Of a stretch of 64,000 nucleotides of DNA, positions 1 to 64,000 are shown piece after piece. Origin of the DNA: Methylobacterium sp. J-068. Lineage in GTDB: Bacteria > Pseudomonadota > Alphaproteobacteria > Rhizobiales > Beijerinckiaceae. Numbering within the stretch: the stretch's first letter is position 1; each line of letters begins with the position of its first letter. The DNA lies in the NCBI RefSeq assembly GCF_022829445.1, contig NZ_JAKSXY010000109.1, forward strand, positions 1-64,000, written 5' to 3'. The translations under genes were made by a program, and so were the position numbers. The notes beneath the pieces were generated by a model that was given only the letters and a program-made list of their open reading frames with translations, had not been told where the DNA came from and did not search any database.

Positions 1-1413
1 GATGGTCTGCATCGCATCCACCGCCCGGCCCACGGCGGCGCCGCTGGCCTCGGCGTCCTTGGCCGACTGGCGCGCGATGGTCTCGGTCTGGCTGGCGTTG
101 TCGGCGTTCTGCTTCACGTTGGCCGCCATCTCCTCCATCGAAGCCGAGGCTTCCTCCGTGGACGAGGCCTGCTCGGTGGAGCCCTGCGACAGCTGCTCGG
201 CCGAGGCCGACAGTTCCTGCGAGCCCGACGACACGTTCCCCGCCGCAGCCAGGGCCTCGCTCACGACGGCGCGCAGCTTGACCGTCATGGTCTGGACCGC
301 CTTGAGCAGGTCGGTGATCTCATCGCGGCCGCTCACCACCACGTCGCGGGTGAGGTCGCCGGCGGCGATGCTCTGGGTCGCGGCGACCGCCTTCGACAGA
401 CCACGGGAAATCGAGACCGCGATCCAGGACGCCATGACGACGCCGAGCAGGACCGCACCGGCCGCGACCGCGATCGTGATCATGCGGGTCGTTTCATAGG
501 CCGACTGCGTGTCGCGGACGAAAGCCTGGGCCACGCTCTCCTCGTAGGCACGCAGCTTCGCCACGTCCTCGACGACCGCCTTCCGGCCGTCGGTGAAGGG
601 ACCCACGTAGAAGCGCAGGGCTTTGGCGTCGGTGTTGGCGACGCCGAGGGCGAAGACCTTGTCGGCCACCGCCGTCCACTGCCTCACCGTCGTGTTGAGG
701 GCGCCGACTCCATCGGCGGTTCCACCGGTTCCGTTGAGTTCGGCGAGCTTGACGAGGTCGCGAAGGAGAACGCCGCGAGTCTCGGCGTAGGCGGCGGCGG
801 CCTTCGCCAGCGTGGCGTCGTCGGTGATCACGACCGCGCGGAAGACGTCGCCGCGCAGCTGATACATCTTGACTTCGATCCCCTCGACCAGGCTACGGCC
901 GTCGCCGGAGAAATCCGCGCGATTCTTGAGTTCGGCGATCCGCGCCGTCATGTCGGCGAAAGCCGCCAACAGGTCGCTGGTCGCCATGTTGGACGCCGTA
1001 TTGGTTCCGTTCAGGACGCCGAACTCCATCCCCTTCGTCACGGCCTCGCTCATCTTGCTCCAGTCATCGCGCAGGGGCTGGATCCGGGCACGCTCCTCCA
1101 CCGGCACGAGGTCGGTGTATTCCTTCAGGATTGCCTGGAACTTGGCGTCGTGCGCCTTGAAATCGGCGAACAGCTTTTCGCGGGCGGCATTCGTGGGTTC
1201 GAGCAGGGAGCGCGCGAACATGCGCGCGGCATCGAAGGCCATCGACTCGAAGCGCAGGACCCGCTGGATCTGTGAGAAGGGTCGAGCCGCGAAGGCCTGC
1301 ATCCGGTCGTTGGAGCCGCTCAGGCTCGCGATGGCGAGATAGCCGATGCCTCCGAGCATCAGAAGGATCATCGTGAAGGCGATCCCGAGTTTTGCCTTGA
1401 TCGTAAAACGCAT
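1..1413 (-). CDS. methyl-accepting chemotaxis protein, transmembrane (C-terminus cut by window edge)
   Basis: This is a membrane chemoreceptor that would sense a periplasmic ligand and control CheA through CheW. About 471 residues are visible. A first membrane segment spans roughly residues 7-27, a periplasmic helical domain of about 280 residues follows, and a second membrane segment lies near 311-333. A HAMP region comes next, then the start of the helical signalling domain with the Ser/Gln/Glu-rich stretch SASAEQLSQGSTEQASSTEE. The frame runs off the left edge before the conserved hairpin tip. The ATG at 1413 is preceded by GGAGAAGG at good spacing. It lies directly downstream of cheW on the same strand, so it probably belongs to the cheA-cheW unit. 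The ligand cannot be predicted. Confidence 0.93.
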   Translation of the reverse strand, partial: MRFTIKAKLGIAFTMILLMLGGIGYLAIASLSGSNDRMQAFAARPFSQIQRVLRFESMAFDAARMFARSLLEPTNAAREKLFADFKAHDAKFQAILKEYTDLVPVEERARIQPLRDDWSKMSEAVTKGMEFGVLNGTNTASNMATSDLLAAFADMTARIAELKNRADFSGDGRSLVEGIEVKMYQLRGDVFRAVVITDDATLAKAAAAYAETRGVLLRDLVKLAELNGTGGTADGVGALNTTVRQWTAVADKVFALGVANTDAKALRFYVGPFTDGRKAVVEDVAKLRAYEESVAQAFVRDTQSAYETTRMITIAVAAGAVLLGVVMASWIAVSISRGLSKAVAATQSIAAGDLTRDVVVSGRDEITDLLKAVQTMTVKLRAVVSEALAAAGNVSSGSQELSASAEQLSQGSTEQASSTEEASASMEEMAANVKQNADNASQTETIARQSAKDAEASGAAVGRAVDAMQTI

Positions 1414-1440
1414 GTTCCTTCTCCAATTCAATGGTTTATT

Positions 1441-1902
1441 TCAATTCAGGATGCGCTCGATATCCGGAATGATGACGAAATCATCGCCGAACTTGACGAT
1501 GGTCTTGATGTATTCAGGCCGCCAGTTGGTCCCGATCTTCGGGATGGCCTGACGTTGATCGAAGTGGATTTCGGTCACTTCGAAAACCTTGTCGGCGATG
1601 AGCGCGACCACGACGGGATCGCCCTCGATCGCCACCTCGATCACCACGAAACGGGTGTCGCGTGTCGCCGCGACCGGCGGCATGCCGAAGCGCTCGCGGA
1701 TGTCGGCGAGGGGCACCACGTTCCCGCGCACGTTCACGACGCTGGCGAGGTGGCCACGCGCGCCCGCGACCCGCGTCGCGGGAATCGGATCGATGATCTC
1801 GCGCACCATCCCGGCGTCGAGGGCGAAGGTCTCGGCCCCGATGCGCAGCATCACGACCTGCAGGGCGCCGTCGTGTCCGACGGCTTCGGCAATCTCGGCC
1901 AT
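1441..1902 (-). CDS. cheW: chemotaxis adaptor protein CheW
   Basis: This is a 153-residue CheW that couples receptors to the kinase CheA in the cytoplasm. Nearly the whole protein is one CheW domain. It shows the typical N-terminal strand (VVMLRIGAETFALDA), the VVNVRGNVVPLADIRERFGM core and the LIADKVFEVTEI strand. The ATG shares one base with the cheA stop codon (TGATG), and the SD AGGAGG sits inside the end of cheA, so the two are translationally coupled. The receptor gene follows 27 nt downstream. Length and motifs are normal for the family. Confidence 0.95.
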   Translation of the reverse strand: MAEIAEAVGHDGALQVVMLRIGAETFALDAGMVREIIDPIPATRVAGARGHLASVVNVRGNVVPLADIRERFGMPPVAATRDTRFVVIEVAIEGDPVVVALIADKVFEVTEIHFDQRQAIPKIGTNWRPEYIKTIVKFGDDFVIIPDIERILN

Positions 1903-3989
1903 CACGCCACCTCCTGAAATTCTTGAAGTCTCTCGGGTCGGCCGCCGGTCACGAGCTGGCCGACGTCGATGATGAGCGCGGCGGTGCCGTCGCCGAGGAT
2001 CGTCGCCCCGGAGAAGGTCGCGACATCCGCATGCAGCTTCGACAGCGACTTGATCACCGTCTGGTGGTTGCCGATGATCTGATCGGCCACGAGCCCGATC
2101 CGGACCCCGCCGGCGGCGATGACGATCACCTTCTGGTGCGGGTCGGACTCGCCCTCGGCCTCGAACAGGGTGCGCAGGCGCAGGAACGGCACGAGTTCGC
2201 CGCGGATATTCAGGAAGTCGCGCCCCCGCGTCTCCCGCTCCAGCGCCGGCAGCTCGACGCATTCCTCGACCGCCGAGAGCGGGATGACGTAGCGCCCCTC
2301 CCCCACCCGGATCAGCAGGCCTTCGATGATCGCGAGCGTCAGGGGCAGCCGCAGGGAGACGGTGGTGCCCGCTCCCGGCTCCGTGGCGATGTCGATGGAG
2401 CCGCGCAGACCCTCGATGGTCTTCTTGACCACGTCCATGCCGACGCCGCGGCCCGACAGGGCCGAGATGGTCGCGGCGGTCGAGAAGCCGGGCGCGAACA
2501 GGAACTGGTAGATCTGCTGGTCGGTGAGGGGCGTTCCCGGCGCCACCAGCCCCTTCTCCTCGGCCTTGGCCCGGATGCGGGCCGCGTCGAGGCCGGCACC
2601 GTCGTCGCGCACGCTGACCAGCACCTGCGCGCCGACATGCTCGGCGGTGAGCGCGATGCGGCCCGTCGGTCCCTTGCCGCCGCCGCGCTGCGCCGGGCTC
2701 TCGATGCCGTGGTCGATGGCGTTGCGGATCAGGTGGACGAGCGGGTCGGCGAGGCGCTCGATCATGGTCTTGTCGAGTTCGGTGTCCTCACCCTCCGTGA
2801 CGAAGTCGACGGGCTTGCCGAGATCGCGCGAGAGGTCGTGGACGAGGCGCCGGAAGCGGCCGAAGAGCGAGCCGATGGGCACCATGCGGATGCCCATCGT
2901 GGTGTCGCGCAGGCGGGAGGACAGCCGTTCGATCTCCTCGGAGATCGACTTGATCCCCGCATCGGTCTGGAGGCCGGCGAGCTGGCTGAGGCGGGCCTGG
3001 GCGATGACGAGTTCGCCCACCCGGTCCATCAGCTCGTCGAGGCGGCCGGCCTCGACCCGCACGGTCGCCGACGGCCTGTCCTCGGGACGCCGGGTGCCCG
3101 GGCGTGCCTCGGGGGCGGATCCGGCCGCCTCGGCCGGCACGGGCGCCTGCGGGGTGGGGGCGAGGACGGCTTGCCGCTCAGGCTCGGAGGCCGGCGCGCA
3201 CGCCGGCACGGGCGCCGTCTCCGGGGAGGCCGCCGCATCGAGGGGCGTGAGGATGAGGCGAACCTCGTCGCCGACGAAGATGAAGACGTCCTCGATCGCC
3301 TCGCGGCTCGCGTCACCGCGCAGCGTCACGTCCCAGGCGAGCGTCAGGGCCTCGGGATCGAGGGCGGCGAGATCCGGAACCGCGTCGAGCCGGGGGACGA
3401 TCTCGCAAGGCCCGAGATCCCGCAGGTCGTCGAGAAGCGCGAGGGGATTGGTGCCGTTGCGCAGGATGTCGGGATCGAACACGAGGCCGATGCGCCATCC
3501 CGCCGCCGCGTCCGCGCCTTGCGTCGGCTCATGCGTGAGCGCGGCGCCGCCGTTCACGCCCGTCGGGGCTGCCTCGGTCCGGGGCGCGGGTGGGGCGGCC
3601 GCGGACGCATGACCGACGCCGCCGACGAGGCGCCGCAACTCGTCGAGGACGGCATCGCCGATGATGGAGGAGGTGTTGTCCGGATCCTCGATCAGCATCC
3701 GGATGTAGTCCTTGGCGGACAAGGAGACGTTCACGAGCTCGACGCTCGCCGGGACCTTGCCCTGACGCACGAGATCGAAGGCCGTCTCGAAATCGTGGGT
3801 GAACGCCGCCACGGTGTCGAAGCCGAACATCGCGCCCGACCCCTTGATCGTGTGCAGCGCCCGGAAGGCGGTGTCGACGAGGGCTCCACTGTCGGGCTTC
3901 TCGCCGAGGTCGAGGAGCGTCGCCTCGAGGCAATCCAGAAGCTCGGCGGCCTCTGTCCGGAAGACGTCAATGGGATCGAGGCTGCTCAT
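1902..3989 (-). CDS. cheA: chemotaxis histidine kinase CheA
   Basis: This is a 695-residue receptor-coupled histidine kinase that phosphorylates CheY-type regulators. An N-terminal Hpt domain carries the phosphoacceptor His46 in HTIKGSG. A Pro/Ala-rich linker and a poorly conserved middle domain follow (in the place of P2). The dimerisation helices, the HATPase (N-box HLIRNAIDHGIES, G-boxes DDGAGLD and GRGVGMD) and a C-terminal CheW-like domain come last. I chose the ATG at 3989 because GGAGAAG lies just upstream; an in-frame ATG at 4028 has no comparable SD. It is the first gene of a cheA-cheW-receptor unit. No cheB or cheR is visible, and these may lie beyond the left edge. Confidence 0.96.
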   Translation of the reverse strand: MSSLDPIDVFRTEAAELLDCLEATLLDLGEKPDSGALVDTAFRALHTIKGSGAMFGFDTVAAFTHDFETAFDLVRQGKVPASVELVNVSLSAKDYIRMLIEDPDNTSSIIGDAVLDELRRLVGGVGHASAAAPPAPRTEAAPTGVNGGAALTHEPTQGADAAAGWRIGLVFDPDILRNGTNPLALLDDLRDLGPCEIVPRLDAVPDLAALDPEALTLAWDVTLRGDASREAIEDVFIFVGDEVRLILTPLDAAASPETAPVPACAPASEPERQAVLAPTPQAPVPAEAAGSAPEARPGTRRPEDRPSATVRVEAGRLDELMDRVGELVIAQARLSQLAGLQTDAGIKSISEEIERLSSRLRDTTMGIRMVPIGSLFGRFRRLVHDLSRDLGKPVDFVTEGEDTELDKTMIERLADPLVHLIRNAIDHGIESPAQRGGGKGPTGRIALTAEHVGAQVLVSVRDDGAGLDAARIRAKAEEKGLVAPGTPLTDQQIYQFLFAPGFSTAATISALSGRGVGMDVVKKTIEGLRGSIDIATEPGAGTTVSLRLPLTLAIIEGLLIRVGEGRYVIPLSAVEECVELPALERETRGRDFLNIRGELVPFLRLRTLFEAEGESDPHQKVIVIAAGGVRIGLVADQIIGNHQTVIKSLSKLHADVATFSGATILGDGTAALIIDVGQLVTGGRPERLQEFQEVA

Positions 3990-4400
3990 CTCTTCTCCGG
4001 ACCTGTTCGCGAGCGGGGCTTGTCTCATGGGTAGCCGGCATCACCGGACGGCCTCGGCGCGCCGGGAATCCCGGCTCGTCGGATCGTCCGGCCGTGCGAC
4101 CGGCCTCTTTCATGACTGAGGCTACAGATAATATTACAATGGCTAAAAGAACCTTACCGGAAAACATAGTTGGATAAATTTCAGGATAGATTGTGCTTTG
4201 ACAAATAATCTGATCACATATTCAAGTCATCGCTTGATGCACGGATCACAGGATCACCGGCCGCGTCGCGCGGCGGTCGCTCCGCTCGCGGGAGCCCGCG
4301 CGGGCGATGGCGGCACGCGGATGCGCACCGGGCCGAGGGCGGCCGGTTCGGTTCAGGATGTGACGGAGAAGGCGCGCGCCGGGCTTCCGGGCAGGGCCGG
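3990..4400. other. intergenic region upstream of cheA with an AT-rich core
   Basis: This 411-nt stretch separates the end of the HD-GYP regulator gene from the start of cheA. About 4120-4245 is clearly AT-rich against the GC-rich background and is the best place for the cheA promoter. A perfect TTGACA occurs at 4198-4203 on the plus strand, but no good -10 follows, and no plus-strand gene begins here. I see no convincing gene in it. Confidence 0.5.
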
Positions 4401-5525
4401 TCAGCGATCGGCGTAGGCGTGCTTGGCTTCGAGGATGCGCCGGCGCCCGGCCAGGAACGCCTGGACGCAGGTCGGGTCGAAGTGCTTGCCGCGCTCGCTC
4501 TCGATATGGGCCAGGGCCTCGTCGAAGGACTGGGCCGCCTTGTAGGGGCGCACGGTGGTCAAGGCATCGAACACGTCGGCCACCGCCACGATGCGGGCCG
4601 CGAGAGGGATCAGACGCCCCCTGAGCCCGGCGGGATACCCGCTGCCGTCCCAGCGCTCGTGGTGCGCGCCGGCGATCTCGGCGGCGAGCTGGATCAGCCC
4701 GCTCCGGCTCCCCGCCAGGATCTCGTGACCGAGGGCGGCATGGCCCTGGATGCGGATGAATTCCTCGGGATCGAGGCGGCCCGGCTTGAGCAGGATCGCG
4801 TCCGGGATCGCCACCTTGCCGACATCGTGCAGGGGCGCCGCGAGGTAGATCGACCGGCAGGTGTCCGGCGGAAGCCCGAGCTCCTCGGCGATGATCCGGC
4901 TGTAGGCCGCCACCCGCAGGGTGTGGCCGCCTGTGTCGTTGTCGCGGTACTCGACGGCCCGCGACAGGCGAAGGATCATCTCCTCCTCGCGCTCGAGGAG
5001 TTCGTGCGTCGCGACGCTCAGGGCGTGCTCCAGCCACGCCGCCTGGTCGTTCACCCAGCGCAGGGACGCCGAGAGCTGGATGAGGTTGCGCAGGCGGGCC
5101 TTGAGTTCCGTCTGTCCGACGGATTTCGAGAGGAAGTCCGTCGCGCCGGCCTCGATGGCGGCGAGCTTCACCGCCTCGTTGACACGCCCGGTGACCATGA
5201 CGATGGGAATGGAAGCGTGGGTCGGCTGCCTGCGCAGGTGCCGGATCACGTCGAGGCCATCCATGATCGGCATGAGGTAGTCGACGACGACGATGTCGAA
5301 GGCCGTCTCCCCGGCGGCCGCGATCGCCGCGACTGGGTCGGTGAAGCCGTGGCAGGTGACGTCGCTGACGCTCCGGATCAGCGCCTGCAAGTGGCCGAGA
5401 TTCGCGCGACTGTCGTCGATCACGAGGGCGCGCATGGCCGGAAGCACCCGCCCGATCGTCTCGGCGCGCATCACGACCGGATGGGCGAGCGTTGTCGAGC
5501 GAACGGGGCCTGGATGCGTGCTCAT
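4401..5525 (-). CDS. response regulator with HD-GYP domain (probable c-di-GMP phosphodiesterase)
   Basis: This is a 374-residue RpfG-type protein. The receiver domain (about residues 31-150) has the acidic pair D37/D38, phosphoacceptor D82 in VVVDYLMP and the switch Lys134. The HD-GYP domain (about 175-370) has H201, the HD pair H233/D234 in LHDVGK and the signature HHERWDGSGYP at about 288-298. All residues expected for an active c-di-GMP phosphodiesterase are present. The start is uncertain: no clear SD precedes the ATG at 5525, and in-frame ATGs exist at residues 19 and 31. It follows cheY on the same strand, which suggests it is phosphorylated within the chemosensory pathway and links it to c-di-GMP. 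That link is inference. Confidence 0.9.
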   Translation of the reverse strand: MSTHPGPVRSTTLAHPVVMRAETIGRVLPAMRALVIDDSRANLGHLQALIRSVSDVTCHGFTDPVAAIAAAGETAFDIVVVDYLMPIMDGLDVIRHLRRQPTHASIPIVMVTGRVNEAVKLAAIEAGATDFLSKSVGQTELKARLRNLIQLSASLRWVNDQAAWLEHALSVATHELLEREEEMILRLSRAVEYRDNDTGGHTLRVAAYSRIIAEELGLPPDTCRSIYLAAPLHDVGKVAIPDAILLKPGRLDPEEFIRIQGHAALGHEILAGSRSGLIQLAAEIAGAHHERWDGSGYPAGLRGRLIPLAARIVAVADVFDALTTVRPYKAAQSFDEALAHIESERGKHFDPTCVQAFLAGRRRILEAKHAYADR

Positions 5526-5714
5526 CGTCGAGGGTTACGCCGTCGGTCGGGGGCTGAAATTCACGGGACGCGCCTGCCACGGGGTGACCGCCGGCTCAGG
5601 TTCCTCGACACCCGGCTTTCCGCAAGGATCGGCTCGGCCCCGCGCCGTGCTTCGGCCGGGACCGCCGGCAGGCGCCCCACATCCGTCGTCCTGCGGACGT
5701 GGAACGGGCGGCGA

Positions 5715-6080
5715 TCAAGCCCGGGTGAGCTTCTCCACGACGGCGAGCAGTTGCTCGGGCTTGAACGGCTTGGTGATCCACCCCGTCGCGCCCGCCGCCT
5801 TGGCCTGCTGCTTGATCCCGTCGTCGGACTCGGTGCTCAGGAACAGGATCGGCACGCCCGTGACCGAGGGCAGCCCACGCAGGTTCTTGATCATGTCGAG
5901 GCCGTTCATCACCGGCATGTTCAGGTCGGTGATGACGAGGTTGAGCGCGTTGCTCTTGGCCTTGGCGACGCCTTCGGCCCCATCGGCGGCCTCGATGACC
6001 GTATGGCCGGCGGGTCCTAGGACGACCTTGATCATCTGCCGGATGCTGGCGGAATCGTCGACGGCGAGAATGGTGGCCAT
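5715..6080 (-). CDS. cheY: single-domain CheY-like response regulator
   Basis: This is a 121-residue stand-alone receiver domain that would carry phosphate from CheA to the flagellar switch (FliM/FliN) or act as a phosphate sink. It has the acidic pair D8/D9 (VDDSASIR), phosphoacceptor D52 (ITDLNMPVMNG), the conserved Thr/Ser position in FLSTES, and Lys104 in TKPFKP. It has no output domain. It lies between the STAS gene (23 nt upstream) and the HD-GYP regulator on the same strand. Rhizobiales often encode several CheY proteins, so I cannot say which role this copy plays. Confidence 0.93.
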   Translation of the reverse strand: MATILAVDDSASIRQMIKVVLGPAGHTVIEAADGAEGVAKAKSNALNLVITDLNMPVMNGLDMIKNLRGLPSVTGVPILFLSTESDDGIKQQAKAAGATGWITKPFKPEQLLAVVEKLTRA

Positions 6081-6103
6081 GTGAATTACTCCGAGACTGC
6101 AAA

Positions 6104-6391
6104 TCAGGAGACGGGACAATCGGGGCCGCGCGGCGGCACGCCCGCGCGCTGGAACGCGGCCTCGACGGTCGGGGACATGTTGGCGAGCCGCACGTGCTTG
6201 GCCTCGCGGGCCGCCGTCCTGACCGCCGAGACGACCAGTTGGACGAGGGCGATGTCGGCGCGCGCGACATCGGCGCAATCGAGCGTCAGGTCCGCCGTGC
6301 CGGCGAAAGCTTCGCTCACCTCGCCATGCAGCGACCGGATCGTCCTGACGCTGCATTCATCGGGAAGTCTGAGAATCTGGGAAGCGGACAT
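6104..6391 (-). CDS. STAS-domain protein
   Basis: This is a 95-residue protein made of a single STAS domain, the fold of anti-sigma-factor antagonists. The core LTLDCADVARADIALVQLVVSA corresponds to the usual strand-helix region. The exact Asp-Ser phosphorylation site of SpoIIAA is not conserved: the position reads RADIALVQL. It heads the STAS-cheY-HD-GYP gene run, and similar small STAS proteins occur beside cheY in other chemosensory clusters. Its partner is unknown. The fold call is fairly sure, the role is not. Confidence 0.8.
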   Translation of the reverse strand: MSASQILRLPDECSVRTIRSLHGEVSEAFAGTADLTLDCADVARADIALVQLVVSAVRTAAREAKHVRLANMSPTVEAAFQRAGVPPRGPDCPVS

Positions 6392-6613
6392 GGCGGACCG
6401 GAAGGGCTTAGGCCCGACAGGGGCCGGGCGGGGACGCCGGATAGGACCACGGCGGTTGTAAATCTTCTATGAAGCCACGCTGGATATCTATTCTGTCCTC
6501 GTCGCTAATCTTTTTGAAAGTGCGACAGACGAGACTGCGACGATACGGTCCGATGCCAACAGAATTCTGGTGTTAGCCGGACCAGACAGTAGACGAGATG
6601 AAGGCGTTAAAGG
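6392..6613. promoter_or_regulatory. divergent intergenic region between STAS gene and soluble receptor gene
   Basis: These 222 nt separate two divergently transcribed chemotaxis genes and must hold promoters for both. Positions 6458-6580 are relatively AT-rich for this genome. I could not pick a convincing -35/-10 pair on either strand. Confidence 0.4.
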
Positions 6614-7840
6614 ATGGCCATGAAGGCTCCCACCGAAGCTCGCAAACGCTTTCCCTCGTCTTGGTCGCCCTGGCACAAGAAAGCCGCGCCACAAGACGGG
6701 ACGCCCCATGAATTGGCCTCCACGTTCGAACATCCTTCGGATGTCCTCGAAAGCATAGCTATTACGGACGACGGTACCGAACGGGCCCAGGATGGGCCGA
6801 GCGCCGTCGATCTTCTTGACGCTTGGCTCGGACTCTCGGGCCTGCAACGGCGCGCGCTCGAGGCACTGATCGACGAGATCGGCCTCACCTCGGAGCATGT
6901 GGAGCACAACGTCCACAACCTTTCGGAGCGCTTCCAGAACATCTGCGCGACGACGCAGGATCAGGCCGACATCGTGCAGGATCTCGTCAGATCGATCCAG
7001 ACCGTTCAGATCGACGGCCAGTCGCTTCACCTCGCCGACGTCGCCTCCGGCCTCGGGGAGACGCTCTCGGCGCTGATGGAGAAGATCACCTTCCTGTCGT
7101 CGCGGGGCGGCGAAACCGCCCACGCCCTCGACGGTGTGTTGACCGAACTCGTCTCGGTCGAGGGCAGCGTCGTGCAGATCGAGCGGATCAACCGGCAGAC
7201 GAACCTGCTCGCCCTCAATGCCAAGATCGAGGCGGCGCGGGCGGGCGAGGCCGGGCGCGCCTTCGCCGTCGTCGCCGACGAGGTCCGCGCGCTCGCCGGT
7301 TCGATCAACGGCCTTTCGGAGACGATCAAGCAACAGATCGGCACCATCGCCACCGGGCTGCGCAGCAGCCGCGGGCTTCTGAACGACATCGCGGCCGTCA
7401 ACATGTCGGAAGAGAGCCACCTCGCCGACGCCCGCGTGCGCATGGTGATGCAGACGCTCGTCGAGCGGAACAACAGCGTCTCCGACGTGCTCCGGCAGAC
7501 CGCCGAGACCACGCAGGCGATCACCACCGAGGTGGCGGCCGCCATCGTGGGGATGCAGTTTCAGGATCTGGCGAAGCAACGCCTGCAGAACACGGGGCAG
7601 ATGCTCCAGGCCCTGGGCACGGCGATGGAACAGCTCCAGAACCGTACCGCCTCGGATGCCCCGCGCGTGACCGTGTCCGAACTGGACCAGGGCTGGCTGG
7701 AGGCGGCCGTCGCGCGCTGTACCCTCGGGGAAGTGCGCGGGCGTCTCCAGCAGCGTCTCCTGCCGGGCCTCGTCGTCGCGGCGCCCGCGGGCGCCACGTC
7801 CAACGACAACGACAACCTGGATGGCATCGACCTGTTCTGA
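6614..7840 (+). CDS. soluble (cytoplasmic) methyl-accepting chemotaxis protein
   Basis: This is a 408-residue receptor without any membrane segment, so it should signal from the cytoplasm. The hallmark hairpin tip is clear at about 192-230: [20 protein letters not shown] followed by [18 protein letters not shown]. The N-terminal 70 residues are low in recognisable structure, and the C-terminus after about 330 holds [13 protein letters not shown], a motif common at the end of rhizobial soluble receptors. No sensor domain such as PAS is evident, so the input is unknown. The start may be the ATG at 6620 rather than 6614, because AAAGGA is better spaced for it. It is divergent from STAS-cheY-HD-GYP. 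Confidence 0.9.
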
Positions 7841-7974
7841 GAGGCTGGCGCCCGATGGCAGGACGGAGGTCCCGTTCCCGATCCTCGATGCGGTGATGCG
7901 CGCCTTCAGCCGCATCCGGGCACCCTGCGCGCATCGCCGCCCCTGACCGGATCGGCGCGGTTGGCCGTCTCAGA

Positions 7975-8085
7975 CCAAATCCGGTCGATCCCTTCGGGAT
8001 GGCGGATATGGGCTTCGCTCGGGCTGAGCGAGAGCGTCTCCGCTTGGATTCAAGCGGCGACGGTCTCGGGGACGCTCTCGATGGC
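7975..8085. repeat. dispersed intergenic repeat, family A, copy 1
   Basis: This non-coding stretch between the soluble receptor gene and a small membrane protein gene shares two blocks with 46868-47000. The first is CAAATCCGGTCGATCCCTTC and its extension GGGATGG, and the second is a hairpin core GTCTCCGCTT...AAGCGG(C)GAC. The hairpin arms here are 8036-8046 and 8051-8061 with one mismatch. A shorter hairpin-only version is at 55227-55251. The structure resembles a REP-type palindromic element. Confidence 0.7.
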
Positions 8086-8102
8086 GCGAGGCCGGGTGGC
8101 TC

Positions 8103-8252
8103 TCAGGACCAGACGCGCAGCACGATCAGCAGCCCGACCGGGACCACGAACATCAGTGCGATCGCCCACTGGATGTCGTTCCGCGCGCTCTTCACCTCGG
8201 CTTCCAATGCGGTGATGCGCGCCTCCAGAGCGCGAAACCTCGCATCGTCCAT
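8103..8252 (-). CDS. small membrane protein with coiled-coil N-terminus
   Basis: This is a predicted 49-residue protein. Residues 2-28 form a charged heptad-like helix (RFRALEARITALEAEVKSA), and residues 29-46 form one membrane segment (IALMFVVPVGLLIVL). I chose the ATG at 8252 because GGAG lies 6 nt upstream; an in-frame ATG at 8264 is also possible. Small proteins of this plan (short coiled coil plus one C-terminal membrane anchor) are common in alphaproteobacteria and unassigned. No operon partner is visible. Confidence 0.6.
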   Translation of the reverse strand: MDDARFRALEARITALEAEVKSARNDIQWAIALMFVVPVGLLIVLRVWS

Positions 8253-8311
8253 GCGCGACTCCATCGGTTCGGCTGATCCTTGGTCTCGATGAGCCCGACC
8301 CATCGGTCGGC

Positions 8312-8356
8312 CTCACCGAGGTTCGGCGGACGTCCGCCGCCGCGCGGTCTCGCGGA
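8312..8356. repeat. dispersed repeat, family B, copy 1
   Basis: About 45 nt here (CTCACCGAGGTTCGGCGGAC and following) match the reverse complement of 11681-11726 with very few differences. The stretch is GC-rich with internal dyad symmetry around GGCGGACGTCCGCC. It lies between genes, just past the 3' end of the NTF2-fold gene. Confidence 0.7.
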
Positions 8357-8377
8357 GCAGGCCTCGACGCGTCATAC

Positions 8378-8746
8378 TCACCGAGGCCTGGTCCGCTGGG
8401 GGCCACGGAATGCGCGGATGGAGCGGATCCGTCCGTCAGGCGCAAATGCGAAGAGATCGAGCACATCGAGATCGCTCGTGCCGTCGATGGCGATCACGAT
8501 GTCGGCCGCCGCATTCGGCTCGGCCACGAGAAGGCCGCGCACCGTGATGTGGAGGGCCGCGCCGGACACGATCCTGGACGTGGTGGCGAGCACGTCGTCC
8601 CGGCCCGATGCGGACACGTCCCAATCCACCAGGGTCACGTCCTCGGTCAGGGTGCGCCCGAGCGCGTCGAGATCCTTCGCATTGAAGGCCGCCATATAGG
8701 CGTCGATCGTTGCGCGGCACCGCTGTTCGAAATCGTCCGCCATCAT
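8378..8746 (-). CDS. SnoaL/NTF2-fold protein
   Basis: This is a protein of about 122 residues with the NTF2-like cone fold. The opening helix DDFEQRCRATIDAYMAAFNAKD followed by a short LTEDVTLVDWDVSASGRDD segment is the usual SnoaL-like pattern, as is the closing DLFAFAPDGRIRSIRAF. Such proteins include isomerases, hydrolases and binding proteins, so no substrate can be assigned. The start is uncertain among ATGs at 8755, 8746 and 8743. The TGA at 8378 borders repeat B. No neighbour suggests a pathway. Confidence 0.75.
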   Translation of the reverse strand: MMADDFEQRCRATIDAYMAAFNAKDLDALGRTLTEDVTLVDWDVSASGRDDVLATTSRIVSGAALHITVRGLLVAEPNAAADIVIAIDGTSDLDVLDLFAFAPDGRIRSIRAFRGPQRTRPR

Positions 8747-8803
8747 CGTCCTCATCCAGGTCTGCCGGTTCCGGGCGCCGGTTCTATCACCGGGAGGCCC
8801 GCG

Positions 8804-9003
8804 ATGACGATCACCGACATCCGGTTCGCGCAGATCGAGCACCCAAACGCCCGCAACAGGTCGGAGGGGATCTTTCGCGCGGGTCGCCGGATTGTCGCTG
8901 CGAATCGGAGGGAGACGATGTCGGGCTCAGGGGCGCCGAGGTCTGCGTCCGGTCCACCGTCGCCCTCGCCATCGAACCCGCCCGGCATCAGCCCGTGGCG
9001 GGT
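8804..9003 (+). pseudogene. possible frameshifted gene remnant ending at a terminator
   Basis: An ATG at 8804 is preceded by GGGAGG with 6-nt spacing and opens a stretch with codon-like third positions (MTITDIRFAQIEHPN). Near 8895-8905 the coding-like pattern moves to the next frame, which reads DVGLRGAEVCVRSTVALA before reaching a plus-strand hairpin with a T run at 8975-9008. No single frame explains both halves. I do not recognise the protein. It could be a decayed gene, a sequencing slip or chance. Confidence 0.3.
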
Positions 9004-9008
9004 TTTTT
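8975..9008 (+). terminator. rho-independent terminator-like hairpin
   Basis: A perfect 8-bp stem (AACCCGCC at 8975-8982 with GGCGGGTT at 8997-9004) and a 14-nt loop are followed by a run of six T on the plus strand (9003-9008). It would stop plus-strand transcription of the putative remnant at 8804. On the minus strand the same hairpin lies 7 nt past the stop of the secreted-protein gene at 9015, but without a U run. Confidence 0.65.
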
Positions 9009-9014
9009 CCATTC

Positions 9015-9260
9015 TCAGGACCGAGGCGCACGCTTGTCGACGGACGGGTGACGGGGCTTCATTCTGGCGTATCGTGGGCCGAGGACCTTCGGGCGCGGGC
9101 CGCTCAGGCGCATGTCTCCGTAATAATCGTTGCCGCTGGGGCCGAAGGAGCCGCCATGCACCACGCCCGGGGCATCCGGGATGCCGCCGAGGAAATCCAT
9201 CGGGCCCGCGAAGGCTCCGGTGGCGCACAGCATGAGGGCGGCGGCGAATGTGTAGCGCAT
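9015..9260 (-). CDS. small secreted protein of unknown function
   Basis: This is an 81-residue protein with a clear Sec signal peptide (MRYTFAAALMLCATGAFAG, cleavage near residue 18). The mature part is about 63 residues and rich in Gly, Pro, Arg and Lys (GGSFGPSGNDYYGDMRLSGP). It contains no cysteine after the signal and no recognised domain. I chose the ATG at 9260 because it starts the signal peptide; a longer frame upstream has no such feature. A strong palindrome at 9330-9353 lies about 70 nt upstream. Export is well supported, function unknown. Confidence 0.6.
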   Translation of the reverse strand: MRYTFAAALMLCATGAFAGPMDFLGGIPDAPGVVHGGSFGPSGNDYYGDMRLSGPRPKVLGPRYARMKPRHPSVDKRAPRS

Positions 9261-9329
9261 GGATCTTTCATAGGCCGACATGCTGCACGAACAATGAACG
9301 GCGCCCCGATACGTGACCGGCCCCGCCGA

Positions 9330-9353
9330 GCCGACCTGATCGTACAGGTCGGC
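9330..9353. promoter_or_regulatory. perfect 9-bp inverted repeat upstream of secreted-protein gene
   Basis: GCCGACCTG (9330-9338) and CAGGTCGGC (9345-9353) form a perfect dyad around ATCGTA. Its place about 70-93 nt upstream of the start at 9260 fits an operator or a 5' leader hairpin. It has no T run, so it is unlikely to be an intrinsic terminator. Confidence 0.45.
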
Positions 9354-9378
9354 CTCGCCGGATCGATCACCGAACTTT

Positions 9379-9410
9379 CCAAGTCTTCTTCTCGCCAAGT
9401 CTTCTCCTCG
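9379..9410. repeat. 16-nt tandem duplication
   Basis: CCAAGTCTTCTTCTCG (9379-9394) is followed directly by CCAAGTCTTCTCCTCG (9395-9410), with one mismatch. On the minus strand both units are purine-rich and contain SD-like GAGAAGAAG or GAGGAGAAG, but no gene start lies close downstream. Confidence 0.6.
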
Positions 9411-9521
9411 AGCCTCCTCGGGCGCTGTGCCGAGACTGAGCAAGCGACCAGGGTCCGCGCGACAGCGCGCGTCACGCCCGCCGCCAAAGCCCCGGGCCTC
9501 ACGGGTCGGAGCGGCCGTCCC

Positions 9522-9722
9522 TTATCTTGAAAAGGAACCGAAGCCCTCGAAGGCGCCCGGAGCCGGCGGTGCGGCGTCCGGCTCCGGGCGCTCGATCGGC
9601 GCGACCTCACGCTTGGGGACACGCTGGGCGGCGGCGTCCCCTCCGGCCTCGGTATCCGGCGGCGCGAGCGTATCCGGAACGGAGGGCCAGATCGGGCGGT
9701 CCGGCTTCAGGGTCTGAGTCAT
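9522..9722 (-). CDS. possible small Pro-rich protein, unassigned
   Basis: This is a 66-residue frame beginning MTQTLKPDRPIWPSVPD and ending GAFEGFGSFSR. It is rich in Pro, Ala and Asp, has good GC at third codon positions, and has no signal peptide or membrane segment. An alternative in-frame ATG lies at 9734. No strong SD precedes either start. It is probably a real small gene because the composition is coding-like. I do not recognise the family. Confidence 0.4.
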   Translation of the reverse strand: MTQTLKPDRPIWPSVPDTLAPPDTEAGGDAAAQRVPKREVAPIERPEPDAAPPAPGAFEGFGSFSR

Positions 9723-10049
9723 CGATGCACCCATCGGTATGATGCGGGAACGCGACTGGAATACGATATACCAAGACACTTGGAAATGGCGACGTGCGCG
9801 GACGTCCCATCCCGAACGCGATTGGCGGGGGATCGGCCCTCGGCCTTGTCGCCCTGCCCCATCCTCACGACGCCCATCGGATCGGTGTCGTCCTCGCCCG
9901 AGGCCCCACCGCCGTGCCCCTGCGACGTCAGGCAGGAGCCGTCGACGGGCACTCTCACGATCAATCGCGCTGGCGCTCAGTCGCCCGTGGGACGCATCGT
10001 AGGCCGCGTCGGCGAAGAACTCGCTCGAGATGTGAGGCGTCCTCGCCAA
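9719..10049 (-). pseudogene. possible frameshifted small gene with strong SD
   Basis: A TTG at 10049 sits 8 nt after AGGGGAGG, one of the best SD sequences in the region. The frame reads ARTPHISSEFFADAAYDASH with GC-rich third positions for about 28 codons. Near 9965 that pattern shifts by one base, to a frame reading IVRVPVDGSCLTSQGHGGG and onwards to about 9790. A single-base indel near 9965 would restore one frame of about 85 codons. The SD itself lies in a small hairpin (10056-10073). I do not recognise the product. Confidence 0.35.
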
Positions 10050-10055
10050 GAACCG

Positions 10056-10073
10056 ATCCTCCCCTGTGAGGAT
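10056..10073 (-). promoter_or_regulatory. hairpin containing the SD of the putative gene at 10049
   Basis: Read on the minus strand, ATCCTC and GAGGAT form a 6-bp stem around ACAGGG, and the second arm is part of the SD AGGGGAGGA. If the downstream gene is real, this fold would hide its ribosome binding site. If not, it may simply be the end of the selO transcript. Confidence 0.3.
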
Positions 10074-10154
10074 TCAACGCCTCTGACGTGGGGCGGGTTC
10101 GACGCGCGGCCGCGCCGATCGGCGCGGAGCCGGCGACGGGTCGCGCTTCCCGGC

Positions 10155-11633
10155 TCACGTGCCGCAGAAGGTGCGCAGCACGCGCTCGTGCGCCTGCGGC
10201 GGCTCGGCATAGGCCGCGAAGGCGGGCTGGTCGTCGTAGGGGTTGGCGAGCACCGTCACGAGGTCGTGGAAGGGGGCGAAGTCGTCGCGGGCGATCGCCG
10301 CCTCGATCACGGCCTCGATCCGGTGGTTGCGCGGGATGAAGGCCGGGTTCACCCGGTTCATCGCCGCTCGGCGGATCGCCGAGTCGACGGGCTCGGCCGC
10401 GAGCCGCGCCCGCCAGCGGGTCGCCCAAGCCCCGTAGGCCGCGGGGTCGTCGAACAGGGCGGCCACGGCCGCGTCACCCTCGGCCGAGAGGGCCGCGTCG
10501 CCCAGGCGCCGGAAGGTCAGGGTGAAGTCGGCGCGGTTGGCGCCCATCGTCTCGAGGAGGGCGCGGGCGAGGTCGCCGTCGCCGTCCTGCACCGTGGTCA
10601 GGCCGAGCTTGGCCCGCAATCCTGCGTAATAGGACGCCTCGAAGCGGGGACCGAAGGCGGCCAGAACGTCCTGCGCCACGGCGATGCCGTCCTCCGTCTC
10701 GGGCGCGAGGAGGGGCAGCATCGCCTCGGCGAGGCGGGTGAGGTTCCAGTGCAGGATGCCGGGCTGGTTGCCGTAGGCGTAGCGGCCATACTCGTCGATG
10801 GCGCTGAAGACGGCGGCCGGGTCGTAGGCGTCGAGGAAGGCGCAGGGACCGAAATCGATGGTCTCGCCCGACACGGCGCAGTTGTCGGTGTTCATCACCC
10901 CGTGGATGAAGCCGACGAGGAGCCAGCGGGCGACGAGGTCCGCCTGGCGCGCGACCACGCGCGCGAGCAGGGCCCGGTAGGGGTCCGGCGCCTCCGCGAG
11001 GTCGGGGTCGTGCCGGCCGATGACGTGGTCGGCGAGGGCGCGCACGCCGTCGAGGTCGCCCCGCATGGCGAAGAACTGGAAGGTGCCGACGCGGATGTGG
11101 CTGGTGGCGACCCGCGTCAGCACCGCGCCGGGCAGCACGGTCTCGCGCATCACGGAATCGCCGGTGAGCACCGCCGCCAGGGCGCGGGTGGTCGGGATGC
11201 CGAGGGCCGCCATGGCCTCGCTGACCACGTATTCGCGCAGGACCGGCCCCAGGGCGGCGCGGCCGTCGCCGCGCCGCGAGAATGGCGTCGGGCCCGCCCC
11301 CTTCAGCTGGATGTCGCGGCGGACCCCGTCCCGGCCGACCACCTCACCGAGCAGGATCGCGCGGCCGTCGCCGAGTTGCGGCACGCGGTTGCCGAACTGG
11401 TGGCCCGCATACGCCATGGCGAGGGGCTCGGCGCCCTCCGGAACCCGGTTGCCCGACAGCACCGCGACGCCCTCCGGGCCGGCGAGCCAATCCGGGTCGA
11501 TCCCGAGTAGATCGGCGAGGTCCCGGTTCACGCGGATGAGACGGGGCGCGGCGACCGGCGTCGGCGGAACCTCCGCGAAGAAGCGCTCCGGCAGCCGGGC
11601 ATAGGTGTTGGCGAAGGGTATGGCGGCTGTCAT
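10155..11633 (-). CDS. selO: protein adenylyltransferase SelO (YdiU/UPF0061 family)
   Basis: This is a 492-residue pseudokinase-fold enzyme that transfers AMP from ATP to Ser, Thr or Tyr of proteins. Family landmarks are all present: LAMAYAGHQFGNRVPQLGDG, LKGAGPTPFSRRGDGRA, LREYVVSEAMAALGIPTTRAL, the catalytic-loop region GFIHGVMNTDN with the following IDFGPCAFLD, and NPAFIPRNHRIE near the C-terminus. Length is typical of bacterial SelO. The ATG at 11633 (MTAAIPFANTYARLPERFF) matches the usual N-terminus. The gene stands alone. SelO in other bacteria acts in redox homeostasis; that is family knowledge, not shown here. Confidence 0.95.
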   Translation of the reverse strand: MTAAIPFANTYARLPERFFAEVPPTPVAAPRLIRVNRDLADLLGIDPDWLAGPEGVAVLSGNRVPEGAEPLAMAYAGHQFGNRVPQLGDGRAILLGEVVGRDGVRRDIQLKGAGPTPFSRRGDGRAALGPVLREYVVSEAMAALGIPTTRALAAVLTGDSVMRETVLPGAVLTRVATSHIRVGTFQFFAMRGDLDGVRALADHVIGRHDPDLAEAPDPYRALLARVVARQADLVARWLLVGFIHGVMNTDNCAVSGETIDFGPCAFLDAYDPAAVFSAIDEYGRYAYGNQPGILHWNLTRLAEAMLPLLAPETEDGIAVAQDVLAAFGPRFEASYYAGLRAKLGLTTVQDGDGDLARALLETMGANRADFTLTFRRLGDAALSAEGDAAVAALFDDPAAYGAWATRWRARLAAEPVDSAIRRAAMNRVNPAFIPRNHRIEAVIEAAIARDDFAPFHDLVTVLANPYDDQPAFAAYAEPPQAHERVLRTFCGT

Positions 11634-11680
11634 CGCGGTGGGTGATCCCGGCTGGTGCGCGTCTCTCGTCTCGAGGTCTG

Positions 11681-11726
11681 CCCGCGCGACCGCGCGGCGG
11701 CGGGCGTCCGCCGAACCTCGGTGAGA
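11681..11726. repeat. dispersed repeat, family B, copy 2 (inverted relative to copy 1)
   Basis: The sequence from CGCGCGACCGCGCGGCGGCG to CCGAACCTCGGTGAG is nearly the reverse complement of 8312-8356. It lies about 48 nt upstream of selO, in the gap before the PAP2 gene. Confidence 0.7.
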
Positions 11727-11768
11727 CCGCGTATGACCTGGGGTTCGCGGGCTCCCGAGGCAACACAT

Positions 11769-11804
11769 GGCAGCCATCGTGGCAGCCATCGTGGCAGCCA
11801 TCGT
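11769..11804. repeat. 12-nt tandem repeat, three copies
   Basis: GGCAGCCATCGT is repeated exactly three times (11769-11780, 11781-11792, 11793-11804). It lies in the 236-nt gap between selO and the PAP2-type gene, outside any gene I can support. Exact short tandem arrays can vary in copy number by slippage. Confidence 0.85.
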
Positions 11805-11869
11805 GCGGGCGGGCGACATCCCTCCGCTCAGCGCCGGGGGTGCCCGTCCCCATGCGGATGCGCCAGGAT

Positions 11870-12925
11870 TCAGGCCCGCGGACGTGGCCCCGCATCGGGG
11901 CGTGCGAGGGCCAGCCCGGCGAACCGTCGGCGGCGCAGGACCGTGCGCCCGCCGATGACGGCAACGGAGAGGGCGACGCCCGCCAGGAGATCGGGCAGGT
12001 AATGGCCGCCGGCTCCCAGGGTCGCCACCAGGATGACGGCGTTGAGGGCGATCACCACGGGTCCGAGGAACGGGATCGGCGCCAGCGCCCAGGCCGTCAG
12101 GGCCGCGAGGCAGACGTGGAAGGATGGGAAGGTCACGAGGCCGCGGATGTCGCCGAGCGCGAGGCTGCGCAGCGTTCCGGCCCGCAGCTGCGCGAGGGCG
12201 TCGAGGTGCCAGAGCGCGCCCAAGGTCTCGATGGAGCCCTTGGGGAAGGCGGTGACCCCGTAATGCGCGTAGGGGCCGGCGGCCGGCACTAGGGCGGCGA
12301 CCGCCACCACGGCGAGGAGGAGGAGGCCGAACATCTGCACGAAGGCCCAGAGGCGGCCGAGCCGCCGCGCGGCGCCGAGCACGATCACCGTGAGCCCGAC
12401 CTGCGGCCCGCTGGTGTGATAGGCGAGCGCCAGCCACCGGGCGAGGCCCGGATGCGCCTCGAGGAACCCGATATGGGCCGTCCAGTCGAAGCCGAGGGCG
12501 GCCTCGGCCCGCGCCAGCCGCGCGTCGGCCAGCGGCAGGGCCCAGGTCGCGGTGAGGTAGTGCAGCACCGCAATGGGCAGCGTGATCGCGATGAGGGCCG
12601 CGCTCGCGAGCGCCATCGCCCGGAGCGACGGCTCGGATTTCACCGGCCCAAACAGGAGCGCGAGGCCGAGCAGCGCGACCACGAGGCCGGCGGCCAAAGC
12701 GAAGCCCTCCGGCACCAGGGCGATCCCCAAGCGCGCGAGCCACGCGGCGTCGAGGAGCGCGATCGCCAGGGCGAGCCCCCAGAGCCCCGGATGCGGGGCG
12801 GCCAGGGACGCGGACAGGCGGCGCAGGGGAATGATGGATCGTGGAAGAGCGGCGGGTGCGGACGGGAGGGGCAGCCATCGGCGCTCCCCACGGGTGGGGA
12901 GGGAGATCGGTGTCGCGTCGCTCAC
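11870..12925 (-). CDS. PAP2-superfamily membrane phosphatase
   Basis: This is an integral membrane protein of about 351 residues with six to eight hydrophobic segments. The catalytic motifs of the PAP2 fold are present: TFPSFHV (motif 2, Ser-x-His type) and GAGGHYLPDLLAG (motif 3, His and Asp). This resembles the inositol-phosphorylceramide-synthase-like branch that acts on lipid phosphates at the membrane. The start is uncertain. I chose the GTG at 12925, which is preceded by GGATTCCGG. Further ATGs exist only within the hydrophobic region. It is divergent from the exonuclease gene. Substrate unknown. Confidence 0.8.
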   Translation of the reverse strand: MSDATPISLPTRGERRWLPLPSAPAALPRSIIPLRRLSASLAAPHPGLWGLALAIALLDAAWLARLGIALVPEGFALAAGLVVALLGLALLFGPVKSEPSLRAMALASAALIAITLPIAVLHYLTATWALPLADARLARAEAALGFDWTAHIGFLEAHPGLARWLALAYHTSGPQVGLTVIVLGAARRLGRLWAFVQMFGLLLLAVVAVAALVPAAGPYAHYGVTAFPKGSIETLGALWHLDALAQLRAGTLRSLALGDIRGLVTFPSFHVCLAALTAWALAPIPFLGPVVIALNAVILVATLGAGGHYLPDLLAGVALSVAVIGGRTVLRRRRFAGLALARPDAGPRPRA

Positions 12926-13038
12926 CCGGAATCCTTCGGTGGTTCGTCGAAGCCGGAACTCGGCTTTGCGGCCGTTGGTTGCCCGCCATCGCCGTCCCGC
13001 CGACGTTTTTCCGCGCCGTTCCCGGATCGACCCCGCCC

Positions 13039-13638
13039 TTGACCCGCATCGCCTTCCTGGATTTCGAGGCCTCGTCGCTGGGCAAGTCCAGCTACCCGAT
13101 CGAAGTCGCCTGGGTCTTCGCGGATGGCGGCGCGGAGAGCTTCCTGATCCGCCCGGCACCGGCCTGGACCGACTGGGCTCCCGAGGCCGAGGCCGTGCAC
13201 GGCATCAGCCGGCAGCGCCTCGTGCGGGACGGCGTGCCGCACGATCGGGTGGCGCTGCACATGCTGACCACCCTGCGCGGCGTCGCGCTCTACGCTTCCG
13301 CGCCCTCCTGGGACGGCAAGTGGCTGAGCCGGCTGCTGCGCTCGTCCGGCTTGCCCCGGCACGCGCTGCGCCTCGGGGCGACGGCGGAGGCTCAGCGCCG
13401 GGCGATCCTCGACATCCTGGCGGCGGGCGGCCTGGCACCGGCCGTGCGCGACGGCGTGGCGGGCAAGCTGATGACGGCTCTGCGCCAGGAGGCGAAGGAC
13501 GACCCGGCCCCGGACCACCGGGCCCTGGAGGACGCCCGGCGCGAATGCCGGCGCTGGCAGCGGGCGCGGGATCGGGCCGGGGCGGTGATCCGCGCGGGCG
13601 TTCCGTCACCGGAGGCGGCCCAGACAAACCCGAGATAG
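13039..13638 (+). CDS. DEDD-type 3'-5' exonuclease domain protein
   Basis: This is a 199-residue protein with the RNase T/DnaQ-like exonuclease fold. Motif I DFEASSLG gives the first Asp and Glu, APSWDGKWLSRLL gives the middle Asp, and HRALEDARREC gives the closing His and Asp (HxAxxDA). I chose the TTG at 13039 because the protein then begins at the first strand (TRIAFLDFE), as in the family; a longer frame upstream has no conserved content. It may act on DNA or RNA. It is divergent from the PAP2 gene. Confidence 0.78.
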   Translation: MTRIAFLDFEASSLGKSSYPIEVAWVFADGGAESFLIRPAPAWTDWAPEAEAVHGISRQRLVRDGVPHDRVALHMLTTLRGVALYASAPSWDGKWLSRLLRSSGLPRHALRLGATAEAQRRAILDILAAGGLAPAVRDGVAGKLMTALRQEAKDDPAPDHRALEDARRECRRWQRARDRAGAVIRAGVPSPEAAQTNPR

Positions 13639-13683
13639 GCGGCCTCGAAGCCCGGGTCGGCCGCGCGTTCGGCGCCGTGCCGG

Positions 13684-14622
13684 TCAGGTCCGGCAGCGCC
13701 CCTCCTGGGCGGCGGTGAGCAGGGCGGCGGCGAGGCATGCGAGCCCGACGAGCAGGGCGAGGCTCAGGCGCTCGCCCAGGAGCAGGGCCGACGAGAGCAG
13801 GCCGATCGCCGGCACCCCGAGGGTGGCGTTCGACATCGTGAAGCTGTCGATGCGCCGGCCGACCTCCGAGGAGATCACGAAGCAGAACGAGGTCGCCACC
13901 GGCCCGATGAAGGCCAGGAGCCCGACGAGGCGCGGCGACCACGCGACGGAGAGCGGCCCCTCCAGGGCGAGGGCGGCGACGATCAGCGGAATGGCGGCGA
14001 GCAGCATCTGCCAGGGCGCCAGATCCAGCGGATGCGCGACCCAGCGGTGGCGGCGGACATGCAGGATGACGACGGCCCAGCAGAGGGCGCAGAGCAGCAG
14101 CAGGCTGTTGCCCAGCAGCACGTCGGGATCGGTCCAGTCCATGCCCAGCGGCGAGCACACGACGGCGACGCCGGCGAGCCCGAGCAGGATCGCGGCGAAC
14201 TGGCCCCGCGAGGGCCGCTCCCGCAGGATCAGGCAGGCCCCGAGCATGACCCAGACCGGCGTGGTGTAGGCCAGCAGCGCGGCGCGTCCCGCATCGGTGT
14301 GGCGCATGGCGACGAGGCCGAGCGCCGTGAAGGCCATCATCTGGAGCCCGCCGACGCTCGCGAGCACCGGCCAGTCGGCCCGTGGCGGCCAGCGCAGGCG
14401 GCCCGCCAGCGCGAGCACCCCGAACAGCACCAGACCGGCGGTGGAGAAGCGCAGGGCGGCGAGCCAGAGTGGCGGCACGCTGCCGAGGCAGAGCTTCATC
14501 GCCGGCCAGCTCAGGCCCCAGAGCAGCACCATCAGCCCGAGCCAGAGCCCGGTCGGCATCGCGGGGCGGGCGCGGGCCGGCGCGAGGGTCGGGACAAGGG
14601 CGGGCGTGCAGGAATCGGCCAT
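13684..14622 (-). CDS. EamA/DMT-family exporter
   Basis: This is a 312-residue membrane protein with ten predicted membrane segments in two EamA repeats (about residues 25-150 and 170-300). The first repeat shows LLWGLSWPAMKLCLGSVPP and the typical AALLAYTTPVWVMLGA; the second shows SFCFVISSEVGRR and LGVPAIGLLSSALLLGE. Members export amino acids and other metabolites. The start may be at 14622 or 14631. The divergent Lrp/AsnC regulator 139 nt away is the usual partner of such exporters, so regulation by an amino acid is a reasonable inference. Confidence 0.88.
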   Translation of the reverse strand: MADSCTPALVPTLAPARARPAMPTGLWLGLMVLLWGLSWPAMKLCLGSVPPLWLAALRFSTAGLVLFGVLALAGRLRWPPRADWPVLASVGGLQMMAFTALGLVAMRHTDAGRAALLAYTTPVWVMLGACLILRERPSRGQFAAILLGLAGVAVVCSPLGMDWTDPDVLLGNSLLLLCALCWAVVILHVRRHRWVAHPLDLAPWQMLLAAIPLIVAALALEGPLSVAWSPRLVGLLAFIGPVATSFCFVISSEVGRRIDSFTMSNATLGVPAIGLLSSALLLGERLSLALLVGLACLAAALLTAAQEGRCRT

Positions 14623-14638
14623 GACGAACATCCGGGTC

Positions 14639-14657
14639 GCGGCGGCCTCACCGCCGC
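14639..14657 (-). promoter_or_regulatory. leader hairpin just upstream of the EamA exporter
   Basis: GCGGCGG (14639-14645) and CCGCCGC (14651-14657) pair around CCTCA, which on the minus strand is a TGAGG loop close to the exporter start. The loop could expose or mask an SD. The AAAAAA tract before it on the minus strand is a T run on the plus strand (14663-14668), so the element could also stop plus-strand transcripts. Confidence 0.35.
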
Positions 14658-14761
14658 CCCGGTTTTTTATGATGGGACGCGGGGCATTTCCGCCTTGGTT
14701 GCCCCGCCATTGATCGGATATCAGCACGCCATGCCGTTTTTCGGCTCGAATGAGGATCGTC

Positions 14762-15250
14762 ATGCCGCGCAAGGCCGTCGAGCTCGATTCCGCGTCCCTG
14801 CGCATCCTCGAGCGGCTGCAGCAGAACAGCGAGACCAGCATCGCCGACCTCGCCGAGGCGGTCGGGCTCTCCACCTCGCCGTGCTGGCGCCGGATCAACG
14901 AGATGAAGGCCAGCGGCGTCATCCAGCGCTCGGTCGCGGTGGCCGATCCGATGGCCCTCGGGCTCGCCGTCAACGTCTTCGTCCACGTCTCCCTGGAGAA
15001 GCAGACCCAGAGCGCCCTCAAGGCGTTCGACGACGCGGTGCGCCACCGGCCGGAGGTGATGGAGTGCTACCTGATGAGCGGCGAGGCCGATTACATGCTT
15101 CGCGTCGTGGTGGAGGATCTCGAGCAGTACCAGAAGCTCGTCCTCGATCATCTCACCCGCATTCCGGGCGTCGCGAGCATCCGCTCCAGCTTCGCCCTCG
15201 GTCAGGTGAAATACACCACCGCCCTGCCCCTCGCCCATCTCCACCGCTGA
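14762..15250 (+). CDS. Lrp/AsnC-family transcriptional regulator
   Basis: This is a 162-residue regulator. The N-terminal winged helix-turn-helix (about residues 8-60: LDSASLRILERLQQNSETS then GLSTSPCWRRINEMKASGVI) binds DNA, and the C-terminal RAM domain (about 70-150) with MECYLMSGEADYMLRVVVED binds effector and drives assembly. I chose the ATG at 14762 because AGGA lies just upstream; an in-frame ATG at 14750 is less well placed. It is divergent from the EamA exporter, which it probably regulates. Confidence 0.92.
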   Translation: MPRKAVELDSASLRILERLQQNSETSIADLAEAVGLSTSPCWRRINEMKASGVIQRSVAVADPMALGLAVNVFVHVSLEKQTQSALKAFDDAVRHRPEVMECYLMSGEADYMLRVVVEDLEQYQKLVLDHLTRIPGVASIRSSFALGQVKYTTALPLAHLHR

Positions 15251-15773
15251 GGCCGGGCCGCCGCGAGGCCGGGCCGCCGCGCGGCCGACACGGCGCGGGA
15301 GAGGGTGATACCCGTGCGACGCGACCACCGAAGATCAGATCGAAAAAGAAAACATCTCCGCGTCAAAATACACTTATGATATATTCTCGATCGGATTTTT
15401 CGAAGACGATAATTTCTAACGTAAAATATTTTCCCGGCCGACACACGATCATCGAAACCTGATTACACGCGAAATTCGAGACCTCTCTGCTCGATCCATC
15501 ACAATGTCGTGCAAGAAGTTCATGATGCTCCTGCAAAACCCGGACATGTCGGACTTTGGGGCGCAAGTTAACCGGGTGTTGAAAGCGTAGCCGTTATCCT
15601 GGTTCGGATCGGCAACCGAGGATTTCCCTGATGCCAACGAGGTTCGAACGCCGCAGCGGTTGGAGGGGCACCCGACGAGGTTCCGCGGCGACCCGACCCT
15701 CGGTTGACGCTCGCCCGATACAGGCGGGCGTTTGTGCGCCGTGCCGTCCCGCCCGGCCTCGATAGCCGCACCG
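15251..15773. other. 523-nt intergenic region with AT-rich core
   Basis: The first 40 nt hold two tandem copies of a 16-nt unit GAGGCCGGGCCGCCGC right after the Lrp stop. Positions 15330-15480 are strikingly AT-rich (TATGATATATTC, GTAAAATATTTTCC) for this genome and hold no supportable gene. This may be the promoter region for the binding-protein/cyclase pair, although it ends about 300 nt upstream, or it may be foreign DNA. Confidence 0.5.
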
Positions 15774-16697
15774 ATGGTCACCGTGTCACGATCCGCGCGC
15801 CATGCGTGCGCCGCTGCCGCGGCCCTGGTCGCGGCGATCTCGGTCGCGGCGATCCTCGTCACCGCGCGGCCGGTGCCCGCGCGAGCCGTGGAGGCGCCGG
15901 GCGCGGTATCGGGCAAGCAGGTGACCTGGGCGATCTACGACGCGGCCCCCTACATGATCACGGACGGTCCCGAGGCCGGGACCGGGATCGCCGACCAGGT
16001 CCGGCACATCCTGACGGATCGCCTCGCCGACTACACCCACAACGTCCTCGTGGTGCCGTTTCCACGCGTCGTGAGTTCGCTGAAGCAGGGCGCGGAATGG
16101 TGCTTCGTCGGCGGCGTCCGAACGCCGGAGCGCGAGGCCTTCGCGTATTTCTCGCGCCCCACGGGTCTGTTCTATCCGCTGCGCATCCTGGTGCGGGCCT
16201 CACAGCGCGCGCGCTTCGAGGCCTTGCGCCCTCTCTCCCTCGCCGGCCTGCTGCGAGAGCATCCCGAACTCCGCACCAGCGTCCTGCGCAACCGCGTCCT
16301 GGCCCCCGACATCGACGCGATCCTGCGCGCGTCCCCGGTGCCGCAGGCGCATTCGGAGTTCGGCGAGGCGTTTCGGATGCTCCAGAACGATCGCCTGGAC
16401 TACCTGATCGAATTCTCGAACATCGCCGCCTACTACGCCCGGACCACGGCCAGGACCACGGGCGAACCGGCCGACTGGATCGGCCTGCCGATGACCGAGG
16501 AGCCCGAGCCGGTCTTCAGCCGGGTGATGTGCTCGCGCACGCCCTGGGGCCGTGCGATCATCGACCGGATCGACGCCATCCTGCCGGCGGAGCGGGCGAC
16601 CGACCGCTATCGGCGGATCGTCGAGGCTTGGTCGGCGGAGGAGGACCTGGTCAAGCTTCGGGCCGTCTACGATTCCTCCTTCCTGTCGAGCGAGTAG
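15774..16697 (+). CDS. periplasmic solute-binding protein (SBP type 3-like)
   Basis: This is a 307-residue exported protein with a long Ala/Val-rich signal peptide (about residues 1-45, ending near ARAVEA). The mature part begins KQVTWAIYDAAPYMITDG, the usual first strand of family 3 solute-binding proteins. It also has the domain-hinge pattern (VVPFPRVVSSLKQG, FRMLQNDRLDYLIEF). No ABC permease or ATPase gene is near. The next gene, 8 nt away, encodes a membrane diguanylate cyclase, so the pair may be a ligand sensor. I chose the ATG at 15774 because it starts the signal peptide. Confidence 0.82.
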   Translation: MVTVSRSARHACAAAAALVAAISVAAILVTARPVPARAVEAPGAVSGKQVTWAIYDAAPYMITDGPEAGTGIADQVRHILTDRLADYTHNVLVVPFPRVVSSLKQGAEWCFVGGVRTPEREAFAYFSRPTGLFYPLRILVRASQRARFEALRPLSLAGLLREHPELRTSVLRNRVLAPDIDAILRASPVPQAHSEFGEAFRMLQNDRLDYLIEFSNIAAYYARTTARTTGEPADWIGLPMTEEPEPVFSRVMCSRTPWGRAIIDRIDAILPAERATDRYRRIVEAWSAEEDLVKLRAVYDSSFLSSE

Positions 16698-16705
16698 CGC
16701 GCCGG

Positions 16706-18112
16706 ATGCCGACATCGCCGTTCCGATACCGGCCACGCGCCGGACAACGGGCGGGGGCCGACGCCCCGATGCCGAGCCGCGCCCTGGCGACGCGGCTGAT
16801 GCGGGTCATCTTCGGCTGCTACGTCGTGGTGGCGGTCTGCCTCACCGGCATCCAGATGGCGCTGGAGTACCGGCGCGCCAGCGACCGACTCAAGGAGGAC
16901 GTCGCCGCGATGCAGCGGACGTTCAGCCCCGGTCTCGAGGATGCCTTGTGGCGCTTCAATGCCGCGGTGCTCAGCGGCATCCTCACCGGGATGAAGGAGA
17001 TCCCCGTCGTCGTCGGGGTCGAGGTGCGCGACGAGAGCGGCAGGCGCGTCCAGGCGCTCGGCACCGTGACCGCGCCGGACGGCGGCCAGGCGCGGGTCGA
17101 CGCCGAGGGCCGCGAGACCCCGGTCAGCCCCGGCTTCGGCCGGCCTTTCAGCCGGACCTTTCCCCTCGTCCATACCGAGCGGAACGGCCAGCTCTATCCG
17201 GTCGGGTCCTGGACGCTCTATTCCGACGATGCCATCGCCATCGATCAGGTGACGAACACTTTGATCGTGATCCTGATTAACTCGGCGCTGAAATCCCTGG
17301 TGCTCGGGCTGATCTTCTTCGCGGTCATCCGGCACATGGTCGGGCGGCCGCTGGCGCAGATCGGCAGCTTCCTGGCGCAACTCGATGCCGACACGCTCGG
17401 GGCGCGCCCCCTGACGCTGTCGTCCGGAGGGCGCCACGAACTCCATGCGCTGACGGCCACCCTCAACACCATGGTGCGCCGCCTGCGCCGGGCCTTCGAG
17501 GACAATGCCCGCCTGATGCGCGAATTGCGCGCCGCGAACGCCACCCTGCAGGCGCGCGTCGCCGAGCGCACGCGCGACCTCGAGCGCCTCGCCCACACCG
17601 ACCTGCTCACGGGCCTCGACAACCGGCGCAAGCTCGACGCGGCCCTGGAAGCGGAGGGCCGGCGGGCCGAAGCGGAGGGCGGACCGCTCTGCGTGATCCT
17701 GGCCGATATCGATCACTTCAAGGCGATCAACGACCGCCATGGCCACAAGGTGGGCGATCAGGTTCTGGTCGCCCTCGCGGCGGTCCTGCGCGCGGACAAC
17801 CGCCCCGGCGATACCCTCGGCCGCTGGGGCGGCGAGGAGTTCATGATCGTCTGCCCCGGGACCGGCCTGACGGACGGGACCGCCCACGCCGAGAGCCTGC
17901 GCCGACACATCGAGGCGGCGATCCTGCCGCATGTCGGGTCCCGGACCTGCTCGTTCGGCCTCGCCGAACTCCGGCCCGGAGAGAGCACGGACAGCCTCGT
18001 CGCCCGCGCGGATGCCGCGCTCTATCGGTGCAAGCGCAACGGCCGCAACCGTGTCGAGACGCAATCCGCGCTGTTGCCGGAGCGGGACGAGCGGGGACGG
18101 GGCGCGGCCTGA
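16706..18112 (+). CDS. membrane diguanylate cyclase with HAMP and GGDEF domains
   Basis: This is a 468-residue sensor enzyme that makes c-di-GMP from two GTP. A membrane segment near 32-52 and another near 180-210 enclose about 130 periplasmic residues without a recognised domain. A HAMP region (about 210-265) and a coiled coil ending AERTRDLERLAHTDLLTGL follow. The GGDEF domain carries the active site GGEEF at 375-379 and an intact product-inhibition site RPGD at 366-369, five residues before it. The start could also be the ATG at 16769. It follows the solute-binding protein gene by 8 nt, so co-transcription is likely. Confidence 0.93.
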   Translation: MPTSPFRYRPRAGQRAGADAPMPSRALATRLMRVIFGCYVVVAVCLTGIQMALEYRRASDRLKEDVAAMQRTFSPGLEDALWRFNAAVLSGILTGMKEIPVVVGVEVRDESGRRVQALGTVTAPDGGQARVDAEGRETPVSPGFGRPFSRTFPLVHTERNGQLYPVGSWTLYSDDAIAIDQVTNTLIVILINSALKSLVLGLIFFAVIRHMVGRPLAQIGSFLAQLDADTLGARPLTLSSGGRHELHALTATLNTMVRRLRRAFEDNARLMRELRAANATLQARVAERTRDLERLAHTDLLTGLDNRRKLDAALEAEGRRAEAEGGPLCVILADIDHFKAINDRHGHKVGDQVLVALAAVLRADNRPGDTLGRWGGEEFMIVCPGTGLTDGTAHAESLRRHIEAAILPHVGSRTCSFGLAELRPGESTDSLVARADAALYRCKRNGRNRVETQSALLPERDERGRGAA

Positions 18113-18164
18113 TCGCGCCGACCGGCGACGGTGTTCCGGCGGTCGCGAGGCCCGCCCCTCGTCT

Positions 18165-19049
18165 TCACCCCGAGGGCGCGCGGTTCGTTTCGGCGCGGCG
18201 CCGCGCGACTTCGGCCAGGGCGGCGAGGTCCTTGTCCGCGTCTCCCTGCCGGACAGCCTCGCTCAGGGTATCGCGCAGCACGTCGGCGAACGGCATCGGC
18301 ACGCCGGCCGCGCCGGCCGCCGCCAGGGCCAGGCCGATATCCTTGGCCCCGAGCTTGAGGTTGAAGCCCGGCGGCTCGTAGCTCTGGGCGGCGATCAGGG
18401 CCCCGTAGTTCTTGTAGACGGGCGACGCGAAGAGCGTGCTGGTGAGGAGCTCGAGGAGATCGGCGCCGCTCACGCCGTGCCCCTCGGCCAGGGCCGCGGC
18501 CTCGCCCATCGCCTCGATCGCCGCGATCAGCATGAAGTTGCCCGCGAGCTTGACCGCGTTGGCCCGGTGCGGCTCGGGCCCGAAATCCCAGGTCTTGCCA
18601 CCCATGGCGTCGAGGAGCGGCTGGGCCCGCGCGACGGCTTGCCGGGCACCGGCCGCCAGGATGTTCAGGGCTCCCTTCTCGGCGACGTCCGGCCGCCCGA
18701 AGACCGGGGCGCCGATATAGGGCACGCCCGCGCGGGCATGGATCGCCGCCAGTTCCCGCGCCAGCGCCACCGAGATCGTGCTCATCGAGAGGTGCAGACC
18801 GGGCGGGTTGGGTCCGTCGAGGAGGCCGCCCTCGACGATCACCGCGCGCAGGGCCGCGTCGTCGGCGAGCATGGTGATGGCGGCATCCCCCGCGAAGGCC
18901 TCGGCGGCGCTGGCGACAGGCGTGACGCCCGCGAGCCCCTCGGCCGCCCCCGGCGAGCGGTTCCAGACCCGCACGGCGTGCCCGGCCCGCACGAGGCTCG
19001 CCGCCATGCCCCGTCCCATCCGGCCGAGGCCGATCAATCCGACATCCAT
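18165..19049 (-). CDS. NAD(P)-dependent beta-hydroxyacid dehydrogenase family protein
   Basis: This is a 294-residue oxidoreductase of the 3-hydroxyisobutyrate dehydrogenase/6-phosphogluconate dehydrogenase superfamily. The Rossmann motif GLIGLGRMGRGMAASL is at the N-terminus, and the NRSP after strand 2 suggests NADP preference. The catalytic Lys lies in KLAGNFMLIAAIEAMGEA and the substrate-binding loop is STISVALAREL. In this branch the usual GPVSGG loop reads GAPVFGRP, as in glyoxylate/succinic semialdehyde reductase-like proteins. It follows the alpha/beta hydrolase gene by 29 nt on the same strand. Substrate not assigned. Confidence 0.88.
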   Translation of the reverse strand: MDVGLIGLGRMGRGMAASLVRAGHAVRVWNRSPGAAEGLAGVTPVASAAEAFAGDAAITMLADDAALRAVIVEGGLLDGPNPPGLHLSMSTISVALARELAAIHARAGVPYIGAPVFGRPDVAEKGALNILAAGARQAVARAQPLLDAMGGKTWDFGPEPHRANAVKLAGNFMLIAAIEAMGEAAALAEGHGVSGADLLELLTSTLFASPVYKNYGALIAAQSYEPPGFNLKLGAKDIGLALAAAGAAGVPMPFADVLRDTLSEAVRQGDADKDLAALAEVARRRAETNRAPSG

Positions 19050-19078
19050 GAACCGTCTCCCGTGTGGTCTCTCGGCCC

Positions 19079-20095
19079 TCAATGGCCGTTGAGGAAATCG
19101 AGCGTCAGGGCATTGAAGCGGTCCGTCGCCTCCATGTGGACGAGGTGGCCGATGCCGGGCAGCACCTCGGCGCGGGCGTTCGGCATCCGCGCGGCGAGCG
19201 CCCGCGCGTGCTCGGCGTTCCGGCCCATGCCGGCCCGCAGGGCCTCCGGCGCGAAGGGCTTGCCGGGGGCGTTGTGGTCGTTCTCGCCCATGACGAAGAG
19301 GGTCGGCTGCCGGATCAGCGGGATCTCGTGCACCACCGGCTGCCCCCAGATGGCCTGGTAGGAATTCACGAAGGACTGAAGCCAGCGCGGATACTCGCCC
19401 GACCCCTTCACCCGCTCGCGCAGCGATACGAAGGGCTCGATGGCGGAGGCCGGCAGCGACAGGGCGTAGTTCGTCATGAGCTGGCGGCGGTAGGATTCCG
19501 CCGTGGCCTCGCCCTCCAGGCGCAGCAGGGTCGCGTTCGGGACCGGCGGCACCGTGAAGCGGTAATCCTCCAGTCCGATCGGCGCTTCGAGGACGAGGCT
19601 GTTGACCCGGTCCGGCGCGTTGCGCGCGAGGCGCACCGCCAGCATCCCGCCCATCGAATGCGCCACCACGTCGACGCGCGCCAAGCCCAGCGCGTCCAGG
19701 AGTGCCACGGTGTCGGCCGCCATGGTGTCGAAGCTGTAGGGACCGACCGGCTTGGCCGACTTGCCGAAGCCGAGCTGGTCCGGGACCACGGCGCGGTAGC
19801 CGGCCTTCGTGAGGGCCTGGATCACGGGCTGCCAGTAGCTCGCGGGAAAGTTGCGCCCATGCAGCAGGAGCGCGGTGCGGCCGTTGGCCTGCCCCTCGGC
19901 GGGCACGTCCATGTAGGCGAGGCGCTGGCGTTCGCCGTCCCGCGTCAGGTCGAGGAAGCGCACCGGATGGGGATAGGCGAAGCCCTCGAGGCCGATGCCG
20001 AGCGGCGCGGCATCGTCGGCCCCCTGCGCGAGCGCGGGCGTGAGGGAGATCTGGGTCGCCAGCAGCAGGGCGGAGAGGCGGAGGAGCGCGTCCAT
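19079..20095 (-). CDS. secreted or periplasmic alpha/beta hydrolase
   Basis: This is a 338-residue alpha/beta-hydrolase with a Sec signal peptide (residues 1-23, TPALAQGA). The oxyanion region is LLLHGRNFPASYW, the nucleophile elbow AHSMGGML gives the catalytic Ser, and GIGHLVHME gives the catalytic His. The acid is probably Asp in FVMGENDHNAPG. The substrate is unknown; esterase or lactonase activity is possible. It is divergent from the MFS gene and upstream of the dehydrogenase on the same strand, so the two may act together. Confidence 0.88.
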   Translation of the reverse strand: MDALLRLSALLLATQISLTPALAQGADDAAPLGIGLEGFAYPHPVRFLDLTRDGERQRLAYMDVPAEGQANGRTALLLHGRNFPASYWQPVIQALTKAGYRAVVPDQLGFGKSAKPVGPYSFDTMAADTVALLDALGLARVDVVAHSMGGMLAVRLARNAPDRVNSLVLEAPIGLEDYRFTVPPVPNATLLRLEGEATAESYRRQLMTNYALSLPASAIEPFVSLRERVKGSGEYPRWLQSFVNSYQAIWGQPVVHEIPLIRQPTLFVMGENDHNAPGKPFAPEALRAGMGRNAEHARALAARMPNARAEVLPGIGHLVHMEATDRFNALTLDFLNGH

Positions 20096-20242
20096 GGTGT
20101 CTTCCCGGTCGTCGCGCGCGAGGGCGCGCAGGGCTGACATAGCGCAGGTTCCCGCTGGCCGTCGCCCGGACGAGGTGACATAGAGCACGCGCGGAATCCG
20201 AGACGCTTGCGAAACGCCGCGCAGCGTCCCACGGGTCCCCGC

Positions 20243-21640
20243 ATGACCAACGACCCCGCCCGCCCCGCCGCACCGGATCCCGTGATGGATGGCCTGCCGG
20301 TGCGCGAACGCATGCTGGCGCTCCTGGCGATGAGCCTCGCGATGACCATGGCGGTGCTCGACGGCGCCATCGTCAACGTGGCCCTGCCGGTCATGGCCAA
20401 GGATCTGGCGGTCGAGCCATCGGCCGCGATCTTCGTGACCAACAGCTTCCAGATCGCCGTCACGGCCTCGCTGCTGCCGCTCGCCTCGCTGGGCGACATC
20501 CTCGGCTACCGCCGCGTCTATCTCACGGGCCTCGTCCTGTTCACGCTGGCCTCGCTGGCCTGCGCCCTCGCGCCCTCCCTGAACTGGCTGGTGGCGGCGC
20601 GGATCGCGCAGGGGCTGGGCGCGGCCGGCATCATGAGCGTGAACATCGCCCTGGTGCGCTTCATCTATCCGCACCGGCTGATCGGCCGGGGCGTCGGCAA
20701 CGTCGCCCTGGTGGTGGCGATGGCCTCGGCCACCGGGCCGACGGTGGCGGCCGCGATCCTGTCGGTGGCGACCTGGCCCTGGCTGTTCCTCGTCAACCTG
20801 CCGGTGGGGCTGGTCGCCCTGGTCGTGGGCGCGCGCACCCTGCCGGCGACACCCCGGAGCGGCGGCCGCTTCGACGTGCGCAGCGCGCTCCTGAACGCCC
20901 TGACCTTCGGGCTCCTCATCATCGGCGTGGACGGCCTCGGCGATGCCGCCACGCGGGGCGTCGCCCTGGCCGAGATCGCCGGCGCGGTCGCGATCGGCGC
21001 GGTGTTCGTCTGGACGCAGACGCGCCTGGCGCGCCCGCTCCTGCCGGTCGACCTCCTGCGCATCCCCGCCTTCGCCCTCTCGATGGCGACCTCGATCGCC
21101 TCGTTCAGCGCGCAGATGATGGCCTACGTCGCCCTGCCCTTCTACTTCCAGGACGTGCTGCACCTCTCGGAGACCCAGACGGGCTTCCTGATGACGCCCT
21201 GGCCCATCGCCATCGCGGTGATGGCGCCGCTCTCGGGGCGCCTCGCGGACCGCTTCGCCCCCGGGCTTCTCGGCGGCCTCGGCCTCGCCCTGATGGCCAC
21301 CGGCCTCATGGCGGTCGCCCTGCTGCCGCCGGACGCAGCGCATCTCGACATCGCCTGGCGCCTGACCCTGTGCGGCGCCGGCTTCGGGCTGTTCCAGTCC
21401 CCCAACAACAAGGTGATCATCACCAGCGCCCCGCGCGACCGCAGCGGCGGGGCCAGCGGCATGCAATCCACCGCCCGCCTCACCGGGCAATCCTTCGGGG
21501 CCGCCCTGGTGGCGGTGATCTTCGGCCTGCACCAGGGGGCGCCCCCCGCCGGGCCGATCGCCACCACCCTGTGGTGCGCGGTCGGGCTCGCGGCCTTCGG
21601 CGCGGTGGCGAGCGTGCTGCGGCGACAGCCGCAGGGTTGA
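20243..21640 (+). CDS. MFS transporter, DHA2-type
   Basis: This is a 465-residue major-facilitator permease with about 14 predicted membrane segments, the layout of the DHA2 drug:H+ antiporter group. The landmark near the start is MAVLDGAIVNVALPVMAKDL (motif D1-like); motif A appears as GDILGYRRVYLTG and motif C as ASATGPTVAAAIL. Such proteins export drugs or metabolites. It is divergent from the alpha/beta hydrolase and 124 nt ahead of an SDR gene. No regulator is adjacent. Confidence 0.9.
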   Translation: MTNDPARPAAPDPVMDGLPVRERMLALLAMSLAMTMAVLDGAIVNVALPVMAKDLAVEPSAAIFVTNSFQIAVTASLLPLASLGDILGYRRVYLTGLVLFTLASLACALAPSLNWLVAARIAQGLGAAGIMSVNIALVRFIYPHRLIGRGVGNVALVVAMASATGPTVAAAILSVATWPWLFLVNLPVGLVALVVGARTLPATPRSGGRFDVRSALLNALTFGLLIIGVDGLGDAATRGVALAEIAGAVAIGAVFVWTQTRLARPLLPVDLLRIPAFALSMATSIASFSAQMMAYVALPFYFQDVLHLSETQTGFLMTPWPIAIAVMAPLSGRLADRFAPGLLGGLGLALMATGLMAVALLPPDAAHLDIAWRLTLCGAGFGLFQSPNNKVIITSAPRDRSGGASGMQSTARLTGQSFGAALVAVIFGLHQGAPPAGPIATTLWCAVGLAAFGAVASVLRRQPQG

Positions 21641-21713
21641 GCACGGGATGCGCCGGGGAGATGGCGCCGGACCGCACCAATGCGCGTTCGGGGCGTTGAC
21701 CCCGCAACGGCCC

Positions 21714-21765
21714 TCTCAAGGACGATCCCATCTCCAAGGACGCCCCCATCTCAAGGACGATCCCA
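21714..21765 (+). repeat. three tandem copies of a 17-18-nt unit that carries the SD of the SDR gene
   Basis: TCTCAAGGACGATCCCA (21714-21730), TCTCCAAGGACGCCCCCA (21731-21748) and TCTCAAGGACGATCCCA (21749-21765) lie end to end. Each contains AAGGA, and the A of the last unit starts the ATG of the SDR gene. The first two units read ATC where the last reads ATG, so only the third gives a start. Confidence 0.85.
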
Positions 21766-22571
21766 TGCAACTCGACCTGTCGGGCCGGCGCGCCCTCGTC
21801 ACCGGTTCCACCAGCGGCATCGGTTATGCCATCGCCCGGGCGCTGGCCGGGCTCGGGGCCACCGTGGCGATCAACGGGCGCACCCCGGACCGGGTCCGCG
21901 ACGCCATCGAGCGCCTCAAGTCCGAGACCGGGCACGGGGGCTTCATCGGAGCGCCGGGCGACGTCGCCAACCCGGACGGGGCGACCCGCGTGGTCGCCGG
22001 GCTCCCGGACATCGACATCCTCGTCAACAACACCGGCATCTTCGAGCCCAAACCCTTCTTCGAGATCCCGGACGAGGACTGGCACCGCTTCTTCGAGACC
22101 AACGTGATGAGCGGCGTGCGCCTCGCGCGCGCCTACACGCCCGGCATGGTCCAGCGCGGCTGGGGCCGCGTGGTCTTCATCTCCAGCGAATCCGGCGTGA
22201 ACATCCCGGTGGAGATGGTGCATTACGGCATGACGAAGACGGCGCAGCTCGCGGTCTCGCGCGGCCTCGCCGAGACCGTGTCGGGCACCGGCGTCACCGT
22301 GAACAGCGTCCTGCCGGGGCCGACCCTGTCCGAGGGCGTCGCCGATTTCATGAAGAGCATGGCCCAGGACGGCGGGTCCGGTGGTGAGGTCGATCTCGAC
22401 GCCGCCGGTCGGGCCTTCGTGGCCGAGCACCGGCCGACCTCGCTGATCGGCCGCCTCGCCACCGTGGACGAGGTCGCCAGCATGGTGGCCTACATCTGCA
22501 GCCCGGCCGCCAGCGCCACCAGCGGCGCCGCGCTCCGGGTGGATGGCGGCGTGGTGCGCAGCATCGTGTGA
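21765..22571 (+). CDS. short-chain dehydrogenase/reductase (SDR)
   Basis: This is a 268-residue classical SDR. The cofactor motif is TGSTSGIGYAIARALA, the NNTG motif (VNNTGIFEPK) replaces the more usual NNAG, and the catalytic set is Ser in FISSESG with Tyr and Lys in YGMTKTAQ. Arg in NGRTPDR after strand 2 suggests NADPH. The C-terminal DGGVV is typical. The substrate is unknown. It lies downstream of the MFS gene with a tandem repeat before its start. Confidence 0.93.
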   Translation: MQLDLSGRRALVTGSTSGIGYAIARALAGLGATVAINGRTPDRVRDAIERLKSETGHGGFIGAPGDVANPDGATRVVAGLPDIDILVNNTGIFEPKPFFEIPDEDWHRFFETNVMSGVRLARAYTPGMVQRGWGRVVFISSESGVNIPVEMVHYGMTKTAQLAVSRGLAETVSGTGVTVNSVLPGPTLSEGVADFMKSMAQDGGSGGEVDLDAAGRAFVAEHRPTSLIGRLATVDEVASMVAYICSPAASATSGAALRVDGGVVRSIV

Positions 22572-22584
22572 GGCGCGGTCGCTC

Positions 22585-22684
22585 GAGCGTTTTCCATGAT
22601 CCCCGGATCACGAAAATGCTCGATCTCCTTGTAAGGTCGCATGTTCTTCACGCGATCCGGTATCCGCCCCGCCGGAAAATGCTC
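22585..22684. repeat. 100-nt element with 11-bp terminal inverted repeats (family C)
   Basis: The stretch begins GAGCGTTTTCC and ends GGAAAATGCTC, an inverted pair with one mismatch. The first 37 nt form a near-palindrome by themselves (outer arms GAGCGTTTTC and GAAAATGCTC, inner arms TGATCC and GGATCA). It fills the space between the convergent SDR and phoB genes, and its right end touches the phoB stop codon. It could serve as a bidirectional terminator or be a mobile palindromic element. Confidence 0.7.
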
Positions 22685-23394
22685 TAGGCCGATTCCGCCT
22701 CGCCCTCGAACATCTCGTCGAAGGAATAGCCCGAGCCGCGCACGGTGCGGATCGGGTCGCTCTGGCGCGGGCGGTTCAGGGCCTTGCGCAGGCGCCCGAC
22801 ATGCACGTCCACGGTGCGCTCGTCGATGTAGACGTCGTGCCCCCAGACCCCGTCGAGGAGCTGTTCGCGGGAAAAGACCCGGCCGGGGCTCTGCATCAGG
22901 AATTCGAGCAGCTTGAACTCGGTCGGCCCGAGATGGATCTCGCGGCCCTCGCGGCGGATGCGGTGGCTGACCCGGTCGAGCTCGATGTCGCCGGCGATCA
23001 GCATGTTGGCCACGTGGGCGGGCTTGGCCCGCCGCAGCAGCGCGCGCACCCGGGCCAGGAGTTCGGGCACCGAGAACGGCTTGACGATGTAGTCGTCCGC
23101 CCCCGTGCCGAGGCCTCGGATGCGGTCGCCCTCCTCGCCCCGCGCGGTGAGCATGATCACCGGCAGGCGCTCGGTCTCGCGCCGCGCCCGGATGCGGCGG
23201 CACAATTCGATGCCCGAGAGGGCGGGAAGCATCCAGTCGAGCAGGACGAGGTCGGGCACCTGCTCCTGCAGGCGCAGGTCCGCCTCGTCGCCCCGCGCGG
23301 CCGAATCCACGATGAAGCCTTCGGCCTCGAGGTTGTAGCGGAGGAGGAGGGTCAGGGCCTCCTCGTCCTCGACGATCAGGATACGCGTACTCAT
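22684..23394 (-). CDS. phoB: phosphate regulon response regulator PhoB
   Basis: This is a 236-residue OmpR/PhoB-family regulator that binds Pho boxes when phosphate is scarce. The receiver domain (1-120) has the acidic residues E9/D10 region (VEDEE), phosphoacceptor D53 (LLDWMLP), and Lys in VKPFSVPEL. The DNA-binding winged helix (about 135-230) shows LGPTEFKLLEFLMQSPGRVFSREQLLDGVWG, VDVHVGRLRKAL and RTVRGSGYSF. It ends the pst-phoU-phoB run. No phoR gene is adjacent. Confidence 0.96.
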   Translation of the reverse strand: MSTRILIVEDEEALTLLLRYNLEAEGFIVDSAARGDEADLRLQEQVPDLVLLDWMLPALSGIELCRRIRARRETERLPVIMLTARGEEGDRIRGLGTGADDYIVKPFSVPELLARVRALLRRAKPAHVANMLIAGDIELDRVSHRIRREGREIHLGPTEFKLLEFLMQSPGRVFSREQLLDGVWGHDVYIDERTVDVHVGRLRKALNRPRQSDPIRTVRGSGYSFDEMFEGEAESA

Positions 23395-23431
23395 CGTGCG
23401 CTTTCGGTCAAACAGTCTCGCGGTCGGGCGG

Positions 23432-24157
23432 TCAGGCCGCGCCGGGCATCTCCACCGTCGCGTAGTTGGAGGCGTCGTTCTTCGGACGCTCCCGCTCCGC
23501 GAGGAGGTTCTCGCCGGTGACGAGGTAGTGGATCGTCTCGGCGATGTTGGTGGTGTGGTCGCCGATGCGCTCGATGTTCTTGGCGACGAACAGGAGGTGC
23601 GTGCAGAACGAGATGTTGCGCGGGTCCTCCATCATGTAGGTCAGCAATTCGCGGAACAGCGAGTTGTACAGCGCGTCGATGGCGTCGTCGCGCTCCCACA
23701 CGTCGAGCGCCGCCTTGATGTCGCGGCCCGCATAGGCGTCGAGCACGTCCTTGAGCTGCTCCTGCACGAGGTCGCTCATGTGCTGCACGCCGATGACGAT
23801 CTTCTGCGGCTGGACCTGGTCGGCGATCGCCACCACGCGCTTGGCGACGTTCTTGGCCAGATCGCCGATGCGCTCCAGGTCGTTCGAGACGCGGATCGCC
23901 GTCACCGTCTCGCGCAGGTCGATCGCCAGGGGCTGGCGCCGGGCGATGAGCAGGATGGCCCGCTCCTCGATCTCGCGCTGGAGCGTGTCGAGGCGCGCGT
24001 CGGCGGCGATCACCGCATGGGCCAGGGGCGCGTCCCGGCGCACCAGGGCCTCGCCGGATTCGGTCATCATCTTCTCGGCGATGCCGCCCATCTCGGAGAT
24101 CGAGCGGCGCAGGTCTTCGAGGTCCGTGTCGTAGGACTTGACGATATGGTCGGGCAT
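23432..24157 (-). CDS. phoU: phosphate signalling complex protein PhoU
   Basis: This is a 241-residue, all-helical protein that connects the Pst transporter with the PhoR kinase and restrains phosphate uptake. It has two PhoU three-helix repeats, each with the metal-binding pattern: ERIGDLAKNVAKR in the first and ERIGDHTTNIAETI in the second. The ATG at 24157 has AGGAG eight nt upstream and is preferred over an in-frame GTG at 24166. It lies between pstB and phoB. Confidence 0.96.
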   Translation of the reverse strand: MPDHIVKSYDTDLEDLRRSISEMGGIAEKMMTESGEALVRRDAPLAHAVIAADARLDTLQREIEERAILLIARRQPLAIDLRETVTAIRVSNDLERIGDLAKNVAKRVVAIADQVQPQKIVIGVQHMSDLVQEQLKDVLDAYAGRDIKAALDVWERDDAIDALYNSLFRELLTYMMEDPRNISFCTHLLFVAKNIERIGDHTTNIAETIHYLVTGENLLAERERPKNDASNYATVEMPGAA

Positions 24158-24244
24158 GGGTCGCACTCCTCGATCGGGCCCGCCTGTCAGGTGCCCGCCA
24201 TGGCATTGGGGTCTGGCGCGGACCGGAAACCGGTCCGCCGAGGA

Positions 24245-25063
24245 TCAGCCGAAACGGCCGGTGATGTAGTCCTGGGTCTGGCGCTTCTCCGGGTTCATGA
24301 AGATGCGCGTGGTGGGCCCGAATTCCACGAGTTCGCCGAGATACATGAACGCGGTGAACTGCGAGATGCGCGCCGCCTGCTGCATGTTGTGCGTCACGAT
24401 GACGATCGTGAATTCCGAGCGCAACTGCTCGATCAGCTCCTCGATCCGGCCCGTCGAGATCGGGTCGAGGGCCGAGGTCGGCTCGTCGAACAGGATCACC
24501 TCGGGGCGCTGGGCCACGGTGCGGGCGATGCAGAGGCGCTGCTGCTGGCCGCCCGAGAGCCCCATGCCGGACTGCTTGAGCTTGTCCTTCACCTCGTCCC
24601 AGAGGGCGGCCTTGCGTAAGGATTCCTCGACGCGCACGTCGAGGTCGGCCTTGGGCAGCTTCTCGTAGAGGCGCAGGCCGAAGGCCACGTTGTCGTAGAT
24701 CGACATCGGGAACGGCGTCGGCTTCTGGAACACCATGCCGATGCGCGAACGCAGCTCGTTGAGGTCGATCTTGGGGTCGAGCACGTTCTGGCCGTCGAGG
24801 AGGATCTCCCCTTCCGCGCGCTGCTCGGGATAGAGGCTGTAGATCCGGTTGAAGGTCCGCAGCAGGGTCGACTTCCCGCAGCCCGACGGGCCGATCAGCG
24901 CCGTGACCTGCCGGTCGTGGAAGTTGAGGTTGACCGACTTCAGGCCGTGGAAGCTGCCGTAGTAGAAGTTCAGGTCCTTCACGGCGATGCGGACGGGCGA
25001 GGTCTCGTCGGCCTTGTGGCGTCCGGTGAGCTGCGCGGCGGGGATTCCGGGGGCGGCGTTCAT
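24245..25063 (-). CDS. pstB: phosphate ABC transporter ATP-binding protein PstB
   Basis: This is a 272-residue ATPase that drives PstSCA phosphate import at the inner membrane. It has Walker [10 protein letters not shown], signature LSGGQQQR, Walker [14 protein letters not shown] and the H-loop [28 protein letters not shown] and the [20 protein letters not shown] stretch are diagnostic for PstB. It lies between pstA and phoU. Confidence 0.97.
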
Positions 25064-25125
25064 CGGTTCAGCATCCTGTCGATCGAAGGGCGGGCGAATG
25101 GGCGGGAGAGGCGGCGCGCCGAGGA

Positions 25126-26019
25126 TCAGCGCGACCGCTCGGTCTTGATGACGAACCGGGCAATGACCGACAGGGCGAGGATCGTGACGGTGATGAGGAG
25201 GGCCCCGGCCCAGGCGAGCTGCTGCCAGTTCGGGTAGGGCGAGAGCGCGAACTGGTAGATCATCACCGGAAGGTTCGGGATGCCGCCCATCAGGTCGGGG
25301 CGGAACCAGCTGTTGTTGTTCAGCGCGGTGAACAGGAGCGGCGCGGTCTCGCCGGCGATGCGGGCCAGCGCCAGGATGATGCCGGTGACGATGCCGGCGC
25401 TGGCGCCGCGCCAGGTGATGCTCTTGATCACGATGGAGGGGGGAGCCCCCAGCGCCGCGCCGGCCTCGCGCAGGGTCGAGGGCACGAGGCGCAGCATGTC
25501 CTCGGTGGTGCGCACGATGACCGGGGTGGCGATGATGGCGAGCGCCACCGCGCCGGCCCAGCCCGAGTAGCTCCCCATCGGCCGCACCATCAGGGTGTAG
25601 ACGAACAGGCCGATCAGGATCGAGGGCGCCGAGAGCAGGATGTCGTTGAGGAAGCGGATGAGGTCGGCGAGCTTCGAGTTGCGGCCGTACTCCGCCAGGA
25701 AGGTTCCGGCCATCACCCCGATGGGCGTCGCCACCAGGATGCCGAGGAAGGTCAGCACCAGGCTGCCGAGGATCGCGTTGGCGATGCCGCCGCCCTCGGA
25801 GCCGGGCCCCGGCGTCGGCTCGGTGAAGAGCATGGGCGAGAAGCCCTTGATGCCCTCGAACACCAGCATGAACAGGATCGAACCGAGCACGACGATGCCC
25901 ACGAGGGTGGCGAGGGTGCTGGCCAGGATCAGGGTCTTGTCGGCGACCCGGCGGCCAGGACGGACCCGGCTGATCCGGGCCGGCGCGGCGGTGGCGGCGA
26001 TGGGGTTGGCGGCGTCCAT
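25126..26019 (-). CDS. pstA: phosphate ABC transporter permease PstA
   Basis: This is a 297-residue inner-membrane permease with six predicted membrane segments. The cytoplasmic coupling loop with the EAA-type motif lies near [20 protein letters not shown], and [11 protein letters not shown] plus [15 protein letters not shown] are typical for PstA. It forms the channel with PstC. It lies 43 nt after pstC and 62 nt before pstB. Confidence 0.96.
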
Positions 26020-26062
26020 GACGGGTTCCTGATGTCTCGAGACGGGGGCCTCAGGCGATCGA

Positions 26063-27037
26063 TCACGCGACCTTGGCGCGGCGGGTGAGGAGGCGCGCGA
26101 TGATCAGGACGAAGAAGGTGATGACGAAGAGGATGCAGCCCAGCGCCATCAGGGAGTTCAGCTGCAGGCCGTCGGCCTCGTTGAACTCGTTGGCGATGCG
26201 GGACGCGATGGTGGAACCCGGATCGAAGACCGAGCCCGAGAGACGGTTGGCGTTGCCGATCACGAAGGTGACCGCCATGGTCTCGCCCAGCGCGCGGCCG
26301 AGGCCGAGCATGATCGCGCCGATGATCGAGACCGAGGCCTGCGGCACGAGCACGTGGCGCACCACCTCCCAGGTGGTGCAGCCGATGCCGTAGGCGCTCT
26401 CGCGCAGCACGGTCGGGATCTGATCGAGCATGTCGCGGGTGATCGAGGCCACGAAGGGCACGATCATGATGGCGAGGATGAAGCCGGCGGTGAGGATGCC
26501 GACGCCCGAGGGCACGCGAGCGTAGAACAGGGTGCCCACGATGGGCATGCCCTCGACGAGGTTCGAGACCGGCACCTGCACGAAGCGGGCGAAGAGCGGC
26601 GCGAACACGAACAGGCCCCACATGCCGTAGATGATGCTCGGCACCGAGGCGAGGAGCTCGATCGTCATCGAGACGGGCTTGCGGGCCCAGCCGGGGCAGA
26701 GCTGCGTCAGGTAGACCGCGATGCCGAGCGAGAGCGGCACGCCGATCAGCAGGGCGAGGAAGGCGGAGGCCAGGGTGCCCACGATGGCCACGAAGGCCCC
26801 GTACTGCTCCTGCCCGATGTTCCAGACGCTCGAGGTGATGAAGCCGAAGCCGAACGTCTCGAAGGCCGGCCAGGCGCCGTAGGCGATGGAGGCCAGGATG
26901 CCGGCCAGCACGAGGAGCACCAGGATCGCCGAGCCGTAGGAAGCCGCGCGGAACAGGCTGTCGCCGATGCCGCCGGGCTTCTTGCGGACGGAAGCACCCG
27001 TGCGGGTCAGGGCGATCTGATCAGTCAAGGCGGCCAT
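26063..27037 (-). CDS. pstC: phosphate ABC transporter permease PstC
   Basis: This is a 324-residue inner-membrane permease with about six membrane segments. The coupling loop is [20 protein letters not shown], and [15 protein letters not shown] and [19 protein letters not shown] are family landmarks. It pairs with PstA. The gap of 204 nt to pstS upstream holds two strong hairpins (27126-27146 and 27204-27224), so pstC may be expressed below pstS. Confidence 0.96.
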
Positions 27038-27125
27038 CCGAAAGTCTTCTCTTCACCGTGCGGCGTCTCCTACAGCGCGCCGCCGGTCGGCGCGAGTGGG
27101 ATCACCGGATCGCTCCGAAGGGGTT

Positions 27126-27146
27126 GGCCCGGCCTGGTGCCGGGCC
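27126..27146. promoter_or_regulatory. hairpin in the pstS-pstC gap, proximal to pstC
   Basis: GGCCCGGC (27126-27133) and GCCGGGCC (27139-27146) form a perfect 8-bp GC stem with a 5-nt loop. No T run follows on either strand. In the transcript from pstS it would lie between pstS and pstC and could stall polymerase or block RNase decay. Confidence 0.55.
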
Positions 27147-27203
27147 GGTCTGTCTCTGGTCGTGCGGGGGCGCGGCGACTCGCCCCCGACTTTCGTGGGC
27201 CAC

Positions 27204-27224
27204 GAGCCCGCGAAAGCCGGGCTC
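27204..27224. promoter_or_regulatory. hairpin directly downstream of pstS
   Basis: GAGCCCG (27204-27210) and CGGGCTC (27218-27224) form a perfect 7-bp stem around CGAAAGC. It lies about 18 nt past the pstS stop codon. Without a U run it looks like an mRNA-stabilising or attenuating hairpin rather than a full terminator. Confidence 0.5.
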
Positions 27225-27241
27225 ACAGGTCGAAGACTGGC

Positions 27242-28279
27242 TTACATGTTGAAGACGGGCTTGCCGTCCTTGCCCTTGATCTCCTTCCACGCGTCGTGGA
27301 TCTGGCCGACGACGGCGTCGGGCAGCGGCACGTAGTCGAGGTCGGTGGCGAGCTTGTCGCCGTTCTTGTAGGCCCAGTCGAAGAACTTCAGCACGTCGGC
27401 GGCCTTGGCCGTGTCGGCCGGCTCCTTGTAGACGAGGATGAAGGTGGCGGCGGTGATCGGCCAAGCGCCCTCACCGGCCTGATCGGTCAGCGAGATGCCG
27501 AAGCCGGGGGCGGCCTTCCAGTCGGCGCTGGCGGCGGCGGCCTGGAAGGCCTTGTCGTCGGGCTGCGGGAACTTGCCGGCCTTGTTCTGGATCAGGGTGT
27601 GGCTGAGCTTGTTCTGCTTGGCGTAGGCGGACTCGACGTAGCCGATGGCGTTCGGGACCTGCTTGACGGTGGCGGTCACGCCCTCGTTGCCCTTGCCGCC
27701 CTGGCCCACCGGCCAGCTCACCGTGGTGGCCGCGCCGAATTCCTTCTTCCAGGGCTCGGAGACCTGCGAGAGGTAGGTGGTGAAGATGTTGGTCGTGCCC
27801 GACGCGTCCGAGCGGTAGACCGGGGTGATGTTGGCGTCGGGGAGCTTCACGCCCTCGTTCAGCTTGGCGATCCGGGCATCCGACCACTTGGCGATCTTGC
27901 CGGCGTAGATGTCGGCGATGATCTCGCCCGTGAGCTTCAGCTTGCCAGGCTCGACGCCGGGGATGTTCACCACGGTGACCACGCCGCCCATGACGGTCGG
28001 GAACTGGACGAGGCCGTCCTTCTCCAGGGCGGGCCCCTTCAGGGGCGCGTCGGTGGCGCCGAAATCGACGGTCTTGGCCAGGATCTGCTTGATGCCGCCG
28101 CCCGAGCCGATCGACTGGTAGTTGAGGCCCATGCCGCTGTCCTTGCGGTAGGCTTCGGCCCACTTGGAATAGACCGGGAAGGGGAAGGTCGCGCCGGCGC
28201 CCGTGATGTCGGCGGCGCGCGCCGGAACGATCGCGGCGAGGCCGAGGGCCGCGAGGGCCGCGAGGGTCGTGAACTTCAT
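27242..28279 (-). CDS. pstS: phosphate ABC transporter substrate-binding protein PstS
   Basis: This is a 345-residue periplasmic phosphate-binding protein. The signal peptide covers residues 1-22 (VPARA). The mature protein starts with ITGAGATFPFPVYSKWAEAY, and phosphate-binding loops are visible as GSGGGIKQI, VYRSDASGTTNIFTTYL and GATDAPL. Length and motifs are normal. A three-unit Pho box lies 95-123 nt upstream, so it should be induced by PhoB under phosphate limitation. It is the first gene of pstSCAB-phoU-phoB. Confidence 0.97.
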   Translation of the reverse strand: MKFTTLAALAALGLAAIVPARAADITGAGATFPFPVYSKWAEAYRKDSGMGLNYQSIGSGGGIKQILAKTVDFGATDAPLKGPALEKDGLVQFPTVMGGVVTVVNIPGVEPGKLKLTGEIIADIYAGKIAKWSDARIAKLNEGVKLPDANITPVYRSDASGTTNIFTTYLSQVSEPWKKEFGAATTVSWPVGQGGKGNEGVTATVKQVPNAIGYVESAYAKQNKLSHTLIQNKAGKFPQPDDKAFQAAAASADWKAAPGFGISLTDQAGEGAWPITAATFILVYKEPADTAKAADVLKFFDWAYKNGDKLATDLDYVPLPDAVVGQIHDAWKEIKGKDGKPVFNM

Positions 28280-28347
28280 GTGCTGGTCTCCTGGGGGAGC
28301 GTGCTCCGGCCGGCGCGGCTGAGGGCGTCGTCCGTTGTGCACCGCGC

Positions 28348-28376
28348 CATACGGCCGGTTGGGCCAAGGCCGTATG
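28348..28376. promoter_or_regulatory. perfect 9-bp inverted repeat in the pstS promoter
   Basis: CATACGGCC (28348-28356) and GGCCGTATG (28368-28376) form a dyad with an 11-nt spacer (itself GGTTGGGCCAA). It overlaps the last unit of the Pho box by three bases and covers the likely -10/+1 region of pstS. It could be a second operator or a leader hairpin. Confidence 0.5.
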
Positions 28377-28402
28377 ACGCTTCCGCGACAGTTCGATGAC
28401 AG
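28374..28402 (-). promoter_or_regulatory. Pho box upstream of pstS (three 11-nt units)
   Basis: On the minus strand the sequence reads CTGTCAT-CGAA-CTGTCGC-GGAA-GCGTCAT, i.e. heptamers at 28396-28402, 28385-28391 and 28374-28380 with 4-nt spacers. The first two match the PhoB consensus CTGTCAT-N4-CTGTCAT well and the third is a weaker half site. The site lies 95-123 nt upstream of the pstS ATG. Confidence 0.88.
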
Positions 28403-28611
28403 AGGCCGGAGACACCCCTCCGCGCGCGCCGAACTGCGCATTCCGCCGGTGGACGGCGCCATGCGGCGACCGCCTTGTCTCGCGAAAGCCGGAGGGCTAT
28501 CGCCGGGTCGCGGAGCGAATCGCCAGTGGACGGGGCAGCGCCCGCGCCGGCGCGCCGCCGGGTCCGGTCCCGCGAGGCCGGATCTCCGAAACGCCGCTCA
28601 GGGGATGCGCC
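28403..28611. other. intergenic region between the pst promoter and the CitE-like gene
   Basis: This GC-rich stretch upstream of the lyase gene contains no gene I can support and no recognisable promoter for the plus strand. Together with the pst promoter, the gap between pstS and the lyase gene is 332 nt. Confidence 0.4.
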
Positions 28612-29499
28612 ATGACCGAGATCCGCCCGCGCCGTACCGTTCTCGCCATGCCGGGATCGAATCCCCGGCTGCTGGAGAAGGCCCGCACGCTGCCGGCCGA
28701 CTGCATCATGATCGACCTCGAGGACGGCGTCGCCCCCGAGACCCGGGCGGCGACGCGCGAGGCCGTGGCCCGCGCGGTCGCGGAGCGGGGCTTCGGCCCG
28801 CGCGAGGTGCTGGTGCGGATCAACGCCCTCGACACGCCCTACGGCGAGGCCGACCTCGCCGCCATCGCGCCGGCCGGACCCGACGCGATCGTGGTGCCGA
28901 AGGTGACGGGGGCGGATGCCCTGGTGGCGGTGGGCTCGCGCCTGCGCCGCCTCGGCGCGCCGGAGCACACCCGGACCTGGGCGATGATCGAGAGCCCGAT
29001 GGCGATCCTGCACCTGACCGACATCGCGAGTTCGGCCCGCGACGTCGACACCCGGCTCGCCTGCCTCTTGGTCGGGCCGAACGATCTGGCCAAGGCCAGC
29101 CGCCTGCGCCTCGGCGTGCCGGGCCGGCCGGCGCTGATGCCCTGGCTGATGAGCGTGATCGCGGCGGCCCGCGCCTACGAGATCGACGTGATCGACGGGA
29201 TCTACAACGACTTTCGCGATGCGGTCGGGTTCGCGGCCGAGTGCGCGCAGGGGCGCGATTGCGGCTTCGACGGCAAGATGCTGATCCACCCCGATCAGAT
29301 CGCCCCCGCCAACGCGGCCTTCGGCCCGAGCGCGGACGAGATCGCCTGGGCCCGGCGCATCCTGACCGCCTTCGCCGATCCGGAGAACCGGGCGCGCGGC
29401 GTCATCGCGCTGGACGGACGGATGGTGGAGCGCCTGCACATGGCGGAGGCCGCCCGCACCGTCGCCCTGGCCGACGCCATCGCGGCACGGGCCGCGTGA
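28612..29499 (+). CDS. HpcH/HpaI aldolase or citrate-lyase beta-subunit-like protein (CitE-like)
   Basis: This is a 295-residue TIM-barrel lyase of the CitE/malyl-CoA lyase superfamily, which cleaves or forms C-C bonds of CoA thioesters using Mg2+. It shows RTVLAMPGSNPRLLEKA (phosphate/CoA binding), MIDLEDGVAPETRAATREAV (metal and Glu ligands), RINALDTPYGEADLAAI, VVPKVTGADAL and the metal-site AMIESPMAIL. The closing KMLIHPDQIAPAN is typical. No lyase alpha or gamma subunit is near, so it is a stand-alone CitE-like enzyme; malyl-, citramalyl- or beta-methylmalyl-CoA are possible substrates. The dUTPase start overlaps its stop. Confidence 0.88.
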   Translation: MTEIRPRRTVLAMPGSNPRLLEKARTLPADCIMIDLEDGVAPETRAATREAVARAVAERGFGPREVLVRINALDTPYGEADLAAIAPAGPDAIVVPKVTGADALVAVGSRLRRLGAPEHTRTWAMIESPMAILHLTDIASSARDVDTRLACLLVGPNDLAKASRLRLGVPGRPALMPWLMSVIAAARAYEIDVIDGIYNDFRDAVGFAAECAQGRDCGFDGKMLIHPDQIAPANAAFGPSADEIAWARRILTAFADPENRARGVIALDGRMVERLHMAEAARTVALADAIAARAA

Positions 29500-30032
29500 G
29501 CCGGGATTGCGCCGACGACCTCGACGTCGAACTGCGCCTCCTCGATCCCCGCCTCCCCGGCTGGGGCTTCCCGCGCTGGGGCTCGGCGCAGGCCGCCGGC
29601 CTCGATCTCCATGCCTGCCTGGACGCCCCCCTGATCCTGGCGCCGCAGGGGCCGCCCGCCCTGATCCCGGCGGGCTTCGCCCTGGCGATTCGCGACGCCC
29701 GCTGGTGCGGCCTGGTCTTCCCGCGCTCCGGCCTCGGTCATCGCGAGGGCCTCGTGCTCGGCAACGGCACGGGGGTGATCGATGCCGATTACGAGGGCGC
29801 GCTGATGATCTCGGCCTGGAACCGCAATCCCGCTCCCTCGCCCGCTCCCTCGCCCGCCGGCCCGGACGCGACCGGCATCCGGATCGAGCCCGGCGACCGC
29901 ATCGCCCAGCTCGTCTTCACCCGCGTGACGCGCCCGACCCTGTCGGTGCGGGACGGCCCCGGCGAGCCGGAACCGCCCGGCGGGGCCGGTCGGCGCGGCT
30001 CCGATGGGTTCGGCTCCACCGGCCGGCGCTGA
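29496..30032 (+). CDS. dut: dUTP diphosphatase-like protein with Pro-rich insertion
   Basis: This is a 178-residue dUTPase, which converts dUTP to dUMP. Motif 1 reads AAGLDLHACL, motif 2 PRSGLGHREG, motif 3 GNGTGVIDADYEG, motif 4 PGDRIAQLVF, and motif 5 RRGSDGFGSTGRR at the C-terminus, so all five are present. It is longer than the usual 150 or so residues, chiefly through a Pro/Ser/Ala insertion (NPAPSPAPSPAGPDATG) before motif 4. The GTG start overlaps the lyase stop (GTGA), so the two are coupled. Whether it is the only dUTPase of the genome cannot be seen. Confidence 0.85.
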   Translation: MSRDCADDLDVELRLLDPRLPGWGFPRWGSAQAAGLDLHACLDAPLILAPQGPPALIPAGFALAIRDARWCGLVFPRSGLGHREGLVLGNGTGVIDADYEGALMISAWNRNPAPSPAPSPAGPDATGIRIEPGDRIAQLVFTRVTRPTLSVRDGPGEPEPPGGAGRRGSDGFGSTGRR

Positions 30033-30038
30033 GGCCGT

Positions 30039-30245
30039 TCAGACGATGCCGCTGCCCTCGAACGGCCAGGGCCGCCCGAGTTTCGCGGCGACCCGCGCGG
30101 GCTCGTGGCCGACCGCCTCGACCGCCGCCTGGACGTCCTCGCTCGGCACCTCGAAGCGGCGCGCCCAGTAGGCCAGGGTCCAGGGCTCCGAGACGTTGAC
30201 GGTGGCGGGCTCGTGGTCGTTCTCGGCTTTCGTGCTGCTGCTCAT
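30039..30245 (-). CDS. small DUF3606-like protein
   Basis: This is a 68-residue acidic protein with the pattern of DUF3606: VNVSEPWTLAYWARRFEVPS followed by DVQAAVEAVGHEPARVAAKL. The segment resembles a small helical module seen in many rhizobial genomes, function unknown. It starts at the ATG at 30245 and ends 7 nt from the dUTPase stop, convergent with it. It is divergent from motA, whose leader holds the 12-nt repeat. Confidence 0.75.
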   Translation of the reverse strand: MSSSTKAENDHEPATVNVSEPWTLAYWARRFEVPSEDVQAAVEAVGHEPARVAAKLGRPWPFEGSGIV

Positions 30246-30293
30246 CGCTGTCCGATCCTCGCGTTTGCCGACGGGACAACGCAGCGGGGCTTT

Positions 30294-30317
30294 TCCGGTC
30301 GCATGTCCGGTCGCATG
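30294..30317. promoter_or_regulatory. 12-nt tandem direct repeat upstream of motA
   Basis: TCCGGTCGCATG is repeated exactly at 30294-30305 and 30306-30317, about 103 nt before the motA start and 49 nt from the divergent DUF3606 start. A CTTTC-AC-GAAAG dyad follows at 30326-30337. One-turn direct repeats fit a response-regulator site such as FtcR, but this is inference. Confidence 0.5.
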
Positions 30318-30419
30318 CGGGCGTCCTTTCACGAAAGACATCCGTCCAGCCCCGCGCAAGCCATCCTGGGTAGGTCCTGCCGCACCGGATTCCTGTGTCC
30401 CCAGCGGAGGCGTTGAGCC

Positions 30420-31292
30420 TTGGGCGTTCTGATCGGCCTCGTCATCGCAATCGGCTGCATGCTCGGCGGCTTCGTCGCCATGGGCGGCCACCTCGTCGTG
30501 CTCTGGCAGCCCTGGGAATTCGTCATCATCGGGGGGATGGGGGCGGGCACCTTCGTCATGGCCAACCCGATGAAGACGGTGGTGGATTCCGGCAAGGCCA
30601 GCATGGACGCGCTGACCGGCAAGGTTCCCAAGCGCAAGGATTACCTCGCCCTGCTGGGCCTGCTGCACGCCCTGATGCGCGAGTTGAAGGCCAAGCCGCG
30701 CAACGAGGTCGAGCCGCATCTCGACGACCCGGCCAATTCCGAGATCTTCAAGGCCTATCCGGACATCGCCAAGAACGCCGATCTCGTGCTGTTCATCTGC
30801 GACTACGCGCGCCTGATCCTCATCGGCAACGCCCGCGCGCACGAGATCGAGGCGCTGATGGACGAGGAGATCAGCGGCTACCGCAAGGACCGGCTCAAGC
30901 CCTACGGCGCGGTCACCACCGTGGCCGAGGCGATGCCGGCGCTCGGCATCGTGGCGGCGGTGCTCGGCATCGTGAAGGCGATGGGCGCCCTCGACCAGTC
31001 GCCCCAGATCCTCGGCGGCCTCATCGGCGCGGCGCTGGTGGGCACCTTCTTCGGCGTGTTCATGTCCTACGGCGTGCTCGCCCCCTTCGCGATCAAGATC
31101 AAGACGATCCGCGAGAAGCAGAACCACGTCTACGTCATCGTCAAGCAGAGCCTGATCGCCTACATGAGCGGGGCGGTGCCGCAGATCGCCGTCGAGCATG
31201 GCCGCAAGGGCATCTCGCTCGGGGACCGGCCCACCATCGACGAGGTCGAGAACGCCACCGTCAGCGGCGGCGCACAGAGGGAGGCCGCCTGA
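30420..31292 (+). CDS. motA: flagellar motor stator protein MotA
   Basis: This is a 290-residue stator protein that forms the proton channel with MotB. Four membrane segments are predicted (about 1-20, 30-50, 170-190 and 200-220). The N-terminus IGLVIAIGCMLGGFVAMGGHL, the cytoplasmic loop and the ALGIVAAVLGIVKAMG-GALVGTFFGVFMSYG region are typical. The start codon is TTG, with GGAGG about 9 nt upstream. It heads the plus-strand switch/stator run. Confidence 0.95.
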   Translation: MGVLIGLVIAIGCMLGGFVAMGGHLVVLWQPWEFVIIGGMGAGTFVMANPMKTVVDSGKASMDALTGKVPKRKDYLALLGLLHALMRELKAKPRNEVEPHLDDPANSEIFKAYPDIAKNADLVLFICDYARLILIGNARAHEIEALMDEEISGYRKDRLKPYGAVTTVAEAMPALGIVAAVLGIVKAMGALDQSPQILGGLIGAALVGTFFGVFMSYGVLAPFAIKIKTIREKQNHVYVIVKQSLIAYMSGAVPQIAVEHGRKGISLGDRPTIDEVENATVSGGAQREAA

Positions 31293-31294
31293 GC

Positions 31295-32227
31295 ATGGAC
31301 GTCCCCGCCGGGAACGCCGCCGACATCCGCGCCCGCCTGATCGATGCCGGGGGCCTGTCCCTCGACCGCATGCCGATGCTGCACGTGGTCTTCGACCGGC
31401 TCACCTCGGGCTGCTCGGACAACCTGAAGCACCTCGTCGCCTCGCCGGTCTATTTCGCCTTCAACGGCATCGCGAGCGGCCGCTTCGGCGAGATGCTGGA
31501 CGCCTACGACAGCAACGCGGTGGCGGGCATCTTCCACGCCCCCGAATGGGACAGCCACATCCTCGTCGGCCTCGACCGGGACTTCCTCTTCACCATGGTG
31601 GAGGCGCTGTTCGGCGCGGACGGGGCCGAGCCGCCGGTGGAGGACGAGCGCGCCTTCTCGGCCCTCGAGATCCGGCTCGCCCACACCATCCTGGAGCAGG
31701 TCGGCAAGGCGCTGGAATCCTCGTTCTCCCTGGTCTCGACGACCCCCTTCCGCCTGGAGCGCACCGAGACCCGGATGGAGTTCGCCGTCATCGGCGGGCG
31801 CAACAACAAGGCCGTGGAGGCCAAGTTCTCGATCCAGGCCCTCAACCGGGGCGGCGAGATGTTCCTCATCCTGCCCCAATCGGTGATCAATCCGATGCGG
31901 CCGGCGCTGGCCAAGGTGCTGACCGGCGACAGCGCCGCCCGCGACCCGAAATGGACCCAGCAGATCGCCGCGGAGGTGCAGAAGGCGGAGGTCACCCTGC
32001 GGGCCGTGCTGGAGGAGCGCACCCTGACGCTCGGCGAGATCGCCGACCTCAAGGTCGGCCAGATCATCGGCCTCGACGCGACCCCGACGACGCGGGTGAA
32101 GCTCGAGGGCAACGACAGGCCCCTGTTCTGGTGCCATATGGGCCAGGCGCAGGGCTCCTACGTGCTGCGCGTCGACGAAGCCATCACTCAGGCCAAGGAA
32201 GGCGCGGACGATGACGCCGTGGGTTGA
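31295..32227 (+). CDS. fliM: flagellar motor switch protein FliM
   Basis: This is a 310-residue C-ring protein that receives CheY-P and sets the rotation sense. The middle CheC-like domain and the C-terminal SpoA domain (LTLGEIADLKVGQIIGLDATPTTRVKLEGN) are visible. The N-terminal CheY-binding motif LSQxEIDALL seen in enteric FliM is not evident. It lacks the longest N-terminal segment, as is usual in rhizobia. It starts 2 nt after motA and overlaps the next gene by 17 nt. Confidence 0.9.
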   Translation: MDVPAGNAADIRARLIDAGGLSLDRMPMLHVVFDRLTSGCSDNLKHLVASPVYFAFNGIASGRFGEMLDAYDSNAVAGIFHAPEWDSHILVGLDRDFLFTMVEALFGADGAEPPVEDERAFSALEIRLAHTILEQVGKALESSFSLVSTTPFRLERTETRMEFAVIGGRNNKAVEAKFSIQALNRGGEMFLILPQSVINPMRPALAKVLTGDSAARDPKWTQQIAAEVQKAEVTLRAVLEERTLTLGEIADLKVGQIIGLDATPTTRVKLEGNDRPLFWCHMGQAQGSYVLRVDEAITQAKEGADDDAVG

Positions 32228-32510
32228 TACGATCCTCCTCCTGGCGCTCGTGGCGACGAGCGCCTGCGTGGTGCCGATGTACCTCAAGCTGAAGCGCCTC
32301 GACCGGACGCAGGCCGAGTACGGCCGCATCCTCACGCAATCGGGCCGGGCCCTGGCCCAGGCGGGCGACGCGGTCCGCAACTTCAGCACCGAGGGCCGCG
32401 AGATCCTGGAGGCCCTCGACCAGCGCATCGGCGAGGCCCGCCAGACCCTGGCCGAACTCGAGGCGAGCCGACGCGACCTGAACGCAACGCGCGACCGCCA
32501 ACTGGGCTGA
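32211..32510 (+). CDS. small membrane-anchored protein in flagellar cluster (DUF6468-like)
   Basis: This is a 99-residue protein with one N-terminal membrane segment (about 6-24, TILLLALVATSACVVPMYL) and a long charged coiled coil after it (KRLDRTQAEYGRILTQSG, ILEALDQRIGEARQTLAELE). It overlaps fliM by 17 nt and lies just before fliN, a position conserved in alphaproteobacterial flagellar clusters as I recall. I associate the plan with DUF6468 but cannot check it here. It could anchor or stabilise the switch or stator. Function unproven. Confidence 0.75.
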   Translation: MTPWVDTILLLALVATSACVVPMYLKLKRLDRTQAEYGRILTQSGRALAQAGDAVRNFSTEGREILEALDQRIGEARQTLAELEASRRDLNATRDRQLG

Positions 32511-32616
32511 AAGACGCCGTTCCGCTTGCGCACGGACCGACTTTCCCCGATCCTTTCCCCTTCCGCTGCAGGCCGGACCCTTTCCCCGACGTTCGATTGC
32601 AGCCCCTGACGAGCGG

Positions 32617-33000
32617 ATGATGAGCAACAGCCCCTTCGACGATGCGGACCTCGCGTCCCCCGGAACCGCCCCGGTGTTTCCGAGCGTCTCGCCCGCCGCC
32701 GCGGCCGCTGGCCCGGATGCGCGGATCGGCGACGGCCGCAACCTCGATTCGATCCTGCGCATCCCCGTGCTGATCCAGGTGGTCCTGGGCTCGGCCACGA
32801 TGCCGGTGGCGAACCTGATGAAGCTCGGGCGCGGCGCCATCGTGCCCCTCGACCATCGCGTCGGCGAACCGGTCGACGTCACCGTGAACGGCCGCGTCGT
32901 GGCGCGCGGCGAGATCGTGGTGGTCGAGGAGGACAATTCGCGCTTCGGCGTCTCCCTGACCGAGATCGTCGGACCGTCCGATTCCGGCCAGAACGGCTGA
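32617..33000 (+). CDS. fliN: flagellar motor switch protein FliN
   Basis: This is a 127-residue C-ring protein. The C-terminal SpoA domain is complete (ILRIPVLIQVVLGSATMPVA, LMKLGRGAIVPLDHRVGEPVDVTVNGRVVARGEIVVVE, RFGVSLTEIV), preceded by about 40 disordered residues. The ATG at 32617 is followed by a second ATG, so the start may be one codon later. It lies between the membrane protein and fliG. Confidence 0.93.
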   Translation: MMSNSPFDDADLASPGTAPVFPSVSPAAAAAGPDARIGDGRNLDSILRIPVLIQVVLGSATMPVANLMKLGRGAIVPLDHRVGEPVDVTVNGRVVARGEIVVVEEDNSRFGVSLTEIVGPSDSGQNG

Positions 33001-33011
33001 GGATAGCGAGC

Positions 33012-34049
33012 GTGGCGAGCGTCCCGATCCCGCATCGAGCCCAGGGGCTCCACCGCCAGCTCAACCCGGTGGACGAGGTCGCCGCCCTGCTGCTCGCCAT
33101 GGGCAAGCCGGCGGCCGGGCGCCTGCTGAAGTATTTCGAGCCGGACGAGATCCGGCGCATCACCCGTTCGGCCACGCAGCTCGGCACCGTCAGCGCGAGC
33201 CAGCTCGAGGACATCGTCGAGATGTTCTCCGGGGAATTCGCCGCCGATGGCCGCCTCGTCGGCACCGCGTCGGAAGTCGAGAAGCTCCTGACCGGCCTGC
33301 TGCCGGCCGACCAGGTCGCCGAGATCCTGTCCGACGTCCGGGGCGATGCCACCCGCTCGGTCTGGGAGCGCATGTCGGGCGTCTCGGAGGGCGTGATCGC
33401 GAGCTACCTCGTCAAGGAGCATCCTCAGACGGCGGCGCTCATCCTGTCGCGCCTGAAGCCGGCGGCGGCGGCCAAGGTCATGGCCCACCTGCCCCAGCCC
33501 ACCCGCAACACGGTGATGCGGCGGATGCTGAGCTTCAAGCCGGTCTGCGACGAGGTGATCGGGACCATCGAGCGCGCCCTGCACGAGGATCTGCTCGCCA
33601 ACGGCGCGCGCAACGCCGGGGCCGACACCCACGCGAAGATGGCCGACATCATCAACAAGATGGAGCGGGCGCAGATCGACGAGGTGCTCACCAGCCTCTC
33701 CGAATCGCGGCCGAAATCGGTGGAGATCCTGAAGGGCCTGCTCTTCACCTTCGACGACATCGTCAAGCTGGCGCCGCGCGCCCGCACCACCCTGTTCGAC
33801 GCCGTGCCCAACGACCGGCTGATCCTGGCCCTGAAGGGCACCGACGCGGAGTTCCGGGGCGTCATTCTCAGCGCGCTCTCGGCCCGCGTGCGCCGCATGG
33901 TCGAGCACGAACTGAACGGCGGCGAACCGGCGGCGCAGAAGGACGTGACGGAGGCGCGCCGCAGCATCACCGATCTCGCCCTGGAGATGGCCGGACGCGG
34001 TGATTTGGAGATCAACGCCGGGGGCGAGGTCGAGGCCCTGGTCCGCTAG
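33012..34049 (+). CDS. fliG: flagellar motor switch protein FliG
   Basis: This is a 345-residue C-ring protein that binds FliF and takes torque from the stator. The family signature KEHPQTAALILSRLKPAAAAKVM marks the middle domain, and the C-terminal torque domain holds FTFDDIVKLAPRARTTLFDAV with the charged residues expected for MotA contact. The start codon is GTG, preceded by GAGGA. It lies 11 nt after fliN and ends 39 nt before flhB. Confidence 0.95.
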   Translation: MASVPIPHRAQGLHRQLNPVDEVAALLLAMGKPAAGRLLKYFEPDEIRRITRSATQLGTVSASQLEDIVEMFSGEFAADGRLVGTASEVEKLLTGLLPADQVAEILSDVRGDATRSVWERMSGVSEGVIASYLVKEHPQTAALILSRLKPAAAAKVMAHLPQPTRNTVMRRMLSFKPVCDEVIGTIERALHEDLLANGARNAGADTHAKMADIINKMERAQIDEVLTSLSESRPKSVEILKGLLFTFDDIVKLAPRARTTLFDAVPNDRLILALKGTDAEFRGVILSALSARVRRMVEHELNGGEPAAQKDVTEARRSITDLALEMAGRGDLEINAGGEVEALVR

Positions 34050-34088
34050 GGACGCGCCCGGCTCGAAGCCGCCAGCCGGACGAAGGTC

Positions 34089-35150
34089 ATGTCGGACGAA
34101 GATCAGGAGAGCAAGACCGAAGCCGCCACCGAGCGGAAGATCCGCGAGGCGGTCGAGAAGGGCAACGTGCCGTTCTCGCGCGAGGCGCCGGTCTTCGCCT
34201 CGATCGTCGGGCTGCTCATCGCCCTGAGCTTCGTAGTCCGCGAGGGGATGAATCCCCTGCTGCAGGCGCTGGCGCCCTTCCTCGACCACCCCCGCGACTT
34301 CGCCCTGGAGAACAACCAGGACGTGGCGCGCCTCCTCGAGGGAACCGCCCTGGCGGCGGCGCGATTCCTGATCCCCATCGTGCTGATCCTCGGTGCCTGC
34401 GGCCTCGTCTCCGCCCTGATCCAGAACGTGCCCAGCCTCGTCCTCGAGCGTATCCGGCCGCAATGGTCGCGGGTCTCGCCGATGGCGGGTTGGGGACGGA
34501 TCTTCGGAAAGGCGGGTCAGGTCGAGTTCCTGAAATCGGTCCTTAAATTTTTAGGCGTCAGTCTCGTCGCCCTGCTGCTCCTGCGCTCGGAGGGCGGCAA
34601 AGCCGTGAGTGCCATGTTCGCCGACCCGAGTCAGATCCCGGATCTCATCCTGACGGTGTCGATCCGCCTCATCTCGGTCGTGTGCATCGCCACGATCGTC
34701 ATCGTGGCGATCGACCTCGTCTGGTCGCGGGTCCGCTGGCAGCGCTCCCTGCGCATGTCGAAGCAGGATCTCAAGGACGAGCACAAGCAGACCGAGGGCG
34801 ATCCGCTCGTGAAGAGCCGCCTGCGCTCGCTGGCGCAGGACCGTGCGCGCAAGCGCATGCTGGGCAACGTGAAGCAGGCGACGCTGGTCATCGCCAACCC
34901 GACGCATTACGCCATCGCGCTCAGATATGCCCGAGATGAACAGCCCGCTCCGATCGTCCTCGCAAAGGGCAAGGACCTCATGGCGCTGCGCATCCGAGAA
35001 ATCGCAGAGGCGAACGGCATCGCGGTGGTGGAAGACAAGCCTCTGGCAAGGTCCCTGTACGACAGTGTCGAGGTGGACCAGATGATTCCGGCGGAGTTCT
35101 ACAGCGCGGTGGCTCAGATCCTGTTCTTCCTGTTCTCGAAGGCTCGCTGA
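34089..35150 (+). CDS. flhB: flagellar export substrate-specificity protein FlhB
   Basis: This is a 353-residue export-gate protein with four membrane segments in residues 30-210 and a cytoplasmic autocleaving domain. The cleavage site NPTH is at about 270-273 (VIANPTHYAIAL), and the TEGDPLVKSRLR linker is typical. With FliK it switches export from rod/hook to filament substrates. It overlaps the following gene by one base (TGATG). Confidence 0.96.
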   Translation: MSDEDQESKTEAATERKIREAVEKGNVPFSREAPVFASIVGLLIALSFVVREGMNPLLQALAPFLDHPRDFALENNQDVARLLEGTALAAARFLIPIVLILGACGLVSALIQNVPSLVLERIRPQWSRVSPMAGWGRIFGKAGQVEFLKSVLKFLGVSLVALLLLRSEGGKAVSAMFADPSQIPDLILTVSIRLISVVCIATIVIVAIDLVWSRVRWQRSLRMSKQDLKDEHKQTEGDPLVKSRLRSLAQDRARKRMLGNVKQATLVIANPTHYAIALRYARDEQPAPIVLAKGKDLMALRIREIAEANGIAVVEDKPLARSLYDSVEVDQMIPAEFYSAVAQILFFLFSKAR

Positions 35151-35602
35151 TGACCGAGGCACCTTCCTCGACCGCGCGCGCTCCCGTGGCCGGCCCCGAC
35201 GTGCTGGCCGACGCCGAGCGCGTCTTCGCCACGGCGATCCGTGACTTCATCGCCGAACTCTGCCTCCTCGACGGCGGCATCCTGATCGGCTGGGTGCAGG
35301 CGGCGCGCCACGGCAACATCGCCGACCTCGTGGCCTCCTCCGCCGAGCCCTTCTTCAAGGAAGCCACCATCGCCTATGCCGACGGGGCCGACGTGCGCTT
35401 CGACTGGGGCCGCTCGCTCACCGTGGTGCTCGACATGGAATTCGTCACCGAGCCGGTGACGGTGTTCTTCAAGCTCATCCTCGACGGCGTCTATGTCGGT
35501 GTCGCGATCCAGCGCATCCTCGCGGATCAGGGACCGGGCTTCTGCCTCGACGGCTTCGAATCGGCCCTCGCCGAGGCCCGCCTCGACCGTGCCCCGGCCT
35601 GA
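35150..35602 (+). CDS. unassigned protein translationally coupled to flhB
   Basis: This is a 150-residue protein with no signal peptide, no clear membrane segment and no motif I know. The body (DAERVFATAIRDFIAELCLL, RFDWGRSLTVVLDMEFVTEPVTVFFKLILDG) looks like a mixed alpha/beta fold. Its ATG overlaps the flhB stop, so it is almost certainly made with the flagellar proteins. It could be a chaperone or a switch regulator. I do not recognise the family. Confidence 0.7.
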   Translation: MTEAPSSTARAPVAGPDVLADAERVFATAIRDFIAELCLLDGGILIGWVQAARHGNIADLVASSAEPFFKEATIAYADGADVRFDWGRSLTVVLDMEFVTEPVTVFFKLILDGVYVGVAIQRILADQGPGFCLDGFESALAEARLDRAPA

Positions 35603-35629
35603 GCGCGGCCGGGCATGGGCCATCACGCT

Positions 35630-35661
35630 CGCTCCGACGCCCGCGACGCGTCGCCGGAGCG
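35630..35661 (+). terminator. possible terminator after the motA-to-flhB operon
   Basis: CGCTCCG (35630-35636) and CGGAGCG (35655-35661) form a 7-bp stem, and the loop holds a second perfect dyad GCGACGCGTCGC. Only TT follows, so it is a weak intrinsic terminator at best. It lies 28 nt past the stop of the gene after flhB and before ftcR. Confidence 0.4.
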
Positions 35662-35868
35662 TTCCCGCCCCGATCACGACCGCGTGTGCCCTTCGGGTCA
35701 TTGACGGGACGGGCCGGCGCCGACATTGCTAAATGATGGGCCGAGGGAAGCGGTTCGCCCATCCGGATCGGGCGACGGCGATGCGCCGCCGCAACCTCCC
35801 GGTGCGTTGTCCTCGTGCTCGAACGCGTCGACGCTCATGACGCGCGCGCGGTCATTTGGAGGCTGTCG

Positions 35869-36552
35869 ATGTATGTCCTGGTCGACGAACGGCCCGCGGT
35901 CAATTCCGGCTACAAGGCCAGCTTCGATCGCGAAGGCATCTCCTCTCTGGGCCTCGATCCCCTGGAATTCACCCACTGGTTCCAGTCCTCCTCGCGCGTC
36001 GACCGGGAGGCGATCCAGGGCTTCCTCCTCGGCGACTTCGAGGGCCGCGCGAAATGCGCCAGCCTGATCCGCAAGATGTCGCGCGCGCCGATCATCGCCC
36101 TCAGCGAGGTCCGCTCCCTCGACCAGACATTGCAGCTGTTCGAGGCGGGCATCGACGACGTGCTGCCGAAACCCGTGCATATCCGCGAGATCCTCGCGCG
36201 CTCGGAGGCGATCTGGCGGCGCGTCAACGCGCAGGCCGCGCCCGCGCGGGACGTCGCGCCGGAGTCCGAGCGCCTGAAGGTGCATTTCGACGGACGCGAC
36301 CCCGAAGTGGACGGCGCGGTGCTGCCGCTGCCGCGCCGCGAGCGCCATATCCTCGAATGCCTGGTGCGCAATCGCGGCCGGCGCATGACGAAGGCGCAGA
36401 TCTACAACATCGTCTACGGCGTCTACAGCAACGGCGTCGAGGAGAGCGTGATCGAGGGGCACGTGAGCAAGCTGCGCAAGAAGCTCAGCCAGCGCCTCGG
36501 CTACGATCCGATCGAGGCCAAGCGCTTCATGGGATACACTTTCATCGGTTGA
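35869..36552 (+). CDS. ftcR: flagellar transcriptional regulator FtcR (OmpR-type)
   Basis: This is a 227-residue two-domain regulator. The receiver-like domain starts MYVLVDERPAVNSGYKASF; the usual acidic pair is degenerate, but FEAGIDDVLPKPVHIREIL is kept. The winged-helix DNA-binding domain shows LPLPRRERHILECLVRNRGR, VEESVIEGHVSKLRKKLSQR and KRFMGYTFIG, matching the Brucella/Sinorhizobium FtcR pattern. I chose the ATG at 35869 because GGAGG lies 6 nt upstream. FtcR is known in Brucella to activate flagellar genes. It is convergent with the transglycosylase gene. Confidence 0.93.
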   Translation: MYVLVDERPAVNSGYKASFDREGISSLGLDPLEFTHWFQSSSRVDREAIQGFLLGDFEGRAKCASLIRKMSRAPIIALSEVRSLDQTLQLFEAGIDDVLPKPVHIREILARSEAIWRRVNAQAAPARDVAPESERLKVHFDGRDPEVDGAVLPLPRRERHILECLVRNRGRRMTKAQIYNIVYGVYSNGVEESVIEGHVSKLRKKLSQRLGYDPIEAKRFMGYTFIG

Positions 36553-36645
36553 GCCGGCCTTCGTCTCGGCAAGGCGAACGCCGGATCGGCCGAGCGCGCA
36601 GCGCCCGAGCGATCCTGGCTCCGCTTTGATCGCGCGGCGCCAGTC

Positions 36646-37251
36646 TCACTGGCAGAAGCTGCGCGCGCCCGGCGTCCAGGCGCCGAAGCCCGTGGCGACC
36701 ATGTTGGTGATGACCCGGCAGACGTACTGCTTCTGGGCCGGATTGTTGTTCGGACCCGCGTGGTAGCGCGCGACCGCCAGGGTCCAGCTGCCCTCCCGCG
36801 CCTTGAGCTGCTTCAGGAACAGGGTCGCGTATTCCACGTTCTGGCGCGGATCGATCATCGCCTCCAGGCTCGCGAACTTCTCGCGGTGATAGTGGTGGTT
36901 GATCTGCATGCAGCCGAGATCGACGAGCTTGATCCCGCTCGCCCGTGCCTGCGCGAGCTGGTTCATCACGTCGGCTGCGCCGGTGCCGAAATAGGCCCGT
37001 CCCTGGATGTTCATGGCATAGGGCTGCAGCGAGCCGCGCTTGCCGCTCTCGGTCAAACCGACCGCGTACAGCACGCCGAGCGGCACCCCGTGCTTGGCCG
37101 AGGCGCCCGCCATCTCCCGCTCGCAGACATTGGCCGAGGCCGGCAAAGCCGCCGCCTTGCCGGTCGCCGGCGGCACGCTGTTGGCCGAGGCGGCGCCCGC
37201 GAGGCTACAGGTAAACGCCGCTGCGGTCAGGGCTGCTCGAAACGCTCTCAT
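36646..37251 (-). CDS. secreted lytic transglycosylase, SLT domain (SltF-like)
   Basis: This is a 201-residue protein with a Sec signal peptide (residues 1-25, ending ASANS). The SLT fold is clear: catalytic Glu in LYAVGLTESGKRG, then YAMNIQGRAYF, VDLGCMQINHHYH, DPRQNVEYATLFLKQLK and VARYHAGPNN. It would cut peptidoglycan so that the rod can pass. It is last in the fliF-to-fliK unit and its ATG lies 47 nt inside the end of fliK in another frame. FlgJ in this cluster lacks a muramidase domain, so this enzyme probably fills that role, as SltF does in Rhodobacter. Confidence 0.9.
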   Translation of the reverse strand: MRAFRAALTAAAFTCSLAGAASANSVPPATGKAAALPASANVCEREMAGASAKHGVPLGVLYAVGLTESGKRGSLQPYAMNIQGRAYFGTGAADVMNQLAQARASGIKLVDLGCMQINHHYHREKFASLEAMIDPRQNVEYATLFLKQLKAREGSWTLAVARYHAGPNNNPAQKQYVCRVITNMVATGFGAWTPGARSFCQ

Positions 37252-39511
37252 GAATCCGCTCGCTGGTATCGGACGGGGCCGCCTCGCGGCCATCGGGTTG
37301 CCGGCGCCCCGATTGGTCGGGCGTGGCGCGGTCCGGGTTGGCATTCGCATCGGCCCGGGTCGGGAAGGCTTGCGCGTCGGCGGGTGTCGGCATGGCCGCC
37401 GGTGCGCCGCTGGAGATCGTGACGCGCTCGGGCTGGTATCCGCCCTGCCGCAGGAGATCGTTGAGGACCTCGCCCCCCGCGCGCAGGAGGGTCGCGGTCT
37501 CCTCGCGGCTGGCGTGCAGATTCATTTCGAGCTGCCCGTCGCGCAAGCGCATCCGCACCAGGACGACGCCGAGATCGGCCGGATGAAGCTGGAGCGTGAG
37601 GAGACGGAGCGGGCCATCGACGGTGGTCGGCACCGCGCCGGCCGGGCCGCGCGCGACCTGTCCCAGGATCGCGTCGGCGATCTGCTGCGCCGGCCCCTGT
37701 GCGGCGGTGGCAGCCTGGGTCGGACCGGGCGGTGCTGACAGGTTCGGCAGGTTCATGTCCGGCAGGCCCGTGGCGGCAGCGGTGGCGCCGGGCGCGGGAT
37801 CGGCGGCCTTCGCGTTCTGGATCTCGGGCGAACGGGCCGACCCGGCATCCGAGCCGCGCCGCGCGGCAACCGGCATCACCATGCCGGTTCCGGCCGGAGC
37901 GTTGATGGCGGGCCGCGACGCCTCGGACCTCGCATCGCCGAGGGTGACCGGTGCGGGCTCGGCGCGCTTCGAGACCGGGCTCTGGGGCGAACGGCCCGCA
38001 TCGGCGTCCTGTCCTGCGGCCGCCGGCATCGCGGCGGCGGCTTCGGCCGGATCGGCGCGAACCGGATCGGGCTTCGGTGGCGATGCGCCCGCTGCGCTGG
38101 AAGGCCCTGCCGCCGGGGCTTCCGGGACCCGGCCCTGCACGATCGCAGGCGCCGCCGCCGCGATGCCGGGTGCGGGCGCCTGAGGCGCGGCCCGCGCCGG
38201 AGCGTCCGTTCCCGCGGCGACGTCCGCATCGGAAACCGGCTCGTCGGGCGAGGGCCGCGCGGGTTCGGAGACCGGATTCGGTGCCGCCATGAGGGCGGGA
38301 CGGAGCGGGTGGGCCTCCACCGCCCCGCGCGACGGCGATGCGGCCGAAACCGCTTGGGCATCCGCGACCGCCGATCCCGGGGTCCCGACCACTACCGAAG
38401 GCGCGCGCGCGCTGTCCGGCCGATGTTCCGTGCCGGGCAGCACCTCTGCCCGGATGTGTTCCGCGCCGCGCTCGGCGAGGGGCGTGGCCGCAGGGGCCGG
38501 CATGACCGTCACCGGACTGGCCTGAGCGGCCGGGTGCGCCGTGGTCACGCGCCCCGGCTGGGGCTCAAGGGAGGTGTCGACCGGAGCGGAGGGGACGACG
38601 GGCATCGGGTCCGGAACCCGTATGGCCGCGAGCGCGGCCACGGTCGGAGCGGACCCGGTCGAACCGAGAGGGGCGCTCGAAGGCGGCAGGGCGGGCTCTT
38701 CGGCCATCGCTTGCGTCACCGCTCCGACCATGGCCGATTGCTGGCGCGGCGGCATCGGATCGACCGGCCCGGACGACAGGGCCGTGAGGCCCCGCACCGT
38801 CTCGGAACGCGGCGACGGGACGCCCGGAGCGCGCAGGAGCGTCTCCTGGGGCTGACTCGATTCCGTGGCGGTGGTGGCGGATGCCTCCGCCGACAGCCCT
38901 GGTGCCCCTGAGGCGACCGGCGCCCTCGGCGGTGCCGCAGGGTCGCGGGCCGCCAGGATGCGCGGGAGCACCGGCGCGAAATGGGTCTCCCGCGTGACGA
39001 CCACGACGCGGGTCCGCGCCTCGGCCGCCACCGGGGGCATACCGGCGGCGGGTTCGGCGGCCGGCGCTTCCGCCAAGGCTGGAACGACGTCCGTGGGATC
39101 GGACGGACCCGGTCCGGGGACCGCGTCGGGAGTTCCCGCCTGGGCCACGGCCGTGGCGCTCAGCGAGGCGCGGGCGACGAGCGCCTCAAGGGAATCGCGG
39201 GTCGGCGGGCGGGGACCCGCGCCGTTCGGGGACACGGACGGCACGACGGCGGCGAGGAGGGCGAGCGGGTTCGCGGCCTCACCCTGGATCGGCGCGGGGG
39301 CGGGCTCGGAAGGCGTCTCATCCTCACGACCGGCCGGACGATCCGGATCGAGGGAGGCCGGATCGTCCGATCCGAGCGAGCCCTTCAACGCGCCGAGCAC
39401 GGCGCCGAAGAGATCGAGGGAGGCGTCCAGCGCCTCGCCCCCCTGGGGGCGGAGGCCGGTCGGTTCCGCCGGCACGCGCGGACCGGAATGGGTGGCACCG
39501 AGGGTGTTCAA
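37205..39511 (-). CDS. fliK: flagellar hook-length control protein FliK
   Basis: This is a 768-residue exported ruler protein. About 640 residues are Ala/Pro/Ser-rich and low in complexity. The C-terminal FliK domain is recognisable from LRLLTLQLHPADLGVVLVRMR to the AGGEVLNDLLRQGGYQPERVT stretch, which contacts FlhB. The start codon is TTG, and AGGAG lies six nt upstream within the end of motC, sharing two bases with its stop. It is long for FliK, mostly because of the disordered part. The transglycosylase gene overlaps its end. Confidence 0.9.
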   Translation of the reverse strand: MNTLGATHSGPRVPAEPTGLRPQGGEALDASLDLFGAVLGALKGSLGSDDPASLDPDRPAGREDETPSEPAPAPIQGEAANPLALLAAVVPSVSPNGAGPRPPTRDSLEALVARASLSATAVAQAGTPDAVPGPGPSDPTDVVPALAEAPAAEPAAGMPPVAAEARTRVVVVTRETHFAPVLPRILAARDPAAPPRAPVASGAPGLSAEASATTATESSQPQETLLRAPGVPSPRSETVRGLTALSSGPVDPMPPRQQSAMVGAVTQAMAEEPALPPSSAPLGSTGSAPTVAALAAIRVPDPMPVVPSAPVDTSLEPQPGRVTTAHPAAQASPVTVMPAPAATPLAERGAEHIRAEVLPGTEHRPDSARAPSVVVGTPGSAVADAQAVSAASPSRGAVEAHPLRPALMAAPNPVSEPARPSPDEPVSDADVAAGTDAPARAAPQAPAPGIAAAAPAIVQGRVPEAPAAGPSSAAGASPPKPDPVRADPAEAAAAMPAAAGQDADAGRSPQSPVSKRAEPAPVTLGDARSEASRPAINAPAGTGMVMPVAARRGSDAGSARSPEIQNAKAADPAPGATAAATGLPDMNLPNLSAPPGPTQAATAAQGPAQQIADAILGQVARGPAGAVPTTVDGPLRLLTLQLHPADLGVVLVRMRLRDGQLEMNLHASREETATLLRAGGEVLNDLLRQGGYQPERVTISSGAPAAMPTPADAQAFPTRADANANPDRATPDQSGRRQPDGREAAPSDTSERIHESVSSSPDRSGVYL

Positions 39512-40737
39512 CGCTCACTCCTGCGCATGATCTCGTCGATTCGGCCGAGGGCCCCCTGCGCGCGGGCGATGGCGGGGGCCACGGGCACCACGCGGGGGCC
39601 GGTCGGCTCCGGATCGGCCGGACCGGGAACGGCGGTCGCGACCGCGCGGATCTCGCGCGCCGTGGACAGGGCGGCATCGAGGAGGTCGCGGTCGGCGGGA
39701 TCGAGGGCGGCGCGGTCGGTCGTCCGCAGGGTCTCGAAGGAATCCTCGAAGCGTCCGTCCACCACGACGAGGGCGGCGGCGCGGTAGAGACGGGCGCGCA
39801 TCGCCTCCACGGAGCCGGGCTCGGTGAGGGTGACGCCGCGCTCGGCCGCGAAGACGGCGGTGGCGGTCTTGCCCTGGTCGACGGCCGCGCGGGCGACGAG
39901 CAGGTACAGTTCGCGCCGTCCCTCGATCTCCACCTCGTCGAGCATGGCCTGGAGCCGGGCGAAGCGCGCGCCCGCGCCCGTGAAGTCGAGGCGCGTCAGG
40001 GCGGCGGCGAAGCGCTGGCGGAAATTGCCGGCATAGACCGAGTGGCGGAAGCGGCGCAGGTATTGGATCGCCAGCGCCTCGAACTTCGCTAGGTCGCCGG
40101 CCTGGGCCAGGACGAAGATCTCGCGCCGGAGGGCGCCCTCCTCCACCAGCGTGCCGGGCGCCAGCAGGCGGGCGAGGTCGAGGAGGCGGATCGACTGGGC
40201 GGGATCGTCGCGCACGACGAGGGCGGATTGCGCCATGGCGAGCTGCGCGCCGAGGCTGACCGGCACCGAGAGCGGGTCGATCTTGACCAGCAGGGCGCGC
40301 GCCTCCTTCTCACGCCCTTCCAGGTAGGCCAGCGTGCCGAAGACCAGTTGGGTATCGGCCTCCGGCACCTTGCCCGAGGCCACGAGGTGGCGCAGCAGCG
40401 TCGGCCCGCCGCCGCTAAGCGCGAAGGTCACGGCCGCCCGCAGGTTCACGGGTTCGGCCCAGGTCTCGGGCTCCAGGGCCACCATGCGCGATTCCGCGAG
40501 CGCCAGGAGCGCGCGCTGGCCGTGATGCGCCTGGGCCGAGCCCTGCGCGATCCGGTCCTGCAGCAATTGCAGGGTCCGCACGAGTTCGACGGGCACCGGA
40601 TAGGGCTTGACCGGCAGCGGCTCGATCGGCGCGGCGGGGGCCGCCCCGTGGCCATCGCCCCCGTGGGAATCCGCCGCCCAGGCGGGCGCCGCCAGGGCCG
40701 CCACGCACCACGCCAGTCCGACGACGACGGCACGCAT
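39508..40737 (-). CDS. motC: flagellar motor protein MotC
   Basis: This is a 409-residue periplasmic protein with a signal peptide (residues 1-22, APAWA). It is rich in helices, with TPR-like content (LLRHLVASGKVPEADTQLVFG, YLEGREKEARALLVKIDPLS). In Sinorhizobium, MotC binds MotB in the periplasm and is needed for stator function. Its ATG shares a base with the motB stop (TGATG), which supports the assignment. It ends overlapping the fliK start. Confidence 0.88.
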   Translation of the reverse strand: MRAVVVGLAWCVAALAAPAWAADSHGGDGHGAAPAAPIEPLPVKPYPVPVELVRTLQLLQDRIAQGSAQAHHGQRALLALAESRMVALEPETWAEPVNLRAAVTFALSGGGPTLLRHLVASGKVPEADTQLVFGTLAYLEGREKEARALLVKIDPLSVPVSLGAQLAMAQSALVVRDDPAQSIRLLDLARLLAPGTLVEEGALRREIFVLAQAGDLAKFEALAIQYLRRFRHSVYAGNFRQRFAAALTRLDFTGAGARFARLQAMLDEVEIEGRRELYLLVARAAVDQGKTATAVFAAERGVTLTEPGSVEAMRARLYRAAALVVVDGRFEDSFETLRTTDRAALDPADRDLLDAALSTAREIRAVATAVPGPADPEPTGPRVVPVAPAIARAQGALGRIDEIMRRSER

Positions 40738-42095
40738 CACTCGGGCCGCCCCCGCAGCAGGATCTCGATGCGGCGGTTCTCGGCGGCCTTCGGGTCGGCC
40801 GGGTTGCGCGGTTGCCGGTCGGCATAGCCCTCGATGCGCTCCAGCCGCGCATCCGCGACGCCGCCGCGCACGAGCATGTAGGAGGCCATCTGGGCGCGGG
40901 CCGAGGACAGGCGCCAATTGTCGTAGGTCTCCGAGCGGAAGGGGCGCGCATCGGTGTGACCCCGCACCACGATCCGGCCGGGACGGTCCTTGAGGATGCG
41001 GGCGACCTGCTCGAGGGCGCGCACCACCTTGGCCTGGGGCTCGGCCGAGCCCACGCCGAACATGCTGAAATTCACCTCGTCGGTGAGGCTGATGAGGATG
41101 CCCTCGCCGGTGCGGCGAACCTCAGCGCGGGGGGCCGGCGCGTTCGCCTGCGTCGGCAGGACCCGGGCGATCTCGGCCTTGATCTCGGCCATCGCGGCGG
41201 TCTCGGCCGCGTCGGCGGCAGCCTTCGTCTCGGTGGCCTTGGCCTCAGCAGTCTTCACATCGGCGGCCTTGGCCTCCTGAGCCGACGTGTCGGCGGAAGC
41301 CTTCGCGTCGGAAGCCGATTTCTCCTTCGCGCCGGGCCCGGCCTCGGGCTTCGGGGTCGGGTCGGGTTTCTGCGGCGTCGCCAGGATCTTGATGTCCGTC
41401 TCGCCGGGCAGGGCCGAGGCGACCCGGAGCGGCGCCGGCCGCGCACCGGGCGTGGCCGCGCGGACGTCGGGCCGGGCCTCCCGCGGCAGGGGCGTGACCG
41501 TGCCGGTGCTGCCCGCCTGCTCGGTGCGGGTCTTGGCCAGGGGGGCGACCTGCCAGTAGAGCGGATCGAAGGGATCGCGCGCGGCCTCGCCGCCCTTGAT
41601 GCCGGGCTCGCCGGTCTCCGTCGCGACGGCGTCGGCGGAGGCGACCTCCGGGCCGGGCTCGGCCTCGGCCGCCAGCTTGGCCAGCACCGCGTAGGGGTCC
41701 TGGAACAGGGCGGCCTCGCGGGCGCGGCTGCCGGGCGGACCGGCGGCGCCCTTGCCGTCGTCCTTGCCGCTCCCCTTGCCCTCCGCGCTGCCCTCGCCCT
41801 TGCCCGCGTCCGGCTTGCCCTCCTCGGGCGTTGGCTCGCCGGGCTTGTTCTGCGGGTCGCGCAGCCCCTTGCGGTCGAAGGTGACGTCGGCGAGCTTCAC
41901 CGGATTGAAGTATTCGGCGATGGCCGTCTTGGTCTCCTTGGTGGTGGAGCCGATCAGCCACAGCACGAGGAACAGGGCCATCATCGCCGTCATGAAGTCG
42001 GCGAGCGCGATCTTCCAGGCGCCGCCGTGGTGGCCCTCCTCGTGGTCGCCGTGGCGCTTGATGATGATGATCTCGTGGTGGCCCTCGTCCGCCAT
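40737..42095 (-). CDS. motB: flagellar motor stator protein MotB
   Basis: This is a 452-residue stator protein. One membrane segment near 28-50 holds the proton-binding Asp (ALADFMTAMMALFLVLWL). A long low-complexity linker (about 90-300) rich in Glu, Lys, Ala and Pro includes repeated AK/ETKAA units. The C-terminal OmpA-like peptidoglycan-binding domain (about 320-450) shows RIVVRGHTDARPF and NWRLSSARAQ. It is longer than enteric MotB because of the linker, as in other rhizobia. It overlaps motC by one base. Confidence 0.95.
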   Translation of the reverse strand: MADEGHHEIIIIKRHGDHEEGHHGGAWKIALADFMTAMMALFLVLWLIGSTTKETKTAIAEYFNPVKLADVTFDRKGLRDPQNKPGEPTPEEGKPDAGKGEGSAEGKGSGKDDGKGAAGPPGSRAREAALFQDPYAVLAKLAAEAEPGPEVASADAVATETGEPGIKGGEAARDPFDPLYWQVAPLAKTRTEQAGSTGTVTPLPREARPDVRAATPGARPAPLRVASALPGETDIKILATPQKPDPTPKPEAGPGAKEKSASDAKASADTSAQEAKAADVKTAEAKATETKAAADAAETAAMAEIKAEIARVLPTQANAPAPRAEVRRTGEGILISLTDEVNFSMFGVGSAEPQAKVVRALEQVARILKDRPGRIVVRGHTDARPFRSETYDNWRLSSARAQMASYMLVRGGVADARLERIEGYADRQPRNPADPKAAENRRIEILLRGRPE

Positions 42096-42098
42096 GGC

Positions 42099-42770
42099 TC
42101 AGGCTCCCCGCACGGCGTCGGTCATCAGCCGGCCCCAGGCGCCGAGCTGGGTCTCGATCACGGTCTGGTCGGCCTGCACCGCGACGTCCGGGCCGTCGGC
42201 GGCCACGAAATCCACGGAGGCCTCGAAGGGCCCGAGCTTGCCCGCCACCGCATCGAGGAGATCGGCTGGGCCGCTCACCCGCACGGGCGCGCGGGCATCC
42301 CCCAGGATGCGGGCGAGGCTCTGGGCGAGCTCGTCCACGGCCCGGCGCCGCAGCGCCTCGGTCAGGACCGGCACGAGGAGATGGCCGACCCGGTCGGTGA
42401 GCCCGGTCCCGAGGGCCTGGAGCGCCTCGGCGAAGCCGGCGGCGAGGCGGTCGCCCTCCTCGGCGCACCAGGCCTGGCGCATCTCGACGAGGCGGGCGTC
42501 GTGATCGGCCTGCATGCAGGCGAGCACCGATGCGGTCTCGGCACCGGCCTCGGCCCGGCCCGTCTCGCGCCCGCGCTCCCAGCCACGCGCCTCGGCGGCG
42601 CGCAGCAGGGCCTCGCGATCCTCGGGCGCCTCGGCGGGTGCGGCCGGCTTGCGCAGGAAGGCGGCGAGGCCGTCCGTGGCGCGCAGGCCGGGCCGGGCGG
42701 CCGGAGCGGCGCGGGCCGGGGCCACGTCGTCGGAAAAGTCGGGCAGGAGGCGGGCGATCGCGGGGGCCAT
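42099..42770 (-). CDS. FliH-like flagellar export protein
   Basis: This is a 223-residue protein between fliF and motB. It has a Pro/Ala-rich N-terminus, a long charged helix (ALLRAAEARGWERGRETGRA) and a C-terminal domain with VPVLTEALRRRAVDELAQSL, the overall plan of FliH, which regulates the FliI ATPase. Sequence conservation of FliH is weak, so the call rests on shape and position. The ATG at 42770 shares a base with the fliF stop. Confidence 0.65.
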   Translation of the reverse strand: MAPAIARLLPDFSDDVAPARAAPAARPGLRATDGLAAFLRKPAAPAEAPEDREALLRAAEARGWERGRETGRAEAGAETASVLACMQADHDARLVEMRQAWCAEEGDRLAAGFAEALQALGTGLTDRVGHLLVPVLTEALRRRAVDELAQSLARILGDARAPVRVSGPADLLDAVAGKLGPFEASVDFVAADGPDVAVQADQTVIETQLGAWGRLMTDAVRGA

Positions 42771-44467
42771 CACGCGGCCTCACGCAGGAGCCAGCGCTTC
42801 AGGATCTCGGCGGCCTGGGCCTCGTCGGTCTCGATCATCTGCTCCAGTCTCTTCTGCGGCGAGCGGTTCAGCTTCTCGGTGAGGTCTTCGATCATGCTGG
42901 CGACCGGGTTCGGGGCGGCGAGGCTCGGCACGTCGCCATTGGCCCCGACCACCTGTCCCGACGCGGCGGGAGCGGCGAGCGCCGCGTTCGGCGCGCTCGC
43001 GGCCAGGGCCTGCGCTTCGGCGGCCGCCGCGAGGGCGCGCGCCTCCTCCTGCTGCGCGGCCGGAATCTCCAGGATGGCGCGCATCGCCGGACGCAGGCCG
43101 AACCAGATCAGCAGGCCGGCCACCAGCAGGATGGTGCCCGCGTTGATCAGGGTGGCGGACTGGCGCATCAGCACGTCGGTCAGGCTGAGCGGCGCCACCG
43201 GCTCCAGGGGCTGGCCGTCGTTGACGAAGCCCACGGCGGCGACCTTCACGTTGTCGCCGCGATCCTTGTTGAAGCCGGCGGCCGAGCCGACGAGTTGCTC
43301 GATCTCGGCGACCTGGGCGTCGATGGCGGCCTTGCTCGCGTCGGGCCCGGCCAGAGCCGCGAGGCGGGCGCGGTTGACGAGGACGGCCACCGAGATCTGC
43401 TTGATGTTGTAGCCGTCGCTGACGGTCTGGATGGTCTTCGAGGAGATCTCGTAATTGGTGAGGTCCTCGCGCTTCTGGGTCTCGTTGCTGGCCGAGTCGT
43501 TGCCGTCCGAGCGGGCGCGCTGCTCGGGCAGGTTCCCTTGCGCGGAGGTCGGGCGCTGCGCGGCGTTGCGGTTCTGCGAGTTCTCGGTCTCGCGCACGGC
43601 GCGGGTCGAGCGCTCGACGCGCTGGTCGGGGTTGAAGATGGTCTCGTTCTGGACCGTCTTGTCGGTGTTGAGGCGGGCGGCGACGCTGACCTCGAAATTG
43701 CCGACGCCGAGATAGGGCGTCAGGGTCCGGCGGATGTTGTCCTGGACCTCGTGGCCGATGGTCTTCTCCAGGGTCGCCATCTTGCCGGTGGGCACGGCCG
43801 CCGCGTCGTCGCCCGAGAGCAGGAGCGAGCCGTCCGAACCGATCACGGTGACGCGGTCGGGCTTCATGCCGGGCACGGCGGAGGCGACGAGGTGGCGGAT
43901 CGACTGGGCGCCGCTGACGTCGTCGGCGGGCTCGGTGCGCACGACCACGGAGGCCGAGGGCGGCTGCTGGTCGCGGCGGAACGACCCCCTATCGGGCAGC
44001 ACGATGTGGACGCGGGCGGCCTTGACGCCCTTCATGCCCTGGATGGTGCGGGCGATCTCGCCCTCCAGGGCGCGGACGCGGGTCACCTCCTGCATGAACG
44101 AGGTCATGCCGAGCGACCCGAGATCGTTGAACAGCTCGTAGCCGGACTTGGCGCTCTGCGGCAGGCCCTTCTCGGCGAGCAGCATGCGGGCCTGGGCGGT
44201 GTGGCCGTAGGCGACGAGCACGGCGGCGCCGTCGGCGCTGACGTCGAAGGGGATGTTGGCGTCCTTCAGCACGCTGCCGATGCGCCCGACATCCTCGCGG
44301 CTGAGACCCGTATAGAGCGGCTCCTGGGCCGGACGGCTCAGGTAGTAGGCGCCGAGGCCGACGGCGAGGAAGACCACCACGCCGATGAGCGACAGGGCGG
44401 CGATGCGCCGCCCGCCCAGCGCGAGGATGTTGTTCCAGAGCCGTTCGGCGTGTTGGAGACCGGACAT
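42770..44467 (-). CDS. fliF: flagellar MS-ring protein FliF
   Basis: This is a 565-residue protein that builds the MS ring in the inner membrane. It has a membrane segment near 25-45, the YscJ/FliF domain (SRPAQEPLYTGLSREDVGRI to GMKGVKAARVHIVLPDRGSF), the FliF_C domain, a second membrane segment near 438-458 and a C-terminal FliG-binding tail (NRSPQKRLEQMIETDEAQAAEILKRWL, in part). It is the first gene of the fliF-to-transglycosylase unit. Confidence 0.96.
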   Translation of the reverse strand: MSGLQHAERLWNNILALGGRRIAALSLIGVVVFLAVGLGAYYLSRPAQEPLYTGLSREDVGRIGSVLKDANIPFDVSADGAAVLVAYGHTAQARMLLAEKGLPQSAKSGYELFNDLGSLGMTSFMQEVTRVRALEGEIARTIQGMKGVKAARVHIVLPDRGSFRRDQQPPSASVVVRTEPADDVSGAQSIRHLVASAVPGMKPDRVTVIGSDGSLLLSGDDAAAVPTGKMATLEKTIGHEVQDNIRRTLTPYLGVGNFEVSVAARLNTDKTVQNETIFNPDQRVERSTRAVRETENSQNRNAAQRPTSAQGNLPEQRARSDGNDSASNETQKREDLTNYEISSKTIQTVSDGYNIKQISVAVLVNRARLAALAGPDASKAAIDAQVAEIEQLVGSAAGFNKDRGDNVKVAAVGFVNDGQPLEPVAPLSLTDVLMRQSATLINAGTILLVAGLLIWFGLRPAMRAILEIPAAQQEEARALAAAAEAQALAASAPNAALAAPAASGQVVGANGDVPSLAAPNPVASMIEDLTEKLNRSPQKRLEQMIETDEAQAAEILKRWLLREAA

Positions 44468-44626
44468 TCGGTGGGCTGCTCCGCTTCGGATCCGCGATCC
44501 GATACGGTCCTCTCACCCGCCAGCCTTGCGCGAAGGTTGCGCCGCCGTGCGGGCGCGCCGCGATGTCCGAGAGCCGGCGGCCCACCGGCCGACCGCACCC
44601 GGACGTTGTCGGGCGCGGCGCGCGCC

Positions 44627-45298
44627 TCAATACGGGTGGCGGTCCGTCTTGTTCATCCAGGCCTCGTAGGCCTTCAGCCCGGTCTCGCGCTCGAAATTCT
44701 CACTGACCCGGATGCGGCGCTGATCCCAGGGCTTGGCGAAATCCTCGTACTGGAACGCGTCGTCGAAGCCGATCTTGCTCGTGTCCTTGAGGCTGGCGGC
44801 GAAGTAGACGTGATCGATGCGCGACCAGTAGATGGCGCTCATGCACATCGGGCACGGCGCGCCGTTGATGTAGATCTCGCAGCCCTTCAGCATCCTGGCC
44901 CGCTCGGTCACGGGGTCCGGGGAGCCGGGCTCGCGCGGGATCATCTCCAGGATCGTCCCGGCGCCGTACTCGCTGCCGAGCAGGGCCTTCGGGTTCAGCC
45001 GGGCGGAGGCATCCATGATGGCGGTGATCTCCGCATGGAAGACCGGGATGCCGGTCAGCAGGACACGGTTCTGGCCGCGCCCGATGATCTCCCCGTCCTT
45101 CACGATCACCGCTCCGAACGGGCCGCCCCACCCCTTCTCGACGGACTCGATCGCGAGCCGTGTCGCCTCCTCCATGAACGCCTTCTTGCCGGCTGGGACC
45201 GGGGCCGCCTGCGCGACGGCCCCCGGCGCCACGGCCATCGACATGCCGACCCCGACGGCGCTCGCCAGAAAGGCGCGCCGGCCCAGAACACCCGGCAT
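44627..45298 (-). CDS. Tat-exported nucleoside/cytosine deaminase-like protein
   Basis: This is a 223-residue zinc deaminase of the CDA/guanine-deaminase fold. Zinc ligands and the catalytic Glu are in VFHAEITAIM, and the second zinc site is APCPMCMSAIYWS. The N-terminus carries a twin-arginine signal (GRRAFLASAVGVGMSMAVAP, cleavage near 30), so it should be exported folded with metal. An upstream in-frame start at 45346 exists but would not improve the signal. It lies alone between fliF and fliP with an AT-rich, dyad-bearing leader. The substrate is probably a purine or pyrimidine base or an analogue. Confidence 0.88.
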   Translation of the reverse strand: MPGVLGRRAFLASAVGVGMSMAVAPGAVAQAAPVPAGKKAFMEEATRLAIESVEKGWGGPFGAVIVKDGEIIGRGQNRVLLTGIPVFHAEITAIMDASARLNPKALLGSEYGAGTILEMIPREPGSPDPVTERARMLKGCEIYINGAPCPMCMSAIYWSRIDHVYFAASLKDTSKIGFDDAFQYEDFAKPWDQRRIRVSENFERETGLKAYEAWMNKTDRHPY

Positions 45299-45364
45299 CG
45301 TACAATCGCCGGAATGTTCGGCCGAGCAGGAACAGGATCGAAACATTCAAGCTCTCCACAAATA

Positions 45365-45384
45365 TATCGTGCGAAGACACGATA
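45365..45384. promoter_or_regulatory. 7-bp inverted repeat upstream of the deaminase gene
   Basis: TATCGTG (45365-45371) and CACGATA (45378-45384) form a perfect dyad with a 6-nt spacer, 67-86 nt before the ATG. On the minus strand the second arm runs into TATATT, a possible -10. The size fits a GntR-, TetR- or LacI-type operator. The surrounding 45340-45480 is AT-rich for this genome. Confidence 0.5.
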
Positions 45385-45532
45385 CATAGTCCCGACGATC
45401 CGAGAAGCCGAAACGATCAACGTTCCCGCGCATCGGACAACATCATTTCCATCTCATGACACGAGGCCCTCGGACTTCGTCCGATGTCGACGCGAAATGA
45501 TTCATGATGGTGCGAGCGATCCGGACGGGATC

Positions 45533-46315
45533 TTAGAAAAAGGACCGCACCAACCCGCCGACCAGCATGTTCCAGCCGTCGATGAGGATGAAGAACAACA
45601 CCTTGAACGGCAGCGAGATCACGGTGGGGGGCAGCATCATCATGCCCATCGACATGATGATGGTCGACACGATCATGTCGATGACGAGGAAGGGCAGCGC
45701 GATCAGGAAGCCGATCTCGAAGCCGCGGCGCAGTTCCGAGATCATGAAGGCCGGGATCAGGATGCGCAGGTCGATCTTCTCACCGCCCTCGGCCTTGGGG
45801 ATGTTGCGGCTCGCCAGATCCGTGAAGGTCTGGAGATCCTTCGGGCGCACGTGGGTCGTCATGAACTCCCGGAACGGCTCGACGAGCTTCGGAATCGCCT
45901 CCTCCTCGGAGATGCGGTTCTCGGTGAGCGGTTTCAGGCCCTCGTTCCAGGCCCGGTCGAAGGTCGGCGCCATGACGTAGAACGTCATGAACAGCGACAG
46001 GCTGACGAGGAAGATGTTGGCCGGCGTGCTCTGGAGGCCGAGACCCGAGCGCAGGAAGGAGAAGGCGATGGCGAAGCGCGTGAAGCTCGTCACCATCACG
46101 AGCAGGCCCGGCGCCAGCGAGAGCACGGTGAGCAGCGCCACGAGCTGCAGGATGCGCCCGCTCGCCGCCCCGTTGCCGGCCGGCAGCAGCGCGTCGAGGG
46201 CGGGCAGCCCCGTGGCCGATTGCGCGAGCGCCGGCCCGGTGAGGGCGAGGCCGGCGGCCAGGGTGGCGGCCAGGGCAGCGGCGACGGGGAGCGCCAGGGT
46301 GGTGAACGGTTTCAT
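45533..46315 (-). CDS. fliP: flagellar export gate protein FliP
   Basis: This is a 260-residue membrane protein of the type III export gate. A signal sequence (residues 1-32, ALAQS) is followed by four membrane segments. LVMVTSFTRFAIAFSFLRSGLG and the stretch FEIGFLIALPFLVIDMIVST are strongly conserved in FliP. It lies downstream of fliL, and its stop lies about 230 nt from the deaminase start. Confidence 0.96.
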   Translation of the reverse strand: MKPFTTLALPVAAALAATLAAGLALTGPALAQSATGLPALDALLPAGNGAASGRILQLVALLTVLSLAPGLLVMVTSFTRFAIAFSFLRSGLGLQSTPANIFLVSLSLFMTFYVMAPTFDRAWNEGLKPLTENRISEEEAIPKLVEPFREFMTTHVRPKDLQTFTDLASRNIPKAEGGEKIDLRILIPAFMISELRRGFEIGFLIALPFLVIDMIVSTIIMSMGMMMLPPTVISLPFKVLFFILIDGWNMLVGGLVRSFF

Positions 46316-46338
46316 CGGGGTTCCGTCGGCTCCGCGCC

Positions 46339-46830
46339 CTACTGCACCACCAGCATCTCGACGATCAGCTCGTTCACCTGCCCCTTCGTGCGCAGGGCGA
46401 CGCGCTCGTTGAGGTCTTCGCGCAGGTGCAAGAGGCCGCTGGCGCCCTCGATCTGCTTCATCGTGACGGTGCGCAGGTAGGCCAGGATGTCGGCGCGGAT
46501 CTCGGCGAGCGCCACGTCGGGGTTCGGCACGGTGCCGGTCTTGAACACCACGGAGGATTCGAGGCGGACCCAGGCGTCGTTGGCGTCGGCGAGGTTGGTC
46601 ACCACCGAACCGACGCTGCGGAGCGCGAGGTCGCCGGTGTATTTCAACACCTTCACGGCCTTGTCCTCCTCGTCCTTCTTCTTGACGTCCACGGCCTTCT
46701 CGACGGTGGAGAGAAGGTACATCCCGAGGCCGCCGCCGGTGCCGATGGCCACCAGGCTGGTGAGCGCGAGGGCCGCGATCCAGCCCTTGCCCCCCTTCTT
46801 CGGCTCCGTCTTGTCGTCCTTGGCGGCCAT
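46339..46830 (-). CDS. fliL: flagellar basal body-associated protein FliL
   Basis: This is a 163-residue membrane protein that supports the stator. A Lys-rich cytoplasmic start (AAKDDKTEPKKGGKG) leads into one membrane segment near 17-40, and the periplasmic domain ends with LREDLNERVALRTKGQVNELIVEMLVVQ, typical for FliL. The gap of 23 nt to fliP suggests one transcript. A second protein with a FliL-like domain is at 55271-55717. Confidence 0.92.
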   Translation of the reverse strand: MAAKDDKTEPKKGGKGWIAALALTSLVAIGTGGGLGMYLLSTVEKAVDVKKKDEEDKAVKVLKYTGDLALRSVGSVVTNLADANDAWVRLESSVVFKTGTVPNPDVALAEIRADILAYLRTVTMKQIEGASGLLHLREDLNERVALRTKGQVNELIVEMLVVQ

Positions 46831-46867
46831 GGGTCGCGTCCTGCTGATCGGTTCGGGGCGGCGTCAT

Positions 46868-47000
46868 GCCAAATCCGGTCGATCCCTTCGGGATGGTGGA
46901 TCTGGGGATGGCGGATCTGGAGATGGCGGATCCGGGCTTCGCTCCGGCGCCGCGCGGGCTGAGCGATCCTGTCTCCGCTTCGATCGAGCGGAGACAGGAT
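46868..47000. repeat. dispersed intergenic repeat, family A, copy 2, with strong palindrome
   Basis: This fills the space between fliL and flgH. It shares CAAATCCGGTCGATCCCTTC and the GGGATGG extension with copy 1 at 7975, and then has GATGGCGGATC-type units repeated three times (46892-46932). It ends in a perfect 14-bp palindrome: ATCCTGTCTCCGCT (46966-46979) and AGCGGAGACAGGAT (46987-47000) around TCGATCG. The last base belongs to the flgH stop codon. Confidence 0.8.
46966..47000 (-). terminator. 14-bp perfect hairpin at the flgH stop
   Basis: The stem 46966-46979/46987-47000 with a 7-nt loop starts at the stop codon of flgH. No T run follows on either strand, so intrinsic termination may be partial. 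Since fliL and fliP follow in the same direction, it may lower their expression or mark RNA processing. Confidence 0.5.
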
Positions 47001-47734
47001 CAGAACGGCGCCAGGGTCTCGAAGACCTGCTGGCCGAGGCTCGGCCCCTGCACGTCGGTGATGCGGCCGCGCCCGCCATACGAGACGCGCGCCTCGGCGA
47101 TCTTGTCGTAATCGATGGTGTTCTTGCGCGAGATGTCGCGCGGCCGCACGATGCCCGCGACGGTGAGCACGCGGACCTCGTTGTTCACCCGCACCTCCTG
47201 CGAGCCGCTGATGACGACGTTGCCGTTGGGCATCTGCTCGGTGACGATGGCGGCGACCGACAGGCGCAGGACCTCCGAGCGGTCGATGTTGCCCGCCCCC
47301 TTGGTCTCGGTGCCCGAGCGGATGCCCGCATCGGCGGTGGCAGCGTCCTTCAGGCCCGAGACGCCGTAGCCGAAGTCGAAGCCGAGGCTCGATTTCTGGC
47401 TGCGGGAACGGTCGCTCGAATTGCCGAACTGCGCCTTGTCGTCGATGAGGATCGACACCGTGACGACGTCGCCGACGTTGCGGGCGCGCGGGTCCTGGAA
47501 GATCTCGGCGCTGCCGGGGGCCCAGGTCGAGTGGTAGCTGCGCCGCCCCAGCGAGCCGTAGGTGGTGGGCAGCGCCTCGCGCGGCGGCTGCAACCCGGTG
47601 CCGATCGGCGTCAGGAGCGGCGGCTGGCCCATGCGGTCGAGGGAGGAATTGCAGGCGGCCAGCGCCGGGGCGAGGAGGGCCAGGAGAAGGCCGGCGCGCG
47701 CGGGGCCGGAGGCCGACGTCAGGAGATCGCGCAT
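47000..47734 (-). CDS. flgH: flagellar L-ring protein FlgH
   Basis: This is a 244-residue outer-membrane lipoprotein. The lipobox ends at Cys28 (ALAAC), so the mature protein would be acylated. Conserved FlgH segments are DPRARNVGDVVTVSILIDDKA, SRSQKSSLGFDFGYGVSGL, GNVVISGSQEVRVNNEVRVL, VAGIVRPRDISRKNTI and the closing GPSLGQQVFETLAPF. Its ATG shares a base with the motE stop. It is followed by the hairpin at 46966-47000. Confidence 0.95.
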   Translation of the reverse strand: MRDLLTSASGPARAGLLLALLAPALAACNSSLDRMGQPPLLTPIGTGLQPPREALPTTYGSLGRRSYHSTWAPGSAEIFQDPRARNVGDVVTVSILIDDKAQFGNSSDRSRSQKSSLGFDFGYGVSGLKDAATADAGIRSGTETKGAGNIDRSEVLRLSVAAIVTEQMPNGNVVISGSQEVRVNNEVRVLTVAGIVRPRDISRKNTIDYDKIAEARVSYGGRGRITDVQGPSLGQQVFETLAPF

Positions 47735-48573
47735 CAGGATTTCTCGCTCTCGCGGGCTTTCTTGCCCAGTTCGGTCATCGCCCGGGCCAACTGCGCGGCG
47801 CGCGCGGCCTCCATCTCGCTCAGGATCGCGCTCGCGGTGCGGGCGTTGAGCTTGGTCAGGATCGCGGCCGCCGCGTCGCCCGGCATGTTGGCGAGTTGCA
47901 GCGCGGCGGCATCCGCCCGCATCTTGGTGTAGATCGCCACCACGCCGTCGTCGGCCTTGGCCAGGAACTCGTTGCGGCGGGCGAGCCAGCTCTCGTATTC
48001 GGCGCGCTTGGCCTCGAGCTTGGCGATGCGCTCCTCGACCTGGCGCTCCAGGGCGGCGAGCTGCTCCTTCTGCCAGGCGAAGCGCGCATCGGCGGCGGCA
48101 TCCGCGATGCTGGCGCAATAGGCGGAGGGCTTGGGCGCAGGCTTGACGGGCTCGGGCGCCGGCTCGGGCGCCTTGACGTCGGCCACCTGCACCGGCTCGG
48201 CGGGCTTTGCCATCTCGGCGCGCGGCTCGGCCGCGACCGCCGTCTCGGCGGGCCTGTCGAGGGCCTTGTCGACGGGCTTGTCGACGGGCTTGGCGGCCAC
48301 GGACAGCTTCGACGCGGCGGGCTTCGCGGCGGCCTTGGGAAGCGGGCCGGGATTCATGCCCGAGACGGGCGCCCCCGAGACGGTCGGCTTGACGCCCTCG
48401 ACGGCGCGGGCCGGACCGAGCCAGAGGGTCGCCGCGGCCAGGAGCCCCAGGAACAGGAGGACGCGCAGGGCCATGAGGGGGAGCCACGGGGCGGGCCCGC
48501 CGAGGGGCGGCCGCCGGACCACGAGCCGGGCCATGTCGCGCGCGCCGCTCCGCGCCATCGAGGGGACGCTCAT
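47734..48573 (-). CDS. motE: MotE-like periplasmic chaperone (MgtE-N type domain)
   Basis: This is a 279-residue protein. A hydrophobic N-terminal segment near 30-55 would be a signal or anchor. A Pro/Lys/Ala-rich part follows, then a long coiled coil (KEQLAALERQVEERIAKLEAK) and a C-terminal helical domain (LQLANMPGDAAAAILTKLNA, TASAILSEMEAARAAQL) of the MgtE-N/MotE type. In Sinorhizobium MotE assists folding of MotC. It overlaps flgI by four bases and flgH by one, so it is fully embedded in the ring operon. Confidence 0.78.
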   Translation of the reverse strand: MSVPSMARSGARDMARLVVRRPPLGGPAPWLPLMALRVLLFLGLLAAATLWLGPARAVEGVKPTVSGAPVSGMNPGPLPKAAAKPAASKLSVAAKPVDKPVDKALDRPAETAVAAEPRAEMAKPAEPVQVADVKAPEPAPEPVKPAPKPSAYCASIADAAADARFAWQKEQLAALERQVEERIAKLEAKRAEYESWLARRNEFLAKADDGVVAIYTKMRADAAALQLANMPGDAAAAILTKLNARTASAILSEMEAARAAQLARAMTELGKKARESEKS

Positions 48574-49685
48574 TGCACCACGAGCTCCGCCTGGAGGGCT
48601 CCGGAGGTCTTCACCGCCTGGAGGATGGAGATGATGTCGCTGGGCTTCAGGCCGACATTGTTGAGGCCGCGCACCAGCGTCTGGAGGTCGGAGCCGCCGA
48701 TGATCGCCATGCGGCCCGACTGCTCGTTGACCGAGACCTCGGTGCGCGGGACCACGGCGGTCTGGCCGTTCGAGAAGGGCGCGGGCTGGGAGACCTCGGG
48801 GGCTTCCGTCACCCGCACGGTGAGGTTGCCGTGGGTCACCGCCACCGTGGAGATCTGGACGTTGCGGCCGATCACCACCGTGCCGGTGCGCTGGTCGACG
48901 ACGACCCGGGCCGGCGTGTCGGGATTGACCGTGAGGTCGCCGACCTCGGCGACGAAGCGGGTCTGGGCGATGTTGCTCGGCCGCATCAGCGCGATGGCGC
49001 GCTGGTCGCGCGGGGCGGCGACGCGGCGGCCGAAGCGGGCCAGCGCGTAGGCGTTGATGGCGTCGGCCACCATCGTGGCGGTCTTGAAGTCGGGGTTCTT
49101 CAGCTCGAAGACGAGTTCGGGCAGGTCGCGGAAGGTGCCCGGGACCTCGCGCTCGATCAGGGCGCCGTTGGGGATGCGGCCGGCCGTGGGCACGCCCTGC
49201 GTCACGCTCTCGGCTTGGCCGCCGACGACGAAGCCCGAGACCGCGAGCGGCCCCTGCGCGGCGGCGTAGGTCAGGCTGTCGCCGCCCATCAGGGGCGTCA
49301 TCAGCAGGGTGCCGCCCTTGAGGGAGGTGGCGTCGCCGAGCGAGGTCACGGTCACGTCGATGCGCGAGCCGGTGCCGGTATAGGGCGGCAGGTCGGCGGT
49401 CACCATCACGGCGGCGACGTTGCGGGTGCGCAGGCGGGCGTCGCGCACGTTGATGCCCATGCGGTCGAGCATCGATTGCAGGGATTGCTCGGTGAACTGC
49501 GCGTTGCGCAGCGTATCGCCGGTGCCCTGAAGGCCGGTGACGAGGCCGTAGCCCACGAGCTGGTTGTCACGCACGCCCTTCAGGGTGGCGATGTCCTTGA
49601 TCCGGGTGCCGGCCTGGGCGGGCGTCGGCAGCGCGAGGAGCACGGCCGCGACCAGTGCCGGGAATGTCGCCAGGAGGCGGCGCAT
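48570..49685 (-). CDS. flgI: flagellar P-ring protein FlgI
   Basis: This is a 371-residue periplasmic ring protein with a signal peptide (residues 1-25, PAQAG). The mature start TRIKDIATLKGVRDNQLVGY is the family signature, as are GLQGTGDTLRNAQFTEQSL, RIDVTVTSLGDATSLKGGTLL and the closing GLNNVGLKPSDIISILQA. It lies between flgA and motE with overlapping codons on both sides. Confidence 0.96.
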   Translation of the reverse strand: MRRLLATFPALVAAVLLALPTPAQAGTRIKDIATLKGVRDNQLVGYGLVTGLQGTGDTLRNAQFTEQSLQSMLDRMGINVRDARLRTRNVAAVMVTADLPPYTGTGSRIDVTVTSLGDATSLKGGTLLMTPLMGGDSLTYAAAQGPLAVSGFVVGGQAESVTQGVPTAGRIPNGALIEREVPGTFRDLPELVFELKNPDFKTATMVADAINAYALARFGRRVAAPRDQRAIALMRPSNIAQTRFVAEVGDLTVNPDTPARVVVDQRTGTVVIGRNVQISTVAVTHGNLTVRVTEAPEVSQPAPFSNGQTAVVPRTEVSVNEQSGRMAIIGGSDLQTLVRGLNNVGLKPSDIISILQAVKTSGALQAELVVQ

Positions 49686-50155
49686 CAGCGGTCCCCGGTC
49701 CGGATTCGGCCGTCGGCCATCACGGTGCCGAGGACGATGCGGTTGGTGTCGGTGTTGCGCACGCGGATGACGTCGCCGAGGCCGCCGTTCTGGAGCGGCG
49801 CCCCGACTGCGGTGATGAGGAGGCCGTGCTCCTCGAACACGATCTGCGTCGGCGTGCCCCGGCTGACGAGGCGCGGATCGTCGACGGCGTTCACCGGAAC
49901 GGGCTCGCCCGGCAGCAGCATGCGCCGCGCGATGCGCCCCGCGATGGCCATCGGCGCGTCGACGACGGCGGTGCGCGCCCGGAAGGTCTCGGGATAGGCC
50001 TGCATCCGCAGCATCGATTCCTTGATCGTGTCGCCGGGATAGATCGTCACCGTCGGCACCGGCAGCATCAGGTCCTCGGCCCGCGCGGACCCAAGGCCGA
50101 GCGCGAGGCCGAGGCCGAGGGCCGCGATGTGCCCGGTGAAGCTGGGAAAACCCAT
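49685..50155 (-). CDS. flgA: flagellar P-ring assembly chaperone FlgA
   Basis: This is a 156-residue periplasmic chaperone with a signal peptide (residues 1-26, GSARAED). The SAF-type C-terminal part holds ARRMLLPGEPVPVNAVDDPR, VFEEHGLLITAVGAPLQNG and IRVRNTDTNRIVLGTVMADG, typical for FlgA. It is short, as FlgA proteins of alphaproteobacteria often are. Its stop overlaps the flgI start. Confidence 0.93.
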   Translation of the reverse strand: MGFPSFTGHIAALGLGLALGLGSARAEDLMLPVPTVTIYPGDTIKESMLRMQAYPETFRARTAVVDAPMAIAGRIARRMLLPGEPVPVNAVDDPRLVSRGTPTQIVFEEHGLLITAVGAPLQNGGLGDVIRVRNTDTNRIVLGTVMADGRIRTGDR

Positions 50156-50287
50156 GACGTGCTTGCGCCCTTGATGGAGGCCCGGACGGGCGACCGGCGG
50201 CTCCGGCGGCGGGCCGGAGCCCGCCGTCGCCGCGCGAATGTGGAGGGGTCGGAATCAGGCGCCGGCGGCGCCGGAACGGACTTGTGC

Positions 50288-51076
50288 CTAGCGGATGCCC
50301 TTCGAGACCGTGCCGGCCATCTCGTCGGCGGCCTGGATCACCTTCGAGTTCATCTCGAAGGCGCGCTGGGCCGTGATCATGTTGGTGATCTCCTTGACGG
50401 GATCGACGTTCGAGCTCTCGAGGTAGCCCTGCTGGAGCTTGCCGAAGCTCGGATCGCCCGGCACGCCCGTCACCGCCGCGCCCGAGGCCGGGGTCTCGCG
50501 GTAGAGCCCGTTGCCCAGGGGCTCCAGGCCGGAATCATTGGCGAAGTTCGCGATGGTGATCTGTCCGAGGTTCTGTTGCGCGACCTGCCCGTCGATCTTG
50601 GCGAAGACCTGGCCCGACTGGTTGATGGTCACGTCGACGGCGCCCGTCGGGATGAGGATCGCGGGATCGAGGGCGTAGCCTTCGAGCGTCACGATCTGGC
50701 CCGTGCTGCTGCGGTTGAACGCGCCCGCGCGGGTGTAGTTGATCTCGCCCGAGGGGCTGGTGATCTGGAAGTAGCCGCGTCCGTTCACCGCCAGGTCGAG
50801 CTGGTTCGAGGTCTGGGCGAGCGGCCCCTGGCGGTGCAGGTTGCGGATCGCGGCGGTGCGCACGCCGAGGCCCAGCATCGCCCCCTCGGGCACCGGCTCC
50901 TGGCCGGCCTGGTTCGGGGCGCCCTGCTGGCGCTCGGCCTGGTAGAGCAGGTCGGTGAACTCGGCCCGCGCGCCCTTGAACCCGGTGGTGTTCAGGTTGG
51001 CGATGTTGTTGGCGATGACCTCGAGGTTCATCTGCTGGGCGTTCATGCCCGTGGCCGCGATGGCGAGCGCTCTCAT
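50288..51076 (-). CDS. flgG: flagellar distal rod protein FlgG
   Basis: This is a 262-residue rod protein. The N-terminal coiled-coil motif [33 protein letters not shown] (in part), the [14 protein letters not shown]-type core and the C-terminal [21 protein letters not shown] and [14 protein letters not shown] are all diagnostic for FlgG. The gap to flgA is 132 nt, larger than elsewhere in the operon. No flgF gene is in the window. Confidence 0.97.
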
Positions 51077-51095
51077 GTCGGCGGGTTCCTATCTT

Positions 51096-51440
51096 CTAGA
51101 TCGGCATGCGGCTGAGTTCGAGATAGGCGGCGACCACCTTGTCCCGGACCGCGATGGCCGTCTGCAGGCTCTGCTCGGCATCCATCACGGCCTCGACGAC
51201 CTGCTGGGTCGTGGCCTTGCCCTGGATGCCCGAGATGGCGGTGGCCTCGCCGGTGCGCAGGGAGGTGCGCAGGCCGGTGGCGAGCTGGGCCATGACCTCG
51301 CCGAAATCGGTGCCGGCGCCGGCGCTGCCGGCCGCCGGCATCACGGGGATGCTGGTGCGGGCCAGCGGTGCGGCCGCGTCCGTGCGGGTGATGCCGGCGG
51401 CCCGGTCGAAGGCGGCGAGCGAGGTGAGGGCTTCGATCAT
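51096..51440 (-). CDS. fliE: flagellar MS ring-rod junction protein FliE
   Basis: This is a 114-residue export substrate that joins the MS ring to the rod. The C-terminal part (TTQQVVEAVMDAEQSLQTAIAVRDKVVAAYLELSRMPI in segments) is the FliE signature. The N-terminal half is variable and Ala-rich. It lies between flgC (10 nt upstream) and flgG. Confidence 0.94.
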   Translation of the reverse strand: MIEALTSLAAFDRAAGITRTDAAAPLARTSIPVMPAAGSAGAGTDFGEVMAQLATGLRTSLRTGEATAISGIQGKATTQQVVEAVMDAEQSLQTAIAVRDKVVAAYLELSRMPI

Positions 51441-51450
51441 CGCGTTCGTC

Positions 51451-51867
51451 TCAGGTTCGCAGGAGGTCGATGACGCTGGCGACCATGGCGCGAGCCTGCT
51501 TGATCACCTGCACGTTGGCTTCGAAGGAGCGGTTGGCCTCGCGGATGTCGGCCATCTCCAGCAACACGTTGACGTTGGGCATCTTCACGTTGCCGTCGGC
51601 ATCGGCCGCCGGGTTGCCGGGGTCGCGCTCGATGCGGAACGGCGCCTCGTCGGTGCCGATCTTCTGGAGCCGGACCGAGGTCCCGCCGGCGGCGCGGTCC
51701 AGCGCCGCCCGGAACGTCACGGTCTTGCGGGCATAGGGGTCGGCGCCCGGCCCGTCCCCGACGGATTGCGCGTTGGCGACGTTCTCGGCGGCGATGCGCA
51801 GGCGCAGGGACTGCGCCTCCATGCCGGCGCTGGCGAGCCGGGTCGAGGCGGCGAGCGGATCGATCAT
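51451..51867 (-). CDS. flgC: flagellar proximal rod protein FlgC
   Basis: This is a 138-residue rod protein. STRLASAGMEAQSLRLRIAAENVANAQS at the N-terminus (in part) and MPNVNVLLEMADIREANRSFEANVQVIKQA at the C-terminus (in part) are the family signature. Its ATG overlaps the flgB stop by one base. Confidence 0.96.
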   Translation of the reverse strand: MIDPLAASTRLASAGMEAQSLRLRIAAENVANAQSVGDGPGADPYARKTVTFRAALDRAAGGTSVRLQKIGTDEAPFRIERDPGNPAADADGNVKMPNVNVLLEMADIREANRSFEANVQVIKQARAMVASVIDLLRT

Positions 51868-52256
51868 CAGCTGCCCCTCAGGGCGGCTTTGAGCATCCGG
51901 TCGAAGGCCTTGGTGATGCCCATGTTGAGGTTGTGCTGGCTGCTGACCTCGCCGGCCTTGAGCATCTCCTGCTCCAGGCTGACCGAGCTCGAGGTCGAGA
52001 GCTGGTCCCAGGCCTCGGCGGCCGAGACCGGCTTCGTCGGGATGCGGTTCTCGCCCGCGGTGACGTGGGCCTGCTCCGTCATGGTCATGCCCATGGAGGC
52101 GCTGGTGCGCGCCATCACCTCGGAGAACGGCGCCACGTCCCGCGCCTTGTAGCCGGGCGTGTTGGCGTTCGCGACGTTGCTGGCGATCGTCGCTTGCCGC
52201 ACCGCGAGGTAGCGGGCCTGCTGCGAGGCCAGGTCGAAGAGGTAGACGCCTGTCAC
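51867..52256 (-). CDS. flgB: flagellar proximal rod protein FlgB
   Basis: This is a 129-residue rod protein. FDLASQQARYLAVRQATIASNVANANTPGYKARDVAPF near the N-terminus (in part) is typical of FlgB. The start codon is GTG, preceded by GGAG at six nt. It is the first gene of the flgB-to-fliP run and is divergent from the heparinase-like gene. Confidence 0.95.
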   Translation of the reverse strand: MTGVYLFDLASQQARYLAVRQATIASNVANANTPGYKARDVAPFSEVMARTSASMGMTMTEQAHVTAGENRIPTKPVSAAEAWDQLSTSSSVSLEQEMLKAGEVSSQHNLNMGITKAFDRMLKAALRGS

Positions 52257-52491
52257 GGCCGGCTCCGGTCCCGATCTTTCATGTTCGAGGCTTTAGGGAG
52301 CCAATCTTGTCCGAAGCTGACGGGGCTCGCGGAGCGACGGCCAGCTTGACAGGGCATGGCCTCGCCCCCTCATTGATCGGGCGGCCGCGCTCCGGTCCGA
52401 GAGCCGCCCTCCGTTCCGAGAACACGCGTCAAACACAGCCGATGTCCGATCCCTCGCCGCAGACCGGGGCCGCCCCTTCCGCGAGGCGGAC
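52257..52491. promoter_or_regulatory. divergent region between flgB and the heparinase-like gene
   Basis: These 235 nt should hold the promoter of the large rod/ring operon and of the lyase-like gene. A perfect TTGACA lies at 52346-52351 on the plus strand, but the hexamer 17 nt further (CTCATT) is a poor -10. I see no clear promoter for flgB. Confidence 0.35.
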
Positions 52492-55221
52492 ATGAGCGCG
52501 CGGATTCTCTTCCCCGACGCGGCCCGCTATGCGGCCGGGGCCGGTATCGGCCCCGGCGAGAGCGAGCATCTCGTCCCGGCCAAGAACCGCTGGTCGCGGG
52601 TGGTGCTGCCCTTCGCCGGCCTGACGCCGGAGGCGTGGTGCGGCTTGCGCTTCCGCCTCGCCTGGGATGCGGAGGAGACCGCCGGATCCGCCCTCGACTT
52701 CGCCCTGGCGGGGATCGACTTCCTGTCGGAGGATGGCTCCAGCCTCGATTTCGACCACGTGCCGGGCCTCGACCGGACGCTGCTCGATCCCCACGGCGCC
52801 TGGATCGTCGGCCCCACCCACCTGCCGGCCGAGACGCGCGGGACGCGCGTGGGTGTCGTCCACCTCGCCTTCCGGGTGCCGGCACCGGCGAGCCGGATCA
52901 CCGTGACGATCCGCTCCTGGCGCAACAGCCGGACCTTCGCAGTGTCCGAGGTCACGCTCACGCAGGGCGCGGAGGCCCCCCCCTCGCCCGCCGAGATTCC
53001 GCGCCTCCGGCACCGGCTCGGTCCCGAGGCGACGTGGGTCGAACAGGCCCTGGTGCCCGGTTGCGGCCTCGTGCTGCGCGGGCAGCTCCACACGCCGACC
53101 CCGAGCGCCCACGCGGCCCTCGCGCGCATCGTCTACCGGGATCGGCAGGGCGAGATCCTGCCGCCGCCCTATCCCGGAACCATCTCGGTGCCGGCGCTGG
53201 GCGCGCTCATCGACCTCTCGACCCATCAGCAGGCCCGCCGCTTCACCCTGGAGCTCCAGCCTCCGGCCGGCGCCGCGCGGGTGTCGGTCGGCTTCGCAAT
53301 CTGGGAATCCGGCGGCCCGGAGGTCGAACTCCTCGGCCTGCCCGAAATCGCCCTCGAGGATCGGATGCGGCTGCAGAGCCTGTGCGCCGACGATCTCCTC
53401 GATGCGACGGACTTCCTCGCCCGGCTGGCCGAGCGGCTGTCGCTCCCCGGCGCCGCCTTCGCGGGCTGGTGCCCTCAGCCGGACGCCGTGGCGGTCCTCC
53501 CGGCGGTGCTCGCGCGGGCCCGCGCGATCCAGCGCGGCCAGAGCCACCGCGCGGCCGGCCTCGACCGAACCCTGACCCTCGGATCGGCCCCGGCCTGGAC
53601 CCTGCCCGAGACCCCGGACTGGACCGAGGACCCGTTCCGCTCGGTGCCCTGGCGGCTCGAATACCAGTCGCTCTCCTGGCTCGGCGCGATCGCGGAGGCG
53701 CCGGGCGGCGGCACGACGGCCCTGAACCTCGCCCTATCTTGGTCGCGCGCCAATCCCTGGGGGGCACCGGCGGACGGGCTCGCCCTGCATCCGGCGGCGC
53801 TGAGCGCGCGCACCGAGAGCTTCGTGCGGCTCCTGGCCCGGGCGGGCAAGCCCGGCGGCCCGGCCTCCCTCACCCTGACGGGCGAGGCGGTGCGGCACGG
53901 CTTCGCCCTGGCCGAGATCGTCGGCCAGAACACCTTCGGCCGCTCGATCCATCAGGTCCAGGCGGCCGCGACCCTGATGCTGGTGGCCCGCGCCCTCCCG
54001 CTGCTGCCGCTCGCCGCGCATTGGCTGGCGCTGGCCCGCGGCGCCCTGGAATCCGGTGTCGCCCGCCTCATCGACGCGGACGGGCGCTTCTTCGACCCCT
54101 CCCCGCATCAGCGCCTCGAACTGCTCACCCTGCTGCGCGCGCTGAGCCTCGGCCTCGACCCCGAGGACGAAACCCAGGCGGCGGTGAAGACCCGGCTCGA
54201 CGGGGCGCTGGCGGCGGGGCTGCCTCGGGTCTCGGGCCTCCTCGACCCGGCCGGCCGGCTGCCGCCCTTCGGCGACACGCCCCACGGCGAGGACGAGGCC
54301 GGCTGGATCGGCCGGCTCGGCGCGGGCGCGAGCCGAGCCCTCGTGGCCGAGCGGTGGTCCGGCCAGGCGCGACCCCGGCGCGAGCGGCCGAGCCGGCCCG
54401 AGGCCCCGGCGGAACCGCTCAGCGGGCGCGTCGACCCGGCGGCGGGCATGATCGCCCTGCGCCACGACGCGCCGGGACGGGGCTGGGGGCACTTCGCCTG
54501 CACCTTCGCGAGCCAGGGCCAGGGACCGGGCCACCGCGACGCGGGCTCCTTCGTCTATGCCTGCGAGGGCGTGCGCTGGGTCGTCGAGGCGGGCGGTTCG
54601 GGTCAGGTCGAGACCGGGGCGGCGCGCCACCACCTGCTCTCGGAGGCCGGGCACAACGTGGCCGTGCCCGACCAGCGGGGGGCGGCGGGCGGCCCGGCCG
54701 CGTATCTCGGGGCGACCCGTCTGATCGGCGCGAGCGTCCACCGCCTCGCCACGCAGGTGCACGGGCCGGACATCGCGCACCGACGGGTCTTCCTCGTGCT
54801 CGACGATCTCTCGGGCCTCGCCGTGCTCGACCGCTTCGCCGTGGAATCCGGGCCGGTCGGCTTCGAGGGCACGGTCCACCTCTCGCCCGAGATCCTGCTG
54901 GCGCTCGCCGGCCCGCGCCGGGCGATGGCGCAGTCGGGCCGCGCGCGCCTCTCGCTCTCGCCGGTGACGGTGAGCGGACGCAGCGCCGGGCTGACGATCC
55001 AGAACGGCTGCAACGCCCATCCGGGCGGCCTGCGGGGCTTCGTCTGCGCCCCGGCGGGCGGCCTCCAGCCGACGAACGCGCTGCGCTACGCCTTCGCGAG
55101 CACGGGCGCGGGAAGCGTCGTCTGCGGCGGCCTCGCCCTCGCGGCCGATGCGGATGCCGACCGGCGGCTGACCGCCCTGCTGGCCGAGGATGCGCTCGCG
55201 CGGCTGCTGGCCGAGGCCTGA
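52492..55221 (+). CDS. heparinase II/III-family protein inside the flagellar cluster
   Basis: This is a 909-residue protein. The first 300 or so residues look beta-rich, like carbohydrate-binding modules (VVLPFAGLTPEAWCGLRFRL, ITVTIRSWRNSRTFAVSEVT). The middle (about 310-620) is helical, fitting an alpha/alpha toroid. The C-terminal part (about 650-880) is the heparinase II/III-like beta domain with GHRDAGSFVYACEGVRWVVE, where family members have a GHxHxD-type motif; here it reads GHRDAG. No signal peptide is visible, which is odd for a polysaccharide lyase. The ATG at 52492 has GAGGCGG just upstream. It may act on a surface polysaccharide or be a non-lyase relative. Confidence 0.7.
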   Translation: MSARILFPDAARYAAGAGIGPGESEHLVPAKNRWSRVVLPFAGLTPEAWCGLRFRLAWDAEETAGSALDFALAGIDFLSEDGSSLDFDHVPGLDRTLLDPHGAWIVGPTHLPAETRGTRVGVVHLAFRVPAPASRITVTIRSWRNSRTFAVSEVTLTQGAEAPPSPAEIPRLRHRLGPEATWVEQALVPGCGLVLRGQLHTPTPSAHAALARIVYRDRQGEILPPPYPGTISVPALGALIDLSTHQQARRFTLELQPPAGAARVSVGFAIWESGGPEVELLGLPEIALEDRMRLQSLCADDLLDATDFLARLAERLSLPGAAFAGWCPQPDAVAVLPAVLARARAIQRGQSHRAAGLDRTLTLGSAPAWTLPETPDWTEDPFRSVPWRLEYQSLSWLGAIAEAPGGGTTALNLALSWSRANPWGAPADGLALHPAALSARTESFVRLLARAGKPGGPASLTLTGEAVRHGFALAEIVGQNTFGRSIHQVQAAATLMLVARALPLLPLAAHWLALARGALESGVARLIDADGRFFDPSPHQRLELLTLLRALSLGLDPEDETQAAVKTRLDGALAAGLPRVSGLLDPAGRLPPFGDTPHGEDEAGWIGRLGAGASRALVAERWSGQARPRRERPSRPEAPAEPLSGRVDPAAGMIALRHDAPGRGWGHFACTFASQGQGPGHRDAGSFVYACEGVRWVVEAGGSGQVETGAARHHLLSEAGHNVAVPDQRGAAGGPAAYLGATRLIGASVHRLATQVHGPDIAHRRVFLVLDDLSGLAVLDRFAVESGPVGFEGTVHLSPEILLALAGPRRAMAQSGRARLSLSPVTVSGRSAGLTIQNGCNAHPGGLRGFVCAPAGGLQPTNALRYAFASTGAGSVVCGGLALAADADADRRLTALLAEDALARLLAEA

Positions 55222-55226
55222 CATCC

Positions 55227-55251
55227 GTCGCCGCTTGATCGAAGCGGAGAC
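55227..55251. terminator. family A hairpin between convergent genes
   Basis: GTCGCCGCTT and AAGCGGAGAC pair around GATCG with one mismatch, six nt past the heparinase-like stop and 20 nt from the stop of the convergent FliL-like gene. The core is the same as in the palindromes at 8036-8061 and 46971-46995. Its place suggests a bidirectional terminator. Confidence 0.55.
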
Positions 55252-55270
55252 GGTATCAGGTCCCCCGCCT

Positions 55271-55717
55271 TCAGGAGCGCACCTCGCGCTTGGCGACGAA
55301 GTTGAACTCTTCCACCAGCACGTCCTTCACTACGTCCGAGCCGAGGCGGACGTTGACCTGTTTGCGGATCTCGGCGAGGCGCTGGGTGACGTTGTAGCGG
55401 GACAGGCGTTTGAAATCGATCGCCGGGTCCGTGTAGATCTGTCGGAAGGTCTCGTCGACCACGAAGGCGTTCGGTGGCACCGAGAGCGTGTGCATCAGCC
55501 GCGCATCGGCGGTGAAGACCAGCACGGCGACGATGTAGCCCTGCACCTTTCCGTCGACGACCACCGGAACGTTGATGGGCGGCAGCTTCTGGTATTGCAG
55601 ACCTTCGAGGTAGGGCTCCTCCTTCTTGGCGAACAGCCCCGCACCCCAGGTCACCGCGCCGTAGCAGGACAGGATGGTGAGGCCGCAGATCCACAGGCCG
55701 GTGATCAGGATGCGCAT
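55271..55717 (-). CDS. FliL-like membrane protein in flagellar cluster
   Basis: This is a 148-residue protein with one N-terminal membrane segment (about 3-25, ILITGLWICGLTILSCYGAV). The periplasmic domain has PINVPVVVDGKVQGYIVAVLV and ends QRLAEIRKQVNVRLGSDVVKDVLVEEFNFV, a pattern that resembles the FliL C-terminal region. It is the last gene of the flhA-to-FlgN-like unit. It may support the stator or basal body. It is not the main FliL, which lies at 46339-46830. Confidence 0.65.
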   Translation of the reverse strand: MRILITGLWICGLTILSCYGAVTWGAGLFAKKEEPYLEGLQYQKLPPINVPVVVDGKVQGYIVAVLVFTADARLMHTLSVPPNAFVVDETFRQIYTDPAIDFKRLSRYNVTQRLAEIRKQVNVRLGSDVVKDVLVEEFNFVAKREVRS

Positions 55718-55732
55718 GGCGGCTCGTGATCC

Positions 55733-56062
55733 TCAGCGTCGGACATGGCCGGAATAGGTCCCGTCGGATTCCGCCTCGCGGATCGAATCCGCCACGATCC
55801 CCGAAATTTCCTCGACGGCGCGCAGGTGCAGGCCGACGACGTCCTGGTTGCGCTCCAGGACGCCGCGCAGGCGCAGGAGCTGGTCGAGCACCGGCGCCTC
55901 GAGCTGGCGCGGGTCGAGGTCGCGGGTCAGGCGGGTGAGTTCGAGCAGGCTCTGGCTCTTGCGCCGGTTCACCGCCTCCTGATCGACCGGGCGATGGGCG
56001 AGCAGCGCCTCCGTCTCCGCCGCCACGGTGGCTTCGAGCCGCTTCAGGGATGCGATCAGCAT
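55733..56062 (-). CDS. FlgN-like flagellar export chaperone
   Basis: This is a 109-residue helical protein. It has LEATVAAETEALLAHRPVDQ, then KSQSLLELTRL and LRGVLERNQDVVGLHLRAVE, and it ends IREAESDGTYSG. The layout of two long helices with a closing DGTYS motif is that of FlgN, the chaperone of FlgK and FlgL. Both substrates are encoded in this window. The call rests on helix pattern and context. Confidence 0.65.
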   Translation of the reverse strand: MLIASLKRLEATVAAETEALLAHRPVDQEAVNRRKSQSLLELTRLTRDLDPRQLEAPVLDQLLRLRGVLERNQDVVGLHLRAVEEISGIVADSIREAESDGTYSGHVRR

Positions 56063-56071
56063 GGGGCGCCC

Positions 56072-56548
56072 TCAGGTTTCGGAGGTCTTGGTGGCCGGGG
56101 CGACGCTCGCCGCCGGCGGGTGCAGCGGACGCGCCGCCTCCAGCATCTTCGCGATGCCGAGCCCGCCGGCCTTGGCCACCTGGGTGCCGACCTGATCGGC
56201 CAGCATCGATTTCCAGATGCCGCCGGCATTGCCCTTGCCGAACACGGCGTTGGATTTGGAGGGCATCATCGTCTCGACGAACTGACGCAGCACGAAGGCC
56301 TCGAACTGCTTGTAGGGGTCGCCCGCCTTGCCGGCGCCCGAGACCGCGTTGTCGGATTGCATCGCCGTGAGGGTTCCGCGCGCGTCGAGCGGCATGTGCA
56401 CGGACGCGCCGGCCATGCGGTAGGCGTCCCCGAACGCCGCCGGATCGGCGCCCGGCGCCGACAGCTTGGCGGCGGCCTCCTGCGCGCGCGCCGGATCGGC
56501 GGCGCGGGCCACGTCGAGGACGATGTCGGTGGGGGGCGAGATGCTCAT
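56072..56548 (-). CDS. flgJ: single-domain rod-binding protein FlgJ
   Basis: This is a 158-residue protein that corresponds only to the N-terminal rod-capping domain of enteric FlgJ. The hallmark is YKQFEAFVLRQFVETMMPSK followed by KGNAGGIWKSMLADQVGTQV and AKAGGLGIAKML. No muramidase domain follows. The separate SLT enzyme at 36646-37251 probably supplies that activity. It lies 9 nt ahead of the FlgN-like gene. Confidence 0.9.
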   Translation of the reverse strand: MSISPPTDIVLDVARAADPARAQEAAAKLSAPGADPAAFGDAYRMAGASVHMPLDARGTLTAMQSDNAVSGAGKAGDPYKQFEAFVLRQFVETMMPSKSNAVFGKGNAGGIWKSMLADQVGTQVAKAGGLGIAKMLEAARPLHPPAASVAPATKTSET

Positions 56549-56596
56549 GGCAAGCGCTTCGGACGAGTTCGAGAGGCCGAGTGTCGGGCAGGCTTA

Positions 56597-56673
56597 GTGT
56601 CTCTCACGAAACTCCCGCTGCGGCGCCGTGCCCTCGGTGAGGACCGACGGTGGTCGGGAGTTTTGTGAGGCAC
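56597..56673. repeat. imperfect 19-21-bp inverted repeat with 37-nt spacer
   Basis: GTGTCTCTCACGAAACTCCCG (56597-56617) matches the reverse complement of 56655-56673 (CGGGAGTTTTGTGAGGCAC) with few mismatches. It lies in the 172-nt gap between flgJ and fliJ. The arms are longer than usual for a terminator loop of this size, so it may be a tiny mobile-element remnant. Confidence 0.65.
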
Positions 56674-56720
56674 TCTTAGCGGGCGTGGCTTTCGGGAGGC
56701 TTGCGTCGTCCCCGGGCCGG

Positions 56721-57122
56721 TCAGTCCTGCCTCGTCCCGGCCCGCGCGACCATGAGGTCGAGCTGTTCCAGCATGTCGGCCTGCTCGCGCTCGTGGGCGC
56801 GCAGTCTCACGAGGCCCTCCGCCTGGCGCTCGGCCCGCTTCTCGGCGAGGCCGCGCGCCTGCACCGTCGCCGTCTGCCGGACGGCGGTGGCGGCGAGCTC
56901 GGTGGCCTCGCCGGCGAGAGCCCGCAGGCGGCGCGCGGCGGCATCGAGGAACAGGCCGTGCATGGTCTCGCCGGCCAAGGTCGCCAGCATGGCGGCCCGG
57001 TCGGTCTCGACCTTGGCGGCCTTGGCGCGCGTGTCGGCGAGGTCGCGCTCGGCCAGATTCCGCATCTGCTCCTGGACCTTGAGCAGGCGCTGCGCGCGCA
57101 TGAGCCGGAGGCGCGTCGTCAT
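56721..57122 (-). CDS. fliJ: FliJ-like flagellar export protein
   Basis: This is a 133-residue protein made almost wholly of long charged helices (LRLMRAQRLLKVQEQMRNLA, KKAERQAEG-type Arg/Glu-rich C-terminus with LVRLRAHEREQADMLEQLDL). This is the antiparallel coiled-coil plan of FliJ, which links the FliI ATPase with FlhA. fliI itself is not in the window. Its ATG lies four nt past the fliR stop. Confidence 0.65.
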   Translation of the reverse strand: MTTRLRLMRAQRLLKVQEQMRNLAERDLADTRAKAAKVETDRAAMLATLAGETMHGLFLDAAARRLRALAGEATELAATAVRQTATVQARGLAEKRAERQAEGLVRLRAHEREQADMLEQLDLMVARAGTRQD

Positions 57123-57126
57123 CGGC

Positions 57127-57894
57127 TCAGCCCCGGCGCAGGTAGTCGAAATAGCCCATGACGAACTGCATCATGAACTCGTTGGTGATGGCGTAGAGCA
57201 GGAGCAGCCCCCCCGCCATGATGAACGGCGTGGCGATGAAGTAGACCGGGATCTGCGGCACGAGCTTGTTGATGAAGCCCGCGGCGAGGTTCACCGCCAC
57301 CGCGTAGACGAGGAAGGGCGAGGTGATGCGCAGGCCCAGCACGAAGGCGGTCGTGACCTGATCGACGATGCGCACCAGGGCGGCCTGCGAGCCGATGCCC
57401 TCGCCGGGCGGGATGCGCGCGTAGGAATCGATCAGCCCGCGGAACAGCTCCCAGTGCAGGTCGGCGGCGAACAGCAGGGCGGCGGCCGCCATCATGATCA
57501 TCGCCTCGACGGCGGGCACGGGGTCCATGCCCTCGGCCACCGAACCCGGCATGCCCCCGAAGCCCACCATGGTGACGGCGGCGTTCACCACCGTCTCCAG
57601 CACCACGTAGAAGATGCGGCCGAGGAAGCCGAGGACGAGGCCGGTCAGGCTCTCGGTGACGATCCAGCGCAGCATCGACCCGGGACTTTCAGCCGCGAGC
57701 TTGCCCTGGAACAGGGGCAGCAGCAGCGGGGTGAGCGCCAGCGAGACGGCGAGCGAGATCAGGAGGCGGACCTGGGCGGGCACGCGCGGGCTGGAAAAGC
57801 CCGGCACCACGAGAAGGCAGGCACCGACCCGGCAGAAGATCAGGAAGACGCCCAGGAAGCTGTCCGGGCCCAGGAGATTCGCGGCCGCCAGCAC
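57127..57894 (-). CDS. fliR: flagellar export gate protein FliR
   Basis: This is a 255-residue membrane protein with six predicted membrane segments. FLIFCRVGACLLVVPGFSSP near the N-terminus and VPAQVRLLISLAVSLALTPL are typical of FliR, as is the C-terminal VPQIPVYFIATPFIMAGGLL. I chose the GTG at 57894, two nt after the flhA stop, because it gives the normal length; the frame itself continues far upstream antisense-free but without conserved content. Confidence 0.9.
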   Translation of the reverse strand: MLAAANLLGPDSFLGVFLIFCRVGACLLVVPGFSSPRVPAQVRLLISLAVSLALTPLLLPLFQGKLAAESPGSMLRWIVTESLTGLVLGFLGRIFYVVLETVVNAAVTMVGFGGMPGSVAEGMDPVPAVEAMIMMAAAALLFAADLHWELFRGLIDSYARIPPGEGIGSQAALVRIVDQVTTAFVLGLRITSPFLVYAVAVNLAAGFINKLVPQIPVYFIATPFIMAGGLLLLYAITNEFMMQFVMGYFDYLRRG

Positions 57895-57896
57895 GG

Positions 57897-59978
57897 CTAC
57901 GAGATCGTGCCGAGGGAGCGGATCTCGACGCCCCGCGCGATCTCGAGATGCGAGAGCACGGCCAGCGTCGGGTAGAGCCGCTCGATGATCATGCGCACGT
58001 AGGGGCGCGCGTCCGGCGCGGTGACGAGGGCGAAGGCGCGGGTCTCGCGCATCTGCTTGCGGATCGCCTCCGAGGCTTCCGTGCCGAACTGCTCCACGAG
58101 GCGCGGGTCGATGTCGAACTCGATGACCTCGCCCTTGCCGTCGCGCTTCAGGCTCTGGTGGAACGACAGGTCCCAGGCGCTCCCCAAACGCAACACCGCG
58201 AGCACGCCGTTTTCGGCGAGATCCCCGCAGATCTGCTGGGCGATGCGCATGCGGACATGCTCGGCGATCTGCTCGGCCCGGCGCGCATGCGGGGTGATCT
58301 CGGCCACCGCCTCCAGGATGAGGTGCAGGTTGCGGATCGAGACCCGCTCGGAGAGCAGGAGCTTCAGCACCGCCTGCAACCCCGAATAGGAGATCTGCGA
58401 GGGACAGATCTCGTCGAGCAGGCGCTTGTACTCGGGGTCGAGCCGGTCGAGCAGGTTGCGCATGTCCTTGTAGGACAGGAGGGTGGGCAGGTTGTTGCGG
58501 ATCACCTCCGAGAGGTGGGTCAGCAGCACGGAGGACCCGTCGATGGGCTCGAAGCCGCCGCGCCGGACCTCGCCCGCATAGGCGTCGAGCACCCAGCGCG
58601 CCTTCATGCCGAAGGCCGGCTCGCGCACCTCGTCGCTCGGCACGTCCGGCACGGGGCCGTCGCCGACCACCACGAGGAGTTCGCCGGGGCGCAGTTCCTG
58701 GGTCGCCACCACGGTGCCGTGGATGAGGATCTGGTAGCATTTCGGCGGCACGGCGAGGCTGTCCGTGAGCTTGATGTCGGGCACCACGAATCCGTACTGG
58801 CGCGCGAACTTGCGGCGCATCTTGGCGACCCGGTGCGACAGTTCCGACTGGGCGCCCTGGAGCTGCGCCGAGACCTGACGCCCGAGGCAGAGCTCGATCT
58901 CCGGCGTCTTCAGCGACTCCTTGACGGATTCGCGCACCGCGACCTGCTTCTTCTCCTCGTCGGCGATCGCCTTGGCATCCACGATCGCCTTCTGCGCGGC
59001 GAGCTTCCTGGGAATCGCGTAGGCGGTGAAGGCCATCAGCCCGGAGAGCACCATGAAGGGCACGAAGGGCAGGCCCGGCACCAGGGCGAACATGAACATC
59101 AGGGCCGAGGCGACCCAGAGGGCGCGAGGATAGGCGCCGAGCTGCCCCATCACCGCCTGCTCGGCCGTGCCGCGCGTGCCGCCCTTCGAGACCAGGAGGC
59201 CGGCGGCGAGGGAGACGATCAGCGCCGGGATCTGCGAGACGAGGCCGTCCCCCACCGAGAGCTTGGTGAACACGTCGGCCGCTTGGCCGAGCGGCATGCC
59301 GTGGCGGGTGGTGCCGATGATGATGCCGCCGAAGACGTTGACGGCGATGGTGATGAGCGAGGCGATGGCCTCGCCGCGCACGAATTTCGAGGCGCCGTCC
59401 ATGGAGCCGAAGAAGGCGCTCTCCTCCTCCAGCTCGCGGCGGCGGTGCTGGGCCTCCTTGTCGTCGATCAGACCCGCGTTGAGATCGGCGTCGATCGCCA
59501 TCTGCTTGCCGGGGATCGCGTCGAGGGTGAAGCGCGCGCCCACCTCGGCGATGCGGGTGGCGCCCTTGGTGATGACGAGGAAGTTCACCGTGATCAGGAT
59601 CAGGAAGACCACGATGCCGATGACGAAGTCGCCGCTCATCACGAATTGCGAGAAGCCCTGGATGACGTGCCCGGCCGCCGCCACGCCGTGCTGGCCGTTG
59701 GCCAGGATCAACCGGGTGGTGGCGATGCCGAGCGCGAGGCGCAGCAGCGTCGCGATGAGGAGCACGGTGGGAAAGGCCGAGAATTCGAGCGGCTTCTTGA
59801 TCCAGAGCGCCACCATCAGGATCAGCACCGACAGGGCGATCGAGAAGGCGAGCCCGACATCGAGCAGGATCGCCGGCACGGGCAGGAACAGGATCGCCAG
59901 GATGGCGACGATGCCCGCCGCGAACCCGATGTCCCGCTGGGACCGACGCTCTAGGACGATCGTATCGCTTGCCGCCAT
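57897..59978 (-). CDS. flhA: flagellar export gate protein FlhA
   Basis: This is a 693-residue export gate subunit. Eight membrane segments fill residues 20-320. The conserved FHIPEP-type loop includes [20 protein letters not shown], and the large cytoplasmic domain that forms the nonameric ring spans about 350-690. It heads the flhA-fliR-fliJ-flgJ run. An inverted repeat lies about 140-170 nt upstream (60116-60149). Confidence 0.97.
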
Positions 59979-60115
59979 GGCGGATGCTCAACCCCCGTGA
60001 ATCAACGGGGGCTTGTCGCGCCTCAAGCTTGCGCGAGGGTCGCGTGGACGCGGCGAGGCGCACGCCGCCGGCTGACCGGCGCGACAGCGAAAAACGGGAC
60101 GCATGGGCAATCGAG

Positions 60116-60149
60116 CGGGACAGGAGAGCAAGACCGCGCGCTTGTCCCG
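60116..60149. promoter_or_regulatory. spaced 7-bp inverted repeat upstream of flhA
   Basis: CGGGACA (60116-60122) and TGTCCCG (60143-60149) are an exact dyad with a 20-nt spacer, in the 244-nt gap between flhA and the divergent small gene at 60223. Half sites about two and a half helical turns apart could bind a dimeric regulator. The match could also be chance. Confidence 0.35.
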
Positions 60150-60222
60150 ACTCGACCGGTTCCGTAAAAACCGCGTCGTCCACGATCCGATACGAACGAA
60201 GCGATCCTTCGTCGAGGCCCCG

Positions 60223-60450
60223 ATGTCCGAGTTTCGCCTGCAGATCCGCTCGGCGCGGGCCATGATCTGGCGGGCGCCGGACGCGCTCGAGACCCGCCTG
60301 CTCGCCGAGGCCATACAGATCGCCGACCGTCTCGCCGGTGCCTGCCGCCGCACCGCCGCATCCAGCCGGGACGCGACCCGGAACTGGGTGGTCGAAATCT
60401 TGGACGAGTCGAACGGAGTCTTCTACCGGTTCCCCGTCTCCGGGTCCTGA
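60223..60450 (+). CDS. small protein of unknown function
   Basis: This is a 75-residue protein beginning MSEFRLQIRSARAMIWRAPD. It has one amphipathic helix (ALETRLLAEAIQIADRLAGA) and a C-terminal strand pair (NWVVEILDESNGVFYRFPV). I chose the ATG at 60223 because GAGG lies five nt upstream. It is divergent from flhA. Composition is coding-like. I do not recognise the family, and a flagellar role is not implied by more than position. Confidence 0.6.
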   Translation: MSEFRLQIRSARAMIWRAPDALETRLLAEAIQIADRLAGACRRTAASSRDATRNWVVEILDESNGVFYRFPVSGS

Positions 60451-60583
60451 ACCGGCTCCATCCACGCGCCTCTTCGCGCGAGGCCTCGACTCCGTGCATC
60501 GAGAAGCGCCACCTCGGCGTTACCAGGACGTTTTCGTCGTCTCGATTCTCCCATCCTCACGATTCGAAGGTACCCGCGTTCCC

Positions 60584-60868
60584 ATGCTCGATGCTCCCAT
60601 GCCCGATCTCCGCATCGCCCTCCTCGCCCTCGGCGCGCTCCTCGTTCCGGCGGCCGCGAGCGCCGAGCCCACGCCGATCCGCGAACTCCTCAAACTGTCC
60701 TGCACCGGCGACTACCTGGAGCATTGCAGCATGCACCCCCCCGGCGGCCCGGAGGTCGAGGCCTGCTTCAAGGCCAATATCCGGAAGCTCTCGCCGCCCT
60801 GTGCCCAGGCCATCAATGCCTACCGGCGCCAGAAGAAGTCCGGACAGCACACCTCGTCGGCGCGCTGA
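60584..60868 (+). CDS. small secreted Cys-containing protein
   Basis: This is a 94-residue protein with a Sec signal peptide (about residues 6-28, AAASAEP). The mature part has four Cys in the pattern C-x8-C-x13-C-x11-C (KLSCTGDYLEHC, VEACFKANIRKLSPPC), like a single cysteine-rich repeat, so two disulfides are likely in the periplasm. The start may be the ATG at 60584 or 60599. It stands between the small gene at 60223 and fliQ. Role unknown. Confidence 0.7.
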   Translation: MLDAPMPDLRIALLALGALLVPAAASAEPTPIRELLKLSCTGDYLEHCSMHPPGGPEVEACFKANIRKLSPPCAQAINAYRRQKKSGQHTSSAR

Positions 60869-60889
60869 GCCCGCCGGGCAGGGTCCCGC

Positions 60890-61156
60890 TCAGAATCCCG
60901 TGACGATGCGGCCGTAGGTGGCCTCGGCGAAGGTATAGATCTGCGCTCCGATGAACGAACTGGTGACGAGGAGCACCAGCAGGATCACCACGATCTTCGG
61001 CACGAAGGTGAGCGTCACCTCCTGGATCTGGGTCAGCGCCTGGAGCAGCGCCACGGCGATGCCGACCAGCATGGCGGCGCCGATGGCGGGACCGGCCGCG
61101 ACGATCACGGTCCAGATCGCGGCGCGCACGAGTTCGAGGGCATCGACCTCGTTCAT
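60890..61156 (-). CDS. fliQ: flagellar export gate protein FliQ
   Basis: This is an 88-residue protein with two membrane segments (about 12-36 and 48-72). VAAGPAIGAAMLVGIAVALL and QALTQIQEVTLTFVPKIVVIL are the FliQ signature. It is last in the flgK-flgL-flaF-flbT-flgD-fliQ run, 59 nt after flgD, apart from fliP and fliR. Confidence 0.95.
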   Translation of the reverse strand: MNEVDALELVRAAIWTVIVAAGPAIGAAMLVGIAVALLQALTQIQEVTLTFVPKIVVILLVLLVTSSFIGAQIYTFAEATYGRIVTGF

Positions 61157-61215
61157 CCGGGAAGCAGCCTTGTCCTGAGGGTTGCGCGTCGGGGCCGTCT
61201 CACCAAAGCCGCCCG

Positions 61216-61635
61216 TCACTGCGACAGCGAAATGCCCTCGGTGAGCAGCACGTCCTGGCCGCTGGTGAGGCGGGCGAGCGCGCCCTCGCTGGTGATCTTC
61301 ACCGACTGGACCTCGCCGGAGGTGGTGCCGTCGGCGGACGTGATGGTGCGGCCGATGATCTGGTCGGCCTGGGAGAGGAAGCTCGAGGACAGCAGGGAAT
61401 CGAGCTTGGTGTTGGTCTTCGTCGCCTGCTCCACCTGCGAGAAGGTGGCGAGCTCGCTGACATAGGCGGTGGAATCCATCGGCTTCGTCGGGTCCTGGTT
61501 CTTCAGCTGCGTCATCAGCAGCGTGAGGAACGTGTCCGCGTTCATCGAGGCGGCGATGCCCGTCGCGGTCTTGGTCGCGGCGGCGGTGGTGGCGGTCTGG
61601 GACGTGGCCGTGCTGGTGACGCTGGCGACGCTCAT
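61216..61635 (-). CDS. flgD: flagellar hook capping protein FlgD (short form)
   Basis: This is a 139-residue hook-assembly scaffold. The family signature [23 protein letters not shown] is present in the first third. The protein lacks the C-terminal FlgD-Ig/tudor domains of enteric FlgD (over 200 residues), as is usual in rhizobia. Its ATG overlaps the flbT stop by four bases. Confidence 0.95.
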
Positions 61636-62117
61636 CGGCGGGCCTCCTCGTGTGATGGCGCTGGGGCCGGTTGGATCGGGGATGTCCGGCTCTCGGAGGC
61701 GGGAATCGGCGCGGCCTCGCCCGCCGGCGCGGCGAGAAGCGCGGCCTCGGTCCGGTAGAGGCCCCGAATCAGTTTGAGGGCCTCGATCAGGCGGCCCGCC
61801 TCGACGAGCTGCCCGGCCTCCGCGACCCCGTCTCGGATCGCCGGGTCGGCGACGGCGGCGAGGATGCCGTCCCGCAGGGTGCGGAAGAGGTCGCGGGCGC
61901 GCTCCGCGTTGGCGGGCTCGATCAGGATCGTCTGGGCCGCGAAGTAGAGCTGGCGCAGGGGCGTCGTCGCGGCCTCGGCCTGCAGGACGTGGGTCTCGAG
62001 CAGGAAGCTGGCATCGTTCAGAAGCTCGAGGGAGACCTTCCGGTCGACGCGCAGGACCGCGCCATTCATGTAGACGCGCTCGCCGGCGCGCAGGGACAGG
62101 CGCAGCGGTCGGCTCAC
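61632..62117 (-). CDS. flbT: flagellin synthesis regulator FlbT
   Basis: This is a 161-residue regulator that, in Caulobacter and Brucella, acts on flagellin mRNA in the 5' leader. The start [20 protein letters not shown] and [20 protein letters not shown] are typical FlbT sequence. The C-terminus is Pro/Ala/Ser-rich and longer than in Caulobacter. The start codon is GTG in a GTGA overlap with flaF. It may control flagellin genes outside the window. Confidence 0.93.
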
Positions 62118-62461
62118 CGCAGGCCGTCCCGGATGGAGCTGTTGACCGCGATCAGGGCGGAGAGGTCCCGCTCCGGCGCCGCGATCACCGCATTGGCCTC
62201 GTGCATGCTCCAGAGGCCGATCGAGACGAGATCGGAGCGCAGGTCCGGCGGCAGGGCGTTCTCCTCGCTCTGGAGGTCGTCGATCAGCACGCCCCACAGG
62301 CTCTGGAGGAAGCCGGCCGCCGTGGCGCGGTCGGTCTGCTCGGCGTCCGGCCGGTCGGCGATGCGCAGGAGGTCGATCGCCCGGTCGAAGGCCGCGCGCT
62401 CGCGCTCGCGCCCGATGGCGGGGGCCTCCTCCAGGATTTCGGCGTAGGAGAACTGGTACAT
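62114..62461 (-). CDS. flaF: flagellin assembly regulator FlaF
   Basis: This is a 115-residue protein. [20 protein letters not shown] and [21 protein letters not shown] match FlaF, which works opposite to FlbT in flagellin production. It ends overlapping flbT by four bases and follows flgL by 120 nt. Confidence 0.93.
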
Positions 62462-62581
62462 GTGGGTCCTGTCCCGTGTATCCGCGGCCCGCCGCGCCGA
62501 GGGCGCCGGTCCGGGCCGATGGGGCCGCGGGAGCCTGCCCCGGAGGGGCTCCCGCGGCCGGGTTCTTGGATGGCGGCGCCG

Positions 62582-63628
62582 TCAGAGATAGGAGACCAGG
62601 CTCAGCTGGCGCAGCTGGGCGGTCAGCGCGTAGGAGATCTGGACCTGGGTCGAGAGGCGGTCGACGCGGGTCTTGGCCTCGGCCGTGTCCACCCCCTCCA
62701 TCTGCCCGACCTGACTGGTGAGCAGGGTCTTCTGCGCGTCCAACCGGGTGTTGGCGCTGGTGATCGCGGCCTGCGAGCGGCCGAGATCGGCCTGGAGCGT
62801 GACGAGCCCCTTGCTCGCCTCGCCCAGGAGGGTCGCGACCCGCTCGGTGACGACGGTCTGGGCCGCCGCCGAGAGGTTCGCGGTCCCGAGGTCGGAGGCC
62901 ATGACGTAGGCCATGGCGAGCTTGCGCAGGGCCGGCGCGTTGGCGCTGGCGGAGGTCTGCACGGTCTCGCTCAGGGAAATCCGGCTGGTCAGCGGCGCGC
63001 TGCCCGCATCGGACCAGTTGGCGTCCCAGGCGCTGTCGTCGAACAGGCTCGCGAAGCTCCCGTCGAGGAAGCTCGACATGTCGCCGGCCGAGATCGCGCT
63101 GGCGCCGGCGCTGTCCTGCGAGACCCCGAAGGCGCCGAGGAAGGCGGCATCGGTCGCGGCCTTGGCCGCCGAGGCCGGCGTGGTCGCATAGGCCTTCATC
63201 GGCGCGTTCGCCGTGTTGGTGCCGCCGAACACGAACTGGCCCGCCGCCGAGGTGTTGAGAAGGCCGGTGAGCGAGGCGAGCTGGGCCGCCGCCATGTCCT
63301 TCAGCACGCCGGCCCGCTTGTCCTCGGGGACGCCGGTGAGGGATTTCAGGGTGGTGTCCGCCGTGTCCTGCATCTGCTTGAGGGCGGCCTGGGTCGTGCT
63401 CAGGCGCAAGGTGGCGGTGTCGTTGCTGTCGCGCAGGGCGGCGAGTTCGGCCGTCTTCTGCCGCAGGTCCACGGCGAGCCCGGTGCGGCTGCCGAGCGCC
63501 AGCCCGACATCCGCGTAGCGGCCGGTGACGAGCTCCTGGTTGGCCGTCGCGATGTCGGCCTGCATGCGGGCGACCCCCGTGCGCGGCGTGTTCCAGAAAC
63601 TCAGGGTGGAAAGGGCGTTGGTCCTCAT
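62582..63628 (-). CDS. flgL: hook-filament junction protein FlgL
   Basis: This is a 348-residue flagellin-like junction protein. The N-terminal D0/D1 helices ([21 protein letters not shown]) and the C-terminal helix ([20 protein letters not shown]) are recognisable, and [17 protein letters not shown] is a FlgL/HAP3 landmark. It follows flgK by five nt. The FlgN-like chaperone at 55733-56062 probably serves it. Confidence 0.92.
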
Positions 63629-63633
63629 GACGT

Positions 63634-64000
63634 CTATCGCACCGCGTCCATCAGGGTTTTCAGGAGGTCGTTGACCACCGTCAGCAGCTTGGCCGAGGCG
63701 GTGTAGGACCGTTCGAGCTCGAGGGTCGTCGCGGTCTCGTCGTCGGTGTTGACGCCGGTGGCGTTCGAGTAGGCGTCCGACGCCCGGGCGAGGAGCGTGG
63801 ACTGGTAGGTGGATTCCGTGGTCGCGGCCTGGCGCTTGGCCGAGAGCCAGCTCGTCGAGGCCGTGGCGAAGTCCTGCAGGTTCGTGCGGCTCGCCAGATC
63901 GGAGGACGGGTCGAAGGGTCGGTCCGCCGCCAGGGCCGAGGCCAGGGCGCGAAGGCGATCGGGGAATGCCGTGTTGGTGGTGGGCGACGGGTTCGCCCGG
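63634..64000 (-). CDS. flgK: hook-filament junction protein FlgK (C-terminal part, cut by window edge)
   Basis: About 122 C-terminal residues are visible before the right edge. The reading frame ends TLMDAVR just before the flgL start. [28 protein letters not shown] and the following VVNDLLKTL (in segments) match the D0 helix of FlgK, where family members have GVSLDEE and a leucine-rich end. The rest of the gene lies outside. Confidence 0.92.

Follow-up and report, generated by a model that had tools for sequence, protein, structure and literature searches.

A heparinase II/III-fold protein co-inherited with one flagellar system in Methylobacterium

The window analysed here, a stretch of 64,000 nucleotides from Methylobacterium sp. 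J-068, carries within a flagellar region a frame of 909 open codons with an ATG start, hereafter HEPAR. The gene, its surroundings and the domains of its product are located as follows.

52492..55221, + strand: HEPAR, gene for a heparinase II/III-fold protein of 909 aa (open frame, PF07940 above cut-off, purifying selection, relatives in three genera)
51867..52256, - strand: flgB, divergent neighbour of HEPAR (translation and shared context)
55271..55717, - strand: h148, a 148-aa protein convergent with HEPAR and the next gene downstream (translation and shared context)
52345..52375, + strand: conserved promoter-like element CTTGACAG-N17-TCATTG (shared by relatives between flgB and HEPAR; ends 116 bp before the start codon)
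52492..52986, + strand: residues 1-165, beta-sandwich like that of carbohydrate-binding modules (CBMs) (separate model, VIA, conservation)
52987..53361, + strand: residues 166-290, second beta-rich domain with 12 invariant positions (models and conservation; barely covered by the fold search)
53389..54291, + strand: residues 300-600, predicted helical toroid like Hepar_II_III_N (PF16889 in relatives, VIA, alignments to HepC and L145)
54418..55146, + strand: residues 643-885, C-terminal beta-sandwich (PF07940, alignment columns)

We take the gene at 51867..52256 to be flgB because of its sequence features and its place in the operon, rather than from a family search. On the other side, h148, which has no Pfam match, is the member closest to HEPAR of a block that includes flgN-, flgJ-, fliJ-, fliR- and flhA-like genes. 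Coordinates and strands confirm the placement given in a preliminary description of this DNA, namely between flgB and the flhA block, divergent from flgB (51867-52256, -) and convergent with the block running from h148 (from 55271, -) to flhA. The region also holds formaldehyde-pathway, TonB-receptor-like and MFS-like genes, named by eye.

HEPAR is a real gene and more than a chance frame, since it has near-full-length matches within the genus, keeps its length in relatives at 34-42% identity, and shows dN/dS values of 0.18-0.35 (seven pairs). It is under purifying selection, and its invariant residues persist down to about 35% identity; the corresponding dN/dS values are 0.03-0.07 for FlhA and about 0.04 for h148. 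No ATG, GTG or TTG lies upstream of the start codon after the preceding stop and no hydrophobic N-terminal stretch was seen by eye, in agreement with the earlier remark that a signal peptide is not visible. The structural model places a confident beta-strand from residue 4, with a mean pLDDT of 85 over the first block of 10 residues and 95 over the second.

Of the 19 main-clade genes, 17 have CTTGACA within 350 bp upstream, against 0 of the 12 others, and the segment at 52345..52375 is a candidate promoter element. Its pattern has a single match in the whole genome, and a genome-wide regulon motif was therefore rejected.

The product matches PF07940 over residues 671-842 (26.8 bits, E 4.5e-6, curated cut-off 24), as do 27 of 30 aligned family members at E <= 0.1. 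The N-terminal toroid family PF16889 has no match in the window protein and is matched in 6/30 members (best 2.2e-6), and the structural match covers the toroid. Using the HEPAR model (mean pLDDT 86.6), Foldseek returned 5jmd, 4mmi and 4mmh with E values of 3e-17 to 8e-17, and comparison with 4mmi gave a VIA Z of 32.0 (model residues 304-909, 542 residues aligned, rmsd 7.4). The preliminary assignment to the heparinase II/III fold is thus borne out by both the PF07940 score and the structural match to heparinase III, and the overall fold is modelled as a helical toroid followed by a beta-sandwich. Nothing was returned by an NCBIfam search or a single-sequence PDB search. A PF13622 thioesterase match, under its cut-off in HEPAR and at E <= 0.1 in 5/30 members, was discounted as a chance match to a part rich in beta-strands.

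Ahead of the toroid, a separate model of residues 1-292 reached a pLDDT of 92.1. Residues 1-165 resemble CBM15, CBM16, CBM22 and an alginate-binding CBM at VIA Z 10-11, a range in which Eph receptor domains score equally, the sandwich shape being common; no Pfam CBM family was found among the domain matches of HEPAR and its relatives. Fifteen positions of this segment are invariant in 30 relatives (R33, R36, W49, D69, G74, D81, D86, G92, L93, D99, F127, P130, R141, S142 and N145).

The residues that carry out beta-elimination seem to be largely missing from HEPAR. The catalytic positions were mapped by sequence-profile alignments to HepC (weak, E 0.1) and to L145, a canonical member with intact motifs (E 4.6e-5, probability 69%). 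The position of the catalytic Asn is I486 in both alignments and is occupied by L, I, R, V, P or M in 30/30 relatives, none of which has an Asn within 482-490. The catalytic Tyr position (near 538-541) is Q540 in the HepC alignment and falls in a 3-residue deletion in the L145 alignment; no Tyr follows the E-x-S motif at the aligned place in the window protein, while in six of the 30 relatives position 538, which precedes the HepC-aligned place by two residues, is a Tyr. The canonical motif of the fold is H-G-H-x-D, read as HGHAD in L145. The window protein reads P-G-H-R-D, so that only the first His is missing, P679 replacing it while H681 and D683 are kept. The canonical form given earlier, a GHxHxD-like motif reading GHRDAG in this protein, is corrected to HGHxD. 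This first His is absent in 25/30 relatives and kept in 5/30 and, as with the Tyr at 538, such variation indicates that members differ in their degeneracy.

H681, H721, N722, H763 and R765 are kept in 30/30, D683 in 29/30, and position 699 is Asp or Glu in 30/30 (E699 in the window), so the putative metal-site residues (H681, E699, H721) are kept. H469 and E475 are likewise invariant, and H539 is His in 26/30. Beside the lost Asn, H487 is retained in the window protein, aligned with the His of NNH, and is His in 12/30. A His beside the catalytic Asn matters in some lyases of this fold, such as Alg17c (H202), and the Alg17c H202L mutant structure is among the matches to the HEPAR model; the retained H487 thus weighs somewhat against a loss of catalysis.

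Relatives of HEPAR were found in 72/111 genomes of the window's genus, 58 of these 72 having a single match that spans at least 838 of the 909 residues, and in two other Beijerinckiaceae genera, g18 and g32 (our guess is that g32 may be Microvirga). Occurrence in this strain only is thereby ruled out, the motility neighbourhood having been found in three genera. Among the genomes sampled, full-length relatives were seen in Beijerinckiaceae only (3/43 genera), and the conservation across Hyphomicrobiales that the preliminary description suggested checking was not found there. Searches of 397 order genomes gave matches in the window's genus only (four per search), and of 337 class genomes the window's own match and a partial 24% match in G1022; relatives may have been missed here since at most two candidates were scored per genome, and g18 and g32 are not necessarily in the order sample. 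These samples thus give no support for a broad distribution across the order or class.

Within the genus there are two FlgI types, and HEPAR goes with the window type: it is present in 70/71 genomes with this FlgI (broken copies counted as present) and in 2/40 without it (G159 and G175), where both copies are broken and lie beside cluster remnants. Two genomes, G245 with a broken copy and G247 with a match split between two frames, keep window-type FlgI, so HEPAR may be dispensable there. Distances between HEPAR sequences track those between FlgI sequences (r 0.95 over 36 genomes), with HEPAR evolving about four times faster. All 59 neighbourhoods examined contain a flagellar or chemotaxis gene no more than 5 kb from HEPAR, and 47 contain one on both sides. 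Four arrangements occur.

Arrangement 1: flgB / HEPAR / h148
Arrangement 2: FtcR-like regulator / HEPAR / h148
Arrangement 3: flgB / HEPAR / cheZ-cheY-cheW-cheA
Arrangement 4: cheA-W-Y-B-R-globin MCP / HEPAR

In genus g18, HEPAR sits in a chemotaxis operon 31-33 kb from FlgI. The placement of HEPAR with motility genes is thus conserved in three genera, and its lasting linkage to and co-inheritance with one flagellar system mean that it marks one of the two systems in these genomes. Methylobacterium species are described as having a subpolar and, in some, also a lateral flagellar system (PMC6406911), which fits the two FlgI types found here; by analogy with that account, the window-type system would be the lateral one. 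Of 292 sequenced Rhizobiales species, 62.3% have a lateral flagellum according to the same source, whose main text mentions heparinase 0 times. As HEPAR was found in the order samples only in the window's genus, a lateral flagellum in general can apparently do without it. No paper on the HEPAR gene was among the literature matches listed.

The best structural matches, heparinase III (HepC of Pedobacter heparinus, PDB 4mmh/4mmi, and BT4657, 5jmd/5jmf), share the toroid and C-terminal beta-sandwich with HEPAR at 12-14% identity. HEPAR differs from them by an N-terminal extension of about 300 residues, by the absence of Asn and Tyr at the aligned catalytic positions and by having no visible signal peptide. 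The same fold is found in human dermatan sulfate epimerase 1 (DS-epi1, PDB 6hzn; VIA Z 21.3), where the metal is bound by His452 and Glu470 (PMC8006597), similar to H681 and E699; no Tyr matching those used by DS-epi1 is seen in the HEPAR alignments, which were to HepC and L145. HepP of Pseudomonas aeruginosa PA14, a bacterial heparinase II/III-family protein, is linked to biofilm pellicle formation but, unlike what we propose for HEPAR, is reported to act on heparin, and swimming was normal in its mutant (PMC5732420).

We tentatively propose, at somewhat less than an even chance, that HEPAR is a degenerate enzyme that stays in the cytoplasm, binds glycan and assists the lateral flagellum or the chemotaxis machinery that goes with it. 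The protein would have a PL12-like heparinase II/III superfamily lyase fold in which most beta-elimination residues were lost and metal-site residues retained, with the conserved N-terminal module of CBM-like shape supplying putative glycan binding. It would most likely bind, rather than cut, an acidic polysaccharide made by the cell or a precursor of it, and could for example sense or restrain surface polysaccharide as cells turn motile. The cutting residues seem mostly lost and relatives adjoin swimming genes in three genera, so HEPAR may well be a sugar-binding swimming helper and not an ordinary degrading enzyme. The cytoplasmic location, glycan binding, the glycan concerned and any effect on motility are what we infer from these features. 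Of the three roles suggested in the preliminary description, lost catalysis is best supported by the alignments (Asn, Tyr and first His replaced), action on a polysaccharide precursor is possible as binding or non-canonical chemistry, and modification of a surface layer is without support, as no export signal is visible.

An active enzyme with changed chemistry, cleaving or epimerising a cytoplasmic or lipid-linked polysaccharide precursor via the conserved His and metal instead of Asn/Tyr, is a less likely alternative. Purifying selection, the invariance of H469, E475, H681, H721, H763 and R765, the near-invariant H539 and the retained H487 are what such an enzyme would show, and DS-epi1 demonstrates that this fold can epimerise; however, DS-epi1 itself relies on His205, Tyr261 and Tyr473, all reported to be critical for its activity (PMC8006597), whereas the Asn, Tyr and first-His positions of the window protein are replaced or deleted. 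We doubt that HEPAR is a bystander of unrelated function, held in the region by block inheritance. The region does tolerate the unrelated inserts named above, any linked gene would trivially co-occur and track distances, and G245 lost the HEPAR frame while retaining FlgI, but HEPAR keeps the company of motility genes in all four arrangements, even in the distant g18 chemotaxis operon, and the two genomes that hold it without window-type FlgI have broken copies by cluster remnants.

Flagellar export substrates have disordered signals, whereas the N-terminus of HEPAR is predicted to be ordered from residue 4. This, the replaced catalytic residues and the company of chemotaxis genes in g18 make it improbable that the protein leaves through the flagellar type III apparatus to act on capsule or cell-surface glycan, clearing a path for filaments, even though it lies among flagellar export genes in Methylobacterium and has no visible Sec signal. 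Least credible is a now functionless, decaying remnant of an acquired lyase: constraint is looser than on FlhA and a few genomes (G245, G175, G159) carry broken copies, yet most genus matches span the protein in one piece, invariant residues survive deep divergence and dN/dS is well below 1.

If the degenerate accessory that we favour is real, a lyase fold has been recruited to assist motility in Methylobacterium and its relatives, bacteria that commonly live with plants, and a connection of surface polysaccharide with flagella becomes open to testing. A more specific version, in which a Beijerinckiaceae-restricted pseudolyase with a sugar-binding head is an intracellular polysaccharide sensor wired to the lateral flagellum/chemotaxis circuit, is rather unlikely; if true, it would let these bacteria switch directly between production of surface polysaccharide and swimming. 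The label 'heparinase II/III family protein' would imply a degrading activity that the HEPAR sequence does not clearly support. The same genome encodes a second PF07940 protein (contig 112, L001 574-2310; 179.2 bits), which like HEPAR has no signal peptide by eye but is shorter (578 aa) and lies on a contig other than that of the flagellar region.

The gene for HEPAR, a protein of heparinase II/III-type fold, lies among flagellar genes:

51867-52256, minus strand: flgB, divergent from HEPAR
52345-52375: promoter-like element CTTGACAG-N17-TCATTG
52492-55221, plus strand: HEPAR, 909 residues
55271-55717, minus strand: h148, 148 residues, first gene of a convergent minus-strand block

Beyond h148, the block continues with flgN-, flgJ-, fliJ-, fliR- and flhA-like genes. 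A Pfam search of four of its proteins confirmed flgJ (rod-binding, PF10135) and gave no match for the h148, flgN-like and fliJ-like proteins; the other flagellar gene names are based on our reading of sequence and gene order. h148 is an unannotated flagellar-cluster protein, which recurs adjoining HEPAR in the window's genus (g1) and in the Beijerinckiaceae genus g32, with a dN/dS of about 0.04 (three pairs). The best named relatives of HEPAR belong to Methylobacterium sp. Leaf strains and M. goesingense (76-79% protein identity).

The heparinase II/III-type fold is secure. HEPAR matches PF07940 over residues 671-842 in Pfam (26.8 bits, cut-off 24), as do 27 of 30 aligned members (best 1.7e-14), and six of the 30 match the N-terminal toroid family PF16889, for which the Pfam search gave no match in the window's HEPAR. 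Foldseek with the AlphaFold model (mean pLDDT 86.6, pTM 0.88) returned heparinase III structures at the top (E 3e-17 to 8e-17), and VIA-align scored model residues 304-909 at Z 32.0 against 4mmi, the heparinase III of Pedobacter heparinus (HepC) (542 aligned, rmsd 7.4, 13% identity). By eye, no signal peptide is visible in HEPAR. The same genome (G000) encodes a second PF07940 protein of 578 aa on contig 112 (L001 574-2310; 179.2 bits), by eye likewise without one.

HEPAR was matched in 72 of 111 genomes of the genus. In 58 of these a single match covers 838 or more of the 909 residues; in the other 14 the match is broken, in pieces, or truncated where a contig ends (e.g. G175, G245, G159, G251). 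With the window's HEPAR as query, 11 of 149 genomes in a family sample had a match (3/43 genera); a relative as query found 68 of 397 in a larger one, again in 3/43 genera (27 g1, 38 g32 and 3 from g18, another genus of the family). Of the 397 genomes in an order sample, 4 had a match, each belonging to the window's genus, and a class sample (337 genomes) yielded the window's genome and one partial 24% match; at most two candidates per genome were scored in the large samples, so that distant relatives can be missed.

Not counting the window's genome, 112 genomes had a hit. To describe the surroundings of these relatives, we used 11-20 kb stretches from 59 of them (33/71 g1, 23/38 g32, 3/3 g18), chosen for spread of identity and not for context, with broken copies included; one contig of G181, a genome without HEPAR, was also fetched and excluded from the count. 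HEPAR is linked to motility genes: all 59 neighbourhoods contain a flagellar or chemotaxis gene no more than 5 kb away, and 47 contain one on both sides within that distance, a few second-side matches being weak (L070, L080, L083; 46-47 bits). Ten of the 33 g1 loci have such a gene within 5 kb on the flgB side only. The gene orders are:

flgB, HEPAR, h148
FtcR-like regulator, HEPAR, h148
flgB, HEPAR, cheZ-cheY-cheW-cheA
g18: cheA-cheW-cheY-cheB-cheR-globin MCP-HEPAR-Inh-domain protein, all in one direction

HEPAR of g18 is 31-33 kb from FlgI. Unrelated genes, named by eye, are also inserted between HEPAR and h148 (formaldehyde pathway; L052-L054) or between flgB and HEPAR (TonB-receptor-like; L051), and MFS-like genes lie upstream of HEPAR in L014 and L015.

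FlgI was matched in every one of the 111 genus genomes, with at least 70% identity to the window's FlgI in 71; the remaining 40 have only a more distant type, at about 55% among the matches listed. HEPAR is found in 70 of the 71 genomes with window-type FlgI and in 2 of the 40 without. In G181, the one genome with this FlgI where HEPAR was not found, the 4247-base contig (L143) stops short of the HEPAR place, and the two converse cases (G159, G175) hold broken HEPAR pieces adjoining cluster remnants. Window-type FlgI is kept in G245, where HEPAR is broken, and in G247, where its match is split between two frames; both count against a strict HEPAR-FlgI bond. Because HEPAR is linked to the cluster, co-occurrence alone is weak functional evidence, and a linked bystander could show it too; the changes of arrangement are stronger evidence of function, and we consider a bystander improbable. 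Since PMC6406911 reports a subpolar flagellar system in Methylobacterium species and in some also a lateral one, we take the lateral system to be the most likely identity of the window's cluster.

Catalytic positions were mapped through sequence alignments and not by coordinate superposition. The 30-member profile aligned weakly with HepC (E 0.1) and better with L145 (hhalign E 4.6e-5, probability 69%), a relative's protein with intact NNH, E-x-S-x-x-Y and HGHAD motifs. In both alignments the Asn of HepC that we take to be catalytic falls on I486; this position is L, I, R, V, P or M in 30/30 members, and Asn is absent from 482-490 in all of them. The catalytic Tyr aligns with Q540 (HepC) or with a three-residue deletion (L145); six of the 30 members, a distant Methylobacterium clade, have Tyr at 538 and may have kept it. 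Heparinase II/Alg17c mutants at H202 and Y257/Y258 are named in the Foldseek structure listing. In place of the first His of HGHxD the window's HEPAR has P679, and 5/30 members have His there. H681, H721, N722, H763, R765 and an acidic residue (Asp or Glu) at 699 are kept in 30/30 and D683 in 29/30. PMC8006597 gives His452, Glu470 and Asn481 as metal ligands of human dermatan sulfate epimerase 1, and His205, Tyr261 and Tyr473 as its chemistry; by this yardstick HEPAR has retained much of a metal site and lost most of the chemistry. The His after the catalytic Asn aligns with H487 and is kept in the window's HEPAR and 12/30 members, a point against full loss of catalysis. An enzyme with other chemistry seems to us rather unlikely.

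HEPAR residues 1-290, modelled separately (pLDDT 92.1), form two beta-rich domains. The first has a shape similar to that of CBM15, CBM16, CBM22 and an alginate-binding CBM (Z 10-11), a score equalled by Eph receptor domains, so that the safe description goes no further than 'CBM-like sandwich'. Invariant positions are denser in these two domains (15 in 165 residues for the first, 12 in 125 for the second) than in the rest of the protein, where the toroid has 20 in 301 and the C-terminal domain has 16 in 243; mean column entropy is nearly alike across domains (1.54-1.73). We tentatively favour a HEPAR that binds a polysaccharide and would serve the lateral flagellum. Literature searches that covered few subscription papers returned no paper on such a gene among the matches listed.

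HEPAR is under selection, with dN/dS of 0.18-0.35 (seven pairs) compared with 0.03-0.07 for FlhA (three). Its protein distances track those of FlgI (r 0.95, 36 genomes), and it evolves about four times faster. Of 19 main-clade HEPAR genes, 17 have CTTGACA within 350 bp upstream, compared with none of 12 others, and in L014 it stays with HEPAR though the 10 kb upstream hold no flgB match. The full element pattern has one match in the window's genome, and the element at 52345-52375 may be HEPAR's own sigma-70-type promoter.

Other genes near these loci were also noted. Upstream of HEPAR in L014 (4331-9474) are, by eye, glycosyltransferase-like, polysaccharide-flippase-like and chemoreceptor-like genes, and the protein after HEPAR in the g18 chemotaxis operon (L074 7563-8273, minus strand) carries a protease-inhibitor Inh domain (PF02974). 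Between fliF and fliP, the window encodes a PF00383 deaminase (44627-45346, minus strand) whose N-terminus by eye looks twin-arginine-like (RRAFLAS), matched in relative L018 and not in L021. A small ORF with several cysteines, possibly secreted, lies between flhA and fliQ on the opposite strand (within 60338-60868, plus strand). Two FtcR-like regulators flank the flagellar region, at 35869-36546 (plus strand) in the window and, beyond it, at 72433-73101 (minus strand) of contig 29, the first 60% and the second 57% identical to the L068 copy.
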